From: Spirochaetes bacterium GWE1_32_154
Lineage (GTDB): Bacteria; Spirochaetota; GWE2-31-10
NCBI GenBank assembly: GCA_001829315.1
Contig: MIAY01000012.1
Location: 34,033 to 98,032 of the forward strand
Length of the DNA stretch: 64,000 bases
Direction of reading: 5' to 3'
Under the pieces are notes generated by a model. The model ran no database searches. It had not been told where the DNA came from and was given only the letters and a program-made list of their open reading frames with translations. The translations under genes and the position numbers were made by a program. Position 1 is the stretch's first letter. Every line of letters begins with the position of its first letter. This document shows, piece by piece, positions 1 through 64,000 of this stretch.

Positions 1-1258
1 GTTTTAATTGCGGTATTATTTTTCCTCTTATTTTTTTTGATTTCATCATGAACCCGATTAAATATGCCTGAAAAGTTGCAAACTTTTTCTTCTGCGGAAA
101 ATCATACAAATTATGCTGTTTATAAAACTTATGATCTTCCTGCATCATACCGCGCATGACATAAATAAGGTCTCTGAATACTCTCATTCCACCGACACCA
201 AGAAAATTCACCGGTCTTTCAGGTGCATTTTCAAAAGCCCATGACGTTTTTAATGCCATTTTCTTTATGCTCTCTGAAACAGTAACACTGTCTTTTTCAT
301 CTGAAATAATATCAAGTAAATAAACATGTCCTACTTCAACTCTTGATTCAATAACGTGTAATAAGTTAGGTTCTTCGGATAATTTTCCTGATATAAGATA
401 CCCGACCGGTCTTCCCATCAGACTTATTCTATGTCCATTACTGAACTGTCTGTCATCAAACTGTTTCCAGATGCTGCCAAACCAGTGGTTTTTGATTGTT
501 GCTGCATATATGATTGCATCAGAATCTTTAAAAAATTTGACAAATGACTCCTGAAAATCATCTTTTATGACACATCGACCTTCAATTGTACAGTGGAGAC
601 AACCAAGGCATCCTGATTTTAATAGGATGTCGTTAAGATTAAGAATTTGAACTTCGGCGTCAACATTCTCAGAATACCATGTAATCATATTATTAAGGCT
701 AATATCTTCATGAGTTGAATTTGTAATAATACTGACTACATTGCGTTTTGATTTATCTTTTGTTGTATGAAGATCTTTAATTTCATCATAATGTGTCATC
801 CAGTCAACTTCTTTAATGAAATCATCAAGTCGTTTCTGACCTTCTTTTTTCAAAAGGTCTTCCATATCTGCAAGATGACCCGGTATGGTTTTCATACCCC
901 ATTCCTCACAAATTTGTTTGAGATAATTATATGCCGTATGATCGTAGAAATGCCGTGAGGTTACAATCTGGCTTGTAAATTTATCTTTAAATGCATCAAA
1001 CAGCCCTTTTTCTATAATAATTTCAATAAAACGCATTAATTGATAAGGAATCAGCGACGTATAAACAGGATAAACCCAGATAATACAGTCGGCACTTTTA
1101 ATTTCATCAATTATTTTATAAAGTTCATTATCATTTGAATCTATTGTATGAATGAGCGTTCCAATATGAAATGTCATAAACAAATTATCAGTATCTTTTT
1201 TCTGCCAATAGTTTGTGTATTGATAACTGACGCTATATTCGCCTTTTGGACTTCCATT
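1..1258 (-). CDS. Double flavodoxin-like / NAD(P)H-dependent FMN reductase family protein; 3' end runs off the window, 5' end appears frameshifted
   Basis: Minus-strand reading gives NGSPKG...IKSADCIIWVYPVYTSLIPYQ...CLGCLHCTIEGRCVIKDDF...ending IIPQLK at the window edge with no stop; absent from the ORF track because it is open at the left edge. Confidence 0.75.
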
Positions 1259-1418
1259 GAGAATGATAATTTTCATTTTTTTCCTTATTTCATATATAGA
1301 ACGTATACCAAATAATAATTCATTTTTTGCTGTTTCTCAATACCTATTATAAATATCTTGCAAAAATTTAGTATATATATATAATTTGGAAGTGAGACTT
1401 ATAATTAAATTGTAAGGA

Positions 1419-3479
1419 TTGATAATGAATAATAAAAACTACTTTGATAAAAATATTTTATTAGTTGAAGACGACAGAGTTACTACTGAACTTCAAATGC
1501 TAAATTTAAAAAAAGTTGGTTATGTCAATGTAATTCATGTTTCAAGTGGTGAAAAAGCAATTCAACTCATAGATTCAAACACACAACAAATTGATTTGAT
1601 ATTAATGGATATTCATCTTGGTTCCGGAATTGATGGTATAAAAACTGCAAAAACCATTCTGGAAAATCATGATTTGCCACTTATTTTCCTGTCATCACAC
1701 ACAGATGCTGATGTTATTGAAGAGGCTGGAAATATTTCATCATATGGGTATGTTGTAAAAAATAATGAAATAATTGTTCTTGATGTTTCTATAAAAATGG
1801 CATTCAGAGTTTTTGAATCTCATATTAAAGAATTGAATAATGAAAAAATGTTAAAGGAAAAAACGGATAACCTGATAAAACAGAATGGACTATTTTCTGC
1901 ACTTTTAAAAGTGCTGCCAATTGGTGTTTTTATGGTAGAAGCTCCAACCGGAAAACCACTTCTGGCAAATGAACCGGCTCAAAAACTACTCGGCCGGGGA
2001 ATTTTACCGGATGTTTCGTCTGATACTTTATCTGAAGTTTACAGCGCTTATAAAGCTGGAACAAATAAATTATATCCAAAAAATGAAATGCCTATTTTAC
2101 TGGGGATGAAGGGACTCTCATCTCACATTGATGATATGGAGGTTTTAAAACCTGATGAAAGTAAGGTTCTTCTTGAAGTTTACGGGACTCCGATTTTTGA
2201 TGATAATGGACACATCTGGGCAAGTCTTGTAAGTTTTTTTGATATTACTGAGAGAAAAAAAGCTGAAAAAGATTTAAGTTCTATGAAAAATTATTTAACT
2301 GAAATAATAAATTCAATGCCTTCATCATTAATTGTTGTAAATGAAGATTTATTAGTGATTCAATTAAATAAAATAGCACAATTGAAAACAGGCAGTATAG
2401 AAAAATCTTCTGAAGGCAGACAACTGATTGAGTTATTCCCTTTATTAACAAGCAATGTATCAATGCTTAAAAAAGCAGTTCGGGAAAAAACAGTTCTGGT
2501 TGACCTGAAAGTTGTAGAAAGAATTAATGGTAAAACGCTCAATTACAATCTGACTATGTATCCTTTATCATCAGATGGTATCAATAGAGCTGTTATACGA
2601 CTTGACGATGTGACTGAACGGGTTGCACTTGAAGAAATTATGATTCAATCTGATAAAATACTTTCTGTCGGCGGGCTTGCAGCAGGCTTTGCTCACGAGA
2701 TAAACAATCCATTATCCGGGATGATTCAATCTGTTGATGTTTTGTCGAGACGATTAAGTTTAGAAATTGATAAAAACACTCAGGTAGCAGATGAAATTGG
2801 TGTGTCATTTGAAGCAATCAAAAGTTATATGGAAAAAAGGGATATTTCAACTATTTTAAGAAGACTTAAAGAATCCGGTTTAAGAATTTCAAAGATTGTG
2901 AAAAACATGCTCAGCTTTGCAAGAAAAAGTGACTTTTCATTTGAACGTGTTGATATGACACAGGTTCTTGATCTGGCAATTGACCTTGCAGCAACCGATT
3001 ATGACATAAAAAAAGAATTTGATTTTAAAAATATAATAATTAACAGACATTATGAAATTAATCTTCCATTGATTGAATGTGAGGTCACAAAAATTCAACA
3101 AGTATTTTTAAATCTTTTTAGAAATGGTGCTGAATCAATGCAGGATAAAAAAAAATTGTGTGATTCAGATGGCACTTCGGGATATAAACCAACTTTTAAT
3201 ATATCAATTTCACTTGATAGTAAAACCGGGCTTTTAACAATAACCATTTCAGATAATGGAATGGGAATTCACGCTCTCAATAGAAATAAAATTTTCGAAC
3301 CATTTTTCACCACTAAAAAACCCGGTCTTGGAACAGGATTAGGTTTGTCAGTATCATATTTTATTATAACTAAAAATCATGGCGGTCAAATGAGTGTTGA
3401 GTCGGAAGAGGGGCTGGGTACAACATTTATTATTAAATTGCCGGTTGATAAAAAGCCCTATGATTTTAATATTGAATAA
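1419..3479 (+). CDS. Receiver-PAS-PAS-histidine kinase (start may be the ATG at 1424)
   Basis: Receiver motif LLVEDDR...LILMDIHLG; PAS segments; HisKA GFAHEINNPLSG; HATPase DNGMGI...GTGLGLSV. Confidence 0.9.
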   Translation: MIMNNKNYFDKNILLVEDDRVTTELQMLNLKKVGYVNVIHVSSGEKAIQLIDSNTQQIDLILMDIHLGSGIDGIKTAKTILENHDLPLIFLSSHTDADVIEEAGNISSYGYVVKNNEIIVLDVSIKMAFRVFESHIKELNNEKMLKEKTDNLIKQNGLFSALLKVLPIGVFMVEAPTGKPLLANEPAQKLLGRGILPDVSSDTLSEVYSAYKAGTNKLYPKNEMPILLGMKGLSSHIDDMEVLKPDESKVLLEVYGTPIFDDNGHIWASLVSFFDITERKKAEKDLSSMKNYLTEIINSMPSSLIVVNEDLLVIQLNKIAQLKTGSIEKSSEGRQLIELFPLLTSNVSMLKKAVREKTVLVDLKVVERINGKTLNYNLTMYPLSSDGINRAVIRLDDVTERVALEEIMIQSDKILSVGGLAAGFAHEINNPLSGMIQSVDVLSRRLSLEIDKNTQVADEIGVSFEAIKSYMEKRDISTILRRLKESGLRISKIVKNMLSFARKSDFSFERVDMTQVLDLAIDLAATDYDIKKEFDFKNIIINRHYEINLPLIECEVTKIQQVFLNLFRNGAESMQDKKKLCDSDGTSGYKPTFNISISLDSKTGLLTITISDNGMGIHALNRNKIFEPFFTTKKPGLGTGLGLSVSYFIITKNHGGQMSVESEEGLGTTFIIKLPVDKKPYDFNIE

Positions 3480-3618
3480 TTTGGTTCCGGTCATTACTGA
3501 ATTGCAATTTAAGAAAAACGTCATTGAAACTTGCTAAAAAATGAAAATAAAAAAAATTTTTGATTTTTTTTAGTATAATATACTATACTTACAAATAAAT
3601 ACTAACCGGGAGAACTAA

Positions 3619-6306
3619 ATGAATAAGAAATATGTTTATTTTTTTGGTAATAAAATTGCTGAAGGTAATGGATCTATGAAACAAATCCTTGGCGGGAAAG
3701 GTGCTGGTTTGGCTGAGATGACGCGAATCGGGTTGCCTGTTCCCGGTGGTTTTACTTTAACAACAGAGGTTTGTGATATATACTATAAAAATAATAAAAA
3801 ATATCCTGAAGAAGTTGGTGAACAAGTTGATAGAAATTTAAAAAACCTTGAAAAAATAGTCGGCAAAACCCTTGGAGATCCTAATGATCCTTTACTGGTT
3901 TCTGTTCGATCAGGGGCTTCTATTTCCATGCCGGGTATGATGGAAACAATTCTTAACTTAGGGTTGAATGATAAATCGGTACATGGATTGGCGAATAAAA
4001 CAGGTAATAGACGATTTGCCTATGATGCATACAGACGATTTATTATGATGTACGGTTCAACAGCTAAAGATATTGAAAGAGAAAAGTTTGATGAAATATT
4101 TGATGAAATAAAAAATACAAAAACACGAAAAAGACTTGGTATCGCAAAAGATATAAAAATCAATGATACCGACACCGATACTGATGAATTAGTTGAAACA
4201 GTAGAGGAATTTAAAAAATTATATAAAAAAGAACTTGGGACAGATTTCCCTCAAGATCCGATAGTACAATTGTGGGGTGCGATAGATGCTGTTTTCGGCT
4301 CATGGATGGGAGATAAAGCGGTCAAGTTCAGAGAAGTTGAAAAAATTACAGGAATTCTCGGAACAGCAGTTAGTGTTGTACAGATGGTTTTTGGTAATAT
4401 GGGTGATACAAGCGGTACAGGTGTTTGTTTTACAAGAGACCCAAGTACCGGGGAAAATATTTTTTACGGTGATTACCTTGTAAATGCACAGGGTGAAGAT
4501 GTTGTTGCCGGAATTAGAACCCCGATGAAACTTGAAGAGCTTGATAAAAAAAATCATGAAGTATATCAACAACTCATTGAAGTAAGAAAAAAACTTGAGT
4601 ATCACTATCGCGATATGCAGGATCTTGAATTCACAGTTGAAGAAGGTAAATTATATATGCTGCAATGCAGGTCGGGTAAACGGTCTCCAAAAGCAGCGTT
4701 TGACATAGCAATTGATTTTGTTAACGAAGGTTTAATATCAAAAGAAGAAGCTGTATCGAGAATTAAGCCAAAAGATATTGAAGGCGTTTTTTATCCGGTC
4801 ATTGATTCATCCCAGAAAGAACAATTAAAATCTTCATATATAGCAAGCGGTATAGACGCCGTTCCCGGTGCTGCTGTAGGCAAGGTGGTATTTAATGCAA
4901 AAGATGCCGAAGAATGGACTGAAAGAGGTGAAAAAGTTATTCTTGTCAGAAAAGAAACATCTCCTGAAGATGTTGGCGGAATGCATGCTGCTCAAGGTAT
5001 ATTAACAGCAACCGGCGGTAAAACATCTCATGCTGCGGTTGTGGCCAGAGGGTGGGGAAAATGTTGTATCGTAGGATGTGGCGTTCTTGAAGTTGATTAT
5101 GAGAAAAAAGAAATGAGGGTAAAGAAAACTGTTGTTAAAGAAGGTGAACTTATTACGTTGGATGGCTCACATGGCTTTATTTATAAAGGAGCATTAAAAC
5201 TCTCGATGCCAGAGTTACCACAATCGTACTTTACATTAATGAAATGGGTTGATGAAATTAGAAAGCTCGGTGTACGGACAAATGCAGATACTCCTTACGA
5301 TGCTGAAATAGCAAAAAAACATGGTGCTGAAGGAATTGGTCTTTGTAGAACTGAACACATGTTTTTTGATACCGAACCCAGACGATTGGCAATACAGGAA
5401 ATGATAATTGCAGATACACTTGAAGATAGAAAAAAAGCACTTGATAAACTATTACCGTTTCAAATAACTGACTTTAAAGGCATATTTACTTGTATGAATA
5501 ATTTGCCCGTAACTATTCGATTAATAGATCCGCCATTGCATGAATTTGCACCACATACTGAAGAACAACAGAAAAAGGTTGCAATTCAACTTGGCGTTAC
5601 CCTTGATGTTGTAAAATCAAGGGTTGATCAACTTGCAGAAACAAACCCCATGTTAGGTCATAGAGGTTGTCGTCTTGCTGTAACGTATCCGGAAATCCTT
5701 GAAATGCAGGTTACTGCAATTATTACAGCAGCATGTCAATGCGTTAAAGAGGGTGTCATTGTTCATCCTGAAATTATGATTCCATTAATTATTGATAAAA
5801 AAGAATTTGAGTTGCTTGAAAAACAGGTTAGAAAAGTTGCCGAATCTATTATATCGACAATGGGGGTAACAGTTCCATATAAAGTCGGAACAATGATCGA
5901 AATACCACGGGCTGCATTATTAGCTGATGAAATTGCAGAGCATGCTGAATTCTTCTCATGCGGTACGAATGATCTTACCCAGATGACTCTCGGCATGTCA
6001 CGTGATGATTCAGGCAGATTCCTGCCTGATTATGTTGATGAGAAAAAAGCAGCAATATTCCATGATGATCCCTTTCAGTCTGTCGATCAAAAAGGTGTTG
6101 GAGCATTGGTTAAAATGGCAGTCGATAAAGGTAGAAGTGTTAGAAAAGATTTAAAAGTGGGCGTTTGCGGAGAACACGGCGGAGAAGCAGTTTCTGTCAA
6201 GTTTTTTGCAGGTATCGGTCTTGATTACGTATCATGTTCACCACTTAGAGTACCGATTGCACGATTAGCTGCTGCACAATATGAACTGGAAAAGAAAAAA
6301 AGATAA
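3619..6306 (+). CDS. ppdK: Pyruvate, phosphate dikinase
   Basis: GGKGAGLAEM N-terminus, GGKTSHAAVVARGWGKCCIVGC phospho-His domain, GLCRTEHMFF and CGTNDLTQMTLGMSRDD C-terminal motifs. Confidence 0.97.
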   Translation: MNKKYVYFFGNKIAEGNGSMKQILGGKGAGLAEMTRIGLPVPGGFTLTTEVCDIYYKNNKKYPEEVGEQVDRNLKNLEKIVGKTLGDPNDPLLVSVRSGASISMPGMMETILNLGLNDKSVHGLANKTGNRRFAYDAYRRFIMMYGSTAKDIEREKFDEIFDEIKNTKTRKRLGIAKDIKINDTDTDTDELVETVEEFKKLYKKELGTDFPQDPIVQLWGAIDAVFGSWMGDKAVKFREVEKITGILGTAVSVVQMVFGNMGDTSGTGVCFTRDPSTGENIFYGDYLVNAQGEDVVAGIRTPMKLEELDKKNHEVYQQLIEVRKKLEYHYRDMQDLEFTVEEGKLYMLQCRSGKRSPKAAFDIAIDFVNEGLISKEEAVSRIKPKDIEGVFYPVIDSSQKEQLKSSYIASGIDAVPGAAVGKVVFNAKDAEEWTERGEKVILVRKETSPEDVGGMHAAQGILTATGGKTSHAAVVARGWGKCCIVGCGVLEVDYEKKEMRVKKTVVKEGELITLDGSHGFIYKGALKLSMPELPQSYFTLMKWVDEIRKLGVRTNADTPYDAEIAKKHGAEGIGLCRTEHMFFDTEPRRLAIQEMIIADTLEDRKKALDKLLPFQITDFKGIFTCMNNLPVTIRLIDPPLHEFAPHTEEQQKKVAIQLGVTLDVVKSRVDQLAETNPMLGHRGCRLAVTYPEILEMQVTAIITAACQCVKEGVIVHPEIMIPLIIDKKEFELLEKQVRKVAESIISTMGVTVPYKVGTMIEIPRAALLADEIAEHAEFFSCGTNDLTQMTLGMSRDDSGRFLPDYVDEKKAAIFHDDPFQSVDQKGVGALVKMAVDKGRSVRKDLKVGVCGEHGGEAVSVKFFAGIGLDYVSCSPLRVPIARLAAAQYELEKKKR

Positions 6307-6398
6307 AAAAATATTGATTTTTTTATATAAAAAGTATTATACTGTTTTAGATTTAATTGTATGATATATTAAAAAATACGAGAGTCGCAGGGGAAAAT

Positions 6399-6932
6399 AT
6401 GAGCCAGGATGTGATTGTAATAAAAGATTCATTGAGAATTTACATAGAAAAGGATGCTTCAGAGTCAAGTATTTTAGTTTTAAATTTAAAAGGTTTTCTT
6501 GATACATATAACTCATCCGATTTTCAAAGAGAAGTTAATAAAATAATTGATAGTGGTATGATAAAATTACTTTTTAATTGCACAGAATTAAATTATGTAT
6601 CATCTACCGGTATTGGTGCGTTTACTGCTTTTCTGAAAACATTAAAACAAAAAAGTGGCGATGTCGTTTTATCGTGTTTACAGCCAAAAGTTTTTGAAGT
6701 GTTTCAATTGCTGGGTTTTTCAAAATTTTTTAATATTGCATTATCAGTTGAAGAAGGCCGGGGAATGTTATTAGGCCAGGCAAAAAAAGAAGAATCAGAT
6801 ATTTTCCCAAAAATATTTAAATGTCCGATATGCAAGAAAAATTTAAAAGCATCAAAACCAGGCAGGTTTAGATGTTCTGAGTGTAAAACTATTTTAAAAA
6901 TAGATGAAGCAGGTCATGTTTCTCTTGGTTAA
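6399..6932 (+). CDS. STAS-domain (anti-sigma factor antagonist-like) protein with C-terminal zinc ribbon
   Basis: STAS pattern LLFNCTELNYVSSTGIGAFTAFLKTLK; CPICKK...CSECK zinc-ribbon; ATG at 6399 preferred over the ORF-track start. Confidence 0.8.
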   Translation: MSQDVIVIKDSLRIYIEKDASESSILVLNLKGFLDTYNSSDFQREVNKIIDSGMIKLLFNCTELNYVSSTGIGAFTAFLKTLKQKSGDVVLSCLQPKVFEVFQLLGFSKFFNIALSVEEGRGMLLGQAKKEESDIFPKIFKCPICKKNLKASKPGRFRCSECKTILKIDEAGHVSLG

Positions 6933-8130
6933 GTTTATAAACGCCCTTCATGTAAGGGCGATTTTTTTTATTATAGCATTGTTCATTTTACCAATATTGA
7001 AAGTTAATGCTGTTTCAGTCGGGTTTACTACAATTCAAGCACCTAAGTCCAATGTAGCTGATCAATTCTCTTCATTATTAAATGATATTTTACTCTATGA
7101 ATTAACCGAATTAGATGGTATCCAATATTCAAGAGTCAATTTATTACATAATGATTTACATTCAAATCTCAAAAAACTTAACACATATCCTGAAGTAAAA
7201 GATCTTGATTACTGCATCTCAACTTCAATTGATCGATTTATAATAAAGAGTGAACCTAATTTTTATGATTATGAAATCATCGAAAACAATGTCCGTATTG
7301 AAGGTTTTTTTTATATATATTCAATTAAAAACAATATGATTACTGATTCAAAGAAATTTTCTATTAATATAATATCAAGAGAAGAGAATTCTGTGCTTGA
7401 ACAAAATGCATTAAATGAAATAGTGATTATATTCAGGAAATTTATTAAACAAATAGAATTACAGAGCAATTATGTTGAAATAACCGATCAAAAACTTTTT
7501 TTGATACAAATAAATTCCGGTTTTATACAAGGTTTTAAAAATGGTGATTACTTGAGATCTTCAGATGGAGGTCTAATTAAACTGACGAGAGTAAAAGATG
7601 ACAGTTCCAGTGGATATGTGATTACTCCTTCAAAAAAAGACTCAGTTCAATATCACAAGTTACTTAAATCAGATTTTGAATTTAAAATAAGTTTTGGCAG
7701 TGCTTTTTTAACTAAAAACAATACTGAAATTATACCTGTTCCTGATTTGTTATTTTCACTGTATATACCGGCACTCCAATTTTTAAAACCGTTTATTGAT
7801 GCTTCGTTTATTTTCACCGTTTCTGATAACAGACTTCTTGTTCCGATTTTCGTCTCTACCGGTGTTGAAGCTTTTTTTGACATTTATTTTATTACAATGT
7901 ATCATAAAATTGGTATCGGTGCATTATTTTCACCGGATTCAGATGGCATTCTCATGTCTGACTCATTTTTCTTTAATACATTTGGTGGCATAAGCGCACG
8001 AGTCTCACCTGAAATAAAATTGTTTATTGAAGGCGGTTACCGTTTTATAGTAAAAGAAAAATTTGCTGCTACATGGGGTTATTCGCTATCGTCACCATCA
8101 ATACGAGGCGGTATAGGGATTGTTTTTTAA
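6904..8130 (+). CDS. Hypothetical exported protein, possible outer-membrane C-terminal region
   Basis: Long ORF with hydrophobic N-terminus (RAIFFIIALFILPILKVNA); start uncertain (6904 or 6916). Confidence 0.6.
   Translation: MKQVMFLLVKFINALHVRAIFFIIALFILPILKVNAVSVGFTTIQAPKSNVADQFSSLLNDILLYELTELDGIQYSRVNLLHNDLHSNLKKLNTYPEVKDLDYCISTSIDRFIIKSEPNFYDYEIIENNVRIEGFFYIYSIKNNMITDSKKFSINIISREENSVLEQNALNEIVIIFRKFIKQIELQSNYVEITDQKLFLIQINSGFIQGFKNGDYLRSSDGGLIKLTRVKDDSSSGYVITPSKKDSVQYHKLLKSDFEFKISFGSAFLTKNNTEIIPVPDLLFSLYIPALQFLKPFIDASFIFTVSDNRLLVPIFVSTGVEAFFDIYFITMYHKIGIGALFSPDSDGILMSDSFFFNTFGGISARVSPEIKLFIEGGYRFIVKEKFAATWGYSLSSPSIRGGIGIVF
6942..6968 (+). terminator. Rho-independent terminator, overlapping the 5' coding region of the next ORF
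   Basis: CGCCCTT-CATGT-AAGGGCG followed by ATTTTTTTT, 9 nt after the STAS gene stop. Confidence 0.75.
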
Positions 8131-8135
8131 CAAAC

Positions 8136-9746
8136 TTACTTTGTGGGAATTGAAATAACACCACCAATAATGACACCTGACTCTTCCGGTGAGCTGTAGA
8201 AATTAAGAATTGGTATAAAATCTTTTTTTTCTAATGTATTCAGATAATCAAAAAGTGAATAAAAAAGCCAGCCTAAATTAAAAACTGTATTTATTGCTAA
8301 TCCGATTGATGTAAATTGTAATATATCAGCAGTAAGCTTTAATTCGGCCTGACGTTGGTCAGTTGCACTGATTTCAGAATCTTTAGGTTTATTTATAATT
8401 TCGCCTGTCACAGGATCTTTTTCTGTGGGATTACGAAAGCTTGATGCATTATTGCCGAATGTGTTAGGTATCTTGTAAAACTGAACCGCAATTATAGTTG
8501 TCGGTACTGTAATTGCCAGAGAAAAAGTAAATGACCAGAAAGCAGTATAATACAGATTCTGTTTCATTTTTAACGTTTTAGAAAGATCTCTCGTCATTAA
8601 ATGATATTGAATTGCTTGCTCTTCTTCAACTATCTCATTAACATTAAGCGAGTATCTGAAATCCTCATACAAATCACTTTTCTTTGCACTAATGATAAAA
8701 TTACCTTGAGGTAATTCTTTTCTAAACGGTGTAGTTCCTGCATATTGTGAGTTGATAAATACTTTAGTTCCATGAGGTTCGATGTTAAATAAGTATGGTT
8801 GTTTTTGTTTGAAAAAGTCGGGAGTCAAATCAATCATTTTATTTTCATTGTCATATACTTCAATTACTTCATTATATGGTTTTGCATTTGTTTCATGAAG
8901 CGTAATAAGGTAACTATCAGGTTTAACATATCGTACAGATAAATTTTGTTTCGCCATATAGTTTGAATTAATATAAATCTCTGTGTTTTCTCCGGTAGTT
9001 ATCTTTAATTCTGCATAATTGATATAAAAAATTTGTTTTGCAATTTCTTTAAATTGTTTTTCAATATTTTCTGATATTTTATCAATTGTTGTCATAAATG
9101 CTGTTTTGTGAATAATTTTATTTCTATGAAGAGAGTAAAAAATAATTGATATCAAATATTTATCCTGAACTTTTTCTATATCACCGGTAATTAAAATATC
9201 ATATTGAGGCGTTTGTTTTTCACAAATTGTCTTGTAATCAATTATACTATAATCAATAATATCCGTTGTTTTAATAGAAAAAACCGGTTTTTTATAATTT
9301 TCATACCATTTATTTCTAATCTCGCTCAACTCTTTTATTGAAGACATAAATGTTAAAATATCTTTTTCGTATTTTTTTAAATGAGTTACCGGAGTATTTT
9401 GAACTTTTTCTTTTAAAGAGTCGTAAAGTATCTTTTTTGATTTATCTTTCTCTGACAAATAAGTGATCGTTTTTACTAAAGAATCTTTTTCATCCATTCC
9501 AGCTGTACTAATTGAATCAACAGTACTTCTAATGATTTTAACAAGATTATCAGAGTCAACAGGATTTATATCGTTAATATTACCCCGATTTCTAAAACGC
9601 ATTATTGAGACATTAAGATTAAATAAATCAGATAATTCTTTAACAGAATTATTTTTAAAGAATTGATTAGGAATAGATTGTGAAAATAATAAAGAAGACA
9701 TCAAATAAAATACAATGAATACAATAGTGATTTTTCTTGAAACCAT
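8136..9746 (-). CDS. Exported PEGA-domain-like protein
   Basis: Signal-like N-terminus; PHGTKVFINSQYAGTTPFRKELPQGNFIISAKKSDL typical of PEGA repeats. Confidence 0.65.
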   Translation of the reverse strand: MVSRKITIVFIVFYLMSSLLFSQSIPNQFFKNNSVKELSDLFNLNVSIMRFRNRGNINDINPVDSDNLVKIIRSTVDSISTAGMDEKDSLVKTITYLSEKDKSKKILYDSLKEKVQNTPVTHLKKYEKDILTFMSSIKELSEIRNKWYENYKKPVFSIKTTDIIDYSIIDYKTICEKQTPQYDILITGDIEKVQDKYLISIIFYSLHRNKIIHKTAFMTTIDKISENIEKQFKEIAKQIFYINYAELKITTGENTEIYINSNYMAKQNLSVRYVKPDSYLITLHETNAKPYNEVIEVYDNENKMIDLTPDFFKQKQPYLFNIEPHGTKVFINSQYAGTTPFRKELPQGNFIISAKKSDLYEDFRYSLNVNEIVEEEQAIQYHLMTRDLSKTLKMKQNLYYTAFWSFTFSLAITVPTTIIAVQFYKIPNTFGNNASSFRNPTEKDPVTGEIINKPKDSEISATDQRQAELKLTADILQFTSIGLAINTVFNLGWLFYSLFDYLNTLEKKDFIPILNFYSSPEESGVIIGGVISIPTK

Positions 9747-9749
9747 ACA

Positions 9750-10118
9750 TTATGCCATGTTTAAAGCTTTTTTTATAGCACCAACGATTCTTTCAGGTTT
9801 GAATGGTTTTACAATAAAATCTTTAGCCCCAAGTTGTATTGATTGAATAATAAGTTTTTGCTGACCCAACGCAGAACACATGATAATTCGTGCGGAGCTG
9901 TCAAATTTAATAATTTCCTGTAATGCCTGAATTCCATCCATTCGAGGCATAGTTATATCCATTAATACTATATCAGGTTTTAATCGTTTGTATTGTTCAA
10001 TTGCCTCGATACCGTTCGACGCTTCTCCGGCAACTTCAAAGCCGGTTTTCTCAAGAGTATCTCTTATTATGAGTTTTATAAATGCTAAGTCATCTACTAT
10101 TAGTACTCTTGCTCCCAT
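9750..10118 (-). CDS. CheY-like single-domain response regulator
   Basis: VLIVDDLAFIKLIIRDTLE...DIVLMDITMPRMDGIQAL...KPF. Confidence 0.93.
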   Translation of the reverse strand: MGARVLIVDDLAFIKLIIRDTLEKTGFEVAGEASNGIEAIEQYKRLKPDIVLMDITMPRMDGIQALQEIIKFDSSARIIMCSALGQQKLIIQSIQLGAKDFIVKPFKPERIVGAIKKALNMA

Positions 10119-10193
10119 ATAATATCCTGCCTTCTTTCTTTTGATCTATTTTATACATAAGTTAAATAATTTTCAAGTGAAATATGAAAATTA

Positions 10194-11294
10194 TTATTTT
10201 ATATTAAACATTTTAAGTTCTCCCGTGAGAAACTCATCAATGTCACCATCCATTACTGCTTGAATATTACCTATTTCAACTTTTGTTCTATGATCTTTTA
10301 CCATAGTATACGGTTGAAAAACATAACTTCTAATTTGAGACCCCCACCCGATATCTTTTTTTTCGGGGTTGTTTTTATCCGCCTCAGCCTGCTGTTCTTT
10401 TTTATAGTGATCGTAGAGTTTCGCTTTTAACATCTTCATCGCAGTGGCTCTATTTTTTATTTGTGACCGTTCATTCTGACATTGAACAACAATCCCTGTT
10501 GCAAGGTGAGTCATTCGTACAGCCGAGTCAGTTTTATTGACATGCTGCCCCCCTGCCCCGCCTGCACGGTATGTATCAATTCGTAACTCTTCCGGTTTAA
10601 TATCAATTTCAATTTCATTCTCAATATCGGGTGTTACATAAATTGATGCAAAAGAAGTATGTCTTCTTGCATTTGCATCAAATGGAGATATTCGTACCAG
10701 TCTGTGAATTCCGGATTCATACTGCAAATAACCGTATGAAAACTCACCTTTAACTAATATAGTCACATTTTTTATTCCGGCACCATCACCATCCAACCAG
10801 TCAAGTATTTCAAAAGTAAACCCTTTTCGTTCAATCCAACGGGTAAACATCCTATACAACATCATACCCCAATCACAAGCCTCAGTTCCACCGGCTCCGG
10901 GGTGTATATTTACAATAGCATCACAACGGTCATTTTCGCCTGATAAAAGCTCTAAAAATTCAAGAGATTGTAAATCAGCATTTAACTTTTTTATTAAATC
11001 TGAAATCTCCTGTTCATATTCTGCTGCATTTGTTTCAATTGCAACTTCGTAAAAAGTTTTTAAATCATCAACTTCATTAAAAAATGCAATCCAGGGCTCA
11101 ACAAATTGTTTTAATTTTGTTTGTTGCTTTAATACCTTTCCTGCCTGCTGCTGATCATCCCAAAAGTTATCAAGTTTTGATTGATCTGTTAATAAAACCA
11201 ATTCTTCCTGAGCTTTTACGAGTCTTCCATATATTTTATATTCGTCACTTTTATCTATTAACTCAACTATTAGAGACTTAAAATCTGAAAGCAT
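10194..11294 (-). CDS. prfB: Peptide chain release factor 2
   Basis: GAGGTEACDWG, RAGGAGGQHVNKTDSAVRMTH and QNERSQIKNRATAMKML motifs; single ORF with no programmed-frameshift stop. Confidence 0.95.
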   Translation of the reverse strand: MLSDFKSLIVELIDKSDEYKIYGRLVKAQEELVLLTDQSKLDNFWDDQQQAGKVLKQQTKLKQFVEPWIAFFNEVDDLKTFYEVAIETNAAEYEQEISDLIKKLNADLQSLEFLELLSGENDRCDAIVNIHPGAGGTEACDWGMMLYRMFTRWIERKGFTFEILDWLDGDGAGIKNVTILVKGEFSYGYLQYESGIHRLVRISPFDANARRHTSFASIYVTPDIENEIEIDIKPEELRIDTYRAGGAGGQHVNKTDSAVRMTHLATGIVVQCQNERSQIKNRATAMKMLKAKLYDHYKKEQQAEADKNNPEKKDIGWGSQIRSYVFQPYTMVKDHRTKVEIGNIQAVMDGDIDEFLTGELKMFNIK

Positions 11295-11432
11295 TTTTTC
11301 CGCCGGTAATTATGTCATTTGAGTTTCTTACAATTATTCACAATAACGAAGAATAATATGTAAGTGGATTTTTATTAATATATTATATAGATAAATATGT
11401 CAATAATTTGACTCTATTTATTCAATTATCCA

Positions 11433-11476
11433 AAGCATCTTTCAAAAATACTCATTTTATCTCTTCAAAGAAACTA
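11433..11476 (+). repeat. Decayed copy of the left hairpin module of the 118-bp element
   Basis: AAGCATCTTTCAAAAATACTCATTTTATCTC closely matches GAGCTTCTTGCAAAAATACTCTTTTTATCTC (about 27/31 by eye). Confidence 0.4.
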
Positions 11477-11592
11477 ATTAGTAAATATTAAGAAAAAACT
11501 ACCTAAATGTCGTGTTTTTCAATGATGTTCTATTGACTAAAAAAATATTTTTTGTTATTTTATTCACATAAAATCGAATTCGGAGGTAGATT

Positions 11593-13185
11593 ATGTATAA
11601 GGTGCTTGTTGCTGATTCATGTGCTAAAGAAGGTCTTGATGTATTTAAAAAATATCCTGAAATTCAGGTTGATGTAAAAACAGGCTTATCACCTGATGAG
11701 TTATGCGAAATAATAGGTGATTATGATGGTCTTGTTGTTAGAAGTGCGACAGAATTCAAAGGTAAAGTTGTTGACGCTGCAAATAAAATGAAAGTTGTAG
11801 GAAGAGCAGGTGCCGGTGTAGATAATATTGATGTTCCATTATCAACTAAAAAAGGTGTTATTGTTATGAACACTCCGGGCGGTAATTCTGAAGCTGCTGC
11901 TGAACTTGCTGTAACAATGATTATGGCTCTTTCACGAAATATTGTTAAAGCTTCTATGACAATGAAACAGAATAAATGGGATAAAAATGCTCTGGCTAAA
12001 ACAAGTGTTGAAGTATTGGATAAAACGCTTGCTGTTGTTGGTGCAGGTAATATCGGTGGAATAGTTGCAAATAGAGCTGTCGGTCTTAAAATGAATGTTG
12101 TTGTGTATGATCCTTTTCTTACTGAAGAAAAGGCATTAGCAATGGGCGTTAAAAAAATAGAAAATCTTGATGATATCTGGCCACTTGCAGATTACATAAC
12201 ATTACATTTACCAAAAAATGAAAAAACACTTAATCTAATCAATAAAGCTACAATAGCTAAGATGAAAAAAGGTGTTTATATTATAAATTGTGCGCGTGGC
12301 GGAATCGTTAATGAAGATGATTTATTAGAAGCGTTAAATTCCGGTCATGTTGCCGGTGCGGGTCTTGATGTTTTCAATAAAGAGCCTGTTGATGCTGATT
12401 ATCCTTTAGTTATGCATCCGAATGTTATTTGTACTCCTCATTTAGGTGCAAGTACCGTTGAAGCACAAGTAAATGTTGCTATAGCGATTGCATATCAGAT
12501 TGGTGATTATTTAACGAAAGGCGTTGTTAATAATGCAGTGAATGTTGCAAGTGTTGATTCTGCAACATCATTAAAGGTTGCCCCTTTTGTAGAATTAGCT
12601 CAAAAAATCGGTGATTTATACAGACAAACAGGTAATTTAAATATAAAAGAAATCGAAATGAAATTCGCCGGTGAAATTTATCAGTATCCTGTGAATATGG
12701 CAATGAATTCATTTTTAATGGGTTTATTAAAAGACTCTGTTGAAGGAATTAACTTTGTTAATTCCGCAATGTCAGCAACTGAAAAGGGAATTAAAATAAT
12801 TGAGAAAAAAATTCCCGAAGGTGATGATTACGCTTCAGAACTTACCGTTTCAATTCTTCATAACGAAGGAACAACAGTGATTAAAGGTGCTGTTTTCCAG
12901 GGCGGAATTCATAGAGTTGTTGGTTTTAATGACTTTGTTGTTGATTTTATACCTGCCGGTAATTTGCTATTCACAGTCAATGAAGATGTTCCGGGAGTTA
13001 TCGGTAAACTTGGTACAATTGTCGGTGAAGCAGGTCTTAATATCGCCAACATGGAATTAGGAAGAAACAAGAATAAACAAGCTGTTAGTTTTATTCAAAT
13101 AGACGGAGCGATACCTGCTAACTTATTGAGTGATATTACAACTAAAATTAAAGCTATAAAAGTTGCTAAGATTGTTACGATGTAA
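11593..13185 (+). CDS. serA: D-3-phosphoglycerate dehydrogenase with ACT domain
   Basis: GRAGAGVDNIDV, NTPGGNSEAAAELAV, NCARGGIVNEDDLL, C-terminal ACT VPGVIGKLGTIVGEAGLNIANMELGR. Confidence 0.95.
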   Translation: MYKVLVADSCAKEGLDVFKKYPEIQVDVKTGLSPDELCEIIGDYDGLVVRSATEFKGKVVDAANKMKVVGRAGAGVDNIDVPLSTKKGVIVMNTPGGNSEAAAELAVTMIMALSRNIVKASMTMKQNKWDKNALAKTSVEVLDKTLAVVGAGNIGGIVANRAVGLKMNVVVYDPFLTEEKALAMGVKKIENLDDIWPLADYITLHLPKNEKTLNLINKATIAKMKKGVYIINCARGGIVNEDDLLEALNSGHVAGAGLDVFNKEPVDADYPLVMHPNVICTPHLGASTVEAQVNVAIAIAYQIGDYLTKGVVNNAVNVASVDSATSLKVAPFVELAQKIGDLYRQTGNLNIKEIEMKFAGEIYQYPVNMAMNSFLMGLLKDSVEGINFVNSAMSATEKGIKIIEKKIPEGDDYASELTVSILHNEGTTVIKGAVFQGGIHRVVGFNDFVVDFIPAGNLLFTVNEDVPGVIGKLGTIVGEAGLNIANMELGRNKNKQAVSFIQIDGAIPANLLSDITTKIKAIKVAKIVTM

Positions 13186-13201
13186 TTATTTATTATAAAA
13201 A

Positions 13202-13243
13202 AAAGCCTTCATTAAAGTTAATTTAATGAAGGCTTTTTCATAT
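13202..13243 (+). terminator. Rho-independent terminator after serA
   Basis: AAGCCTTCATTAAA-GTTAA-TTTAATGAAGGCTTTTT. Confidence 0.85.
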
Positions 13244-13255
13244 TTGGAGTTAACG

Positions 13256-14239
13256 ATGAAAATTTATCTCGCACCGATTTTAGGGATGACCAATTATCGG
13301 TATAGAAATCTCTTTACTAAATACTTTGGTGGAATTGATAAGTATTTTGCACCTTTTGTTACAAGTGTTAATGCTGAAATAATTAATCCGACACTTTTAA
13401 AAGATTTAATGCCTGAAAGAAATAGTGTAGAATATTTAGTTCCGCAAATACTCAGTAATAATGGTGATGATTTTAAAAGAATGGCAAAAGCTATTATTGA
13501 TCTGGGATATAAAGAAGTAAACTGGAATATCGGCTGTCCATTTTCAATAGTAACGAGAAAGAACAAAGGTGCCGGGATTCTGGCTCATCCTGATAAAATC
13601 AGACAATTTCTTGATATCGTCATGAATAATCCTGTATGTCCGGTGAGTATCAAAATGCGACTTGGAATGAATGACATTGCCGACTTTCGTACTGTCATTC
13701 CGATTATTAATGAGTACCCGGTTAGTGAATTGATTATTCATGGCCGAACGGGGAAACAAGCGTATAAAGGGGTTATACATAAAAATGAAATGGCAGAAGC
13801 ATTTTCGCTTTCTACCATACCAACAGTGTATAATGGAGATATTTTTGAATACTCCGATTATGAATTATTAACAAAACATTTTCCTGATACCCACACGTTT
13901 ATGCTCGGGCGTGGTGCATTGTCAAATCCATTTCTTCCATCCCGAATGAAAGGAATACATATCGATTCTTCAAAAAAACAAACGATACTCAAACAGTTTC
14001 ATGATGAATTATATACAGCCTACGAAAATTCTTTGTATGGCGGAAAGCATTTAATGGATAAAATGAAATCAATCTGGATTTACCTTGCAGTTCATCTTAA
14101 AGAAGGTGATGAATTACTCAAAAATATAAAACGGGCCAAAACAGTTGATACATACAATATAGTATTATCAGAATATTTTGGTAAAGAACGCGGTTGGAAT
14201 GAAGAAAATGGTGTATACTATTTCATTGGTACTCGATGA
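13256..14239 (+). CDS. tRNA-dihydrouridine synthase family protein
   Basis: LAPILGMTNYRYRN, NWNIGCPFSIVTRKNKGAGIL, IHGRTGKQAYKG, YNGDIF, MLGRGALSNPF; ATG at 13256 preferred because the ORF-track start lies in the terminator. Confidence 0.9.
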   Translation: MKIYLAPILGMTNYRYRNLFTKYFGGIDKYFAPFVTSVNAEIINPTLLKDLMPERNSVEYLVPQILSNNGDDFKRMAKAIIDLGYKEVNWNIGCPFSIVTRKNKGAGILAHPDKIRQFLDIVMNNPVCPVSIKMRLGMNDIADFRTVIPIINEYPVSELIIHGRTGKQAYKGVIHKNEMAEAFSLSTIPTVYNGDIFEYSDYELLTKHFPDTHTFMLGRGALSNPFLPSRMKGIHIDSSKKQTILKQFHDELYTAYENSLYGGKHLMDKMKSIWIYLAVHLKEGDELLKNIKRAKTVDTYNIVLSEYFGKERGWNEENGVYYFIGTR

Positions 14240-14247
14240 GGTAAACA

Positions 14248-15330
14248 ATGATTGAATTAATTCTGACAGACGATACTACAGGTTTAACATTCAAAATAAA
14301 CAGCAGTAGCACTCTTGGAAGAGATCAAACAAATGAAATAATTCTTGATTCAAACTTTATCAGCCGGTTTCACTGTAAATTTTTTATAGCTAATAAGAAC
14401 TTTTATGTTAAAGATTTACATTCAAAAAACGGAACTCTGGTTAATCAGAAAATTGTTGTAAAAGAAACGCAATTACAGACCGGGGATGTAATAAGTTTTG
14501 GAGCCCCCGAAAACACCTTCAGTATTGTAGTGCTTGAAACCGCTGATGAAGTAAAACCCGGGGAATTTTTCCTTACCCATCGAATGAAAATAGCGATTGC
14601 CGGCATCATTTGTATTCTGATAATCGGCATGATTTTTTTTACTATGAAACGATCTGATAATCATGAAAAAACCATACCGCAAACGATTGAAACATTTCAG
14701 GAGATTCCCGGACTTCGTGAATTAATTAAAATGACATTAGTGAGACTTGGAGAAAAACCAGAATATATTGACGATGAAATTGTTAATAGTGTTGAAAAAT
14801 TTGTTCAAATTTATCAGAAAGGTACAACATACCGTGAAAGAATGAAAGAAATGAAAAAATATCAGGCAGTCATGTATGATATTTTAAGTTCACACAATTT
14901 GAATGATGATTATATTTTTATCGCTTTTGTTGAATCAGGGTTTGATACCAAAGCATACAATAGAAATTCCGGTGCAAAGGGAATGTGGCAGTTTCTGTCT
15001 GCAACCGGCAAATCGTATGGATTAAAAATAAATAAAAAAGTTGATGAACGCACCGATTTAGTTGCTTCGACTGAAGCAGCTTGTTTATATATTTCTGATA
15101 TGGCAGCAATCTTCGGTTACGAATCTTTTCTGTTAATTTCCGCTTCATTTAACTGCGGTGACGGGACAATAAGAGCTGCGTTAAAAAAGATAAAAAATGT
15201 TAAAGCAGACAGATCTTTTTTTTATCTCTACAAAGAAAAACTGATCCCCTTAGAAACAAGAGAATATGTTTTGAAAATCGTTGCAGCAATTGTACTGACA
15301 GAATATGAAAATTTGAAAAATTTATTATGA
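14248..15330 (+). CDS. FHA domain - TM helix - lytic transglycosylase (SLT) fusion
   Basis: FHA: TLGRDQTNEIILDSNFISRFHCKF...LHSKNGTLVN; TM IAIAGIICILIIGMIFFT; SLT: FVESGFDTKAYNRNSGAKGMWQFLSATGKSYGL...ASFNCGDGTIRAAL. Confidence 0.88.
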   Translation: MIELILTDDTTGLTFKINSSSTLGRDQTNEIILDSNFISRFHCKFFIANKNFYVKDLHSKNGTLVNQKIVVKETQLQTGDVISFGAPENTFSIVVLETADEVKPGEFFLTHRMKIAIAGIICILIIGMIFFTMKRSDNHEKTIPQTIETFQEIPGLRELIKMTLVRLGEKPEYIDDEIVNSVEKFVQIYQKGTTYRERMKEMKKYQAVMYDILSSHNLNDDYIFIAFVESGFDTKAYNRNSGAKGMWQFLSATGKSYGLKINKKVDERTDLVASTEAACLYISDMAAIFGYESFLLISASFNCGDGTIRAALKKIKNVKADRSFFYLYKEKLIPLETREYVLKIVAAIVLTEYENLKNLL

Positions 15331-15397
15331 TATGTTGTATTCCTACTGAATTTTTTGTATTATAATTTGAATCTGTTCCACTATTATGGAGTTTAGT

Positions 15398-16216
15398 ATG
15401 AAACATTTTTGTATACTTTTATTTATACTGCCTGTATTTTTTATTAGTGCTGATTTTCTTCTTTTAAAAGAAATTGATCCGGTTACCGGAAAGTCTATTG
15501 TTATTGAAGGTAAAGTCAAAAAGAAAAAAGGTGAGTATATACTGACAACTACTGATGGTTCTTTAAAGACATTTACCAAAGATGAAATTATTGATGTTTT
15601 CAGTACTGAAAAAAAATATTTAAAATATAAAGAAGAAAATGAAAATTCATTAGAGCTTTTATTAGAGCTTGAAAATGAAGCGAAGAAATTACAGTCAATC
15701 ATTGATACCATAACTGATGACCCGTTTATTACAGTTCGTTATTCAGATAGCGAAGGGTATGAATTTTATCAGTTCAAAAAACGAATTAATACAAAACGGG
15801 AAATGATTGGAGCATTAAAGGAATACCGGGTAGCGATGAAAGAATATGAATCGTTATACAAAAAATATATGCACTTTTCAAATATTGCATCAGCCGGTGT
15901 TGCAATTTCTTTAATTTCAGGTGTAACAAGTGCTGTTTTTGGTATTTACGCGTTGGCATCAAATAATATTATTGATCGACCTGCAGGGTTTGATCTCGAA
16001 ATGTCGAATCAGGTTATGATGTATGGAGCAGGTGTTTCAGGCGGTATTTTTTTAACCGGAGTCGGAATTACTATTGGTGGAGTAGCCGGAAGACTGCATA
16101 CAAGACTGAAATTTGTTGAACCTGTTGAGAAATATAATCAATGGCTTGAAAATAAAAACAAAACAGGCATGATATCTACGCCTGCAGTCAACCTTGAATT
16201 TTCATTTCAATTCTGA
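15398..16216 (+). CDS. Hypothetical exported protein
   Basis: ORF with signal-like N-terminus MKHFCILLFILPVFFISA and a later TM helix; no family recognised. Confidence 0.6.
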   Translation: MKHFCILLFILPVFFISADFLLLKEIDPVTGKSIVIEGKVKKKKGEYILTTTDGSLKTFTKDEIIDVFSTEKKYLKYKEENENSLELLLELENEAKKLQSIIDTITDDPFITVRYSDSEGYEFYQFKKRINTKREMIGALKEYRVAMKEYESLYKKYMHFSNIASAGVAISLISGVTSAVFGIYALASNNIIDRPAGFDLEMSNQVMMYGAGVSGGIFLTGVGITIGGVAGRLHTRLKFVEPVEKYNQWLENKNKTGMISTPAVNLEFSFQF

Positions 16217-16241
16217 GGCTCTTCTAATATTTGATATACAG

Positions 16242-17078
16242 TTATAAATCTAAGTCTTCAATTAATCGATCTGATATTTCAAGCCCCTGACTATCTATAA
16301 GTGCTAATACCCATTCATATAATGATTCAAAACTATATCGCGAAAGAATATGCACAGGCTCAAACTTTGAAAGTTCATTGGTGATAACTTTTTTAAACAG
16401 ATGTTGTGAATAGTTAATCGAAACACGAAATGACGCATCGACGGTTTTGTCAACATAATCAGAAATCTCAGATAGAGATATTTGTTTATCATGCAGTTTA
16501 TCAAGAATTTCAAGCGGATTAATTAATAATTCATACACCATGTCTTTAAGCAACTCTTCTTCAGGATCAATAGATTGAAGATATCCGGTTAGTTTTTCAT
16601 AATTTTCATCATTTGATTTCACAAGAATTATTGAATAAACAGTGAGTAAAGAATACACATCAAGCAGTTCAGAAAAATATTTTTTTAACGGGTCGTTACT
16701 GTTTTTATTTCTAACAATTAATGACAGTAATAAATCAAAAATAATAAGTTTATTCTCAAGGTTTGTATTAAACCACTCAGGATAAAAAGAATCAGGGACT
16801 AACTGTGAGTAAAAAGATTTAAGGTTTTCTACAGCCTCTCTATCAATTGACTTGGAAGCAATATGATCTTCAAAATCTTTAAGAAAACTTGTTTTCATAT
16901 CAATGAGAGCTTTCTTCATAAAAACAAATCCTTCACTGACTGTATACAGACTTGAGTGTGAAAGATAATTACTTATCTTTACCTTCATTTTCTTATTATA
17001 CAATACGGACTCAAGTTCTGAAAGCGATATATAATGTTTGTGTTCGTTAAGAATGTTTTTTAACAATTCTGATAACAT
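16242..17078 (-). CDS. Hypothetical protein
   Basis: 278-aa ORF ending 3 bp before hisS start, probably co-transcribed. Confidence 0.55.
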   Translation of the reverse strand: MLSELLKNILNEHKHYISLSELESVLYNKKMKVKISNYLSHSSLYTVSEGFVFMKKALIDMKTSFLKDFEDHIASKSIDREAVENLKSFYSQLVPDSFYPEWFNTNLENKLIIFDLLLSLIVRNKNSNDPLKKYFSELLDVYSLLTVYSIILVKSNDENYEKLTGYLQSIDPEEELLKDMVYELLINPLEILDKLHDKQISLSEISDYVDKTVDASFRVSINYSQHLFKKVITNELSKFEPVHILSRYSFESLYEWVLALIDSQGLEISDRLIEDLDL

Positions 17079-17080
17079 AT

Positions 17081-18409
17081 TTATCCTTTTATAGTATGAA
17101 TAATTTCTTCTACAGTCAGTGCTTTTGTTTCAGTACCATCAATAATATTTTTTAGATTAAATGTATTTGCTTTGAATTCTTCATCTGCAGCAATCACTAC
17201 CCAGGTTACACCTTTTCTTTCTGCATATTTAAATTGATTATTTATCTTTTGCTTGTCTAATATCACTTCAGTTTTAATACCTGCATTTTTAAACTGATCT
17301 GCAAGTTTATAGTATAATGGAATAAAATCATTGTTCATATTGAATATAATAAGTTCACTTACCGTTTGTTTTTTACCAATTTGTTCTTTATCTTCAAGTA
17401 ACGCAAGCAATCTGTCTAAACCAAAAGAAGCGCCAACTCCTGCAACAGGATTTTTTGAATATAAACCGGTCAGATTATCATATCGACCACCTGAACAAAC
17501 ACTTCCGAAATTCATCCGGTCGGTAATAAACGATTCAAAAACAATACCGGTGTAATAATCAAGTCCCCGTGTAATTGCAGGATTATAAGCAAACTTGTGA
17601 AGGTTTCCGGCATCTTGTAAGTACTGGAAAATTGTTAACAATTCATCAGCATACACTGTGTATTCATCTGATATAATGTCCTTAATTGAATGTAAAACAG
17701 TAAAGATTTCATCCCCTTTAATACCTTCTTTAGAAAAATCACCATCAAGACGTAATGTTTTTAAAATACCATGAATTCCGGCAGCATCAATTTTTTCTTC
17801 TTCCATTAATATTTTGACAACTTCATCTTTTCCAATTTTATATATCTTATCAATAGCTTGTAAAATATTCTGCGATTTATCAAGAAGTCCGAAATGATCA
17901 ATAATCCCGTTAAGGAGTTTCCGGTGATTGATATTTATAAGGAAGTTTTCACATTCAATGGATTCAAAACCTGCCATAATCAATAGTAAAATTTCATAAT
18001 CTGCAGTTAATGCATTGCTGCCGAGTATATCAAAATCGCATTGAAAAAACTCGCGATATCGACCTTTCTGAGTATTTTCGCCCCTCCAAACCGGTGCTAT
18101 GTGATATCGTTTAAACGGGAACACTAATTCATTATAATGAAGTGACACAAATCGTGCAAGAGGAACGGTAAGATCAAAACGTAACGAAACATCACGGTCA
18201 CCATGATCTTTAAACCGGTAAATCTGTTTATCCGTTTCGCCACTTCCTTTTCCAAGAAGAATTTCTGTATATTCAAGTGCCGGTGTATCGATCGGAGAAA
18301 AACCAAAACTTTCAAATGTAGATTCAAGTTTTCTCATAATATTTTTTTTTGGAATCATTGTCTCAGGTAAGTAATCTCTGAAACCTTTTAGAATTTTAGG
18401 TTCTATCAT
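17081..18409 (-). CDS. hisS: Histidyl-tRNA synthetase
   Basis: KGFRDYLPE, LRFDLTVPLARF, RGLDYYTGIVFE, GGRYDNL. Confidence 0.96.
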   Translation of the reverse strand: MIEPKILKGFRDYLPETMIPKKNIMRKLESTFESFGFSPIDTPALEYTEILLGKGSGETDKQIYRFKDHGDRDVSLRFDLTVPLARFVSLHYNELVFPFKRYHIAPVWRGENTQKGRYREFFQCDFDILGSNALTADYEILLLIMAGFESIECENFLININHRKLLNGIIDHFGLLDKSQNILQAIDKIYKIGKDEVVKILMEEEKIDAAGIHGILKTLRLDGDFSKEGIKGDEIFTVLHSIKDIISDEYTVYADELLTIFQYLQDAGNLHKFAYNPAITRGLDYYTGIVFESFITDRMNFGSVCSGGRYDNLTGLYSKNPVAGVGASFGLDRLLALLEDKEQIGKKQTVSELIIFNMNNDFIPLYYKLADQFKNAGIKTEVILDKQKINNQFKYAERKGVTWVVIAADEEFKANTFNLKNIIDGTETKALTVEEIIHTIKG

Positions 18410-18514
18410 TGCACATCCTTATTCATGTCTCTATAATATATCGATTGTGTTAATCTAAAAATTGAATATTGAGTTGTATATATTATAAAAATTATAGTTT
18501 TTTTATCAGCGTTC

Positions 18515-18531
18515 CCGGTGAGGCTCTTGCA
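18515..18531 (+). repeat. Solitary terminus of the 118-bp element
   Basis: GAGGCTCTTGCAAAAAT immediately downstream of the mnmA stop. Confidence 0.5.
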
Positions 18532-18541
18532 AAAATTTGCT

Positions 18542-19630
18542 TTATTCTATAACGCCGCCACCAAGAACTACATCACCATCATAAAAAACCGCATATTGTC
18601 CTGGAGTAATAGACTTCTGTCTTTCTTTAAATACCACTCCGACCTGATTGTTTTCAAGTGGGGTAATAACAGCTTCAGCCTCATCATGTCTATATCGAAT
18701 TCTAACTTTGCATTCACGTTTTTCTGTTAAGTCTTTAATAGCAATCCAGTTGATATTGGAAACGGTCAAGCTGTTACCATAAAGTTGCTCTTCGTCCCCG
18801 GCGATTATTGTGTTTGTTTTACTGTCTATGCCGACAACATAGAGTTTTTCACCTGTCGTTTGACCGATACCGCGTCTTTTTCCGATTGTATAATTATAAA
18901 TACCTGTGTGTTTTCCGATTTCTTTACCATCGAGCGTTTTGATTGACCCGGCTGATGCATCTTTGCCTTTAAACAGATCACTGATTTCACCACCGTAGAA
19001 ATCCTGGCTTTCTTCTCTTTCTGCGGATGGCAACCCGGCTTTACGTGCAATATCGCGAACTTCTTCTTTTGTCAGTTCACCAAGCGGAAAAATAACATTG
19101 GATAGTTTATCCTGCGTTAACAGTGATAAAAAGTAAGACTGGTCTTTCTTTGTAAAAACAGCTTTTTTCAGCAAATACCGTTTTGTCTTCTCATCAAACG
19201 CAACCCGGACATAATGACCGGTAGCAAAGAAATCAAAAGGAATACCTGATTTTCTCGTCATTTCAGGAAGTAACCCGAATTTCACCAATGCATTACAGCG
19301 GATACACGGATTAGGTGTTTTACCACCAAGATATTCGGCAGTAAAATAATCAATGACAATGGATTCATATTGTGATGATAAATCAATTACATGGTATGGT
19401 ATGCCAAGAAGATCGGCTGTTTGTTGCGCTTTTTCAATATCTTCCTCTTCCCCGGCACCAAAACATGCTGATTTTTTAGCCTCAGGATATTTTACCGGGT
19501 CACACACTTTCATCGTTACGCCGATGACATTGTATCCTTGTTCTTTAAGAATAAATGCCGCAACCGAACTATCTACTCCGCCGCTTAAACCTACAACAAC
19601 GGTTATATTTTTATTTTCCATAAGTAACAC
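18542..19630 (-). CDS. mnmA: tRNA-specific 2-thiouridylase MnmA
   Basis: GLSGGVDSSVAAFILKEQGYNVIGVTMK; NPCIRCNALVKFG; DQSYFLSLL; ESQDFYGG. Confidence 0.95.
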   Translation of the reverse strand: MLLMENKNITVVVGLSGGVDSSVAAFILKEQGYNVIGVTMKVCDPVKYPEAKKSACFGAGEEEDIEKAQQTADLLGIPYHVIDLSSQYESIVIDYFTAEYLGGKTPNPCIRCNALVKFGLLPEMTRKSGIPFDFFATGHYVRVAFDEKTKRYLLKKAVFTKKDQSYFLSLLTQDKLSNVIFPLGELTKEEVRDIARKAGLPSAEREESQDFYGGEISDLFKGKDASAGSIKTLDGKEIGKHTGIYNYTIGKRRGIGQTTGEKLYVVGIDSKTNTIIAGDEEQLYGNSLTVSNINWIAIKDLTEKRECKVRIRYRHDEAEAVITPLENNQVGVVFKERQKSITPGQYAVFYDGDVVLGGGVIE

Positions 19631-19763
19631 TCCAATTCATATAATCAATATTCATACTGAGTATATACTATTAATAGGGTATAAATTCAAGTTAGATTAA
19701 ACAGTGGGTGCTTAATTGTTGATTCGTTCTCATAAGCACTCATCTATATAAAAAAAATTGTAT

Positions 19764-20662
19764 TTAATTTTCAATACTTTGATCCATTTCGAAAGACGGT
19801 GAATTTGTTTTTGGTTTACCGACTATTTTTGCCGGTATTCCCACAACGGTTGTATGCGGTGCAACATCTGATAGAACTACACTTCCGGCACCAATTTTAA
19901 CCCCATCACCAATTTTTATATTTCCCAGTATTTTAGCTCCCGCTCCAATTAATACACCATTTCCGATTTTTGGATGACGATCTCCTGTTTCTTTACCGGT
20001 TCCACCTAAAGTTACTTCATGAAGCATGGATACATCATTTCCAACGACAGCTGTTTCGCCAATAACAATACTTGTTGCATGATCTATAAAAATTCTATTT
20101 CCTATTGTTGCAGCCGGATGAATATCTACTCCAAATTTTTCTGATATCAGGCTTTGTAATAGTGAGGCACTATTTACCAGATTGTTTTTCCATAATAAAT
20201 GAGTAACACGGTAAGATTCTAACGCGTGAAAACCTTTATAGTTTAAAAATGGATTTAAATAATTTCTTGAAGCCGGATCGCGTTGTCGAATAGCATTCAA
20301 GTCTTCGATAATTGATTTTTTAATATCGTCTGATTTCTCAATTGTTTCTAAAAATAATAACTGTAATTCGTTTTTAGAAAAGCTTCTTGCAAAAATACTC
20401 TTTTTATCTCGAATTTTTGCAAGAAGCTACCTCTAATGCGATTTTATCGCATATGGCGGAAGAAAAAATCGAGTAATCTTGATTTTTGCAAGAGCCTCGA
20501 AATGAAATTGTTCTCCAGTTTTTCAGCTAAGTAATATGAAAGTGCTTCAAAAATATTTGAATGTTTCAAAATGGTCATTGTTAAAAAACCGGTCAAAAAA
20601 GGTTCATTTATTTTAGCTATTTGTACGTCATGTATTATTTCATTCCAAATTTGTTGTGGCAT
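19764..20662 (-). pseudogene. cysE: Serine O-acetyltransferase interrupted by a 118-bp MITE-like element
   Basis: N-terminal part MPQQIWNEIIHDVQIAKINEPFLTGFLTMTILKHSNIFEALSYYLAEKLENNFIS and C-terminal hexapeptide part (IRQRDPASRNYLNPFLNYKGFHALESYRVTHLLW...) lie in different frames either side of 20381-20498. Confidence 0.88.
20381..20498 (+). mobile_element. 118-bp MITE-like element, copy A (inside cysE), TSD GAAA
   Basis: AGCTTCTTGCAAAAAT...ATTTTTGCAAGAGCCTC; GAAA at 20377-20380 and 20499-20502. Confidence 0.9.
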
Positions 20663-20804
20663 TAAAATCTCCTGAATGAACCAGTATTTACTTTAAATTA
20701 GTTCATTTTTTGTTTTATTACAATAACTACGTTTTGAGAAATATTAGCAGTAATCCTTTTTTTAATAATGACAAAATATTTTTTTATGGTATTATTATAT
20801 TAAT

Positions 20805-21989
20805 ATGAATAAACTCAAAATCGTATTAACAATAATTGTTATAATATTTTTTACTATTTTACTACTTCTTTTTAGCCTATTATCTTCCTCTCAGAATGAG
20901 GAGAAAAAAACAAACGAAATAACATTATTATTCACCGGTGATTTAATGCATCATGAAATTACTTATAATATGCCGAATTATGACAAAATATATAAAAACA
21001 TACAAAGTCAAATTAAGAAAAGTGATCTTGCATTTATTAATATAGAATTCCCGATTAATTCATTATTTCCAAAATCGGGATATCCTTTTTTTAATGCAAC
21101 TTCTCAATATTTAGATGCTTGTATAAAAGCAGGCTTTTGTGTGTTCTCTCTTGCTAATAATCATATTAATGATTTTGGAAAAGAAGGTATTATTGGAATA
21201 CTCGATAGCATTCAAGAATCAATAGGGAATACTAATGAACGACCGATATTTTTATCAGGAGTAAGAAAGGATAAAAATGAAAACTTTAATTTAGAAATAA
21301 TAAAAATAAAAAATCTGAATATCGGATTTCTTTCAGTTACAGGATTTGTTAATACTGAAAGAGATAAAGAATACGTAGATATAGTTTCTTATCATAATAA
21401 AACGTTTAATAAAATAGATAATAGAGAAAGTATGAAATTTCTCGAAAGAGTACGTAAAATGCGATCTTTATGTGATTTCTTAATTATCAGTTTTCATGAT
21501 GGTTTAGAATATCAGGAAGAACCAGAGGAAATTCGAAAAAAAATTTTTCGCGAGTTAGTTTTAAATGGTGCAGATATTATATGGGGACATCATTCACATA
21601 GTGTTCAAAATACTGAGATAGTAGATAGAGGGCATTTAAAAAAAACTGATGGTCTAATTGTATATTCAACCGGAAATTTAATTTCAGGACAATTGGATTT
21701 CGATACAATGCCAGATTTAAAAAATCAGTTTTCTGCTACTGGTGATGGTGTCTTTTGGGAAGTGAAAATAAAGAAAAAATCAAATACAACTTTTATTAAG
21801 GTAATTAAACCGTATTGGATAAATAATTATTTAAACCAAAAAGATGGATTAGTTGTTTCATATACAAACTTATTATCAAAAAACAAAAACCTTCCCGAAA
21901 GATGGAAAAAATATTTTACTTATCGCCTTAAACAGCAAAAAAGGAATGAAAAGATAAGAAAATGGAAACCAGAGAACAATATCAAATAA
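20805..21989 (+). CDS. CapA family (PGA_cap-like metallophosphatase) protein, membrane anchored
   Basis: N-terminal TM; LLFTGDLMHHE, FINIEFPIN, FSLANNHINDFGKEGI, ISFHDGLEY, GADIIWGHHSHSVQ. Confidence 0.9.
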   Translation: MNKLKIVLTIIVIIFFTILLLLFSLLSSSQNEEKKTNEITLLFTGDLMHHEITYNMPNYDKIYKNIQSQIKKSDLAFINIEFPINSLFPKSGYPFFNATSQYLDACIKAGFCVFSLANNHINDFGKEGIIGILDSIQESIGNTNERPIFLSGVRKDKNENFNLEIIKIKNLNIGFLSVTGFVNTERDKEYVDIVSYHNKTFNKIDNRESMKFLERVRKMRSLCDFLIISFHDGLEYQEEPEEIRKKIFRELVLNGADIIWGHHSHSVQNTEIVDRGHLKKTDGLIVYSTGNLISGQLDFDTMPDLKNQFSATGDGVFWEVKIKKKSNTTFIKVIKPYWINNYLNQKDGLVVSYTNLLSKNKNLPERWKKYFTYRLKQQKRNEKIRKWKPENNIK

Positions 21990-22035
21990 TAATTATTACT
22001 TAACAAATCATAAAAAATAATGTATTTGGATAAAC

Positions 22036-22677
22036 ATGATTAATTATATAAAAACCAACCGGATATATATTCTTTTAATTTTTACTTTGAATATATCCTG
22101 TTTTAAACAAGATATGAATTCTTCTACTAACTCGGAACTTTTAAGAAAATATATACAAATAGCTAGAGAAGAAATTAATCTGCAATTTGAAACAAATAAA
22201 AATAAGAAATTTCAGGAAATTAATTACATTAGTAACAACCAAGGGGTTTTTGTCCGTTTACTGAAAAATGGAAAAGAACGTGGTTGTTACGGTTTTTTTA
22301 AAAATATAAATTCAATTGATGAAGCAATTAAAAAATCAGCTATAAATGCAGCATTTTTTGATCCAAGATTTCCTGAACTTACAGAAAATGAACTTGATAA
22401 AATAGAAATCCAACTAACTATAGTGGGTAAATTTGAAGAGTTACATAATAAAAAGCAATTTATTATTGGGAAAGACTCATTGTTAATTGATGATTATTCA
22501 AACAGAGGTATTTTGCAGGCTCCAATTGCAATAGAAGAGAATTATAATAAAACTCAGTTTTTAAAAGCCCTTTGTAGAAAAGCGAAGTTGAATGAAAGTA
22601 GTTATAAATTAAAATATACAAAAATTTATAAAGCAACTTCTTTATATTATAAAGAACCATTTAATATTGATAAGTAA
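22036..22677 (+). CDS. AMMECR1-domain predicted lipoprotein
   Basis: YISNNQGVFVRLLKNGKERGCYGFF, AINAAFFDPRFPELTENELDKIEIQLTIVG typical of AMMECR1; N-terminus IYILLIFTLNISC. Confidence 0.82.
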   Translation: MINYIKTNRIYILLIFTLNISCFKQDMNSSTNSELLRKYIQIAREEINLQFETNKNKKFQEINYISNNQGVFVRLLKNGKERGCYGFFKNINSIDEAIKKSAINAAFFDPRFPELTENELDKIEIQLTIVGKFEELHNKKQFIIGKDSLLIDDYSNRGILQAPIAIEENYNKTQFLKALCRKAKLNESSYKLKYTKIYKATSLYYKEPFNIDK

Positions 22678-23530
22678 AAAAATAACTTGTTATGTCATCG
22701 TCTGGTGTTTTTATATCAAAATTTTTTGCATTAGTATTGCTAAAAATATGAGTTTTATATACTCCAACTTCATTTAATGTAAAGAAAAGAGTAATTAGTC
22801 CTGCTGTATTATCTGAATGTATTGTATTTACTTTAACAGGATCAAAAGAATTAATAACTTTTTCAGAATATAAATCTCTTGATAAAGTAGTTTGAATATC
22901 TGCTCTATGAGAAAAATCAGTTGAAACTAAAATAAATACATTTCTATTTTTTTTTATTATTGTAGATAATTGAGTTGCAAGATCATTACATTTTTTGATT
23001 CTTTTATTGAATTGGTCAAATGATATAGGAACAATATCAGCTTTTGGAAAATACAATTTAATAAAAGGAACAATATCTCCGATTCCATGTTCATTATGAA
23101 ATGCATTATCATCTTCTTTCAGTTTAAGATTTGTTAAAATTGTATAAACATATTTTTTATTAACCTTTACAATTCCATTATTCGTTAACCAGGATTTTTT
23201 TGATAAAGATATAATTTCCTTACCTTGATTATAGTGATTGGGAGTTAATATAATAAATGTTTTAATATCTCTTAATTTTTTGAGTTCTTTAAACCACTGA
23301 TTCGTTATTGAGCCTACTAAAAGATGATGACTTACCGTTCCGGATACAGGAAATATATTTTCATCTGTTAATTCAATTTTTATATTATCAGGATTTTTTT
23401 TATTGATAGTTTGAATAAAATCTTTTTCCCGATAATAAGATGTTGTTGGGAAAAAGGAAATATCCCGGTGACACCCAAAAAGCGTCACCAGAATAATAAT
23501 CACTATTTTATGAGAATATCTTTTTCCCAT
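22661..23530 (-). CDS. Memo family protein (AmmeMemoRadiSam protein B-like), predicted lipoprotein
   Basis: VSHHLLVGSITNQWF, FIILTPNHYNQG, EHGIGDIVPFIKLYFPKADIVPIS, ILVSTDFSHRAD; lipobox-like VTLFGC. Confidence 0.83.
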   Translation of the reverse strand: MGKRYSHKIVIIILVTLFGCHRDISFFPTTSYYREKDFIQTINKKNPDNIKIELTDENIFPVSGTVSHHLLVGSITNQWFKELKKLRDIKTFIILTPNHYNQGKEIISLSKKSWLTNNGIVKVNKKYVYTILTNLKLKEDDNAFHNEHGIGDIVPFIKLYFPKADIVPISFDQFNKRIKKCNDLATQLSTIIKKNRNVFILVSTDFSHRADIQTTLSRDLYSEKVINSFDPVKVNTIHSDNTAGLITLFFTLNEVGVYKTHIFSNTNAKNFDIKTPDDDITSYFFTYQY

Positions 23531-26193
23531 TGGGGCATTCTCTCCATTAAATAACTTTCGTTTCCATTATTATAAACTTTTTCTTTCCACTGATCATTAT
23601 TTAGTCTGTCATTCATAGGATGTGGAAATTCATAGTAACTGAAAGTATATCCTTCGGCTATTCTTTTTCCGCCCTGTTTATCATTAATAGCAACATATAT
23701 TCTATTAGGAACTCCTACAGCAACTTCTATAACTACTCCATTATCACTATCAGTATGAACATCAGCAACGAGAGCCATCTGAAAGTCTTTTCTTTCTGTG
23801 TATCCCATACTTGAACCTGATGGGATAATAATATTTGCTAATCTATAAGGAATATCATAGATTAAGTCATTTTCTCTTTCTGAAATAGGTTCATCTGCAG
23901 CTTCTTTTTCTGCAATTATTACTATATCTGAAATTATTGATTTATAAGCTTCAAATTTACTGCTATACTCTTTTGTCATAAATCCTGATTCGGATATTAT
24001 ATCAACTGTGTCTTCAAGAATTGATTCAATCCAGTAAAGTGCATCAAGATTAGGTTCAATATAACCAATAGGTTTGTCTATAGCATCATATACCCATGTT
24101 TTTTCTGGTCCTTTTCCCGCTTTTTCTGCATAACTTTGTTTAACATAAAGTATAGTATCATGTCTTAATTCTGCCCATGCTCCATGTGCGGTTATAAGCG
24201 TTCTATTATTCCATTTTTCACTTTGAGTAAAATAAAAATTTCTATTTTCACCAAAATTTGCTGATTCTTTTATAACTTTCAAATAACTGTTAAAAAATGT
24301 TTTTCGCCAGTCCATTGTATCAAAACCTTCAACTTGTGTTTGAAGGGAAGCCAGTTTAGGAGCATATCCACCGTATATATCTTTATCCTCTTTAAGCAGT
24401 GTTTCGGAGAATTTATTTCCGAATGCAGCCATGATATCAAGTCCCTTAACCATGGTTCTATCAATTATTCTTGGCGCAGATAACTGATTATGTATAAAGC
24501 TATCAAATGTAAATCTTTGACCAAAAAGTCTGAATCCTCCTGGTATTTCCAAAGATTTCTTTTCTGAATCTTTTTGCTGTAATAATGTATTTCCAGAAAT
24601 CTTAGGAGGGGCAATATTAGTATTAGCATATTTAATAAACTCTTTCACATTATCCTCATTATCAATCCATAAGCCAAAGTTATCAAAATCGACATTTTTT
24701 GATACTTCTAAATATTGGTTTAAATTGTAGTCATCGGATTCACCAATAATATAGGTAATAGGATTGAATAATGCCTTCCACATTGCATAAATATTTTTAT
24801 TATCTTTTGTAATTTTTGTTAGTAAAAGTGCAGCTCGTGTTAATTTTACAGAATTTTCAATATCTTGAGGAGTTCCGGTAAGCTGAGCATAAAAATGAAG
24901 CCTGCCAAACCATATCATTGATTTAAAATATTTTTTTAAATTTTCATTTTTAGTATAATGACCTCTTGGTTTAAATTGTGAATAATCTTCCATGTATTTA
25001 AAAATTTCTGATTCACTAAAACCTTCTGCTTTTTCTATTTTATTTAATTCAATTAAAACATCGCCTGTTAAATCCCCGCCATTCATTTGAGATGTAACAA
25101 CTGACCCGCCTGCAAGGTTTCCACCAACTAAAAAATATTTTTGCATGAGTTCTATACTTTCTTTTAATTTAATATCATTTTCAGATAATGATGATTTCAT
25201 TTCTTCAAGTTTTTGATAATAAGCAATACAAAGCTTCTGTAATGTTGGAAACATTATTTTTGATTCAGTATCCTGAAGCATTTTGTCAAATAAAAGATGC
25301 AGGCTGTGTACTAAAAAATCAATTGTAATGTATGTATTTACCATTTCATCAGCATGTAAATTTTTATATAAAGCTACCATATCATCAGGATTTTCTATAT
25401 TAAGCTGATCCTGATATTCATAATAATTTACTGATTCTAAAGCAAACTTATCCTGTATAAGAGATTTTTTTATATCATCCGGGATATATCTTTGACCATT
25501 ATAATCAGTAAATTTATCGTTTTTATACGTATCATATTTATAATAATCAGCAACTTTTAAAAGGTTTTTTGTTTTACTATCCTCGTATTTTATATTTGAA
25601 GATTCTTTAGATATAAGATTTTTTACTTTATCACTTGTCAGAATATATGAACCAAATACATACCCATTTTTACCTTGGTATGCTACTTTATACCAATAAT
25701 TGTATTCACTATGAAATTGAAAAAAGTCAACAGTATCTCCAAATTCGTCCTCAGTTGGATTCTTATTAATAATTTCTTCTATTATATCAATTACACTTCC
25801 TCTAGGAAGTTCAGTAATTACATTATCAGCTGATAAATCACTATACATCTTAACATAATTTGTTGAAATTACTCCAAAAGAACCTGTAATTTTACTTGAA
25901 TCAATTGATTTAAAATCCAGTTCGTCTTTAAGATAAGATTTATCAATAGTATATTTACCGGTTTTAATATTTTTATTTTTTATTTTAATGTCATCATCTT
26001 CAAGTTTCTTAAGGATATTTTCTAAATCATCGGAATTTATTACTTCTTCAGTTTCAGTATCTGCTTCATCATACATATTATCATCGTTACTAATTTCATT
26101 TGAAACTGTTTTAATAGCTTTTATGCTTTCATTTTTTTTTTCACATGATAAACTAATAAACATAATTATTAATAAAGTAAGTATTTTTTTCAT
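23503..26193 (-). CDS. DUF3160 lipoprotein with N-terminal SH3-like region
   Basis: Lipobox ISLSC; NLHADEMVNTYITIDFLVHSLHLLFDKMLQ; overlaps the Memo gene by 28 bp. Confidence 0.78.
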   Translation of the reverse strand: MKKILTLLIIMFISLSCEKKNESIKAIKTVSNEISNDDNMYDEADTETEEVINSDDLENILKKLEDDDIKIKNKNIKTGKYTIDKSYLKDELDFKSIDSSKITGSFGVISTNYVKMYSDLSADNVITELPRGSVIDIIEEIINKNPTEDEFGDTVDFFQFHSEYNYWYKVAYQGKNGYVFGSYILTSDKVKNLISKESSNIKYEDSKTKNLLKVADYYKYDTYKNDKFTDYNGQRYIPDDIKKSLIQDKFALESVNYYEYQDQLNIENPDDMVALYKNLHADEMVNTYITIDFLVHSLHLLFDKMLQDTESKIMFPTLQKLCIAYYQKLEEMKSSLSENDIKLKESIELMQKYFLVGGNLAGGSVVTSQMNGGDLTGDVLIELNKIEKAEGFSESEIFKYMEDYSQFKPRGHYTKNENLKKYFKSMIWFGRLHFYAQLTGTPQDIENSVKLTRAALLLTKITKDNKNIYAMWKALFNPITYIIGESDDYNLNQYLEVSKNVDFDNFGLWIDNEDNVKEFIKYANTNIAPPKISGNTLLQQKDSEKKSLEIPGGFRLFGQRFTFDSFIHNQLSAPRIIDRTMVKGLDIMAAFGNKFSETLLKEDKDIYGGYAPKLASLQTQVEGFDTMDWRKTFFNSYLKVIKESANFGENRNFYFTQSEKWNNRTLITAHGAWAELRHDTILYVKQSYAEKAGKGPEKTWVYDAIDKPIGYIEPNLDALYWIESILEDTVDIISESGFMTKEYSSKFEAYKSIISDIVIIAEKEAADEPISERENDLIYDIPYRLANIIIPSGSSMGYTERKDFQMALVADVHTDSDNGVVIEVAVGVPNRIYVAINDKQGGKRIAEGYTFSYYEFPHPMNDRLNNDQWKEKVYNNGNESYLMERMPQWEKDILIK

Positions 26194-26273
26194 TTTATCT
26201 CCTAAAATTATTTTGTAATCATAATCTACTTAATTTCTCTTGTCAAATGGTATCAAAAATGTAAATTAAATCT

Positions 26274-27341
26274 ATGAATTATTTTTATTTTTTATTTATC
26301 TTAATTATTTTTTTATCATGTTCTGAAAATAATGAAATTATTATACCTCACATTGAAATTAAAAATGGTGGTATTCAAAAGGATTCATCTTATAAAAGTG
26401 ACCCCTATTATTTTAATGAATATAAAAATAAAAAATATAGTGATATCCAGCTTGATTCATTTTTAAGATCAAAACAGAATGTAAAAAGATATTTGTTAAT
26501 TTCAGGTATTGTTAAATATAGAGAAAATAAGTTTTTGAAAAATCATTTTAAATCAATTATAATTCAAATAATAAAAGATGATTATAATGAATATTTCACT
26601 TTTCCAATTGATAACTTTGGAAGATTTTCCGGATACTTATATTTTAAAAAGAGCGGTATAAATAAAGTTTATTTTCATAAGTTTTATGATTATCTTTCGT
26701 ATTATGGTGAAGATAAGATCAATAATTTTAACACGAGAGCCAGTTCCGGTTTGATTGTCAATGTTTTAGAAGCAATACCTTCAGAATTTTTATATTTATT
26801 ACCTACACAAAATATTGATTGCGGTAATGTAAATATTATTAAACAAAGTAAAGATATTGTTAAGAATGCACAAACAGATTTAGATAAGGCAAAAATGGTT
26901 TATGAATTTTTAATATTTAATAAAAACAATAGTAAAAATTTTTCTTTTAAGCAATACAAAAGCAACTATAAAGTGTATGGCGAATACGACTTTCACGTCA
27001 CTTATATAGCATCACAAGTATTATCCGAAAAAAACGGTGTTTGCAATGATTATGCCGAACTTTATGCAGCGATGATGAGGTCACTATGTTTCAAAATAAA
27101 AAAAGTTTGGGGATATTATAATGAATATAAAGAAATCGGGCATATGTGGAATCTTATTTCTATAAAGATTGATGGAAAAGAAGAATGGTATAAAGTTGAT
27201 CCATCATGGGGAAATATTGATAAAAATAATTATAAGAAATGGGCAGGCTTTTATAACGAGTATGATGAAGATTACTTTAACACAATGTTTGCACCGTATA
27301 ATCATTCTTCTTTTAATTATCTATTTAAGGAAGAATATTAA
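26274..27341 (+). CDS. Transglutaminase-like (papain-fold) lipoprotein
   Basis: Lipobox IIFLSC; catalytic-type motifs NGVCNDYAELYAAMMRS, GHMWNLISI, VDPSWGN. Confidence 0.83.
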   Translation: MNYFYFLFILIIFLSCSENNEIIIPHIEIKNGGIQKDSSYKSDPYYFNEYKNKKYSDIQLDSFLRSKQNVKRYLLISGIVKYRENKFLKNHFKSIIIQIIKDDYNEYFTFPIDNFGRFSGYLYFKKSGINKVYFHKFYDYLSYYGEDKINNFNTRASSGLIVNVLEAIPSEFLYLLPTQNIDCGNVNIIKQSKDIVKNAQTDLDKAKMVYEFLIFNKNNSKNFSFKQYKSNYKVYGEYDFHVTYIASQVLSEKNGVCNDYAELYAAMMRSLCFKIKKVWGYYNEYKEIGHMWNLISIKIDGKEEWYKVDPSWGNIDKNNYKKWAGFYNEYDEDYFNTMFAPYNHSSFNYLFKEEY

Positions 27342-28213
27342 TGAATATATGTCGTTTCTTTAATAAAACAATAATTTACTTTATAGTTTTTTTTATATCT
27401 TATGAATTATACTCTAATGAAAAATTTATATTACCAAAGAAACATCTTAATAAACAATATTCGTTTTTAAGTTGTAAAGTAGATAGTTTATATTACGCAT
27501 TACAATATTATATTGACGATTTACCAAATGAAGAATGGTTTATTAATCAAATTCCAATCAAAAAAAATAAATATATAAAGATTACTAAGGAAAATAATTA
27601 TCAGATTGCCTCTCCATTTGATTTTTGTATTGGAGGACTTAATTTTCAATTAGCACGGTTTTCAGATTTAAATAGATTATTACTATATACTCCTGGTGGT
27701 TACAAAGAACCGATTTATGATAAAGAGGGATTTTTGGATAATGCAAAATTAGAGTTATATTATAATAAAAACATTGGATTTGGAATTGATATTAAATTAC
27801 TTTTAACGATTTTCAATCAATATCTTAAAAATAATAGTATATTAATCAAACAGTTTTATTCAGAAACAGGAAGTATAAATGATATGGTGAATTACTTTTC
27901 AAATGAAATAAAAAAGGGAAATGTAATTTTATGTAATGGTATTGTTGGTGGTTATCAACGTAGAAAAGTTATCGTTTTTAATATAATTAATACAAAAAAT
28001 TATTATTACTGGAAAGAAGCTACGCATAGTTTTGTTCTTATTGGATATGATTTTAATAATAAAACATTTATAGCTGCAGACAATTTCGGTACTTTAGATA
28101 AACCGTATTTTCCAGAATTTAGAGAAATTAGTTTTGAAAATCTTTATGAACAATTAATTATGATTGATAAATATAGTTATGATTTCAGCATTAGTATTGG
28201 TAAAACAAGATAA
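27341..28213 (+). CDS. Exported C39-like cysteine peptidase domain protein
   Basis: Signal-like N-terminus; YSFLSCKVDSLYYALQYY then ATHSFVLIGYDFNNKTFIAADNFG. Confidence 0.6.
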   Translation: MNICRFFNKTIIYFIVFFISYELYSNEKFILPKKHLNKQYSFLSCKVDSLYYALQYYIDDLPNEEWFINQIPIKKNKYIKITKENNYQIASPFDFCIGGLNFQLARFSDLNRLLLYTPGGYKEPIYDKEGFLDNAKLELYYNKNIGFGIDIKLLLTIFNQYLKNNSILIKQFYSETGSINDMVNYFSNEIKKGNVILCNGIVGGYQRRKVIVFNIINTKNYYYWKEATHSFVLIGYDFNNKTFIAADNFGTLDKPYFPEFREISFENLYEQLIMIDKYSYDFSISIGKTR

Positions 28214-28226
28214 AAAGTACTTTGAA

Positions 28227-28625
28227 TTATTCACACTCAGAGCAATACATTCCGTGTTGTGTAATAACACCGCCACATGTAGAGCATTTCCATTTAACCA
28301 CTTCTGTTTGCTGGAATTCAGAAACTCCATATTTTTTAACCATTTCAGAATTCGCCATAATACTAACATTATATCTTTTCGTATAACTCTTTTCTAAATT
28401 TTTTATTAACTGACATGGATAATCATTGCATTCAAAACAGTATTGTAATGACTTATTACTAACGCACTGCTTTATTGTGCAGTTTTTACATCTTTCCGGT
28501 TTGTTATCATCCGAACCATAACAGCCATTACATGGTTTTTTTACTTTTAAGTGAACATAACATACAAAGCAATTTACCCCGCAAGGAGCAAAAAAATAGT
28601 CATCTATTTTTTCGGGCATTCTCAT
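28227..28625 (-). CDS. DUF3795-like cysteine-rich protein
   Basis: APCGVNCFVCYVHLKVKKPCNGCYGSDDNKPERCKNCTIKQC...YCFECNDYPC. Confidence 0.8.
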   Translation of the reverse strand: MRMPEKIDDYFFAPCGVNCFVCYVHLKVKKPCNGCYGSDDNKPERCKNCTIKQCVSNKSLQYCFECNDYPCQLIKNLEKSYTKRYNVSIMANSEMVKKYGVSEFQQTEVVKWKCSTCGGVITQHGMYCSECE

Positions 28626-28707
28626 ATTTTTTTTTCCTCGCTACGACGTTGTCATTGCATTTTAAAACTAATTTATTATTGAGTCAACACCCTTCATATA
28701 ATTAAAA

Positions 28708-28740
28708 AGAGTGTCAGATTACTTCTAACCTGACACCCTC
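28708..28740 (-). terminator. Terminator-like hairpin after the LamG-chagasin gene
   Basis: AGAGTGTCAG...CTGACACCCT stem. Confidence 0.6.
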
Positions 28741-28769
28741 AATAAAAACAGAAAATGAGAGTATTACTT

Positions 28770-30362
28770 CTATTCTTTAGCCACCGGAACTTCAAGAGGT
28801 TTCATAATCTCATTAAATCCAACTAAAACGTTCACGAAACATTTACCAATCGGTGCAATTTCTGAAATATTCTCCCACGGTCGTACATAAATAATGTTTA
28901 TATCTGATACACCTTGTTTAATAGCTTTAAAAACTAATATTTGCTTTCCACCTGCTCCACAGATTTCTTCAGGTACCAGATCACCAACATAATCACTTGA
29001 TATCAATTCAAGAGTACTTTCATAATTCAGGTTTTCAAATACCCATGAGTATCCGGTTGTAGGATTTGATTTAAGAATGAGAGTAAGTGTATCGTTTTCA
29101 TTAAGTTGTATTGAATTAATTGATTCGCCATATTCTGAAGCCTCAATCGTATAATTTTTTACAGGATATTCAACCGGAGTAAAACCGAACTCTGTTTTTG
29201 CATAATTCCATACTTTTAGTTCATCGATAAGAAAACTTCCTGTAAATGCAGAACTTATTTGCCCGATAGAAAGTTCACCATCCACTAATGCGTCAAGTTT
29301 TGTTGCTGTATGATTTGTTTCATTGCATATCAGACTGCTACCGACAGGATTACCGTCTTTGTAGATTTGTACTGTTTCGTTTGTACCATCAACACCGTCA
29401 ATATTCCAAACTAAAGCAAAATGATGCCACGCCGTAACATCACCAAGTACCTCACCATACGAATATGAGTTAGTATATTCACCGGAAGCAACATTTCCAT
29501 TACCACCCCATCCGCAAAGACCGGCTCCGCCCCAACCATCATTTCCATTTATCATTAATGAATAATTTGAACCTTCGCTATCGCCGGCTATCAGAAATGC
29601 CGGGTTTCCCAAAGTTAGAATAGCATCACTATCAGCAACACCTTCAAGTTTCGCCCAGAACTCTATTGTTCCCTTATCTGATGTAACTACTTCTTTAGGA
29701 AAAGTGATACCATTATTATTGCCTGCCGTTACCTGGTATGCACCGCCTTCTTTACCAGTTGTAAAATTGTCATTTATTATTGTTCCTGAAAGACCGAAAA
29801 CAGGTTTAGTAACTGATGTTGCATCATCAAGTGTCGTATAAAGAACTAATCCGTCTTCACGAGCCTCAATTACCTGAGCTGTTGCAAAACCACCGGGTAT
29901 AATCTGAAGTGTTGTAATAAAACCGCTTATGATTGAAAAATCTTTAGTTTCTGTTCTTGTAACCGTATCATTACCATTAACACCAGTGTGAGTTACTGAA
30001 ACAGTATAATTTCCCGGTTCAGATAATTCTACATTCAAGTAACTATCCCCCTCTACGATTGCCCAAGTGGTTTCTGCAAGAACTTCTTTGGTATCGGTAT
30101 TGCTGATGATTATATCCAGTCGCGTAACTTCGTATGTTTTTGTTATAATAGCCCGGGTTATTTCCGGTGACTTAATTGAAATAACAAGATTCGGATTGGA
30201 TGCGTTTAATGTTATTTTACCTTTTACCGGTTTTTCAATACTTGTTTGTGTTGTCTGACTTTTGTCATTGAAAGCAGTAGAACATGACACTGTCATAAGC
30301 AGACATGTTGATAGGATGCTTGTGATTTTCATTACATTTTGTAATACGTTTTTTCTGTACAT
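28770..30362 (-). CDS. Lipoprotein with LamG-like domain and C-terminal chagasin (I42) inhibitor domain
   Basis: LMTVSCS; LamG region TIEFWAKLEG...WHHFALVWN...FLIDELKVWNYA; chagasin motifs NPTTGYSWVFE, AGGKQILVFKAIKQGVSDINIIYVRPWE. Confidence 0.85.
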   Translation of the reverse strand: MYRKNVLQNVMKITSILSTCLLMTVSCSTAFNDKSQTTQTSIEKPVKGKITLNASNPNLVISIKSPEITRAIITKTYEVTRLDIIISNTDTKEVLAETTWAIVEGDSYLNVELSEPGNYTVSVTHTGVNGNDTVTRTETKDFSIISGFITTLQIIPGGFATAQVIEAREDGLVLYTTLDDATSVTKPVFGLSGTIINDNFTTGKEGGAYQVTAGNNNGITFPKEVVTSDKGTIEFWAKLEGVADSDAILTLGNPAFLIAGDSEGSNYSLMINGNDGWGGAGLCGWGGNGNVASGEYTNSYSYGEVLGDVTAWHHFALVWNIDGVDGTNETVQIYKDGNPVGSSLICNETNHTATKLDALVDGELSIGQISSAFTGSFLIDELKVWNYAKTEFGFTPVEYPVKNYTIEASEYGESINSIQLNENDTLTLILKSNPTTGYSWVFENLNYESTLELISSDYVGDLVPEEICGAGGKQILVFKAIKQGVSDINIIYVRPWENISEIAPIGKCFVNVLVGFNEIMKPLEVPVAKE

Positions 30363-30442
30363 TTTTATCCCCTTTAATTCAGTTTAATTTTTTTTGAGCG
30401 CAAATGACTCATACTATAGAACATAATATAATTTCCTCTAAC

Positions 30443-30464
30443 TTCTGTGACGGTGATCACAGAA
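30443..30464. promoter_or_regulatory. CRP-type operator
   Basis: Palindrome TTCTGTGA-CGGTGA-TCACAGAA containing TGTGA-N6-TCACA, between the divergent LamG-chagasin and Crp/Fnr genes. Confidence 0.7.
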
Positions 30465-30608
30465 TAGTTCTATTCTTAAAATAAGAATGGATTTCTGAAA
30501 ATATTAATAAAATGAGAAGCTTGTAACAGTTTTTTAAATGATTTTTGATAAAACAGGGTGCAGTAAAAATGGCATATTACTTGCTTAAAACATAAACAGG
30601 AAAAAAGT

Positions 30609-31337
30609 ATGGTTTCAGATGAAAAATTATCAACAAAGTATGCAATATTCAGACATTGTAATGAACATGAACTGGATTTTATTAAATCCTATCTGAATAT
30701 TCGATTCTATAGAAAAGACGAGGTTATATATTATGCTAATGATCCTTCGGATTTTCTCTATCTTATTGATGACGGATTTGTCGAGTTATCATATTATAAT
30801 GAATATCTTGAAAAAGATCAGCATGTTGCAACTCTGATAAAGGGCGATTCATTTGGTATTGGTGAAGTGTATTTTGAAAATTATTATCTCAATGCCCGTG
30901 CGTTATCTGATTGCAGACTCTATACAATTACTAAAGATGAATTTATTCCTATGCAACTTAGTATCCCCGTAATAAATCAGTATGTTATAAAAACATTGAG
31001 TCATATAGTAAAAGAAAATTTCTATAAACAAAGTCTCTCATCTTCAAAAGCACAATTTAACAGTTTTTTATATTACATGATTATTGAATACGGCAGAGTT
31101 TTGGATGATATAATTATGGTGCCAATTAATCATTGTTTGATAACCCATGAAAAAATCGCTTCTACAATAAATGTAAGCCGGGAGCAAGTAAGCCGGCTGT
31201 TTTCTGAATATAGCAGATCGAATATAATTGTTAAAAAAGATTCATACTATATTATTAACAAGGAATGGTTTGATGAACAAAAAGCAAAATTCTCAGGGTT
31301 GAACTTTCGCAGGTCTTTTCTTGTTACCATAGAATGA
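30609..31337 (+). CDS. Crp/Fnr family transcriptional regulator
   Basis: cNMP-binding fold FLYLIDDGFVELSYYN...GDSFGIGEVYF; HTH TINVSREQVSRLFSEYSR. Confidence 0.92.
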   Translation: MVSDEKLSTKYAIFRHCNEHELDFIKSYLNIRFYRKDEVIYYANDPSDFLYLIDDGFVELSYYNEYLEKDQHVATLIKGDSFGIGEVYFENYYLNARALSDCRLYTITKDEFIPMQLSIPVINQYVIKTLSHIVKENFYKQSLSSSKAQFNSFLYYMIIEYGRVLDDIIMVPINHCLITHEKIASTINVSREQVSRLFSEYSRSNIIVKKDSYYIINKEWFDEQKAKFSGLNFRRSFLVTIE

Positions 31338-31345
31338 ATTCAAAA
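31186..31345 (+). repeat. Direct repeat copy 1: 3' end of crp/fnr gene
   Basis: AAGTAAGCCGGCTGTTTTCTGAATATAGCAGATCG...CTTTCGCAGGTCTTTTCTTGTTACCAT also present at 35794-35953. Confidence 0.92.
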
Positions 31346-31362
31346 AAAATGCCATACAACAA

Positions 31363-31392
31363 TTACAACTTAATCAATAATACTTTTTCAAG
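31363..31392 (-). pseudogene. 3' fragment of the thioredoxin gene at 37300-37704
   Basis: Minus strand reads LEKVLLIKL* versus LEKVLLMKL* of the intact gene. Confidence 0.65.
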
Positions 31393-31425
31393 CTGGTTTC
31401 AAACATAGTTTTTACCTTGTAAGCT

Positions 31426-32298
31426 TTATACTTTTTCAGGGATTCTCAAGCTTTTAATCTCTTCTATGGAAAGGTCTGTTATGTCAACTATGTCGGCAAT
31501 AGAAAATCCCTTTTTAAGCATTTTAATTGCATCTTCTTTCTTACCTTCTTTTTTTAACCTTCCACCATATTCTTTTAATCTGGTTTCAAACATAGTTTTT
31601 ACCCCCTGTAAATCTTCTATTTTATCCTGTATTTCTTCTTTATCATCATTGCCAAGATACGAAAGATAACTATTAACCCATGATGCAAAAGCATTCAATA
31701 CTTCCGTATTCTCTTCTTTAATCAAATCAAGTAATATATCAACTTCTTTTAAAAGTTCATCGGGATCCGAATTCTCAACATAAAACATCGCCGATATTAC
31801 ATTGTGTATATCCTTAAGTTTTTCTTTCGCGTAAGAATTAACCAGCACAGGATAATATTTTAAATGAGGAATGTAATCACCCGGTATAGTATCCTCTATT
31901 AAATCAGCAATTTCGTTACTATACTTCCATTTATTATCTCCACTATAGAGCAATAATGGAAATACCGCCGGATGTTTTGATTTTGTATCCGGTTTATTAA
32001 AGTCCAGGTAAAGAGAACTTATGTAATTCATAAACCGAAAACACATCAACTTATCGATTGTACTCTGAAATTCCAGTAAGACAAAGATGTATATTTCCTT
32101 ACCTTCAAAGTTTATTTTATATACAATGTCTGATTCGGTTTCAACATATTCATCAGAGACATATTCCTTATCAATTTTTTGCATAGTTGAAAAATCAAGT
32201 TTCGCAATAAAATCTTCATGCACAAAAGATTTTAAAAATCGTTCCATAACAATAGGATTACTAAATATCTTCTTGTATCTCTTATCGTGAACACCCAT
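31426..32298 (-). CDS. Rpn/YhgA-like PD-(D/E)XK family protein (recombination-promoting nuclease/putative transposase)
   Basis: HDKRYKKIFSNPIVMERFLKSFV...YVETESDIVYKINFEGKEIYIFVLLEFQSTIDKLMCFRFMNYI. Confidence 0.85.
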   Translation of the reverse strand: MGVHDKRYKKIFSNPIVMERFLKSFVHEDFIAKLDFSTMQKIDKEYVSDEYVETESDIVYKINFEGKEIYIFVLLEFQSTIDKLMCFRFMNYISSLYLDFNKPDTKSKHPAVFPLLLYSGDNKWKYSNEIADLIEDTIPGDYIPHLKYYPVLVNSYAKEKLKDIHNVISAMFYVENSDPDELLKEVDILLDLIKEENTEVLNAFASWVNSYLSYLGNDDKEEIQDKIEDLQGVKTMFETRLKEYGGRLKKEGKKEDAIKMLKKGFSIADIVDITDLSIEEIKSLRIPEKV

Positions 32299-32646
32299 AT
32301 TGACCTTGCTTTTTGCAGTATATATACAGTTTACTATTATTATATGGATAAATCAAGGGTGATTATCAGTAAGTTAAATAATTTAACCCATTATTTCATA
32401 AAAAAAATATTGTCAAAAATGGGAGAAGAAAATTCAACGTAATCATATTTCTTATAACAAATTAGACCTATTTTCTGTGGCGGATTTCCCCTAAATGTTT
32501 AAATATACCCACAGTACTACCGGCTTCTAACCGGTGAAGCAGAAATGGACGAAGAAACAGAGATAATCAATTTCTTCAAACAGCGGAAAATGACTATTTT
32601 ACGATATATAAACGATTAATCACATCCTACCTCTGAACATAGTAAT

Positions 32647-32695
32647 AAAACAGGGCTGACAGAGACGGTTAAATCCACCCTGTCAGCCCTGTTTT
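32647..32695 (-). terminator. Strong hairpin terminator after NHL gene (symmetrical, possibly bidirectional)
   Basis: AAAACAGGGCTGACAG...CTGTCAGCCCTGTTTT, 16-bp perfect stem. Confidence 0.85.
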
Positions 32696-32729
32696 CCGCA
32701 ATTACTACGCGTGGTAAAGCACAAAAGTG

Positions 32730-35111
32730 CTATTCTATTTTACGGATGCAGTGATTACCCGTATCTACTACATAGAAGGCGTTATCAGTATAGACAATCC
32801 CCTCTGGAGAATTAAATCGGGCGGCACTACCTATTCCATCTGTTGAACCGAAACTATGAGCACTCCCGGCTATAGTCGTTACCTCACCGGTAGAGATCAC
32901 TATCATTCTTATTGTATCATTCCAACTATCCGTTATAAATAGATTCTGACCATCACAAGTTATTCCACTTGGATAATGAAATCGGGCGGAACTCCCTCTC
33001 CCATCTGTTGAGCCCTCACTACCAGCTAAACCGGCTATAGTCGTTACCTCACCGGTAGAGATCACTATCATTCTTATTGTATGATTTCGACTATCTGTTA
33101 TAAAGAGGTTCTGACCATCACATGTTATTCCCGTTGGATAATAAAATCGGGCGGAACTACCTGTCCCATCTGTTGAACCGTCACTACCGGCTAAACCAGC
33201 TATGGTCGTTACCTCACCGGTCGCGATCACGATCTTGCGTATAGTATGATTATTACTTTCTGCTACATAAAGATTTGTTCCATCTGTTGATATCCCATCT
33301 GGAGAACTAAATCGAGCGACACTACCTATTCCATCTGTTGAACCAGTATTATAAGCTAAACCCGCTAATGTCGTTACTTCACCGGTCGCGATTACTAGCT
33401 TTCGTATAGTATATTGATCCGTTATATAGAGGTTTATTCCATCTATTGTTATTCCCTTTGGAGAATTAAATCGGGCGGCACTGCCTATTCCGTCATTAAA
33501 GCCGGAATCATAACCGTCCCCGGCTAACGTTGTTACTTCTCCGGTAGCGATCACTAGCTTTCGAATAGTACGATTACTAGTATCTGCTACATAGAGGTTC
33601 TGACCATCACAAGCTATTCCAATTGGAGTATCAAATCGGGCGGCACTACCTGTCCCATCTGTTGAACCGTAACTACCGGTTAAACCGGCTATAGTCGTTA
33701 CCTCACCGGTAGTGATCCCTATCATTCTTATTGTATCATTCCATTTTTCCGCTACATAGAGGTTTATTCCATCTGTTGTTATTCCCTCTGGAGAGAAAAA
33801 TCGTGCTGCATTACCTGTCCCGTCTGTTGAATTAAAATAACCAGCTAAACCGGCTATGGTAGTTACTTCACCGGTCGTGATCACGATCTTTCGTATAGTA
33901 TGATTACTAGTATCTGCCACATAGAGGTTTGTTCCATCAGTTGTTATTCCACGTGGTGATACGAATCGTGTTGCATTGCCTGTCCCGTCTGTTGAACCGC
34001 CACTACCGGCTAAACCGGCTATGGTCGTTACCACACCGGTCGCGATCACGATCTTTCGTATAGTATGACTACCAGTATCTGCTACATAGAGGTTTGTTCC
34101 ATCTGTTGTTATTCCAATTGGATAATAAAATCGGGCGGAACTACCTGTCCCATCTGTTGAACCGTCACTACCGGCTAAACCGGCTATGGTCGTTACCTCA
34201 CCGGTAGCGATCACTAGCTTTCTAATAGTATAATTACCACTATCAGTTACATAGAGGTTTTGACCATCACATGTTATTCCACTTGGATTATAAAATTGAG
34301 CGGCACTACCTATCCCGTCTATTGTTCCCCTCCAACTACCAGCTAGTGTCGTTACCTCTCCAGTTGCTATCACTATCTTTCTAATAGTATGATTACCATT
34401 ATCAGTTACATAGAGGTTTTGACCATCACAAGTTATTCCCTTTGGAAACTTAAATCGGGCGGCACTTCCTGTCCCGTCTATTGAACCGAAAACAAAAGCT
34501 AAACCAGCTATAGTCGTTACCTCACCGGTCGCTATTACTAGTTTTCGTATTGCATTACCGTCCGTTATATAGATGTTTAGACCATCAGTTGTCATGCCGC
34601 CTGGAGAACTAAATCGAGCGGCACTTCCTGTCCCGTCAATATCCCCCGCCCCTCCGATACTCCCCGCAAAGTGAGTCACGATCCCCTTAGTTTTTCCATT
34701 TACCCACTTCGCAAAGAGCTCTATATCAGCATCGCCCATAGTCAACTCTGCCTGATTAGGATATGCAACATCCCCCTCAGGACTTGTTGCCCAACCGGAG
34801 AACACATAGTCCACTCTTGTCATCGTACATGCAGGAAGTTTCTCTTTCGCTCCGTAGTTCACTATTAACTCACTCATCGTTCCTGATGCATCAGAATGAT
34901 TTTTATTAAATGTCACTTTATAGGTTGCATGTTTTATATCATCGGTAGTATGGTTAGGTACTCCCAGTGTGCATGAAATGAGTACAGCAATCGTTATGAG
35001 TGAAGCCCCGAGTTTGGTAAGGAAGTTCATAGTTGTTCGTTTCTCCTCAATTAATAATAAAAAAGTATGATCTGTTAGAAATAATTTTTTGATTGCAAAA
35101 ACACTATTCAT
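32730..35111 (-). CDS. Lipoprotein with InlB-type repeat domain followed by 12 NHL-type repeats
   Basis: YKVTFNKNHSDASGTMSELIVNYGAKEKLPACTMTRVDYVFSGWATSPEGDVAYPNQ, then repeats of TTIAGLAGSDGSTDGTGSAARFYYPxGITxDGxNLYVADTxNHTIRKIVIATGEV; likely start is the internal M at LTKLGASLITIAVLISC. Confidence 0.88.
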   Translation of the reverse strand: MNSVFAIKKLFLTDHTFLLLIEEKRTTMNFLTKLGASLITIAVLISCTLGVPNHTTDDIKHATYKVTFNKNHSDASGTMSELIVNYGAKEKLPACTMTRVDYVFSGWATSPEGDVAYPNQAELTMGDADIELFAKWVNGKTKGIVTHFAGSIGGAGDIDGTGSAARFSSPGGMTTDGLNIYITDGNAIRKLVIATGEVTTIAGLAFVFGSIDGTGSAARFKFPKGITCDGQNLYVTDNGNHTIRKIVIATGEVTTLAGSWRGTIDGIGSAAQFYNPSGITCDGQNLYVTDSGNYTIRKLVIATGEVTTIAGLAGSDGSTDGTGSSARFYYPIGITTDGTNLYVADTGSHTIRKIVIATGVVTTIAGLAGSGGSTDGTGNATRFVSPRGITTDGTNLYVADTSNHTIRKIVITTGEVTTIAGLAGYFNSTDGTGNAARFFSPEGITTDGINLYVAEKWNDTIRMIGITTGEVTTIAGLTGSYGSTDGTGSAARFDTPIGIACDGQNLYVADTSNRTIRKLVIATGEVTTLAGDGYDSGFNDGIGSAARFNSPKGITIDGINLYITDQYTIRKLVIATGEVTTLAGLAYNTGSTDGIGSVARFSSPDGISTDGTNLYVAESNNHTIRKIVIATGEVTTIAGLAGSDGSTDGTGSSARFYYPTGITCDGQNLFITDSRNHTIRMIVISTGEVTTIAGLAGSEGSTDGRGSSARFHYPSGITCDGQNLFITDSWNDTIRMIVISTGEVTTIAGSAHSFGSTDGIGSAARFNSPEGIVYTDNAFYVVDTGNHCIRKIE

Positions 35112-35387
35112 TAGAGTTTATGCTTCTTCTGAACTCTACACTTTTTACCCAATATATTCAATATTTCAGGTAAAAATATATTTATCGATCATAGAGTGGA
35201 TATCAAAAAAAAGGCTGAGAGTGACGGTTCAAAATGCTCTCTTACAGACCAGGAATTACTCTATTATCACTATCAGTAAGCTTCTCCATCCTTCTTTCAA
35301 CATAAAATCCCCTCAAAAACGCTAAAATCATGAAAAAAGACAGACCTAACCCGTTAATTTTCAAAAAACAAAAATAATAATAATAAC

Positions 35388-35729
35388 TCATGAATATTTA
35401 ACTTGTGGAGGCGCTCTATTCTTTTTCTCAAGACAAGCAATAATTTTCGCTATTTCTACTTTATCTTGTATAATAGCAATCACTTTCATTACACTCCCGC
35501 ACTTCGGACATTTTAAAGGATCAACTACATACACTTTCTGAATTAACTTTGCCCAAGCCTGTTTTGGTGATTTACAAGAAACTTCGCTCTCAACAACAAT
35601 CTCTTGATTATCCGCATCAGATTTATTGATAAACCAATACTACGAGTTTTCAAAATCAGTGTAATTTTCACTTAGAATTGTTTGTATAACATTGGTATCT
35701 TTCTGGTTATATAGCAAAGAGTACTCCAT
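35388..35729 (-). pseudogene. Degenerate ORF ending in an IS91-like transposase C-terminal tail
   Basis: Minus strand ...SPKQAWAKLIQKVYVVDPLKCPKCGSVMKVIAIIQDKVEIAKIIACLEKKNRAPPQVKYS*; in-frame TAG upstream after DFENS. Confidence 0.65.
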
Positions 35730-35793
35730 GCCTTATTAATTCCAAAAAACTAATTTTTCACCGCGGTTGTGAAGAAGATTTTATATAATTATT

Positions 35794-35953
35794 AAGTAAG
35801 CCGGCTGTTTTCTGAATATAGCAGATCGAATATAATTGTTAAAAAAGATTCATACTATATCATTGATAAAGAATGGTTTGATGAACAGAAGTCAAAATTT
35901 TCAGGATTGAACTTTCGCAGGTCTTTTCTTGTTACCATTGAATGAATTCAAGA
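35794..35953 (+). pseudogene. Duplicated 3' fragment of the crp/fnr gene (copy 2)
   Basis: Near-identical to 31186-31345; encodes SRLFSEYSRSNIIVKKDSYYIIDKEWFDEQKSKFSGLNFRRSFLVTIE*. Confidence 0.92.
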
Positions 35954-35967
35954 AAATCGCTATAGGA

Positions 35968-36004
35968 CATTTTCATACTATTTCCCGAAAATAGTATGAA
36001 AATG
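35968..36004. repeat. Perfect 16-bp inverted repeat hairpin
   Basis: CATTTTCATACTATTT-CCCGA-AAATAGTATGAAAATG. Confidence 0.85.
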
Positions 36005-36011
36005 CCATTCA

Positions 36012-36150
36012 CACAACGTTGTGCTCGTATCTGACGTTTTTTTCTTTGCCGAAAAAGGCGGAGCGACAGCGGATGCCAGGCAAAGAAAAAAATGTCCCCG
36101 CTAGGGCGCAGTGAGGTAATCCGAACGGAGTCTTATGGACTGTTAGTTTT
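36012..36150. other. Imperfect palindromic, GC-richer segment resembling an integron attC-like site
   Basis: ACACAAC at one end and GTTAGTT at the other; internal arms GACGTTTTTTTCTTTGCC / GGCAAAGAAAAAAATGTC (one mismatch). Confidence 0.35.
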
Positions 36151-37300
36151 CGTTGACCGCTGGAATACCCCAATCTAAGCCATGGATGGCGAATTTATTT
36201 CAAATTCTTAATTTCTAAAATGGATAAATTAGTTGCTTCTGATATAATTAAAATATCAACACCTTTTTTTAGTAATCTTGTTGCAACTTCTTTTTTTTCA
36301 GTAATCTTCCCTTTCTCAATCAACTTCGTCGCTGTAGACATAATCACACCTCCTGCTTTATCATCATTCTCTTTTACAATCTCCATCAATTTATCAACAT
36401 CAAGATTATCATCTATCTCATACAAATACCGGATAATCTTTTCAAAAAATATCAGTCCTTTCGGTTCCTCTATATATAATTTACCAATTTTGAATATTTT
36501 TTCAAGGTTTTCATTGAGAATATTTTCATTATAACTGTATTTCATTATTTGCATGAGAATTTTTAGAAGTTGTCCGGTAATTTTCTGTTTAATGTCATCA
36601 TTTGAATAACCTGATAAATCTATCACTAAATAATCAAAATTCGGAATAAATTTAAGTAAAAAATCATCTTTAATATTGAAATATTCAGAAAAAGATCGTT
36701 TTTTCCATGTGTCTTTACCGTGATAAAAAACTACCGGTAAGGTGAATATAAGTTTGTTAGTATTAGCTATACTATGTTCCTGAATATTGAGAATATATCG
36801 AAGCAATTGCACATGTGGAAATTCCGGCAAATAGCTTTTATGTTCAAATAATAATGTGATCAAAATATCTGATTCTTTATATTTGCATGTATACACTAAA
36901 TCTGAATAATATTTTTTAAGTTTCCGGTCAATATATGTTGTAGATTCAAGTGTTAATGTTTCAAGTTTTAGATTTTCTACTATTTCTTTCGGAAATGTTC
37001 CGTTTATGAGATCTATTGCATTTGCTTTATCTGAAAACGATGTTTTGAATATGGTGTCATGCGGGTCAGTTATCTTTTTTTCATTCATTTTAATATAGTA
37101 CAATTTTGAGTGTAAATTGACAATAGAGCTTTTTGAAAATGTCGAAGATTTTTATAATAGTTCACCGGTTTGGTGGAAACCGGCTTGACTGTCCGGATGC
37201 GCCGGTGTGTCTACCAAAGAAAGGATATCAGGTCATTCATCTTCGCCGGCACGGACGCCGGCTCTTCTAAATACCAAAATCGCGGTCAATGAGAACTAAC
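36142..37300. mobile_element. Rpn-gene unit bounded by 19-bp inverted repeats
   Basis: GTTAGTTTTCGTTGACCGC at 36142-36160 and GCGGTCAATGAGAACTAAC at 37282-37300 (17/19 identical as inverted repeats). Confidence 0.55.
36195..37103 (-). CDS. Rpn/YhgA-like PD-(D/E)XK family protein
   Basis: TDPHDTIFKTSFSDKANAIDLINGTFP...KKYYSDLVYTCKYKESDILITLLFEHKSYLPEFPHVQLLRYIL. Confidence 0.85.
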   Translation of the reverse strand: MYYIKMNEKKITDPHDTIFKTSFSDKANAIDLINGTFPKEIVENLKLETLTLESTTYIDRKLKKYYSDLVYTCKYKESDILITLLFEHKSYLPEFPHVQLLRYILNIQEHSIANTNKLIFTLPVVFYHGKDTWKKRSFSEYFNIKDDFLLKFIPNFDYLVIDLSGYSNDDIKQKITGQLLKILMQIMKYSYNENILNENLEKIFKIGKLYIEEPKGLIFFEKIIRYLYEIDDNLDVDKLMEIVKENDDKAGGVIMSTATKLIEKGKITEKKEVATRLLKKGVDILIISEATNLSILEIKNLK

Positions 37301-37704
37301 TAAAGCTTCATCAGTAATACTTTTTCAAGCTCTTCGTATGGGAAAAACCCTTCATGTCTGTAATATTCATTACCATTTTTATCAAGAAAAACCTGAGTTG
37401 GAATTACCCTGATTTTATATTCCTGTGAATATTTTTGTTGCTCCGGAGTCCACACATCATAGAAAACAACTTCAACTTGATCTTTGTATTTTTCCTGAAC
37501 TTTCTCCATAACCGGTTTCATCATTTTGCAGGGAACACAATTTACCGAGCCTAATTCGATGAATGTGATTTTGTCAGCATTCGCTGTCTGATTTGAACTA
37601 CTCACTTTTGTGGTAGTTACTTTTTGTGTTGCCGATGCCTCTTTTTTACATCCAAAGAACAGGACAAATAATACTGTTATTCCAATAATAGCTGTTTTTT
37701 TCAT
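37300..37704 (-). CDS. Thioredoxin-fold lipoprotein
   Basis: Lipobox LFFGC; VNCVPCKMMKPVMEKVQEKY; RVIPTQVFLD. Confidence 0.9.
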   Translation of the reverse strand: MKKTAIIGITVLFVLFFGCKKEASATQKVTTTKVSSSNQTANADKITFIELGSVNCVPCKMMKPVMEKVQEKYKDQVEVVFYDVWTPEQQKYSQEYKIRVIPTQVFLDKNGNEYYRHEGFFPYEELEKVLLMKL

Positions 37705-37713
37705 ACGATCCCC

Positions 37714-38433
37714 TTATACTAATTGTAATTTGTGAAATATATCAATAATAAAATACACCGCCCCGAATAAAAGTATGATCCCGCATACTATTCTGATACC
37801 TTTAAGTATTGAATTGCTATTGGATGTTTTAATGAAACTTTCAACAACTTTTCCGAATGTACCAAAAAGTATAATTACTAATGTATGACCAAGTGCGAAT
37901 GCGGTTAGCAACAATACCGCTTTTACAATATCAACTGATGCAGTTGTGAAAACAACACCGAGAATTGGTGCAAGATAAGCAAATGTACATGGGCCTAAAC
38001 CGATTCCGAAGAATAATCCCATTACAAATGCTGTAATAAGATTTTTTCTATCAAACTGTGGCTGACTGAATATACCGGAAAGAAAGTTAAGATGTATTAC
38101 ATTGAAAAAATATAACGCCATGAGAATTAATAGAATAGCGATTACAGCACTGCCGATTATCCCGGTATCACCTAAAATCTGTCCGAAAATCCCTGTAATT
38201 ATCCCGATTGCTGCTAATGTTACCAGTATGCCTGATGAGAAAACAAACGAAATCAAAAACGATTTTTTGATTGATATTGATTTGTTACTTATTACACCAA
38301 TAACCAGTGGAATACTTGAAAGATGACACGGGCTTAAAATAACACTGAACACCCCCCAGATAAAAGACGAAAAAACGGCAAGTAATATATTGGTACTTAA
38401 AAAACCATACAGTGATGTAAATATACCTTCCAT
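37714..38433 (-). CDS. CcdA/DsbD-type cytochrome c biogenesis transmembrane protein
   Basis: LSPCHLSSIPLVIG, GLGPCTFAYLAPILG; multiple TM helices. Confidence 0.85.
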   Translation of the reverse strand: MEGIFTSLYGFLSTNILLAVFSSFIWGVFSVILSPCHLSSIPLVIGVISNKSISIKKSFLISFVFSSGILVTLAAIGIITGIFGQILGDTGIIGSAVIAILLILMALYFFNVIHLNFLSGIFSQPQFDRKNLITAFVMGLFFGIGLGPCTFAYLAPILGVVFTTASVDIVKAVLLLTAFALGHTLVIILFGTFGKVVESFIKTSNSNSILKGIRIVCGIILLFGAVYFIIDIFHKLQLV

Positions 38434-38456
38434 TCAAGACCCCCTCGTATATAAAA

Positions 38457-38999
38457 TTATTGTGGACTTTTTACTTCAAAACCGGTGTTTTTAAAAATCT
38501 TTTCCATTATAAAACCGATTGCAATGAATATGGGCAATGAAATAAGTGATCTTAGAAGTGTAAATTCAATACCTAAAAATGCTATTTCAAAACCTAACAT
38601 AGGGATTTTCAATGTTGAAAAAGCTCCTAAATATATAAAAATATTTCGTATGCTTGCTCCTTTCTTCCATAGTAAATACGTCACAGGAAATGCACCGTAT
38701 AAAGGTCCTGCTTGAAGCATTGCAAACAAAATAACCCATACAATACCCCAGTGACTCGAACCGTCACCAATATGTCTTTGAATTTTTTCTTTAGGCACCC
38801 AGACATCAAATAATCCGATTAAAATAAATATTAAAGGAATAAAACTTATCATTTCCATCAAAAAGCTATTAAAATTGGCAGTAATTTTTTTCCCCGATTC
38901 AAAAGGTAATACGAACGATATAATAATAAAAACTATAAATGAAAGTAGAATAATGAGATCAATTTTATTTTTTTTTACAAATTGTGAAATGAAATTCAT
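38457..38999 (-). CDS. Permease (small, half-size)
   Basis: Multi-TM; LQAGPLYGAFPVTYLLWKKGASIRNIFIYLGAFSTLKIPMLGFE. Confidence 0.65.
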   Translation of the reverse strand: MNFISQFVKKNKIDLIILLSFIVFIIISFVLPFESGKKITANFNSFLMEMISFIPLIFILIGLFDVWVPKEKIQRHIGDGSSHWGIVWVILFAMLQAGPLYGAFPVTYLLWKKGASIRNIFIYLGAFSTLKIPMLGFEIAFLGIEFTLLRSLISLPIFIAIGFIMEKIFKNTGFEVKSPQ

Positions 39000-39475
39000 A
39001 GTATTACTCCTATCAGTGTACCAATAATAATTGCTGCAATAAAACTTAAAAAATTACGGATTATAGTGACTTTAATACCAAAATATTTAATTTCAATCGG
39101 CATAGTTACAATTCCCACCATCATTAAGGTTGTAATAAATATAGCAATTATATTATATTGAACGCCATTATCAAGTAATATCTTACCCAGCGGATATGAA
39201 ATAAAGCCGGGAATTAATGATATTGAACCGATCAAAGCAGCTATTATCATCCCCATTATTCCGGAATCTTTTCCCAGATATTTTATAAGTATCTCATCAG
39301 GCAATAAAAATAGAAGAAAACTAACTGAAATCAATATCGTTAAAAATGGAGGTAATACATTAATAAACATTAATGCCCCTTTTTTTAAACCTTTCATAGT
39401 TTTTGATTTATCTATCAAAAAAAGAATTAAAAAAATAAAAACAGTCACAGAAAATAAAATAATAATAGATAACAT
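38996..39475 (-). CDS. Permease (small, half-size), overlapping the next gene by 4 bp
   Basis: Multi-TM; GSISLIPGFISYPLGKILLDNG. Confidence 0.65.
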   Translation of the reverse strand: MLSIIILFSVTVFIFLILFLIDKSKTMKGLKKGALMFINVLPPFLTILISVSFLLFLLPDEILIKYLGKDSGIMGMIIAALIGSISLIPGFISYPLGKILLDNGVQYNIIAIFITTLMMVGIVTMPIEIKYFGIKVTIIRNFLSFIAAIIIGTLIGVIL

Positions 39476-39500
39476 CGTAACCTCACTTTTAGTTTATAAT

Positions 39501-40685
39501 TTACCCGACAAAATAACCAAAAACCCACCCTGCTAATGTTGACAAAATAACAACTAATATTACATACACAGACGTTTTTTTCAAGCCAAGTTCTCCATTA
39601 ATGACAAGCATTGAAGGAAGTGACAATGAAGGACCTGCCAGTAATAATGCAAGAGCCGGACCTTTACCCATACCGGCACCCATTAACCCCTGTAAAATAG
39701 GAACTTCGGTTAAAGTGGCAAAATACATAAAAGCACCTGATATTGATGCAATAAAGTTTGAGAACAGTGAATTACCACCGACTAAACCGGCAACCCATTT
39801 CATGGGTATTAACGCTTCATGTCCCGGGCGCCCCAGAAGAAAACCGGCAACCAATACACCACCAAATAATAATGGAACAATTTGTACAGCAAAATCCCGT
39901 GTTGCGATAACCCAGTCTTTTATTTCCTCTTTTGTAAACCAGAGAATAAGAAAAGTTATTAAAAGTATGCCGAAGAAACCTGAAATTATCCATTTATAAT
40001 TAAATATAACATCCCAGCCTGACATGGAACCTTTTGATGGTGCCCAGTTCAAAAATATAAGTATAGCAATCATTGAAAACATATAAAGTGAATCCTGCCA
40101 TAACTTACGACCTTCTCCACCGTGGTAGGCAAACATTCTTTCATCGGTTAATCGTTTTTCGTCTTCTTTCCTGAATATCAAGTGCATTAAGAAACCGATA
40201 ACGAATGCAAATACTATAGCTCCGATTGTTCTAGCAAGGCCAAGCTGCCAGCCCAGAACTTTTGCAGTTAAAACAATCGCAAGTATATTAATAGCCGGAC
40301 CTGAATAAAGAAATGAAATTGCAGGGCCTAAACCGGCGCCTTTTTTATAGATACCCTTAAAAATAGGTAAAACGGTACATGAACATACGGCAAGAATTGC
40401 TCCTGAAAATGAAGCAACCGAGTATGCTATAACTTTATTTGCTTTAGGACCAAGATACCGTATAACAGCTTGTTGGTTCAGGAAAACCATAATAGCTCCG
40501 GCAATAAAGAACGCCGGAATTAAACAAAGAAGCACATGCTGCTGTGCATATTCACCAAGCATTAAAAATGCTTCACTGATTGAACCTGCAATTCGCGGAT
40601 TACCAAAAGGGACAAAATAGGCAAATAAAAATATCAGTGTTACTATCAGCAAACTGATATTCTTAGAAATCTTCTTTTCTGACAT
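39501..40685 (-). CDS. Permease of the DUF318/YraQ-ArsP type
   Basis: SCTVLPIFKGIYKKGAGLGPAISFLYSGPAINILAI; TEVPILQGLMGAGMGKGPALALLLAGPSLSLPSML. Confidence 0.82.
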   Translation of the reverse strand: MSEKKISKNISLLIVTLIFLFAYFVPFGNPRIAGSISEAFLMLGEYAQQHVLLCLIPAFFIAGAIMVFLNQQAVIRYLGPKANKVIAYSVASFSGAILAVCSCTVLPIFKGIYKKGAGLGPAISFLYSGPAINILAIVLTAKVLGWQLGLARTIGAIVFAFVIGFLMHLIFRKEDEKRLTDERMFAYHGGEGRKLWQDSLYMFSMIAILIFLNWAPSKGSMSGWDVIFNYKWIISGFFGILLITFLILWFTKEEIKDWVIATRDFAVQIVPLLFGGVLVAGFLLGRPGHEALIPMKWVAGLVGGNSLFSNFIASISGAFMYFATLTEVPILQGLMGAGMGKGPALALLLAGPSLSLPSMLVINGELGLKKTSVYVILVVILSTLAGWVFGYFVG

Positions 40686-40697
40686 ATAAAACTCCGT

Positions 40698-41060
40698 TTA
40701 GATTTTAACAGATATTTCTGAAGTAACACGACTTATGACTTCTTGAGTTATTTCTGTTTTACCTTTTTCAACACCATAATTTGTGGTTATAAAATGTTCA
40801 AAAGGTATATTATTTTTTTCAAATATTTTTTTCCCGCAACCAACCGGACATCCGTCAATCACTATGTTTTTATCAGCACTTTTGCCGGATTGAATAAAAC
40901 CTGATAAATCAGCACCAACAGCTGCAAGACACGTCATACTTCCAAAGCCCTGATCACGAAGTTTTCTCGCAACCTGATCTGATAATAAACCTGTATTTGC
41001 TGCACCTGAACAGGCGTACACTAATTTAATTTGAGAACCGGCACAACTGCATCCTGCCAT
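40698..41060 (-). CDS. Putative zinc-binding protein (DGC domain)
   Basis: YACSGAANTGLLSDQVARKL; VIDGCPVGCGKKIFEK. Confidence 0.8.
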   Translation of the reverse strand: MAGCSCAGSQIKLVYACSGAANTGLLSDQVARKLRDQGFGSMTCLAAVGADLSGFIQSGKSADKNIVIDGCPVGCGKKIFEKNNIPFEHFITTNYGVEKGKTEITQEVISRVTSEISVKI

Positions 41061-41061
41061 A

Positions 41062-41301
41062 TTACTTCACCTCTTTTAAAATTGTTATAATCTGATCTTT
41101 TGTTAATAACTTACCGGCACTTTTTACATCCCCGTCAATCGCTAACGCAGGTGTTACCATAACCCCCATATCCATAATATCATCGATGTTATCTACTTTA
41201 ACCAGTTCTGCATCAAGACCAATTTCCGTTAATGCCTCTCTTGCATTTGCTTCTAACATTTTGCATTTCGGGCAACCCGTTCCTAAAATTTGTACTTTCA
41301 T
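41062..41301 (-). CDS. Small thioredoxin family protein
   Basis: KVQILGTGCPKCKMLEANAREAL...VTPALAIDGDVKSAGK. Confidence 0.88.
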   Translation of the reverse strand: MKVQILGTGCPKCKMLEANAREALTEIGLDAELVKVDNIDDIMDMGVMVTPALAIDGDVKSAGKLLTKDQIITILKEVK

Positions 41302-41340
41302 TGTAAGCCTCCATGTATAAATAATTTTTTCTAATAAACT

Positions 41341-41458
41341 GAGCTTCTTGCAAAAATCCCTTATTTATCTCGAATTTTTGCATGAAGCTACTTTAAACGC
41401 AATTTTATTGCGTAACGGCGGACGAAAATCAAGTACTCTTGATTTTTGCAAGAGCCTC
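41341..41458 (+). mobile_element. 118-bp MITE-like element, copy B, TSD AACT
   Basis: GAGCTTCTTGCAAAAAT...GATTTTTGCAAGAGCCTC; AACT at 41337-41340 and 41459-41462. Confidence 0.92.
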
Positions 41459-41460
41459 AA

Positions 41461-41853
41461 CTATGAGTTAATTTCTGTTGCACCGATGACACATTTCCCG
41501 TTTTCTCGAAGAATAAGCCGTTTTCGTAGATTTTCAAAATCCTCATTCAGTAAGTCATCCGGTATAAGATTTATTAGTGATATAAGCTCGTTTAAAAAAA
41601 CATCATCAGGATTTTTTTTTATTGAATACATAACAAATTTCCCTTGTTTATTTTCATCAAGAATATCAGCATTATTCAGTTCTTTTATTTGTTTTGATAC
41701 GGTATAAAAAGGAAGTTGTAATGCATCAACAATTTCACAAACGCAGAGTTCTAATTTTGATTTTATTAATGTTTTAATAATGCGAACACGTGTTAAGTCA
41801 GAAATTGCTTTTAAACGTTTAATATATAATTTCACACTATATCCTTTTAACAA
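41461..41853 (-). CDS. ArsR family transcriptional regulator
   Basis: KAISDLTRVRIIKTLIKSKLELCVCEIVDALQLPFYTVSKQIKELNNADILDENKQGKFVMYSI. Confidence 0.88.
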   Translation of the reverse strand: MLKGYSVKLYIKRLKAISDLTRVRIIKTLIKSKLELCVCEIVDALQLPFYTVSKQIKELNNADILDENKQGKFVMYSIKKNPDDVFLNELISLINLIPDDLLNEDFENLRKRLILRENGKCVIGATEINS

Positions 41854-41855
41854 TC

Positions 41856-41875
41856 ATTTGCATATACGTGCAAAT
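41856..41875. promoter_or_regulatory. Candidate ArsR operator
   Basis: Perfect dyad ATTTGCA-TATACG-TGCAAAT just upstream of the arsR-like gene. Confidence 0.5.
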
Positions 41876-42057
41876 ATACAAGTGTTATTGAAAAATGTCA
41901 AGTAAATATTTTAACCGTTACGCTTCTTGACAGAAGTCTTCAAAAAATAAATTCTTTTAGAAGTATATTAAATATAGCATTTAAAAATGAACAGTCATTG
42001 ATATTTTATTCAATTTCAATTAAGATGTTTGATACTATTTAAAAAGGAAAAGACTAT

Positions 42058-42777
42058 ATGAAAAATAAAATACTTTATGCATTACTTGTTTTAATAGCAA
42101 TTTTTTTATTAAGTTGTCGTACAATGTCATTAAATCAAACTGCTGAGAATCTTAAAAAAGGCAAGGGAGAATCTCTTTTTACTCCTAATGTTGGTGGCAT
42201 CTTTATTTATAATCCGTCTCCATATTCTATGCCGTATATTGGAGATGCTTTTATTAGTCTTGGATATCAACAACGATTTGGTTTAACTGATTTAATTGAA
42301 TTGCAGTTTAAGCACGATATAATTTTAATGTTTCCATTACCTGAAATTATTTCATATACAGATTTCGGGGTTAAATTTAATCTATATGAGAAAGATAAAT
42401 TTAATATTGCTATTATACCTTATTCCGGTTGGTTTGGTGGTAATGGTAACAGGCCAATTACCGGGCCGACTACGGGATTTAAGTTTTTAGTAAGCGGGTA
42501 TAATGATAAATTTAAAAATTCTCCATATTTTGGCTCAATTATTCAATTTAAGAAAGATATTGTATATTTTGAATATAATCAAAATTATGAATATTTATTT
42601 GATTTAGACTTAGGTCTATCTTTTGGTTGTGAAATAAATAGAAAGGTTATTACTCGTCATGAATTTAGTATAAGCTCAAATATCAGTTTCAATAATAATG
42701 CATCGTTAGGACTTATTGGAGTATCATGTGCTTATAATATTTCTGTTGGCGGAGACTATTTTTTTAAGAAGAAATAA
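42058..42777 (+). CDS. Hypothetical lipoprotein
   Basis: Signal peptide with lipobox IFLLSC; no family recognised. Confidence 0.65.
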   Translation: MKNKILYALLVLIAIFLLSCRTMSLNQTAENLKKGKGESLFTPNVGGIFIYNPSPYSMPYIGDAFISLGYQQRFGLTDLIELQFKHDIILMFPLPEIISYTDFGVKFNLYEKDKFNIAIIPYSGWFGGNGNRPITGPTTGFKFLVSGYNDKFKNSPYFGSIIQFKKDIVYFEYNQNYEYLFDLDLGLSFGCEINRKVITRHEFSISSNISFNNNASLGLIGVSCAYNISVGGDYFFKKK

Positions 42778-42793
42778 AATAACCTTACAACTG

Positions 42794-42806
42794 AGGCTCT
42801 TGCATA
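42794..42806 (+). repeat. Solitary terminus of the 118-bp element
   Basis: GAGGCTCTTGCAT between the convergent genes ending at 42777 and 42812. Confidence 0.35.
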
Positions 42807-42811
42807 AGTCA

Positions 42812-43894
42812 CTACAAATCCTTTTTCGCAGGAAACCATTTCGTTGTTCCATTAGCGATTTTCACCAAAGTCAGCATGACCGGAACTTCAACCAGCACCC
42901 CGACAATTGTTGCTAAAACCACCGGAGATGTTGCTCCGAATAATGATATGGCAACAGCAACAGATAATTCAAAAAAATTAGAGGCTCCAATCATTCCGGC
43001 AGGAGCTGCAATATCATGACTTAATTTCAGTTTCATACTTGCAAGATACGCAATAAAGAAAATCAGAAAAGTCTGAATTGTTAACGGTATTGCAATTAAA
43101 AGTATATGAAGTGGATTTTTAATTATCACATCACCCTGAAAAGAGAAAATAATAATTAGAGTTAATAACAATCCGCCAATTGTGACATTATTAAATTTCG
43201 GAATGAATTTTTTGTTAAAGTACTCTTCACCTTTATTTTTAATAACAGTTACTCTTGTTGCAATACCGCCTGCTAAAGGAATTACTACAAACAGAACAAC
43301 AGATAGAATAAGTGTATCCCATGGAATGACCACACCACCGATACCAAGCAATAATACGACAATCGGGGTGAATGCAATTAGAATTATTAAATCATTTGTC
43401 GCTACCTGAATTACCGTATATGCCGGGTTTCCCTTTGTTAAATAACTCCACACAAAAACCATCGCTGTACAAGGAGCAGCACCAAGTAAAATAGCACCGG
43501 CAAAATAATCTTTAGCAAGAGCCGGAGGTATTAATGATTTAAATATAACAAACAGAAAAAACCAGGCGATTGCATACATTGTAAAAGGTTTAATAAGCCA
43601 GTTTGTTATCCAGGTAACAAATAAACCTTTCGGATTCTTTCCAACATTTTTTATACTGGCAAAATCAACCTTCATCATCATTGGATAAATCATTAACCAG
43701 ATTAAAATTGCAATAGGAATAGATACTTTTGCATATTCAAATTTACTTAGAAAATCAGGAATGCCCGGTAGAAATTTACCGATTAATATTCCGGCAATCA
43801 TACAGAGGATAACCCACAATGTTAAATATTTTTCAAAAAATCCTATCGTTAGAGCTTCTTGCAAAAATACTCTTTTTATCTTTATTTTTTGCAT
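42812..43894 (-). CDS. acr3: ACR3 family arsenite efflux transporter; original start region (ATG at 43996-43998) separated by MITE copy C, present start supplied by the element
   Basis: GFFEKYLTLWVILCMIAGILIGKFLP; LLGAAPCTAMVFVWSYLTKGNPAYT; start ATG 43892-43894 lies inside the element. Confidence 0.88.
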   Translation of the reverse strand: MQKIKIKRVFLQEALTIGFFEKYLTLWVILCMIAGILIGKFLPGIPDFLSKFEYAKVSIPIAILIWLMIYPMMMKVDFASIKNVGKNPKGLFVTWITNWLIKPFTMYAIAWFFLFVIFKSLIPPALAKDYFAGAILLGAAPCTAMVFVWSYLTKGNPAYTVIQVATNDLIILIAFTPIVVLLLGIGGVVIPWDTLILSVVLFVVIPLAGGIATRVTVIKNKGEEYFNKKFIPKFNNVTIGGLLLTLIIIFSFQGDVIIKNPLHILLIAIPLTIQTFLIFFIAYLASMKLKLSHDIAAPAGMIGASNFFELSVAVAISLFGATSPVVLATIVGVLVEVPVMLTLVKIANGTTKWFPAKKDL

Positions 43895-43969
43895 GAAGTT
43901 ACCTCTAATGCGATTTTATCGCATATGGCGTACGCAAAATTGAGTACTCTCGATTTCTGCAAAAGCCAG
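43852..43969 (+). mobile_element. 118-bp MITE-like element, copy C, TSD GTTA
   Basis: GAGCTTCTTGCAAAAATACTC...; GTTA at 43848-43851 and 43970-43973. Confidence 0.9.
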
Positions 43970-44017
43970 GTTAATGTGTTTGTATTTGAATTTTTCATAT
44001 TGATAATCCCCCCGTTT

Positions 44018-45676
44018 TTATGTATTCTTTTTCTGAAATAATTTACTAGTCATTTTGAAGTTTTTATAACCGCCTGATAAATTGTATACATGTTTAAAAC
44101 CACAATTAATTAATAAATTCTGTGCAGCATTTCCGGTTACACCTTTGTTGCAGTGAACGACTATGTTTTCCGTTGTGTCAAATTCTGTTATTTTACCTTT
44201 AAGTTTCTTAAACGGGATATTAATAGCATTCTCAATATGCCCTGCATTAAAATCTTTTTCTGAACGGACATCGATTACCTTATAATTATTGCGATTTGTT
44301 ACAAGTTTCTGAACAGTCATTATTTTTCTATTTCTGTTAATCGCATTATCAAGTATCATTCCCGTATACATAACAGGGTCCTTTGTTGTCGAAAATGGAG
44401 GTGCATAACACAGATCAAGATGGAATAAATCAGATACTTTTGCCCCAAATGTAATTGCCGTTGCAAAAACATCAATTCGTTTATCAACGCCTTTTTCTCC
44501 AACTATCTGAACACCAAGAAGTTTTCCGGTTTTTCTATCAGCGACTGCTTTAATAACCATTTCTCTCGATTCTTTCAAATAAACAGATTGATTTTCTTTT
44601 AAGTTATGAACAACTTCAATTTCATACCCGTTCTCAATCGCATCTTTTTCCGTCAGTCCTGTTTTACCGATAGCATAATCAAAAACTTTCACAATACCGG
44701 TTCCGAGAATCCCTTTAAAACTGTTATCAATCCCGGTTATAATATCACCTGCGATTCTGCCCATTTTGTTTGCAGTCGACCCAAGCGGCACATAAATACT
44801 TTTATTTGTAATAAGTGAATACGATTCTGCACAATCACCAATTGCATAAATATCAGCACTATTTGTTTCCATTGTATGGTTAACACAAATTGCACCATAT
44901 TTCCCGATTTGTATACCGCAATTTTTTGCAAGTTCCGTATTAGGTTTTATTCCGGCAGCAACAATGATACAATCAGTTTCAATTTCTTTACCACTTGAAG
45001 TAGTAACAAGCCTGCCGTTATTTTTTACTTCAATAACTTTTTCTCCAAGCAATAGATTTATATTTTTTTTCCTTAAATACTCTTCAAGATAGACAGTAAC
45101 ATCATTATCAATTCCAGACATTATCTGATTATTCATTTCTATAATTGTTGTTTCAATCTGTAATAAAAAAAGATTCTCAAGAAGCTCAAGTCCGATAAAC
45201 CCGCCACCGATAACGAGAGCTTTTTTGGGATTGGATTGTTTAATAAAACTCTTAATAGAATCTGCACTTTCAACATTACGAAGATAAAACACATTTGGAT
45301 TATTTAAACCTTCAATTGGAAGCTTTAAAGATCGCGCTCCGGTCGATAAAACCAGTTTATCATACGTATCTTTAAATGTTTCATTAGTCATCAGGTTTTT
45401 AACTGTTAATTCTTTTGTTTCAGGATGTATCGCTATGACTTCATGCTCTGTTCGTATGTCAATATCAAACCTTTCTTTAAACCACATACAATTTCGTGGA
45501 ACAATATTGTCTCTTGTTATATAATCCTCTCCAATAAAATAGGGAAGTCCGCAACTTGAATAAGAAATATCTTTATCCTTTTCATATATAATAATTTCTG
45601 AATTGATATCATTTCGTCTTGCCTTGCATGCCGCCGAAGTTCCCGCTGCAACTGAACCGATTATTACTATTTTCAT
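44018..45676 (-). CDS. FAD-dependent CoA-disulfide reductase / NADH oxidase family with C-terminal rhodanese domain
   Basis: IIGSVAAGTSAACKARR, YSSCGLPYFIG, YAIGDCAES, C-terminal VIDVRSEKDFNAGHIENAINIPF...VVHCNKGVTGN. Confidence 0.9.
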   Translation of the reverse strand: MKIVIIGSVAAGTSAACKARRNDINSEIIIYEKDKDISYSSCGLPYFIGEDYITRDNIVPRNCMWFKERFDIDIRTEHEVIAIHPETKELTVKNLMTNETFKDTYDKLVLSTGARSLKLPIEGLNNPNVFYLRNVESADSIKSFIKQSNPKKALVIGGGFIGLELLENLFLLQIETTIIEMNNQIMSGIDNDVTVYLEEYLRKKNINLLLGEKVIEVKNNGRLVTTSSGKEIETDCIIVAAGIKPNTELAKNCGIQIGKYGAICVNHTMETNSADIYAIGDCAESYSLITNKSIYVPLGSTANKMGRIAGDIITGIDNSFKGILGTGIVKVFDYAIGKTGLTEKDAIENGYEIEVVHNLKENQSVYLKESREMVIKAVADRKTGKLLGVQIVGEKGVDKRIDVFATAITFGAKVSDLFHLDLCYAPPFSTTKDPVMYTGMILDNAINRNRKIMTVQKLVTNRNNYKVIDVRSEKDFNAGHIENAINIPFKKLKGKITEFDTTENIVVHCNKGVTGNAAQNLLINCGFKHVYNLSGGYKNFKMTSKLFQKKNT

Positions 45677-45694
45677 CTGAATATCCTCTTACTA

Positions 45695-46066
45695 TTAAGC
45701 TTTTTTACAGTTATTATCTGTTTTTTGACATATACAATTATCTTTCTGACTTGTCAGTTCCTCAATAGAAACATGAAGTTTTTCAATATTTTCTCTGTTA
45801 ATTGAATAATATATCCATGTTGCGTCTTTTCGACTCGTTACAAGACCGCTATTGATTAACACTTTCATGTGATGAGATAACGTTGATTGTGAGATTAACA
45901 AACCTTCTAAAATTTTACAGGCACACATTTCATCACATGATAAAATATCAAGAATCTGTAATCGAATTGGTTCGCAGAGTGTTTTGAATATTTTTGACAG
46001 TTCTTCGTATTTATTCATAGAATACCTCACTGATTGAAAGGTACTATAAACATTTACGCTTGTCAA
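45695..46066 (-). CDS. ArsR family transcriptional regulator (second); start probably the ATG at about 46018
   Basis: FKTLCEPIRLQILDILSCDEMCACKILEGLLISQSTLSHHMKVLINSGLVTSRKDATWIYYSI. Confidence 0.92.
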   Translation of the reverse strand: MTSVNVYSTFQSVRYSMNKYEELSKIFKTLCEPIRLQILDILSCDEMCACKILEGLLISQSTLSHHMKVLINSGLVTSRKDATWIYYSINRENIEKLHVSIEELTSQKDNCICQKTDNNCKKA

Positions 46067-46098
46067 TATTTATATTCATCAATGTATGAAATATACTA

Positions 46099-46638
46099 TT
46101 ATTTCTTTTTCATATAATCATCAAAGGACTGAACATATTTTTTATTACCCGGAATTACGATATGCTTTTTTGCATAAAACCTTCCAAGAGAATGTACATC
46201 GCCCATATATATTTTTGAGCCATTAATATGTTCATCCGCAATCTTTTTAACTGATTTTAATTTTTCCGGTCTTTTTTTTGCATCATCATACGCATTTTGT
46301 AATATTTTTTTTACAGAATCATCACCGAGTCTATAAAAATTTGATATAGCCCAGGCTATATGCCATATTCCAAAATCGCTTTTGATTCGATCAATATGCT
46401 TGAAATAAAGTTCTGAAATAATAGTAGCCTGTTCGGAATTAATCAATTGATCTCTTATCGCCCACAAGGTTAAAATATTATTAAAATGATCACTTTCAAG
46501 CTCTATTTCTGCAATTTTCAATGTCTGATCAATATCTATGTTTTTTAAAAGTACTTTACCTCTGTCATGATACATATATGGAAAACATCCTGACAACAAT
46601 AATGGTAAAAAAATTAATTGAATAAATTTACATTTCAT
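46099..46638 (-). CDS. Hypothetical lipoprotein
   Basis: MKCKFIQLIFLPLLLSGC lipobox. Confidence 0.6.
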   Translation of the reverse strand: MKCKFIQLIFLPLLLSGCFPYMYHDRGKVLLKNIDIDQTLKIAEIELESDHFNNILTLWAIRDQLINSEQATIISELYFKHIDRIKSDFGIWHIAWAISNFYRLGDDSVKKILQNAYDDAKKRPEKLKSVKKIADEHINGSKIYMGDVHSLGRFYAKKHIVIPGNKKYVQSFDDYMKKK

Positions 46639-46656
46639 CGCGTTACTCTCCTCAAA

Positions 46657-47136
46657 TTAATATTCTTCTTTAATTGTGAATTCTGCATGTTCAACCCAGC
46701 GTTGAGGTTTAGAAACAAGATCTATTATATATTCAATAAGTTCATAATGTTTTTTTTCTTCATTTATAATAGAAATTATTACCTCTTTTTGTGTTGCGTT
46801 ATTTGCTTTATTGACTTCAGCGGTATATAAATCAATTGACTCTTTTTCAAGTTTTAGCACACTTTCATATACTTGAATCTGATTAATGCTTTTTATAAAA
46901 TCGTTCTTATTTTCTTCTTTAAATATCTCAATTGCTTTTATACCTGTTTGAGAGATGGTTATTTCAATCTTTTCAGATTTCTTCATTTTTTCAAAAAGTA
47001 TGCGGTGTTTAACTTCATCATCAGCAAGCATTGTCAGAATACTTTTTAACCCTGCATTACTTGTTTTCAAAATAAGATCACGATAAAAATTTTCGCCTTC
47101 AATTTCCATTAAAATCGCTACATCGATAAAATCCAT
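46657..47136 (-). CDS. Ferritin-like/rubrerythrin-like diiron protein
   Basis: AILMEIEGENFYRDL...LADDEVKHRILFEKM...EKESIDLYTAEV...INEEKKHYELIEYI. Confidence 0.82.
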   Translation of the reverse strand: MDFIDVAILMEIEGENFYRDLILKTSNAGLKSILTMLADDEVKHRILFEKMKKSEKIEITISQTGIKAIEIFKEENKNDFIKSINQIQVYESVLKLEKESIDLYTAEVNKANNATQKEVIISIINEEKKHYELIEYIIDLVSKPQRWVEHAEFTIKEEY

Positions 47137-47332
47137 ATCATCCCCCTTTTTTTATGAGAAAATAAACAACTCTTTAGAACCTCTATAGTATAATTATAAG
47201 CACATTATTAAATAAAAGCAAAAAAATTTGATAAATGAGCCCCTTGAAAAGTATTCTCTTTAATCTCAACCACCTACGTTGGGCATTGTTTTTAACAGGA
47301 AATATGCATTATTTATTATTTCCCCCCGCTAC

Positions 47333-47362
47333 TTGACATAAGTCACTTATACAGACTATACT
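47333..47362 (+). promoter_or_regulatory. Sigma70-type promoter upstream of the GGDEF gene
   Basis: TTGACA (47333) - 18 bp - TATACT (47357). Confidence 0.55.
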
Positions 47363-47389
47363 GCATCTATCAGTGAGGAAAAATTAATA

Positions 47390-48937
47390 ATGCCAATAGC
47401 TCCTCTTTTATTAAGTATTATACTTGTCATCGCAGGAATAATAACAGTCTTTCTTTCATCATGGGCTTTTTTCAGAAGAAATGTTAATGGAGCAGGTGAA
47501 TTCGGACTTTTTATGATTTCAGTCTCAATTTATATTTTCGGATATGCTCTTGAGGTTGCACGAAGTGACTTATCGGGAATACTCGATGCAATCAAATTTG
47601 AATATACCGGCATACCGTATGTTTCTTTTTTTTTACTTCTATTTGTATTCAGATTTACAACCGGCCATGCAATAAAACCATTATATATTGTATTACTTCT
47701 TATCATTCCAATACTATCAACTATACTTGTATATACGATGCCGTATCACACCCTGTTTTATATTAACCCGCGAGTAGTAGCCGGGAAATTTTTCCCTGTC
47801 TTAACCTTTGAAAAAGGACCATTTTATATGGTACGTTTTTTTTATCAACAAATACTTTCTGTTGGAGCAGTTGCTTTACTTATTTTTCATCTACCTGAAG
47901 TTGATAAAAAAAGAAAGGCTCAAGTAATTTCAATGCTCTTCGGCATCTGCATTCCATGGAGTCTCGTTTTTTTCTATTACATCGGGATTATTCCTTCTGA
48001 CATTGATATAAATCCATTTTCTTCTGCAGTTATTGGTATAATTTTCAGCATAACAATATTTAAATTCGGGCTCTTTGAATTGGTACCAAAAGCCCGTGAA
48101 ATGGCTGTTGATTCAATTCAGGAAGCTTTTATTGTTCTTGATAAATTTAATGTCGTTAAAGATATGAACAGTGCTATTTCTATCTTATGTCATATAATAA
48201 AACCTGAAATCGGTAAAAAATTACCTGAAGAATCAGAACTCTCTACAAAGATCTTACATGCTCTTCTCAATAACGAAAATAAATTTGAATTTATGCACCA
48301 AAATAGCCATACCGGTAACTGTTACTATCAAATAAAAATGTACCGCGTCAGTAAAACCCCGCAGAGCTTTGAAGGTGTTGCAATATTAGTCAGTGATGTC
48401 ACTGAAATGAGAGTTCTCATGAAAAAACTTGAACATCAGGCAACTTATGATGTATTAACTGATCTTTATAATAGAAGATATCTTATGGAAGCAGGAAGAA
48501 GAGAAATTGAGGTTTCAAAACGAAACAAAACACCGTTAGGTATAATTATGGTGGACGTAGATCATTTTAAAAAAGTTAACGATACATACGGCCATCACAC
48601 CGGTGATCTTGTACTCAAGCAAGTAGCAGCCTGTCTCACATCAGGTACCCGCAGAATTGATATAGCAGGCCGGTACGGAGGTGAAGAATTCCTTATTATT
48701 TGTCCGGTAGCGGGAAGTAAAGATGTTTTATTAGTTGCAGAAAGATTACGATTACTTGTTGAAAACAGTAAAATTCAAGTCGAAAATAAACTAATACAAG
48801 TTACTGTAAGTCTTGGTGTTCATACATTATTAGTCGGTGATCCTATTCCAGAGATAGAATGGCTTATAGAAAAAGCTGATGCCGGGTTATACAAGGCAAA
48901 AAATGATGGCAGAAACAGAGTCTGCCATATTGAATAA
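47390..48937 (+). CDS. Diguanylate cyclase with N-terminal 7TM sensor and PAS-like region
   Basis: Multiple N-terminal TM helices; DVLTDLYNRRYLMEAG...IIMVDVDHFKKVNDTYGHHTGD...AGRYGGEEFLIICP. Confidence 0.92.
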   Translation: MPIAPLLLSIILVIAGIITVFLSSWAFFRRNVNGAGEFGLFMISVSIYIFGYALEVARSDLSGILDAIKFEYTGIPYVSFFLLLFVFRFTTGHAIKPLYIVLLLIIPILSTILVYTMPYHTLFYINPRVVAGKFFPVLTFEKGPFYMVRFFYQQILSVGAVALLIFHLPEVDKKRKAQVISMLFGICIPWSLVFFYYIGIIPSDIDINPFSSAVIGIIFSITIFKFGLFELVPKAREMAVDSIQEAFIVLDKFNVVKDMNSAISILCHIIKPEIGKKLPEESELSTKILHALLNNENKFEFMHQNSHTGNCYYQIKMYRVSKTPQSFEGVAILVSDVTEMRVLMKKLEHQATYDVLTDLYNRRYLMEAGRREIEVSKRNKTPLGIIMVDVDHFKKVNDTYGHHTGDLVLKQVAACLTSGTRRIDIAGRYGGEEFLIICPVAGSKDVLLVAERLRLLVENSKIQVENKLIQVTVSLGVHTLLVGDPIPEIEWLIEKADAGLYKAKNDGRNRVCHIE

Positions 48938-48984
48938 TTTTTATTGTTTTTCAAAATTATCATTTTTGATACAATCTGAAAAAA

Positions 48985-51048
48985 TCAGTCTGAAAACGCC
49001 CCTTTACCATTCGCTTTGATCAATCGAAGATCTGCATCATATCCAAAACCACTAAATGCTCCATCAGTTCCCAAAAGATTCACAAACTCAGGATCTGCAT
49101 AAATACTTGATGTATCCTGACTATTCGCAGTCTGCCATTGTTGTAATGTTAAATACTGTGCTGTTGGCGTGTCACTGGCTGCATCGCCAATTTGAAAAAA
49201 CTCTCCATCAGAAGTGCCCTTGCTTACAAAAAACAAATTATTGTCTGATTTTACCTGAGGCAAAACTTCATTAATATTATTAACATAGAAAAAACGTGAA
49301 CCATAGCTTTCTCCATAAATGTAGAATATATTATTACTTATGTTGATACTTTGATGGTTTGTATAAGTAAACGGATTGGATACTTTGGTCACATTGCTGA
49401 ACACATTTATTAAACCGCTCATTTCAAATTTATTACCTGTGTACTGTGAATTTCTGGCAACAAACGTATTATCAGTAATATTAATATTTCTACTTGGTTT
49501 ATTAGCATCTACTATACTGATATAAGAACTAATTCCTGAGGAATCATTTGAAATCAATATATTATCCCGGACAATTATATTCTCGGCTGCCCCTATACTC
49601 ATCATACCTTCAGCGTTTGTTATAATATTTCGCTCAAACGTAATATCACGAATTATCTGATTCCAGGGACCATTTGGTGATAGTTGAACCAGTCTGTAAT
49701 TATACCTCGTACCACCACCATTATGTGCCGAACCAACAGTTTCCGGGTCTACCTAGCCATGAAATTTATTTTCTGATATTTGTATATTATTACTGGTTAG
49801 TTCTGCATCCCATGGTGCACCTTCTCCCTGAAAACCGCAAATTCTCAATGCAGTCCTGCCAAATGCCGGTCTGGAAAAAGTATTCCCGGCAAGCACTCCC
49901 TTATCAATTGATGTATAACCAATATGATTTCCTGATAAATCAAAAGTATTATTAATACAAGCAAATCGCGAGCCCCAGACAGCGAATAATGTAACACTTT
50001 CTTCCGGATCGATAAATGTATTTCTGACAAAGCAATCAAAGACAAATGTACCGGTTGATATCTCATTTTTTGAATATTGTCCCATAACAAAAAGATCAGA
50101 ATATAAATCCAATGAATCCACCCTCAAAAAAAGAACATTCCTGGTACCTCCCCCTTGAGCAAAGAAAAATACACCGGCCTTATGACCTTTATAATCATCA
50201 AATCGAAAATCAAGATCAACAAACGATATATGTGCAAGTCCGATTGAATACATATGAATAATAATAGCTCCATCTTCTCCGCTATATTGAATAATAGGTT
50301 TTGCACCATCACCATAAGTACCAAACATATATCCCCATGCAGGCCAGGCACCGGGGGTTATTTCTGAGACATTCAAATCAAATGTTTGCCCCCGTTTAAA
50401 AAGAATACTATCACCTGATTTATACAGGTCAGTAGCCATCTCTGAAAATGCTCTGCTTGCTGTTTTCCACGGACCATTTGCCCCCCCGGAATGAACCTGT
50501 GAAAGACCGTCATAACTGTCATCACCAAGTATAGCATCAACATAGTAAACGGCTCCATCTCTTTTTAAAACCTCAATGGAAACTGTTTCTGTATCAGTTT
50601 TTCCCGATGCATCACGTACTGTTAATGTTACTGTATATGTACCGGGTATTTCATACACATGACTTGCATTAAATCCACGAAATACCGGAGAACCATCACC
50701 AAAATCCCACTGGTAATCTGCAATGAGAGAACGGGGCGATGAATTCCATCCTTGAAATAATACAGGTAGCGGTGTATAATATTTTGTCAACCCAGCCCCT
50801 TTAAAACTGGTATTAAAATCTATTGCGTTATTATTACCATCCAACCATTTATAATCATCTATAATAATTTTTGCGGATAAAGGCCCGGAGACATCTTCTT
50901 TTTCTTCAATCCATTTAGGCATATCAGTAACAGAACTGTCTGTAGTCGAACCGGTATTTCCTATTGATACACATGCATTAATAATTAATAATGAGATTAA
51001 CAAAACATATAATAATACATTTTTTTTCATATTACACACTCCTTTCAT
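48985..51048 (-). pseudogene. PKD-domain/right-handed beta-helix lipoprotein interrupted by one in-frame TAG
   Basis: ORFs 49753-51048 and 48985-49605 share a frame; continuous minus reading ...ISENKFHG*VDPETVGSAHNGGGTRYNYRLVQLSPNGPWNQIIRDITFERNIITNAEGMMS... Confidence 0.83.
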
Positions 51049-51154
51049 TGTAGTATATAATATTCTATCAAACTTTTTTCAAAAATTATAGAACAAAATT
51101 AAATTTTTAAAAATTGTGAAATTATTAATATTTTTTGAATTCCATAAACAAAAA

Positions 51155-51189
51155 AAAACCGGCTGTTTCATTTTGAAACAGCCGGTTTT
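51155..51189 (-). terminator. Terminator after the GH13 gene
   Basis: AAAACCGGCTGTTTCA-TTT-TGAAACAGCCGGTTTT. Confidence 0.88.
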
Positions 51190-51212
51190 ATTATTCCGGT
51201 TTCCAGTATTAT

Positions 51213-54200
51213 CTACTCTGCTTTTTCTATAATAATTACACTGGCTCCACCATCAGTAAATGATACACTACCACCTGAAACTGTAGCTGTGGCTCCTGTA
51301 TATGCATCACGCACAAGTGTGCCGTCTGCGAACATACCTGCAACACTTATTGAACCGCCACCATTTAATTTTATAACAACTTTATCTTCAACACCATTTT
51401 TACTATAACTTCTACCATATGTGCTATTACCTAAATCAGTTTGTGAACCGGCTCCGACTGCCACATGATCTCTTCTGAAACTACCGACTTTCTGCCAGTG
51501 TACAAGAGTATCAGGATTCTGATTCCAGTTCATCTTGCTTCTCCAGCCCGGCTCTCCGCCAACTGATGCAGGTCTTGCTGTTTCATCACCATAGAATACC
51601 TGAACACCACCCGGAGACAAAACTAACGCTGTTCCAAGGTTTCTCATATCCCCTCTACCTAAACCTTTATCATGTGAAGAAATGTAGCTTAACACATTAA
51701 AAGTGCTGTCATTATTTATAGCATTCGCATAATATGCCCATGTACTTCCGATAGAACCAAGATTTCCGTCTTTTGGAAATTGAAAATTGATTATTGAATC
51801 AAGTTTTCCTTCTGTAAATAAATTTGATTTATTTACACCATGATCATACGCTTCACCGGTCATCCAGAATTCAGCTGTAGGATCAAGTAAAATACCGGGA
51901 TTAGTCTGTTTTACATAATTAAACTCGGATTTACATGTTTCAGCTAAATCTCTTACCGATGCAATATCGAGATTATTAACCGTATCAAGTCTGAACCCGT
52001 CAACTCCGTATTTACGGATCATATCAGTCATCCATTTAATCATATAATTTCTTGAAGTTCGTGCTTTACCGGTTCTTGAAAAGAAAGCATCAAGTTCCGC
52101 TTTTTCTTTTATATACTTAGCACTTCCAGTACCACCCCACTTTGTCACTAAAACAGGTGGTATATCAACGATCTGTGATGACTCAGTTTTAATATCGGGT
52201 AAATTAAAGTTATACTGTCCTAATACACCTGACCCCATTGGATCATATCCGCCACCGACATCATTTTTTCTAACCCATGAAGGACCATACCATTGAGCCC
52301 AATTAGACGTAGTAAAATCCATTTTTGGTGCAAGTCCTGTATCCCATGACGCAGTTGCATCAGTAGCATTGAAATAATATGTATCCCACCCTGATTTCAA
52401 TCCGCCGTAATTGAACTCACTCATATCTTTCATATTTTCATATCCAAGATGATTTATAACAATATCAACAACGACTCTAATTCCTTTTTCGTGAGACGCA
52501 GCAACAAAATCTTTGAATTCCTGCTCAGTTCCCATATTTGCATCAATTTCTGTGGGATCCAAAACATAGTAACCATGGTAACCATAATGTTTAAATGAGC
52601 CGTCAGGTCCGCCACCGGCAACCCATCCGTGAATCTGTTCTAACGGGGAAGTTAACCAGATTGCATTTATACCAAGATCAGTAAAATAATTATCGGTTAC
52701 TTTTGACGTTAAACCTTTCAAGTCACCACCATTAAATGTTCCCGGTCTGTTTTCATAATTAGAACCTGATATTGGAGTTCCATTCTGAGCTGATTCTCTT
52801 CCATATGAATGATCATTTGCAGTTGTTCCATTAACAAATCTATCAGTTAAAACAAAATAACAGTTAATATTATCCCATGAAAAAACTGATTTAGGAGCAA
52901 TACCTTCTGTAAAGGTATATAATTCTGTTGCTACCCCTTCTCCATTTTCAGCTGACATTTTTAAAACAACAGTACTGCCTGTACTCAATGTTATTGAAAT
53001 AGAAGTTCCATCAGTAAATGCAATACCCGATACGGCAGGATCAGAACCATTTATTGTATATTTAGAATTCGTAACACTTTCACCACTAACATTAAGGGTT
53101 ACTGAATAGGTACCTGCCGGTTTAACACCACCTGCAGGTGTTGCTGAAACTTTTGGTAATTGCGGACCGACATCGTCAGGTGTACCTGCTTTTTTACTTC
53201 CATCTGCATACCATGTAGTAGTTTCAGTAGCCAACTGATCATCAGCTGTTTTCTTTGTACCGTCTTTTAATACTAAGTAATTGATTTTTGTCTGATTAAC
53301 AAATAAAACAGTGTAATAATGAGCTTCTTTTCCAATAACTATTTCAACACCACCGGCAGTAAGTGTCACAGGCGTTGCCAGACTTTTACCCGGCCATGCT
53401 CCAAGTAATGCAATGTTACCGTCAAGCCATGCGTATAATTGATTTCCAAATGTTTCATCCACAAATATTTTAATGCCTTCAGGAGCTGCAGGACTAACAG
53501 TTAAGCTATATGCAGTACTTTTCATACCTGATTTTTCTGCATAGACAAGCACTGTTCCTTCTTTTAAAGCGGTTAGAGTACCGTCATAAGTAATTGATGC
53601 AATTGTTGTATCACTTAATTCCCAATTTACATCTTCACTGCTAATACCAGTATCATATTTTGCTTCACCGGTAAATCGATATACTTCACCAACAGTCATT
53701 GCAGGTTTTCCATATTTAACAATAACACTTGTAAGAACCGGCATTGTTTCTCCGGTAATTGTATAATTTGCACTTGTTACAGAAGAAACCGGCACAGCAC
53801 CATCATATGCAATAACCTTTACTGTATAATCACCTTTAAGCAATGATACAGGAACACCGTTATATTGTGTTGATGTATTATCAGGTAAAGAACCATTTGT
53901 TGTATAATAAATCTCAGTTCCTGTTTCATCGCAGGTGAATGTTAAACCCGGAAAATCTGATTCTTTTTGTGTTCTTAATTCGGGTAAAATTGTCAATGTA
54001 GCAATTGTTATTATAAAATTAGAACTGACAACAGGAGTAATTTCAACTCCATCACAATATGCGATTGCTTTTACTGTATAATTTCCTTTCGATAATGCAA
54101 CAGGAACACCTGTATATTTTGTTGCATTCATATCTGGTGTACTTCCATTTGTTGTATAAAAAATCTCGGCCTCAGCATCATCACAACTAAATGTTAAACC

Positions 54201-55721
54201 AGGAAAATTTGATTCTTTTTGGGTTGTCAATTCAGGTAAAATTATCAATGATGATGTTGTTATTGAATAATTTGAAGTAACAATCGGAGATGCTTCTATT
54301 CCATTAAGATACGCAATTGCTTTTATTACATAATCACCTTTTGCTAAAGAAATAGTACCACTGGTATATTTTGTTGAATTTTTATTCGGTGTAGTTCCAT
54401 TTGTTGTATAATAAATCTCAGCCAACTGATCTTCAAATGAAAATGACAATCCGGGGAAATCAGATTCTGTATAATTTTCTAATTCAGGCAGAATTGTTAA
54501 AGATGAATTTGTTATCGAATAATATGTACTGACAACATCGGATTCTTCAAAACCTTCAACAAAAGCAATTGCTTTTACAGTATAGGTTCCTTCTGATAAT
54601 GAAACAGCACTTCCTTCATATAATGTAGAATTTATATCCGGAGTATCACCATTTGTTGTATAAAAAATTGTAGCAAGTGCGTCTTCTGAGGTAAATGTTA
54701 ACCCCGGAAAATTTAATACCGTATAATTAGTTGATCCGGGTAAAATAACTGGAGTTTTAGCTTTTTCAACATTTCCTTCAATCACAATAGTCTCAGAAGC
54801 AACTTCTGATAATTGACCATTATAAGAAGCAACTGCTTTTACGATATATGTTCCTATTGTGTCAATCTGAAATGGAGTTGAATATTGATTACTGATTTTT
54901 GATGGAACAGAACCATCCAAAGTATAATATATCACAGAATCTTGAGTCCCGCATTCTATAGTAAAAGCCTGTTCAACACTATAACTTCCACTTAAAGGAC
55001 TAATAATTGGTGTTGCAATTGATTCACTAACAATAAACTCTTTTTCAAAAACAACTGAATCATCCATTCCATCAGCTTTTGAAATAACCTTTAATGTATA
55101 TGTCCCGGCTTCCAATGAAAATGGTTCCGTATATTCAATACCGGTTAACGGGTCGGAACCATCAATAGAATAATAATAAACAGCATTATTAGTTTTGGTT
55201 TCAAAGGATATTGTATTATCAATCGATATTTTTTCAGATGTCGGTGTTACAGCAACCGGTGTGACTTTTTTCTGTTTCAATACAATTTTTAGAATTTTTA
55301 ATTCGGATACCGCATCAATTGTAATCGTTCCCGTTTGACTTTGATACACTGAAGAAAAATCATCTAATGCATTTACTTCATAATTCCATTCACCAATATT
55401 TACATTTTCCAATAAAACATAATCAGAAAAACTTGAAATAGTCTGTTCAACAGTTAGTTCACCAAAGTTTGCTTTAAAATGTATAGAACTGATATAACCA
55501 TTACCTGAAACACTAACAGGATATTCAGAATCACCTATAATTTTTATTACAGCAGAACCTTTAGCTGACGATTGTGGAGTATCCGTTGTATTACCCGGAT
55601 CATTAATATTTGTACATGAAAAAACAGATAAGATAATCAGTATTAGAAAAACACCTAACGTTTTGATTTTTATTCGCATTTTATTATATCTCCTAATTTT
55701 AGAATTACTAAAACATAGCAT
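51213..55721 (-). CDS. Secreted multi-domain GH13 alpha-amylase lipoprotein with chitobiase/hexosaminidase-like repeats, Ig-like region and CBM26-like module
   Basis: GH13 motifs VVDIVINHLG, DGFRLDTVNN, FWMTGEAYDHG, ISSHDKGLGRGD; repeats of LTFxxxxxxAEIFYTTNGSTPDxNxTxYxGxxVxLxKGxYTVKAIAY. Confidence 0.9.
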   Translation of the reverse strand: MLCFSNSKIRRYNKMRIKIKTLGVFLILIILSVFSCTNINDPGNTTDTPQSSAKGSAVIKIIGDSEYPVSVSGNGYISSIHFKANFGELTVEQTISSFSDYVLLENVNIGEWNYEVNALDDFSSVYQSQTGTITIDAVSELKILKIVLKQKKVTPVAVTPTSEKISIDNTISFETKTNNAVYYYSIDGSDPLTGIEYTEPFSLEAGTYTLKVISKADGMDDSVVFEKEFIVSESIATPIISPLSGSYSVEQAFTIECGTQDSVIYYTLDGSVPSKISNQYSTPFQIDTIGTYIVKAVASYNGQLSEVASETIVIEGNVEKAKTPVILPGSTNYTVLNFPGLTFTSEDALATIFYTTNGDTPDINSTLYEGSAVSLSEGTYTVKAIAFVEGFEESDVVSTYYSITNSSLTILPELENYTESDFPGLSFSFEDQLAEIYYTTNGTTPNKNSTKYTSGTISLAKGDYVIKAIAYLNGIEASPIVTSNYSITTSSLIILPELTTQKESNFPGLTFSCDDAEAEIFYTTNGSTPDMNATKYTGVPVALSKGNYTVKAIAYCDGVEITPVVSSNFIITIATLTILPELRTQKESDFPGLTFTCDETGTEIYYTTNGSLPDNTSTQYNGVPVSLLKGDYTVKVIAYDGAVPVSSVTSANYTITGETMPVLTSVIVKYGKPAMTVGEVYRFTGEAKYDTGISSEDVNWELSDTTIASITYDGTLTALKEGTVLVYAEKSGMKSTAYSLTVSPAAPEGIKIFVDETFGNQLYAWLDGNIALLGAWPGKSLATPVTLTAGGVEIVIGKEAHYYTVLFVNQTKINYLVLKDGTKKTADDQLATETTTWYADGSKKAGTPDDVGPQLPKVSATPAGGVKPAGTYSVTLNVSGESVTNSKYTINGSDPAVSGIAFTDGTSISITLSTGSTVVLKMSAENGEGVATELYTFTEGIAPKSVFSWDNINCYFVLTDRFVNGTTANDHSYGRESAQNGTPISGSNYENRPGTFNGGDLKGLTSKVTDNYFTDLGINAIWLTSPLEQIHGWVAGGGPDGSFKHYGYHGYYVLDPTEIDANMGTEQEFKDFVAASHEKGIRVVVDIVINHLGYENMKDMSEFNYGGLKSGWDTYYFNATDATASWDTGLAPKMDFTTSNWAQWYGPSWVRKNDVGGGYDPMGSGVLGQYNFNLPDIKTESSQIVDIPPVLVTKWGGTGSAKYIKEKAELDAFFSRTGKARTSRNYMIKWMTDMIRKYGVDGFRLDTVNNLDIASVRDLAETCKSEFNYVKQTNPGILLDPTAEFWMTGEAYDHGVNKSNLFTEGKLDSIINFQFPKDGNLGSIGSTWAYYANAINNDSTFNVLSYISSHDKGLGRGDMRNLGTALVLSPGGVQVFYGDETARPASVGGEPGWRSKMNWNQNPDTLVHWQKVGSFRRDHVAVGAGSQTDLGNSTYGRSYSKNGVEDKVVIKLNGGGSISVAGMFADGTLVRDAYTGATATVSGGSVSFTDGGASVIIIEKAE

Positions 55722-55926
55722 TTATTATGCCATACTATTAAATTCTATAAATTGCTTCTATCAAATGATTTATAAAATCATTCATTTATTACGACATAAA
55801 TCAAATTTTAACTAACCAATATCTAATTTGTCATATAACAACAAGTTACAACAATTCTGATAATAATAATTTTTTCTGATTTTCAGTGGAGTTTTTATAG
55901 TTATTTCATTAAGGTATTTCGATTAA

Positions 55927-55962
55927 TACAAAAAGGACTATTATAAAATAGTCCTTTTTGTA
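55927..55962 (-). terminator. Terminator after the HTH gene at 55983
   Basis: TACAAAAAGGACTATT-ATAA-AATAGTCCTTTTTGTA. Confidence 0.85.
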
Positions 55963-55982
55963 TTTGATTCTTATTAAAAAAA

Positions 55983-56408
55983 TTACTTAATAAGTTTTTC
56001 CAGAAGGAAATTAAGAAGAGTACTATCTGCTGTATTATCATCAATTCTTTTTTCTACGATAGCAAGAGATTTTTCTAATAATTTATCCATCCGGACTTTA
56101 AATTCATTTGAAAGACCCGGTCTTGCAAGGCCTTCATCAACAATTTCCCGGATTAACCAAGCTTCATCTTCACCTATACCAAGAAGACTATATAATCGGT
56201 CTCTATCAATATTATTTTCACTATACTCTCTCATAGATTTAACATATCTTTCTCTAAAATCCTCTAAAGCAGATTTAAACGATTCGTCTCTAAGCCAATT
56301 ATACAAGGTCTGTTCTGAAATACCATTAGTAAGCGCAACTTCTCTCTTGCTGGATCCCGTATAAGCCAGCATTTTGATTACAGTTACATGTTTTTTTGAA
56401 AGTCTCAT
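55983..56408 (-). CDS. Small HTH (phBC6A51-like) protein
   Basis: KREVALTNGISEQTLYNWLRDESFKSALEDFRERY. Confidence 0.55.
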   Translation of the reverse strand: MRLSKKHVTVIKMLAYTGSSKREVALTNGISEQTLYNWLRDESFKSALEDFRERYVKSMREYSENNIDRDRLYSLLGIGEDEAWLIREIVDEGLARPGLSNEFKVRMDKLLEKSLAIVEKRIDDNTADSTLLNFLLEKLIK

Positions 56409-56566
56409 AAATTATCTCCTATATAAAATTTACCTATACTTTACCATATTATAAATATTCAATGCAACTATTTTTTATAAAAATTAAGCAAAAATATAAT
56501 ATTTTTACATAATTAAACTTTTTTAATCAATCCTATAGAGTCTCGATAAGAAAATTTTAATTGATT

Positions 56567-56684
56567 GAGGCTCTTGCAAAAATCAAGATTACTTGATTTC
56601 GCTTCCGCCACATGCGATATAATCGCATTATAGGTAGCTTCTTGCAAAAATTCGAGATAAAAAGAGTATTTTTGCAAGAAGCTC
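56567..56684 (-). mobile_element. 118-bp MITE-like element, copy D (inverted, intergenic), TSD GATT
   Basis: GAGGCTCTTGCAAAAATCAAG...GTATTTTTGCAAGAAGCTC; GATT at 56563-56566 and 56685-56688. Confidence 0.92.
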
Positions 56685-56777
56685 GATTATTTAACAATTT
56701 TTTTTAATTTATGGTATTTTAATTATACTGATTTATTATTATAATTTAAAAAACATTTAATTTAAAAGGTCATTGAA

Positions 56778-57434
56778 ATGGAATATTTTATATATCTTGA
56801 TTTAATAGGCACTCTGATTTTTGCAATAACCGGAGCATTTAGAGCTGTAAAACACGAACTCGATATATTGGGAGTTCTTGTCCTTGCAACATTTACGGGT
56901 GTTGGCGGGGGGATATTAAGAGATATTATTCTCGGAAAAACACCACCTGCTGTTTTTCAGAACGAATTACATCTTATTATTTGTATTATTGGTGGTTTAG
57001 TTGTTTTCTTTGCAGCTCCAAAAATAGCAGAAAACTGGCCGGTAATTAAAATAGGAGATGCTATCGGTCTTGGTGTTTTTGCTGTGCTTGGAGCATGGAA
57101 AGGTGCAGAATCCGGATTGGGGCCAATTGGAACAGTTCTTATTGGAACAATCAGTGCCGTAGGCGGGGGTGTTATTCGTGACCTTCTTGTAATGGAAATA
57201 CCGGCCGTAATTAGAACTGATTTTTATGCAACTGCAGCTGCTATGGGTAGTCTATGTTATTACATTTGCTATAAACTTCATGTATCACTACCGGTTTCTT
57301 TAATTTCAGGTCTTTCATTAACTACCGGAACAAGAATTCTTGCAATGATTTTTAAATTAAATCTTCCAAAAGTTAATCGATTACCTCAGGAACCGTCAGA
57401 GATTTCTAAAAACAAACATAAACATATTATTTAA
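56778..57434 (+). CDS. Trimeric intracellular cation channel family (YadS/UPF0126) protein
   Basis: GTLIFAITGAFRAVKHELDILGVLVLATFTGVGGGILRDIILG; second repeat TISAVGGGVIRDLLVMEIP. Confidence 0.87.
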   Translation: MEYFIYLDLIGTLIFAITGAFRAVKHELDILGVLVLATFTGVGGGILRDIILGKTPPAVFQNELHLIICIIGGLVVFFAAPKIAENWPVIKIGDAIGLGVFAVLGAWKGAESGLGPIGTVLIGTISAVGGGVIRDLLVMEIPAVIRTDFYATAAAMGSLCYYICYKLHVSLPVSLISGLSLTTGTRILAMIFKLNLPKVNRLPQEPSEISKNKHKHII

Positions 57435-57445
57435 AAGGAGCATTT

Positions 57446-57886
57446 ATGAAATATTTTTTAATTTTTGCATTATTTTTTGTATTACTAATTTCTTGTTTAA
57501 AAACTCAAACTACCGAATCTGCACAAGATACAGAACCGATTAATGAAATTACTTTTTTCAAAACGATTCCTACAGAGTCTTTTATGACCATTGTAAATGA
57601 TAATATCAATAATCCCGATTATGTACTTATTGATGTCAGAACTCCTTCAGAATTCCAAAGCGGTCATATTAAAAATGCTTTACTAATTGACTTCAATTCA
57701 TCAAACTTTAATACTATTATTGAATCACTTGACAGGTCAAAAACATATATGCTCTACTGTCGTAGCGGAAATAGAAGTGGTCAGGCTATGGAAATAATGA
57801 AAAATAAAGGTTTTACTGGAATATATAACATGCAGTCAGGATTTAATGAATATCAAAATCTTGGATATCCGGTTGAAAAGAATTAA
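57446..57886 (+). CDS. Rhodanese-domain lipoprotein
   Basis: LLISC lipobox; LIDVRTPSEFQSGHIKNALLIDF; LYCRSGNRSGQA. Confidence 0.88.
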   Translation: MKYFLIFALFFVLLISCLKTQTTESAQDTEPINEITFFKTIPTESFMTIVNDNINNPDYVLIDVRTPSEFQSGHIKNALLIDFNSSNFNTIIESLDRSKTYMLYCRSGNRSGQAMEIMKNKGFTGIYNMQSGFNEYQNLGYPVEKN

Positions 57887-57894
57887 AATACTAT

Positions 57895-57941
57895 AGACGC
57901 TTGCAAAAACTTTGTAAAATATAGTATTTTTACAAAAAGCT
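57895..57941. mobile_element. 47-bp short hairpin derivative of the 118-bp element, candidate TSD CTAT
   Basis: AGACGCTTGCAAAAACTTTGTAAAATATAGTATTTTTACAAAAAGCT flanked by CTAT (57891-57894 and 57942-57945). Confidence 0.45.
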
Positions 57942-57980
57942 CTATTGACTTAAATTAATTCAAATATTATACTCTACTTA

Positions 57981-57996
57981 AACAATAGGAATTGTT
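57981..57996. promoter_or_regulatory. Candidate operator upstream of nifU
   Basis: AACAAT-AGGA-ATTGTT dyad 17 bp before the nifU ATG. Confidence 0.35.
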
Positions 57997-58013
57997 ACAT
58001 ATAGGAGCACACT

Positions 58014-58646
58014 ATGGAAAAAATGGGATGGAACTATTCAGATACTGTAAAAGATCACTTTTTAAAACCGCATAATGTTCTTAGTATAGAGGAAAGCGAA
58101 TATCAACCCGACGGAGTTGGTTTTGTAGGTTCTCCTGCTTGTGGTGATATGATGAAAATATTTATTAAAGTTAAAAATGATAGAATTGTTGATTTGAAAT
58201 GGCAAACTTTCGGTTGTGCCAGCGCAATTGGTTCCACTTCAGTTTTAAGCGATATGGTAACCGAAAATGGCGGTATGACTTTATCGGAAGCCTATACCAT
58301 TACACCGGAAGATATTATAAAAAAATTGGGCGGGCTACCTTCAAATAAAATTCACTGTTCTGTTCTTGGTGACAAGGCTCTACGGGAAGCAATTAATGAT
58401 TACTATAAAAAATCGGGCAGAGTCGACTTAATACCGCATGACAAAGAATCAAGAGTTGTCTGTCATTGTTTAAATGTAACTGAACATGATATAAAAATGG
58501 AAGTATTAGAGGGTGTAAAAGATTTTGATGAATTACAAAAAAGAACGAAAGCCGGAACAGGTTGTGGTAAATGTGTTTCAGAAATTAAACAAATTATGAC
58601 TGAAATGGTTGAGAAATACTACAAAGATACGATATACAAGGGGTAA
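58014..58646 (+). CDS. nifU: NifU-type Fe-S scaffold with BFD-like [2Fe-2S] domain
   Basis: GSPACGDMMKIFIKV, FGCASAIGSTS, IHCSVLGDKALREAI; VCHCLNVTEHDI...GTGCGKCVSEI. Confidence 0.92.
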   Translation: MEKMGWNYSDTVKDHFLKPHNVLSIEESEYQPDGVGFVGSPACGDMMKIFIKVKNDRIVDLKWQTFGCASAIGSTSVLSDMVTENGGMTLSEAYTITPEDIIKKLGGLPSNKIHCSVLGDKALREAINDYYKKSGRVDLIPHDKESRVVCHCLNVTEHDIKMEVLEGVKDFDELQKRTKAGTGCGKCVSEIKQIMTEMVEKYYKDTIYKG

Positions 58647-58649
58647 ACT

Positions 58650-59822
58650 ATGATATATCTTGATAATAATTCTACGACGCCTCTTCATCCTGAGGTTAAA
58701 AATAAAATAGTTTCAATTCTTGACTTGTATGGAAATCCAAGTTCTGCACATCAAATTGGAAGAGAAGCAAAGTCCTATATTGATGAAGCTAGAAAAACTA
58801 TTGCTGATTTCTTTAAATGTTTACCAGAAGAAATTATTTTTACAGCATCAGGCTCTGAAGCAAACAATACAATATTAAAAAGTGCTTCAAGTTGCTGCAG
58901 TAAACATTGCAGTATGGGTGGAAAAAAACATATTATTTCATCAGTGATTGAACATCCTTCAGTGTTAAATACCCTTCGATGTCTTGAAGGCGAAAATACA
59001 GAAATCACATATTTACCGGTTGATAAATTCGGTATGATTTCAAAAGAATCTTTGTTAGCAGCAATACGGCCTGAAACATCATTAATATCTATTATGTTTG
59101 CTAACAATGAAATTGGAACAATTCAACCAATTGCCGAATTTGCTTCAATTGCAAAAGAAAAAGGAATTCAATTTCATACAGATGCAGTTCAGGCTGTAGG
59201 AAAAGTTGATATTGATTTAAGTACATTACCGATTGATTTTATGTCTGTTTCAGGTCATAAAATCTATGCTCCAAAGGGAATTGGTTTATTATTCAGACGA
59301 AAAGGTACTCATGAAAATATATGTCCGCTTATAACCGGTGGTCATCAGGAAGATTCACTTCGTGCCGGAACTGAGAATACTATTGGTATCATTGCTCTTG
59401 GAGAAGCGTTTCGTCAATTAAAGAAAGAAATGAATACTGAAATACCTCATTTAATCAACCTGAGAAATAGACTCGAAACAGGCATCAAAGAAAACATATC
59501 CCATGTGCGATTAAACGGGCATCCTGAAAAAAGACTTCCCGGCACCCTGAATTTATCGTTTGATGCAATTGAAGGTGAGTCAATATTACTTCGACTCGAT
59601 TTAATGGGTATTGCAGTTTCAACAGGGAGTGCCTGTTCTTCAGGTAGTTTAGACCCGAGTCATGTTATAATGGCACTCGGTGTAGAAGCAGAGCAAGCTC
59701 ATGGATCTATACGATTTTCAATAGGTCGTGAAAATACTATAGACGATATTGAATATACAATTAAAACAGTAAAAGAAGTGGTTGAAACGTTAAGACGAAT
59801 CAGTCCGATCAAATTAAAATAA
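58650..59822 (+). CDS. nifS: Cysteine desulfurase
   Basis: YLDNNSTTPLHPEV, GSEANN, HTDAVQAVGKVDIDL, SVSGHKIYAPKGIG, STGSACSSGSLDPSHV. Confidence 0.95.
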   Translation: MIYLDNNSTTPLHPEVKNKIVSILDLYGNPSSAHQIGREAKSYIDEARKTIADFFKCLPEEIIFTASGSEANNTILKSASSCCSKHCSMGGKKHIISSVIEHPSVLNTLRCLEGENTEITYLPVDKFGMISKESLLAAIRPETSLISIMFANNEIGTIQPIAEFASIAKEKGIQFHTDAVQAVGKVDIDLSTLPIDFMSVSGHKIYAPKGIGLLFRRKGTHENICPLITGGHQEDSLRAGTENTIGIIALGEAFRQLKKEMNTEIPHLINLRNRLETGIKENISHVRLNGHPEKRLPGTLNLSFDAIEGESILLRLDLMGIAVSTGSACSSGSLDPSHVIMALGVEAEQAHGSIRFSIGRENTIDDIEYTIKTVKEVVETLRRISPIKLK

Positions 59823-59835
59823 AGGAATACAATAT

Positions 59836-60885
59836 ATGAATGATCCGGTTATAGAAAAAATAATGCAATTGAGAAATCAATTAAGAAACAAGATAGTTAT
59901 ACCTGTACATCATTATCAGAATCAGGCAGTTTCATCAATAGCTGATTTTCTCGGCGATTCTTATAAACTTGCAGTTGATTGCAGTAAGAGTGATGCTGAA
60001 TATATTGTTTTCTGTGGTGTATTATTTATGGCTGAGTCGGCTGATATTCTAAAAAAACCGTTTCAAAAAGTTATTATACCGGCAAGTAATGCTGATTGTC
60101 CGATGGCTAACATGGCTGATTTAACAAGTGTTAACGAAATATTCAATAAAATTACAACTTTGGCAGGCACTGATGTCGTACCAATTGTATATATGAATTC
60201 GTATGCTGACTTAAAAGCATTTTGTGGTGAACGCGGAGGTTCTGTCTGCACATCATCAAATGCTCATGTAATAATGAATCATTACTTAAAACAGGGTAAA
60301 AAAGTTTTATTTTTCCCTGATGCAAATCTTGGTATGAATACAGCATTTAAACTAGGTCTTAATCACAAAAATATGATACTAACTAAAAAGCTTGACAACT
60401 ATAATGATGAACAGGTAATTTTATGGGATGGATTCTGCCCCATTCACAAACGATTTACGCCCGGTGATATCAGCGTATTAAAAGCTAATTATCCTGGAAT
60501 TAAGATTATTGTACATCCTGAGTGTCCTGAGGAAGTTACTGCCCAGGCAGATGCTATAGGGTCAACGGAATTTATTCTCAATACAATCAATGCATCACCA
60601 GCCGGTTCAATCTGGGGTGTTGGGACTGAAACAATTTTTGTTGATAAACTGTTTGCTGCTAATCAGAATAAAACTATTGTTCCACTAAAGGTTTCAGAAT
60701 GTATAAACATGAAAAAAACCACGACAGAATTAGTTTTAAATTCATTAATCAACATCAATGAACACATTGCATCAAATGGCACAATTCCTTTAATGAATAT
60801 TATATCTGTTCCTGAAATCTATAAAAAGGATGCTGCGGCGGCTCTAAATAAAATGATTGATATTGTTACAAACGGGTTAAAATGA
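59836..60885 (+). CDS. nadA: Quinolinate synthase
   Basis: HHYQNQAVSSIADFLGDSYKLA, FCGVLFMAESADIL, PNADCPMA-like ASNADCPMANMAD, HPECPEEV. Confidence 0.94.
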   Translation: MNDPVIEKIMQLRNQLRNKIVIPVHHYQNQAVSSIADFLGDSYKLAVDCSKSDAEYIVFCGVLFMAESADILKKPFQKVIIPASNADCPMANMADLTSVNEIFNKITTLAGTDVVPIVYMNSYADLKAFCGERGGSVCTSSNAHVIMNHYLKQGKKVLFFPDANLGMNTAFKLGLNHKNMILTKKLDNYNDEQVILWDGFCPIHKRFTPGDISVLKANYPGIKIIVHPECPEEVTAQADAIGSTEFILNTINASPAGSIWGVGTETIFVDKLFAANQNKTIVPLKVSECINMKKTTTELVLNSLININEHIASNGTIPLMNIISVPEIYKKDAAAALNKMIDIVTNGLK

Positions 60886-61280
60886 AAGTATCAACTAAGG
60901 CAAGGTACGGCTTTAAATTTATGATTCACCTTGCATTAAACTATAACATAAAATTAGTTCAAATACGCGAAGTATCTGTATCAGAAAAAATTTCATCAAA
61001 ATATCTGGAACAAATTGCAATGTCTTTTAAAATAGCGGGTCTTGTTAAAGTCACAAGAGGGGCTAAAGGCGGATATACATTATCACGCACTCCTAAGGAA
61101 ATAACACTACTTGAAATTATTACTGCAGCAGAAGGAAATCTGGTATTAACCGATTGTATTGAATCATCCGACTTCTGCCAGAAAAAAGATGATTGCATTA
61201 TGAATAAATTATGGGTAGATTTAAATAATCACATAACGGACTATTTAGGGTCAAAAACACTCCAAGACATTATAAGTTAA
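60882..61280 (+). CDS. Rrf2/IscR family regulator with three-cysteine cluster
   Basis: STKARYGFKFMIHLA, EKISSKYLEQIAMSFKIAGLVKVTRGAKGGYTLSR; CIESSDFCQKKDDC; overlaps nadA stop by 4 bp. Confidence 0.93.
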   Translation: MKVSTKARYGFKFMIHLALNYNIKLVQIREVSVSEKISSKYLEQIAMSFKIAGLVKVTRGAKGGYTLSRTPKEITLLEIITAAEGNLVLTDCIESSDFCQKKDDCIMNKLWVDLNNHITDYLGSKTLQDIIS

Positions 61281-61333
61281 TAGTAACATGCAGGTATCCT
61301 TCAATTCATTAATAGATATCTGCATGTATATTA

Positions 61334-61987
61334 TTACAACGAAAAAGCAACACCAAACGAAAAACTATTTGTATTAAAACCTGTTGTCATTGCAAAGTTA
61401 TGTCTTTTTTTGAACTTATTGAGATAATGATTTGAGCTTATAAAAAATGGAATAGAAATCGCTGATAACACCACCCCGGTTGCAATCATTGATCCATAAA
61501 ACCCTGCATATAACATATTGTGTGAAACTTCAACATATTCATAATTATCAATTACAACTTGTTGCTCCTCATCATACGTTTCTTTATAAAAATATGCATA
61601 TATTGGCGTTGTATAATAATTATAAATAAAGGGAGTTCCAAGTGCCAAAGTCCCGAAAAACAAAATATTCCCCGGAATAAAAAAACCAACTGCAAGTGCA
61701 AATGCCTTATTTGACATTCGATAATCCGGGTCATATTTATAAATATCTTTTGTTACCATGTTTATATTAGTTACTGTTGAACTATTGATTTGTTTCTCAC
61801 TGACAATTCTATCAATAGTATTTTGTTGAATAGTCATAATACCAACCGGAGAAAAAATAACAACTGAATCATCAGTTTTTTTTAATATTTCACCGCTTAA
61901 AGTATTACCGTCTTTAAAAAAGATTGTATCTGCTGAAATCAAATATGAACACACAAGTAAAATCATTAACATTATATATTTTTTCAT
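61334..61987 (-). CDS. Hypothetical membrane protein, paralogue of 62885-63532
   Basis: Shared DTIFFKDGNTLSGEILK/DTIYFKDGNTMTGEVLK and VTKDVYKYDPDYxMS...FFIPGNILFFGT. Confidence 0.7.
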   Translation of the reverse strand: MKKYIMLMILLVCSYLISADTIFFKDGNTLSGEILKKTDDSVVIFSPVGIMTIQQNTIDRIVSEKQINSSTVTNINMVTKDIYKYDPDYRMSNKAFALAVGFFIPGNILFFGTLALGTPFIYNYYTTPIYAYFYKETYDEEQQVVIDNYEYVEVSHNMLYAGFYGSMIATGVVLSAISIPFFISSNHYLNKFKKRHNFAMTTGFNTNSFSFGVAFSL

Positions 61988-62002
61988 AATAGTCTCCCAA
62001 AT

Positions 62003-62392
62003 TTATTTTTTTTCCAGCTTAATGTCTACATTATAATATCTATTGTCAGGATTGATTATCAATTTTCTTTCACCGTTCTTATACGTACCATTTTCAATAT
62101 CAACGGCTTTTATTGTAACTTCTTTGGTAGTAGTAAAACTCTCATCATAAAAATGTAAACTGGTTTTCTCTGAAACCATATATGGGCTTATTTTTTTAGT
62201 ACCATCAAGAACATACAACAAAATATCAGATATCGAAGCACCGGTATTATTATCCATTACATCTACATTAATTTCAAAATACCCTGAAAGTTTAACCGGC
62301 TCTATATATTGATAATCATAACAACCCACCAAAAACAAAATGATACAGGTTGAAATTAGAATTTTAATCTTTTTTAACATAATAACTCCCAT
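62003..62392 (-). CDS. Hypothetical lipoprotein
   Basis: ILFLVGC lipobox. Confidence 0.6.
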   Translation of the reverse strand: MGVIMLKKIKILISTCIILFLVGCYDYQYIEPVKLSGYFEINVDVMDNNTGASISDILLYVLDGTKKISPYMVSEKTSLHFYDESFTTTKEVTIKAVDIENGTYKNGERKLIINPDNRYYNVDIKLEKK

Positions 62393-62394
62393 TC

Positions 62395-62880
62395 TTATAA
62401 ATCTTCCAGGATAATATTCTTAATATATTTATATGTACCAACATTAAAATCCACTTTATCTTCAGATTTCTGATATGAAACATTTAATCCTTCATCGATA
62501 TCAACAATTTTAATATACATATTGTCTGAAGAAAAAGGTATATAAACATAATTATCTGAAGAAGCATCATATTTATATTGTGCGTAATTATCAATATCAA
62601 AATAAAGATAAAAATGACCATTTTCCCTTGTATCAGAATAGTTTGTTATTAACATATCAGTAGTTTGATCCCCTCTAATTACTGCATAAACAAGAATATC
62701 TTTAACCGGTTGGTTTGCACTATTTGTAACCGTCCCGGAAATTTCATAACGACCATAATAAGGAACACTCTTATAACTCGAATTATACGAATTATAAGGC
62801 AATGATGGGCAACCTGTTATAAAAAAAAGCGTTATGATAACAAAAAAAAACAAACTTATATCTTTCATACAGTACTCCAC
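62395..62880 (-). CDS. Hypothetical lipoprotein
   Basis: LFFITGC lipobox. Confidence 0.6.
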   Translation of the reverse strand: MEYCMKDISLFFFVIITLFFITGCPSLPYNSYNSSYKSVPYYGRYEISGTVTNSANQPVKDILVYAVIRGDQTTDMLITNYSDTRENGHFYLYFDIDNYAQYKYDASSDNYVYIPFSSDNMYIKIVDIDEGLNVSYQKSEDKVDFNVGTYKYIKNIILEDL

Positions 62881-62884
62881 TTAT

Positions 62885-63532
62885 TTATAAAGATAATTTT
62901 AACCCCAATGACATTCTATCTCCGGAAAATCCGGTAATCATTGATAAATCAGTCCTTTTTTTGAAATTCTTACTATAATTATTTGATTGAACAAAAAACG
63001 GAATCGATATAACGGTTACAAGTAAACCAGTAACCATAAGAGATGCATAAAATGCACCACCAAGAGGATTATGGGGTATTAAAACTTGTTTTGATGTAGA
63101 TGTATACGTAGAATCATCATATATATACTCAGTAGTATATTGAGGTACACCATAATAGTTAAGAACAAATGCGGTTCCAATAGCGACTGTACCAAAAAAT
63201 AAAATATTACCCGGTATAAAAAAAGCTAAAGCAAGGCCAAAAGTTTTTCGTGACATTTGATAATCCGGATCATATTTATACACATCTTTTGTGACAAGGT
63301 TTATATTTGAAGTTGTTATAACCTGATTATTCTTTTGAACATCTGTTACAACCCGATCAATATTTTGTTTTGAAATAGTCATTGTGCCTAGCGGGGACAA
63401 AATAATGACATCAGTATCAGTTGTTTTTAAAACCTCACCGGTCATAGTATTACCATCTTTAAAATAAATCGTATCAGCAAATATTACTGAAACAGCAAAA
63501 ACAAACAATACAATTGAAATAATTTTTTTCAT
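62885..63532 (-). CDS. Hypothetical membrane protein, paralogue of 61334-61987
   Basis: Sequence similarity to 61334-61987; signal-like N-terminus. Confidence 0.7.
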   Translation of the reverse strand: MKKIISIVLFVFAVSVIFADTIYFKDGNTMTGEVLKTTDTDVIILSPLGTMTISKQNIDRVVTDVQKNNQVITTSNINLVTKDVYKYDPDYQMSRKTFGLALAFFIPGNILFFGTVAIGTAFVLNYYGVPQYTTEYIYDDSTYTSTSKQVLIPHNPLGGAFYASLMVTGLLVTVISIPFFVQSNNYSKNFKKRTDLSMITGFSGDRMSLGLKLSL

Positions 63533-63626
63533 CTTATTCTCCTTACTTATTTAGATACATTATTTTCTTAAAAGGTTTAAAATATATGTATAAGATAACC
63601 CTTTTTTTAAAATAAACAATATAAAA

Positions 63627-63914
63627 TTAAAAATTCCAGCCAAAAACAAAAGCTATTTTTTTATAATAAACATACCAGTCTTCATATTCTCTTTTTGTAA
63701 AATCAGCATTACCAACAGTTTCATTTGAATACACTCTACCATTTTGCCAATTAAAAACTAAAATAGCATACAGATTGTTAGGAAGTTCAAAAAAAGCCAT
63801 CGGACCGAAAAGAACTGTCATAAAATCACTTCCCCACCCTTTTGAAGCCATTGGTGAATATTGGTTTCTTGTTATATTATATTCATCAATATTAGCCATG
63901 CAACCTAGTGTCAT
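63627..63914 (-). CDS. Hypothetical protein fragment, probably 5'-truncated
   Basis: 95-aa ORF ending in an aromatic strand-like KIAFVFGWNF; no signal peptide. Confidence 0.4.
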   Translation of the reverse strand: MTLGCMANIDEYNITRNQYSPMASKGWGSDFMTVLFGPMAFFELPNNLYAILVFNWQNGRVYSNETVGNADFTKREYEDWYVYYKKIAFVFGWNF

Positions 63915-63919
63915 GAATT

Positions 63920-64000
63920 CTAAATGGGTACATTATACTCGTCCCAGCCAAGCATTTTTCTCGCCTTGTTTATTTTCCTGAGAATGTCTTCTCCCTTCTT
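63920..64000 (-). CDS. C-terminal end of an unidentified protein running off the right edge
   Basis: Minus reading KKGEDILRKINKARKMLGWDEYNVPI* open to the window edge. Confidence 0.3.
   Translation of the reverse strand, partial: KKGEDILRKINKARKMLGWDEYNVPI

Follow-up and report, generated by a model that had tools for sequence, protein, structure and literature searches.

Can proteins of the Memo and AMMECR1 families function outside the cytoplasm, apart from the radical SAM enzyme that is their usual partner, and if so, together with which other proteins? This question is raised by a block of six genes from Spirochaetes bacterium GWE1_32_154 (GTDB lineage Bacteria; Spirochaetota; GWE2-31-10; assembly GCA_001829315.1, 4.03 Mb in 43 contigs), which the original prediction had regarded as one extracytoplasmic system. 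Both families range from archaea to humans and are disease-linked, and a conserved exported pair that is separate from radical SAM would allow the Memo/AMMECR1 reaction to be studied in isolation.

Gene content, layout and export signals

The window, i.e. the whole stretch of DNA that was analysed, comprises 64,000 nt (contig MIAY01000012.1, positions 34,033-98,032, forward strand). The locus studied extends from 20805 to 28213 in the numbering of the window and contains the following genes:

20805-21989, plus strand: CapA-like metalloenzyme, TM-anchored (Pfam PGA_cap 1.6e-51); accessory, 46 bp upstream of AMMECR1
22036-22677, plus strand: exported AMMECR1, 213 aa (Pfam 2.1e-33); frequent but optional member, convergent with Memo
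22661-23530, minus strand: exported Memo, 289 aa, probable lipoprotein (Pfam Memo 2.3e-19, TIGR04336 4e-27); core gene
23503-26193, minus strand: DUF3160, 896 aa, probable lipoprotein with predicted N-terminal SH3b-like domain (Pfam DUF3160 3.1e-156, SH3_3 3.9e-4); core gene
26274-27341, plus strand: Transglut_core (papain-fold) lipoprotein (Pfam 4.5e-13); local accessory, divergent from DUF3160
27341-28213, plus strand: C39-like (papain-fold) exported protein (Pfam Peptidase_C39_2 2.5e-4, weak and under the curated cut-off); local accessory

The six open reading frames lie where they had been predicted, and Pfam and NCBIfam confirmed their families, with the reservation given for the C39 match. 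The coordinates likewise agree with the predicted overlaps of 17 bp between the 3' ends of AMMECR1 and Memo and of 28 bp between Memo and DUF3160, as well as with the abutment of the transglutaminase and C39-like genes, which have one base in common. The short convergent overlap of AMMECR1 and Memo recurs (17 bp in G082 and G006, 23 bp in G004). Compared with the other genes of the window, the block is AT-rich, with a coding GC of 0.254 vs 0.329 (sd 0.038) and a GC3 of 0.161 vs 0.232 (sd 0.035), which could reflect lateral gain or lipoprotein bias. Near both papain-fold genes, at 28770-30362 (minus strand), the window encodes a lipoprotein-like protein in which LamG is combined with a cysteine-peptidase inhibitor domain of the chagasin type (I42). 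A protein of 1502 aa at 51213-55721 (minus strand) carries an alpha-amylase domain together with repeats of Fn3-associated and chitobiase C-terminal domains. A phage defence function of the locus was rejected, as none of its six proteins matched a PADLOC model.

Spirochaete lipoboxes have a relaxed form, and lipoboxes of this type, together with hydrophobic N-termini, were recognized in Memo (LFG/C), DUF3160 (SLS/C) and the transglutaminase (FLS/C). The lipoprotein signals that had been predicted for these proteins and for AMMECR1 are plausible for the first three, whereas AMMECR1 has a signal-like N-terminus with an imperfect lipobox (LNIS/C, Asn at -3). The calls were made by a simple rule, which flags 52 of 59 exported-type Memo reading frames and 1 of 30 canonical Memos. 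Judged by their N-termini, it is plausible that the proteins of the locus are exported.

DUF3160 and an exported Memo form the core of the module

The genome-neighbourhood survey had been set beforehand as the test that could refute the prediction, and it found the DUF3160-Memo linkage, with export signals, in other genomes. In two family searches over 101 genomes, DUF3160 adjoins a divergent Memo in nine, including the source genome. All 24 exported-type Memo matches (E<=1e-50) from 298 spirochaete genomes are located less than 300 bp from a DUF3160 gene, whereas the canonical Memos of the same genomes are not (comparison by eye). A profile scan of public genomes yielded 61 spirochaete loci; the contig continues in 58 of them, and 55 of these 58 have Memo on the downstream side of DUF3160, in many different surroundings and in one case after a 1.8-kb gap. 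The pair was also found in a Synergistales genome (L129) and in one unclassified bacterium (L127). It is thus well supported that the core of the module consists of DUF3160 and a distinct exported Memo subfamily.

The idea that all six genes belong to one system had to be rejected, because the transglutaminase and C39-like genes are not conserved neighbours beyond the closest relatives: the transglutaminase gene is conserved only in L060/L068 and L061/L069, and the C39-like ortholog only in L060/L068; of the nearest relatives, G006 shares both genes and G004 the transglutaminase gene alone. Another C39-like gene, recognized by eye, adjoins exported AMMECR1 in L173. The predicted neighbourhood is therefore reduced to DUF3160-Memo, with AMMECR1 and CapA as less strongly conserved members; the two papain-fold genes are local. 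Neighbour clustering revealed no gene family besides AMMECR1 that recurs across unrelated contexts, in accord with a Pfam scan of 136 flanking proteins.

The window AMMECR1 belongs to the AMMECR1 family of AmmeMemoRadiSam (TIGR04335, 107.8 bits, cut-off 99), and the RGC motif is invariant in exported AMMECR1. Of the 61 spirochaete loci, 23 have a linked exported AMMECR1, which is convergent downstream of Memo in 9, divergent upstream of DUF3160 in 13, and part of a Memo fusion in one. This exported fusion protein of 491 aa (L078:4747-6219) supports a contact between Memo and AMMECR1. As the DUF3160-Memo pair also occurs without exported AMMECR1, for instance in several complete genomes (T. putidum and the T. 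denticola-like G025 and G036), AMMECR1 is frequent but not obligate. T. putidum, T. denticola-like and other such genomes have a cytoplasmic LigB-AMMECR1 fusion (LigB-like in the T. denticola-like genomes, L163:586-1989).

In at least 11 loci, mostly from Treponema, exported AMMECR1 carries an extra N-terminal domain of ~280 aa (e.g. L095:5284-6759) with the motifs DRHGLS, LLDYHHD and TLDFD. Its sequence links to arginases are weak, and its predicted structure (pLDDT 83.5) suggests an arginase fold: 50 of the 50 PDB matches listed by Foldseek are ureohydrolases (best E 1.3e-5), at modest TM-scores of 0.3-0.4. Thus the Treponema AMMECR1 fusion, but no protein of the window, has what marks the ureohydrolase superfamily, namely a predicted arginase fold and the motifs DxHxD and DxD.

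For CapA, a more than accidental association is indicated by its recurrence beside DUF3160 or Memo: among spirochaetes, CapA adjoins one of the two in L103 and L140, and it directly follows DUF3160 with overlapping ends in three of three Deinococcus species and in Bacteroides finegoldii. The CapA link is uncommon in this group, however, and few genomes have CapA or papain-fold genes next to the module.

The putative metal site of exported Memo and the conserved residues of DUF3160

The window Memo belongs to the Memo family of AmmeMemoRadiSam (TIGR04336, 95.1 bits, cut-off 26), and exported and canonical Memos are separated with a support of 97/94 in a tree that is read without a root. The putative metal site of human MEMO1 consists of His49, His81, Asp189, His192 and Cys244 (PMC9477392). 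In 34 aligned exported Memo proteins, H99, H148, D205, H208 and D240 are invariant; the first four correspond to the first four residues of the human site, in line with the predicted retention of the His/Asp-type motifs, and D240 takes the place of the ACG-motif Cys of canonical Memos in the alignment, so that this Cys is exchanged for an invariant Asp. PDB searches with the Memo sequence, singly or as profile, gave no meaningful match. Two further Memo-like proteins were noticed: Treponema-like genomes encode another type of exported Memo lipoprotein, without DUF3160 (L067:8089-9747, 552 aa), the extra C-terminal part of which has no Pfam match, and in a small, Borrelia-sized genome a divergent Memo-like protein adjoins pyruvate kinase (L066:8555-9211, Pfam E 4.4e-10).

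The window DUF3160 protein matches PF11369 with 522 bits (cut-off 25) over profile positions 5-624 of 632 and clearly belongs to this family, members of which have been called secreted enzymes in archaea (PMC4158269). Its AF2 model is confident (pLDDT 85, pTM 0.84) and predicts an SH3b-like domain at the N-terminus next to a large domain composed mainly of helices. At E<=0.001 the model matched no PDB structure, and a PDB sequence search gave no meaningful match. High-probability partial fold matches included an endolysin, dipeptidyl-peptidase VI proteins and isolated SH3 domains, and we read the endolysin and peptidase matches as matches to their SH3b parts; matches to membrane proteins were dismissed as chance. 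Across phyla, many polar positions show no or almost no variation (D292, H296, E310, R410, H412, R560, D564, H678, E713 and others), a pattern as would be expected for an enzyme. With Memo and CapA, the widespread DUF3160 family gains its first consistent partners.

Radical SAM is absent locally but present in the genome

The claim that the locus lacks a radical SAM gene holds for the window in so far as a TIGR04337 search of the source genome gave no match there. It cannot be extended to the whole genome, as the search that had been recommended for a partner elsewhere detected an AmmeMemoRadiSam radical SAM gene on another contig, at C8:143591 (274 bits, cut-off 220). This gene has no AMMECR1 or Memo beside it and thus lacks the linked partners of the AmmeMemoRadiSam set. 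As the genome also holds a non-exported AMMECR1 (C1) and two non-exported Memos (C15, C17), the AMMECR1 and Memo of the window are an additional set with export signals, and it is only locally that radical SAM is absent. The Memo on C15 (L003:1471-2301) has changed motif residues (PNASY, TNLSN) and may be degenerate. Over-cut-off radical SAM genes of this kind were found in 26 of 31 module-bearing genomes, the other five being MAGs that are possibly incomplete. The encoding of exported Memo and AMMECR1 next to DUF3160, a large, enzyme-like protein, suggests that the two can act as an envelope enzyme without their usual radical SAM partner.

Proposed function and alternatives

We tentatively propose, at somewhat less than an even chance, that DUF3160 and Memo, in many cases with AMMECR1, constitute a membrane-anchored, metal-dependent envelope complex that modifies peptides or proteins. 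DUF3160 and exported Memo would be the core pair of a spirochaete envelope module. Exported AMMECR1 may join this pair, and certain lineages would add CapA, papain-fold proteins or an arginase-fold domain. Memo and AMMECR1 would form a metal-dependent catalytic pair that is anchored outside the cytoplasm, the SH3b domain could, judged by its fold, dock the DUF3160 complex at the cell wall, and DUF3160 itself might serve as enzyme or as specificity subunit. The substrate may be a peptide, a protein or the peptide moiety of the envelope; this is suggested by the optional partners, whose folds belong to classes known from peptide chemistry, i.e. the arginase fold of OspR, the calcineurin fold of MslH, and the papain fold. 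Related peptide arginases convert peptidyl arginine to ornithine (PMC10028609), and MslH uses its calcineurin fold for peptide epimerization (PMC10406935). In combination with the SH3b-like domain, these partner folds favour a wall-docked complex that modifies peptides or proteins. As many hosts are Treponema from anoxic habitats, a hydrolytic or acid/base reaction is likelier than a dioxygenation. An extracytoplasmic, substrate-modifying complex as originally predicted is plausible. Whether a new class of envelope enzyme is at hand, in which DUF3160 and exported Memo-AMMECR1 act wall-docked and metal-dependently on peptides or proteins without radical SAM, is more doubtful; if this were true, the Memo-AMMECR1 reaction itself would be open to study outside the cytoplasm.

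Which other explanations have to be considered? Memo and AMMECR1 could be degenerate paralogs that merely bind or sequester metal as non-catalytic lipoproteins, with the activity residing in DUF3160. The dispensability of AMMECR1, the occurrence of DUF3160 without Memo in other phyla, and the finding that human Memo1 is a Cu(I) binder which, in vitro, shields against the redox activity of copper (PMC9477392) would agree with this, but the metal-site residues would hardly be invariant in 34 divergent Memo proteins, nor would the RGC motif be kept in AMMECR1, and we therefore consider such a degeneration rather unlikely. A catalytic Memo could also be an oxygen-using, extradiol ring-cleaving enzyme, in which the Cys-to-Asp exchange restores a LigB-like 2-His-1-carboxylate iron site for the oxidation of an aromatic or phenolic envelope substrate. 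The His, His and Asp of that site align with the Memo ligands, and the Memo fold is homologous to that of non-heme iron dioxygenases (PMC9477392). This reading is nevertheless improbable, since the recurrent neighbours include no aromatic-degradation family and since the module is common in Treponema of rumen and mouth. Rumen and oral Treponema live without oxygen, and oxygen use is unlikely in such anaerobic hosts.

The two remaining explanations dispense with a separate module. The window proteins could be the A and B subunits for the radical SAM enzyme encoded elsewhere, as NCBIfam names both of them AmmeMemoRadiSam A and B above cut-off and as that enzyme is present in the genome. However, radical SAM enzymes require SAM and a reductant of the cytoplasm, separate non-exported copies of AMMECR1 and Memo are available there, the exported Memos are a subfamily of their own in the tree, and five module genomes, albeit MAGs, have no over-cut-off radical SAM, which makes a spread-out set of this kind very improbable. 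Least of all can we believe in a neutral synteny accident without joint function. The six-gene order is indeed confined to close relatives, but many spirochaete families retain DUF3160-Memo despite the turnover of flanking genes, and AMMECR1 is linked in differing orientations and by fusion; for the core pair, neutral synteny is already contradicted.

Comparison with known systems

No description of the module was found in the literature searched. Memo-AMMECR1 systems were described by Burroughs et al. 2019 (as cited in PMC7159879), a work outside the coverage of that search that may mention related cases.

With AmmeMemoRadiSam (TIGR04335/04336/04337), the module shares the AMMECR1 and Memo families, both over the NCBIfam cut-offs, and Memo-AMMECR1 fusions. 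It differs in its probable export, in its separate Memo subfamily with Asp in place of the Cys ligand, and in the linkage to DUF3160 and CapA, with radical SAM unlinked. Human MEMO1 and the class III extradiol dioxygenases (LigB) have the Memo domain and the His/His/Asp/His positions in common with exported Memo, and the invariant and aligned H99, H148 and D240 could correspond to the 2-His-1-carboxylate metal site of the latter enzymes. At the position of D240, MEMO1 has Cys244, the dioxygenase homologs have Glu and exported Memo has Asp, and unlike MEMO1 and LigB, exported Memo would reside outside the cytoplasm.

The CapA-like protein shares the PGA_cap domain with the CapA/PgsA family and has a weak similarity to the epimerase MslH (39 bits, cut-off 700). 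In contrast to both systems, it is linked to DUF3160, no capsule or lasso-peptide genes were seen nearby, and capB and capC of capBCA are missing among the Pfam-scanned neighbours. The arginase-fold domain predicted in the Treponema AMMECR1 fusion shares DxHxD and DxD with the peptide arginase OspR and the C5orf22 family (PF12640), but it is exported, fused to AMMECR1 and without a Pfam PF12640 match. For DUF3160, the near full-length match, the export signal and the conserved polar residues are common to the archaeal proteins (PMC4158269) and the window protein, whereas the latter has a predicted N-terminal SH3b-like domain, and the gene linked to DUF3160 is Memo in spirochaetes but CapA in Deinococcus and Bacteroides.
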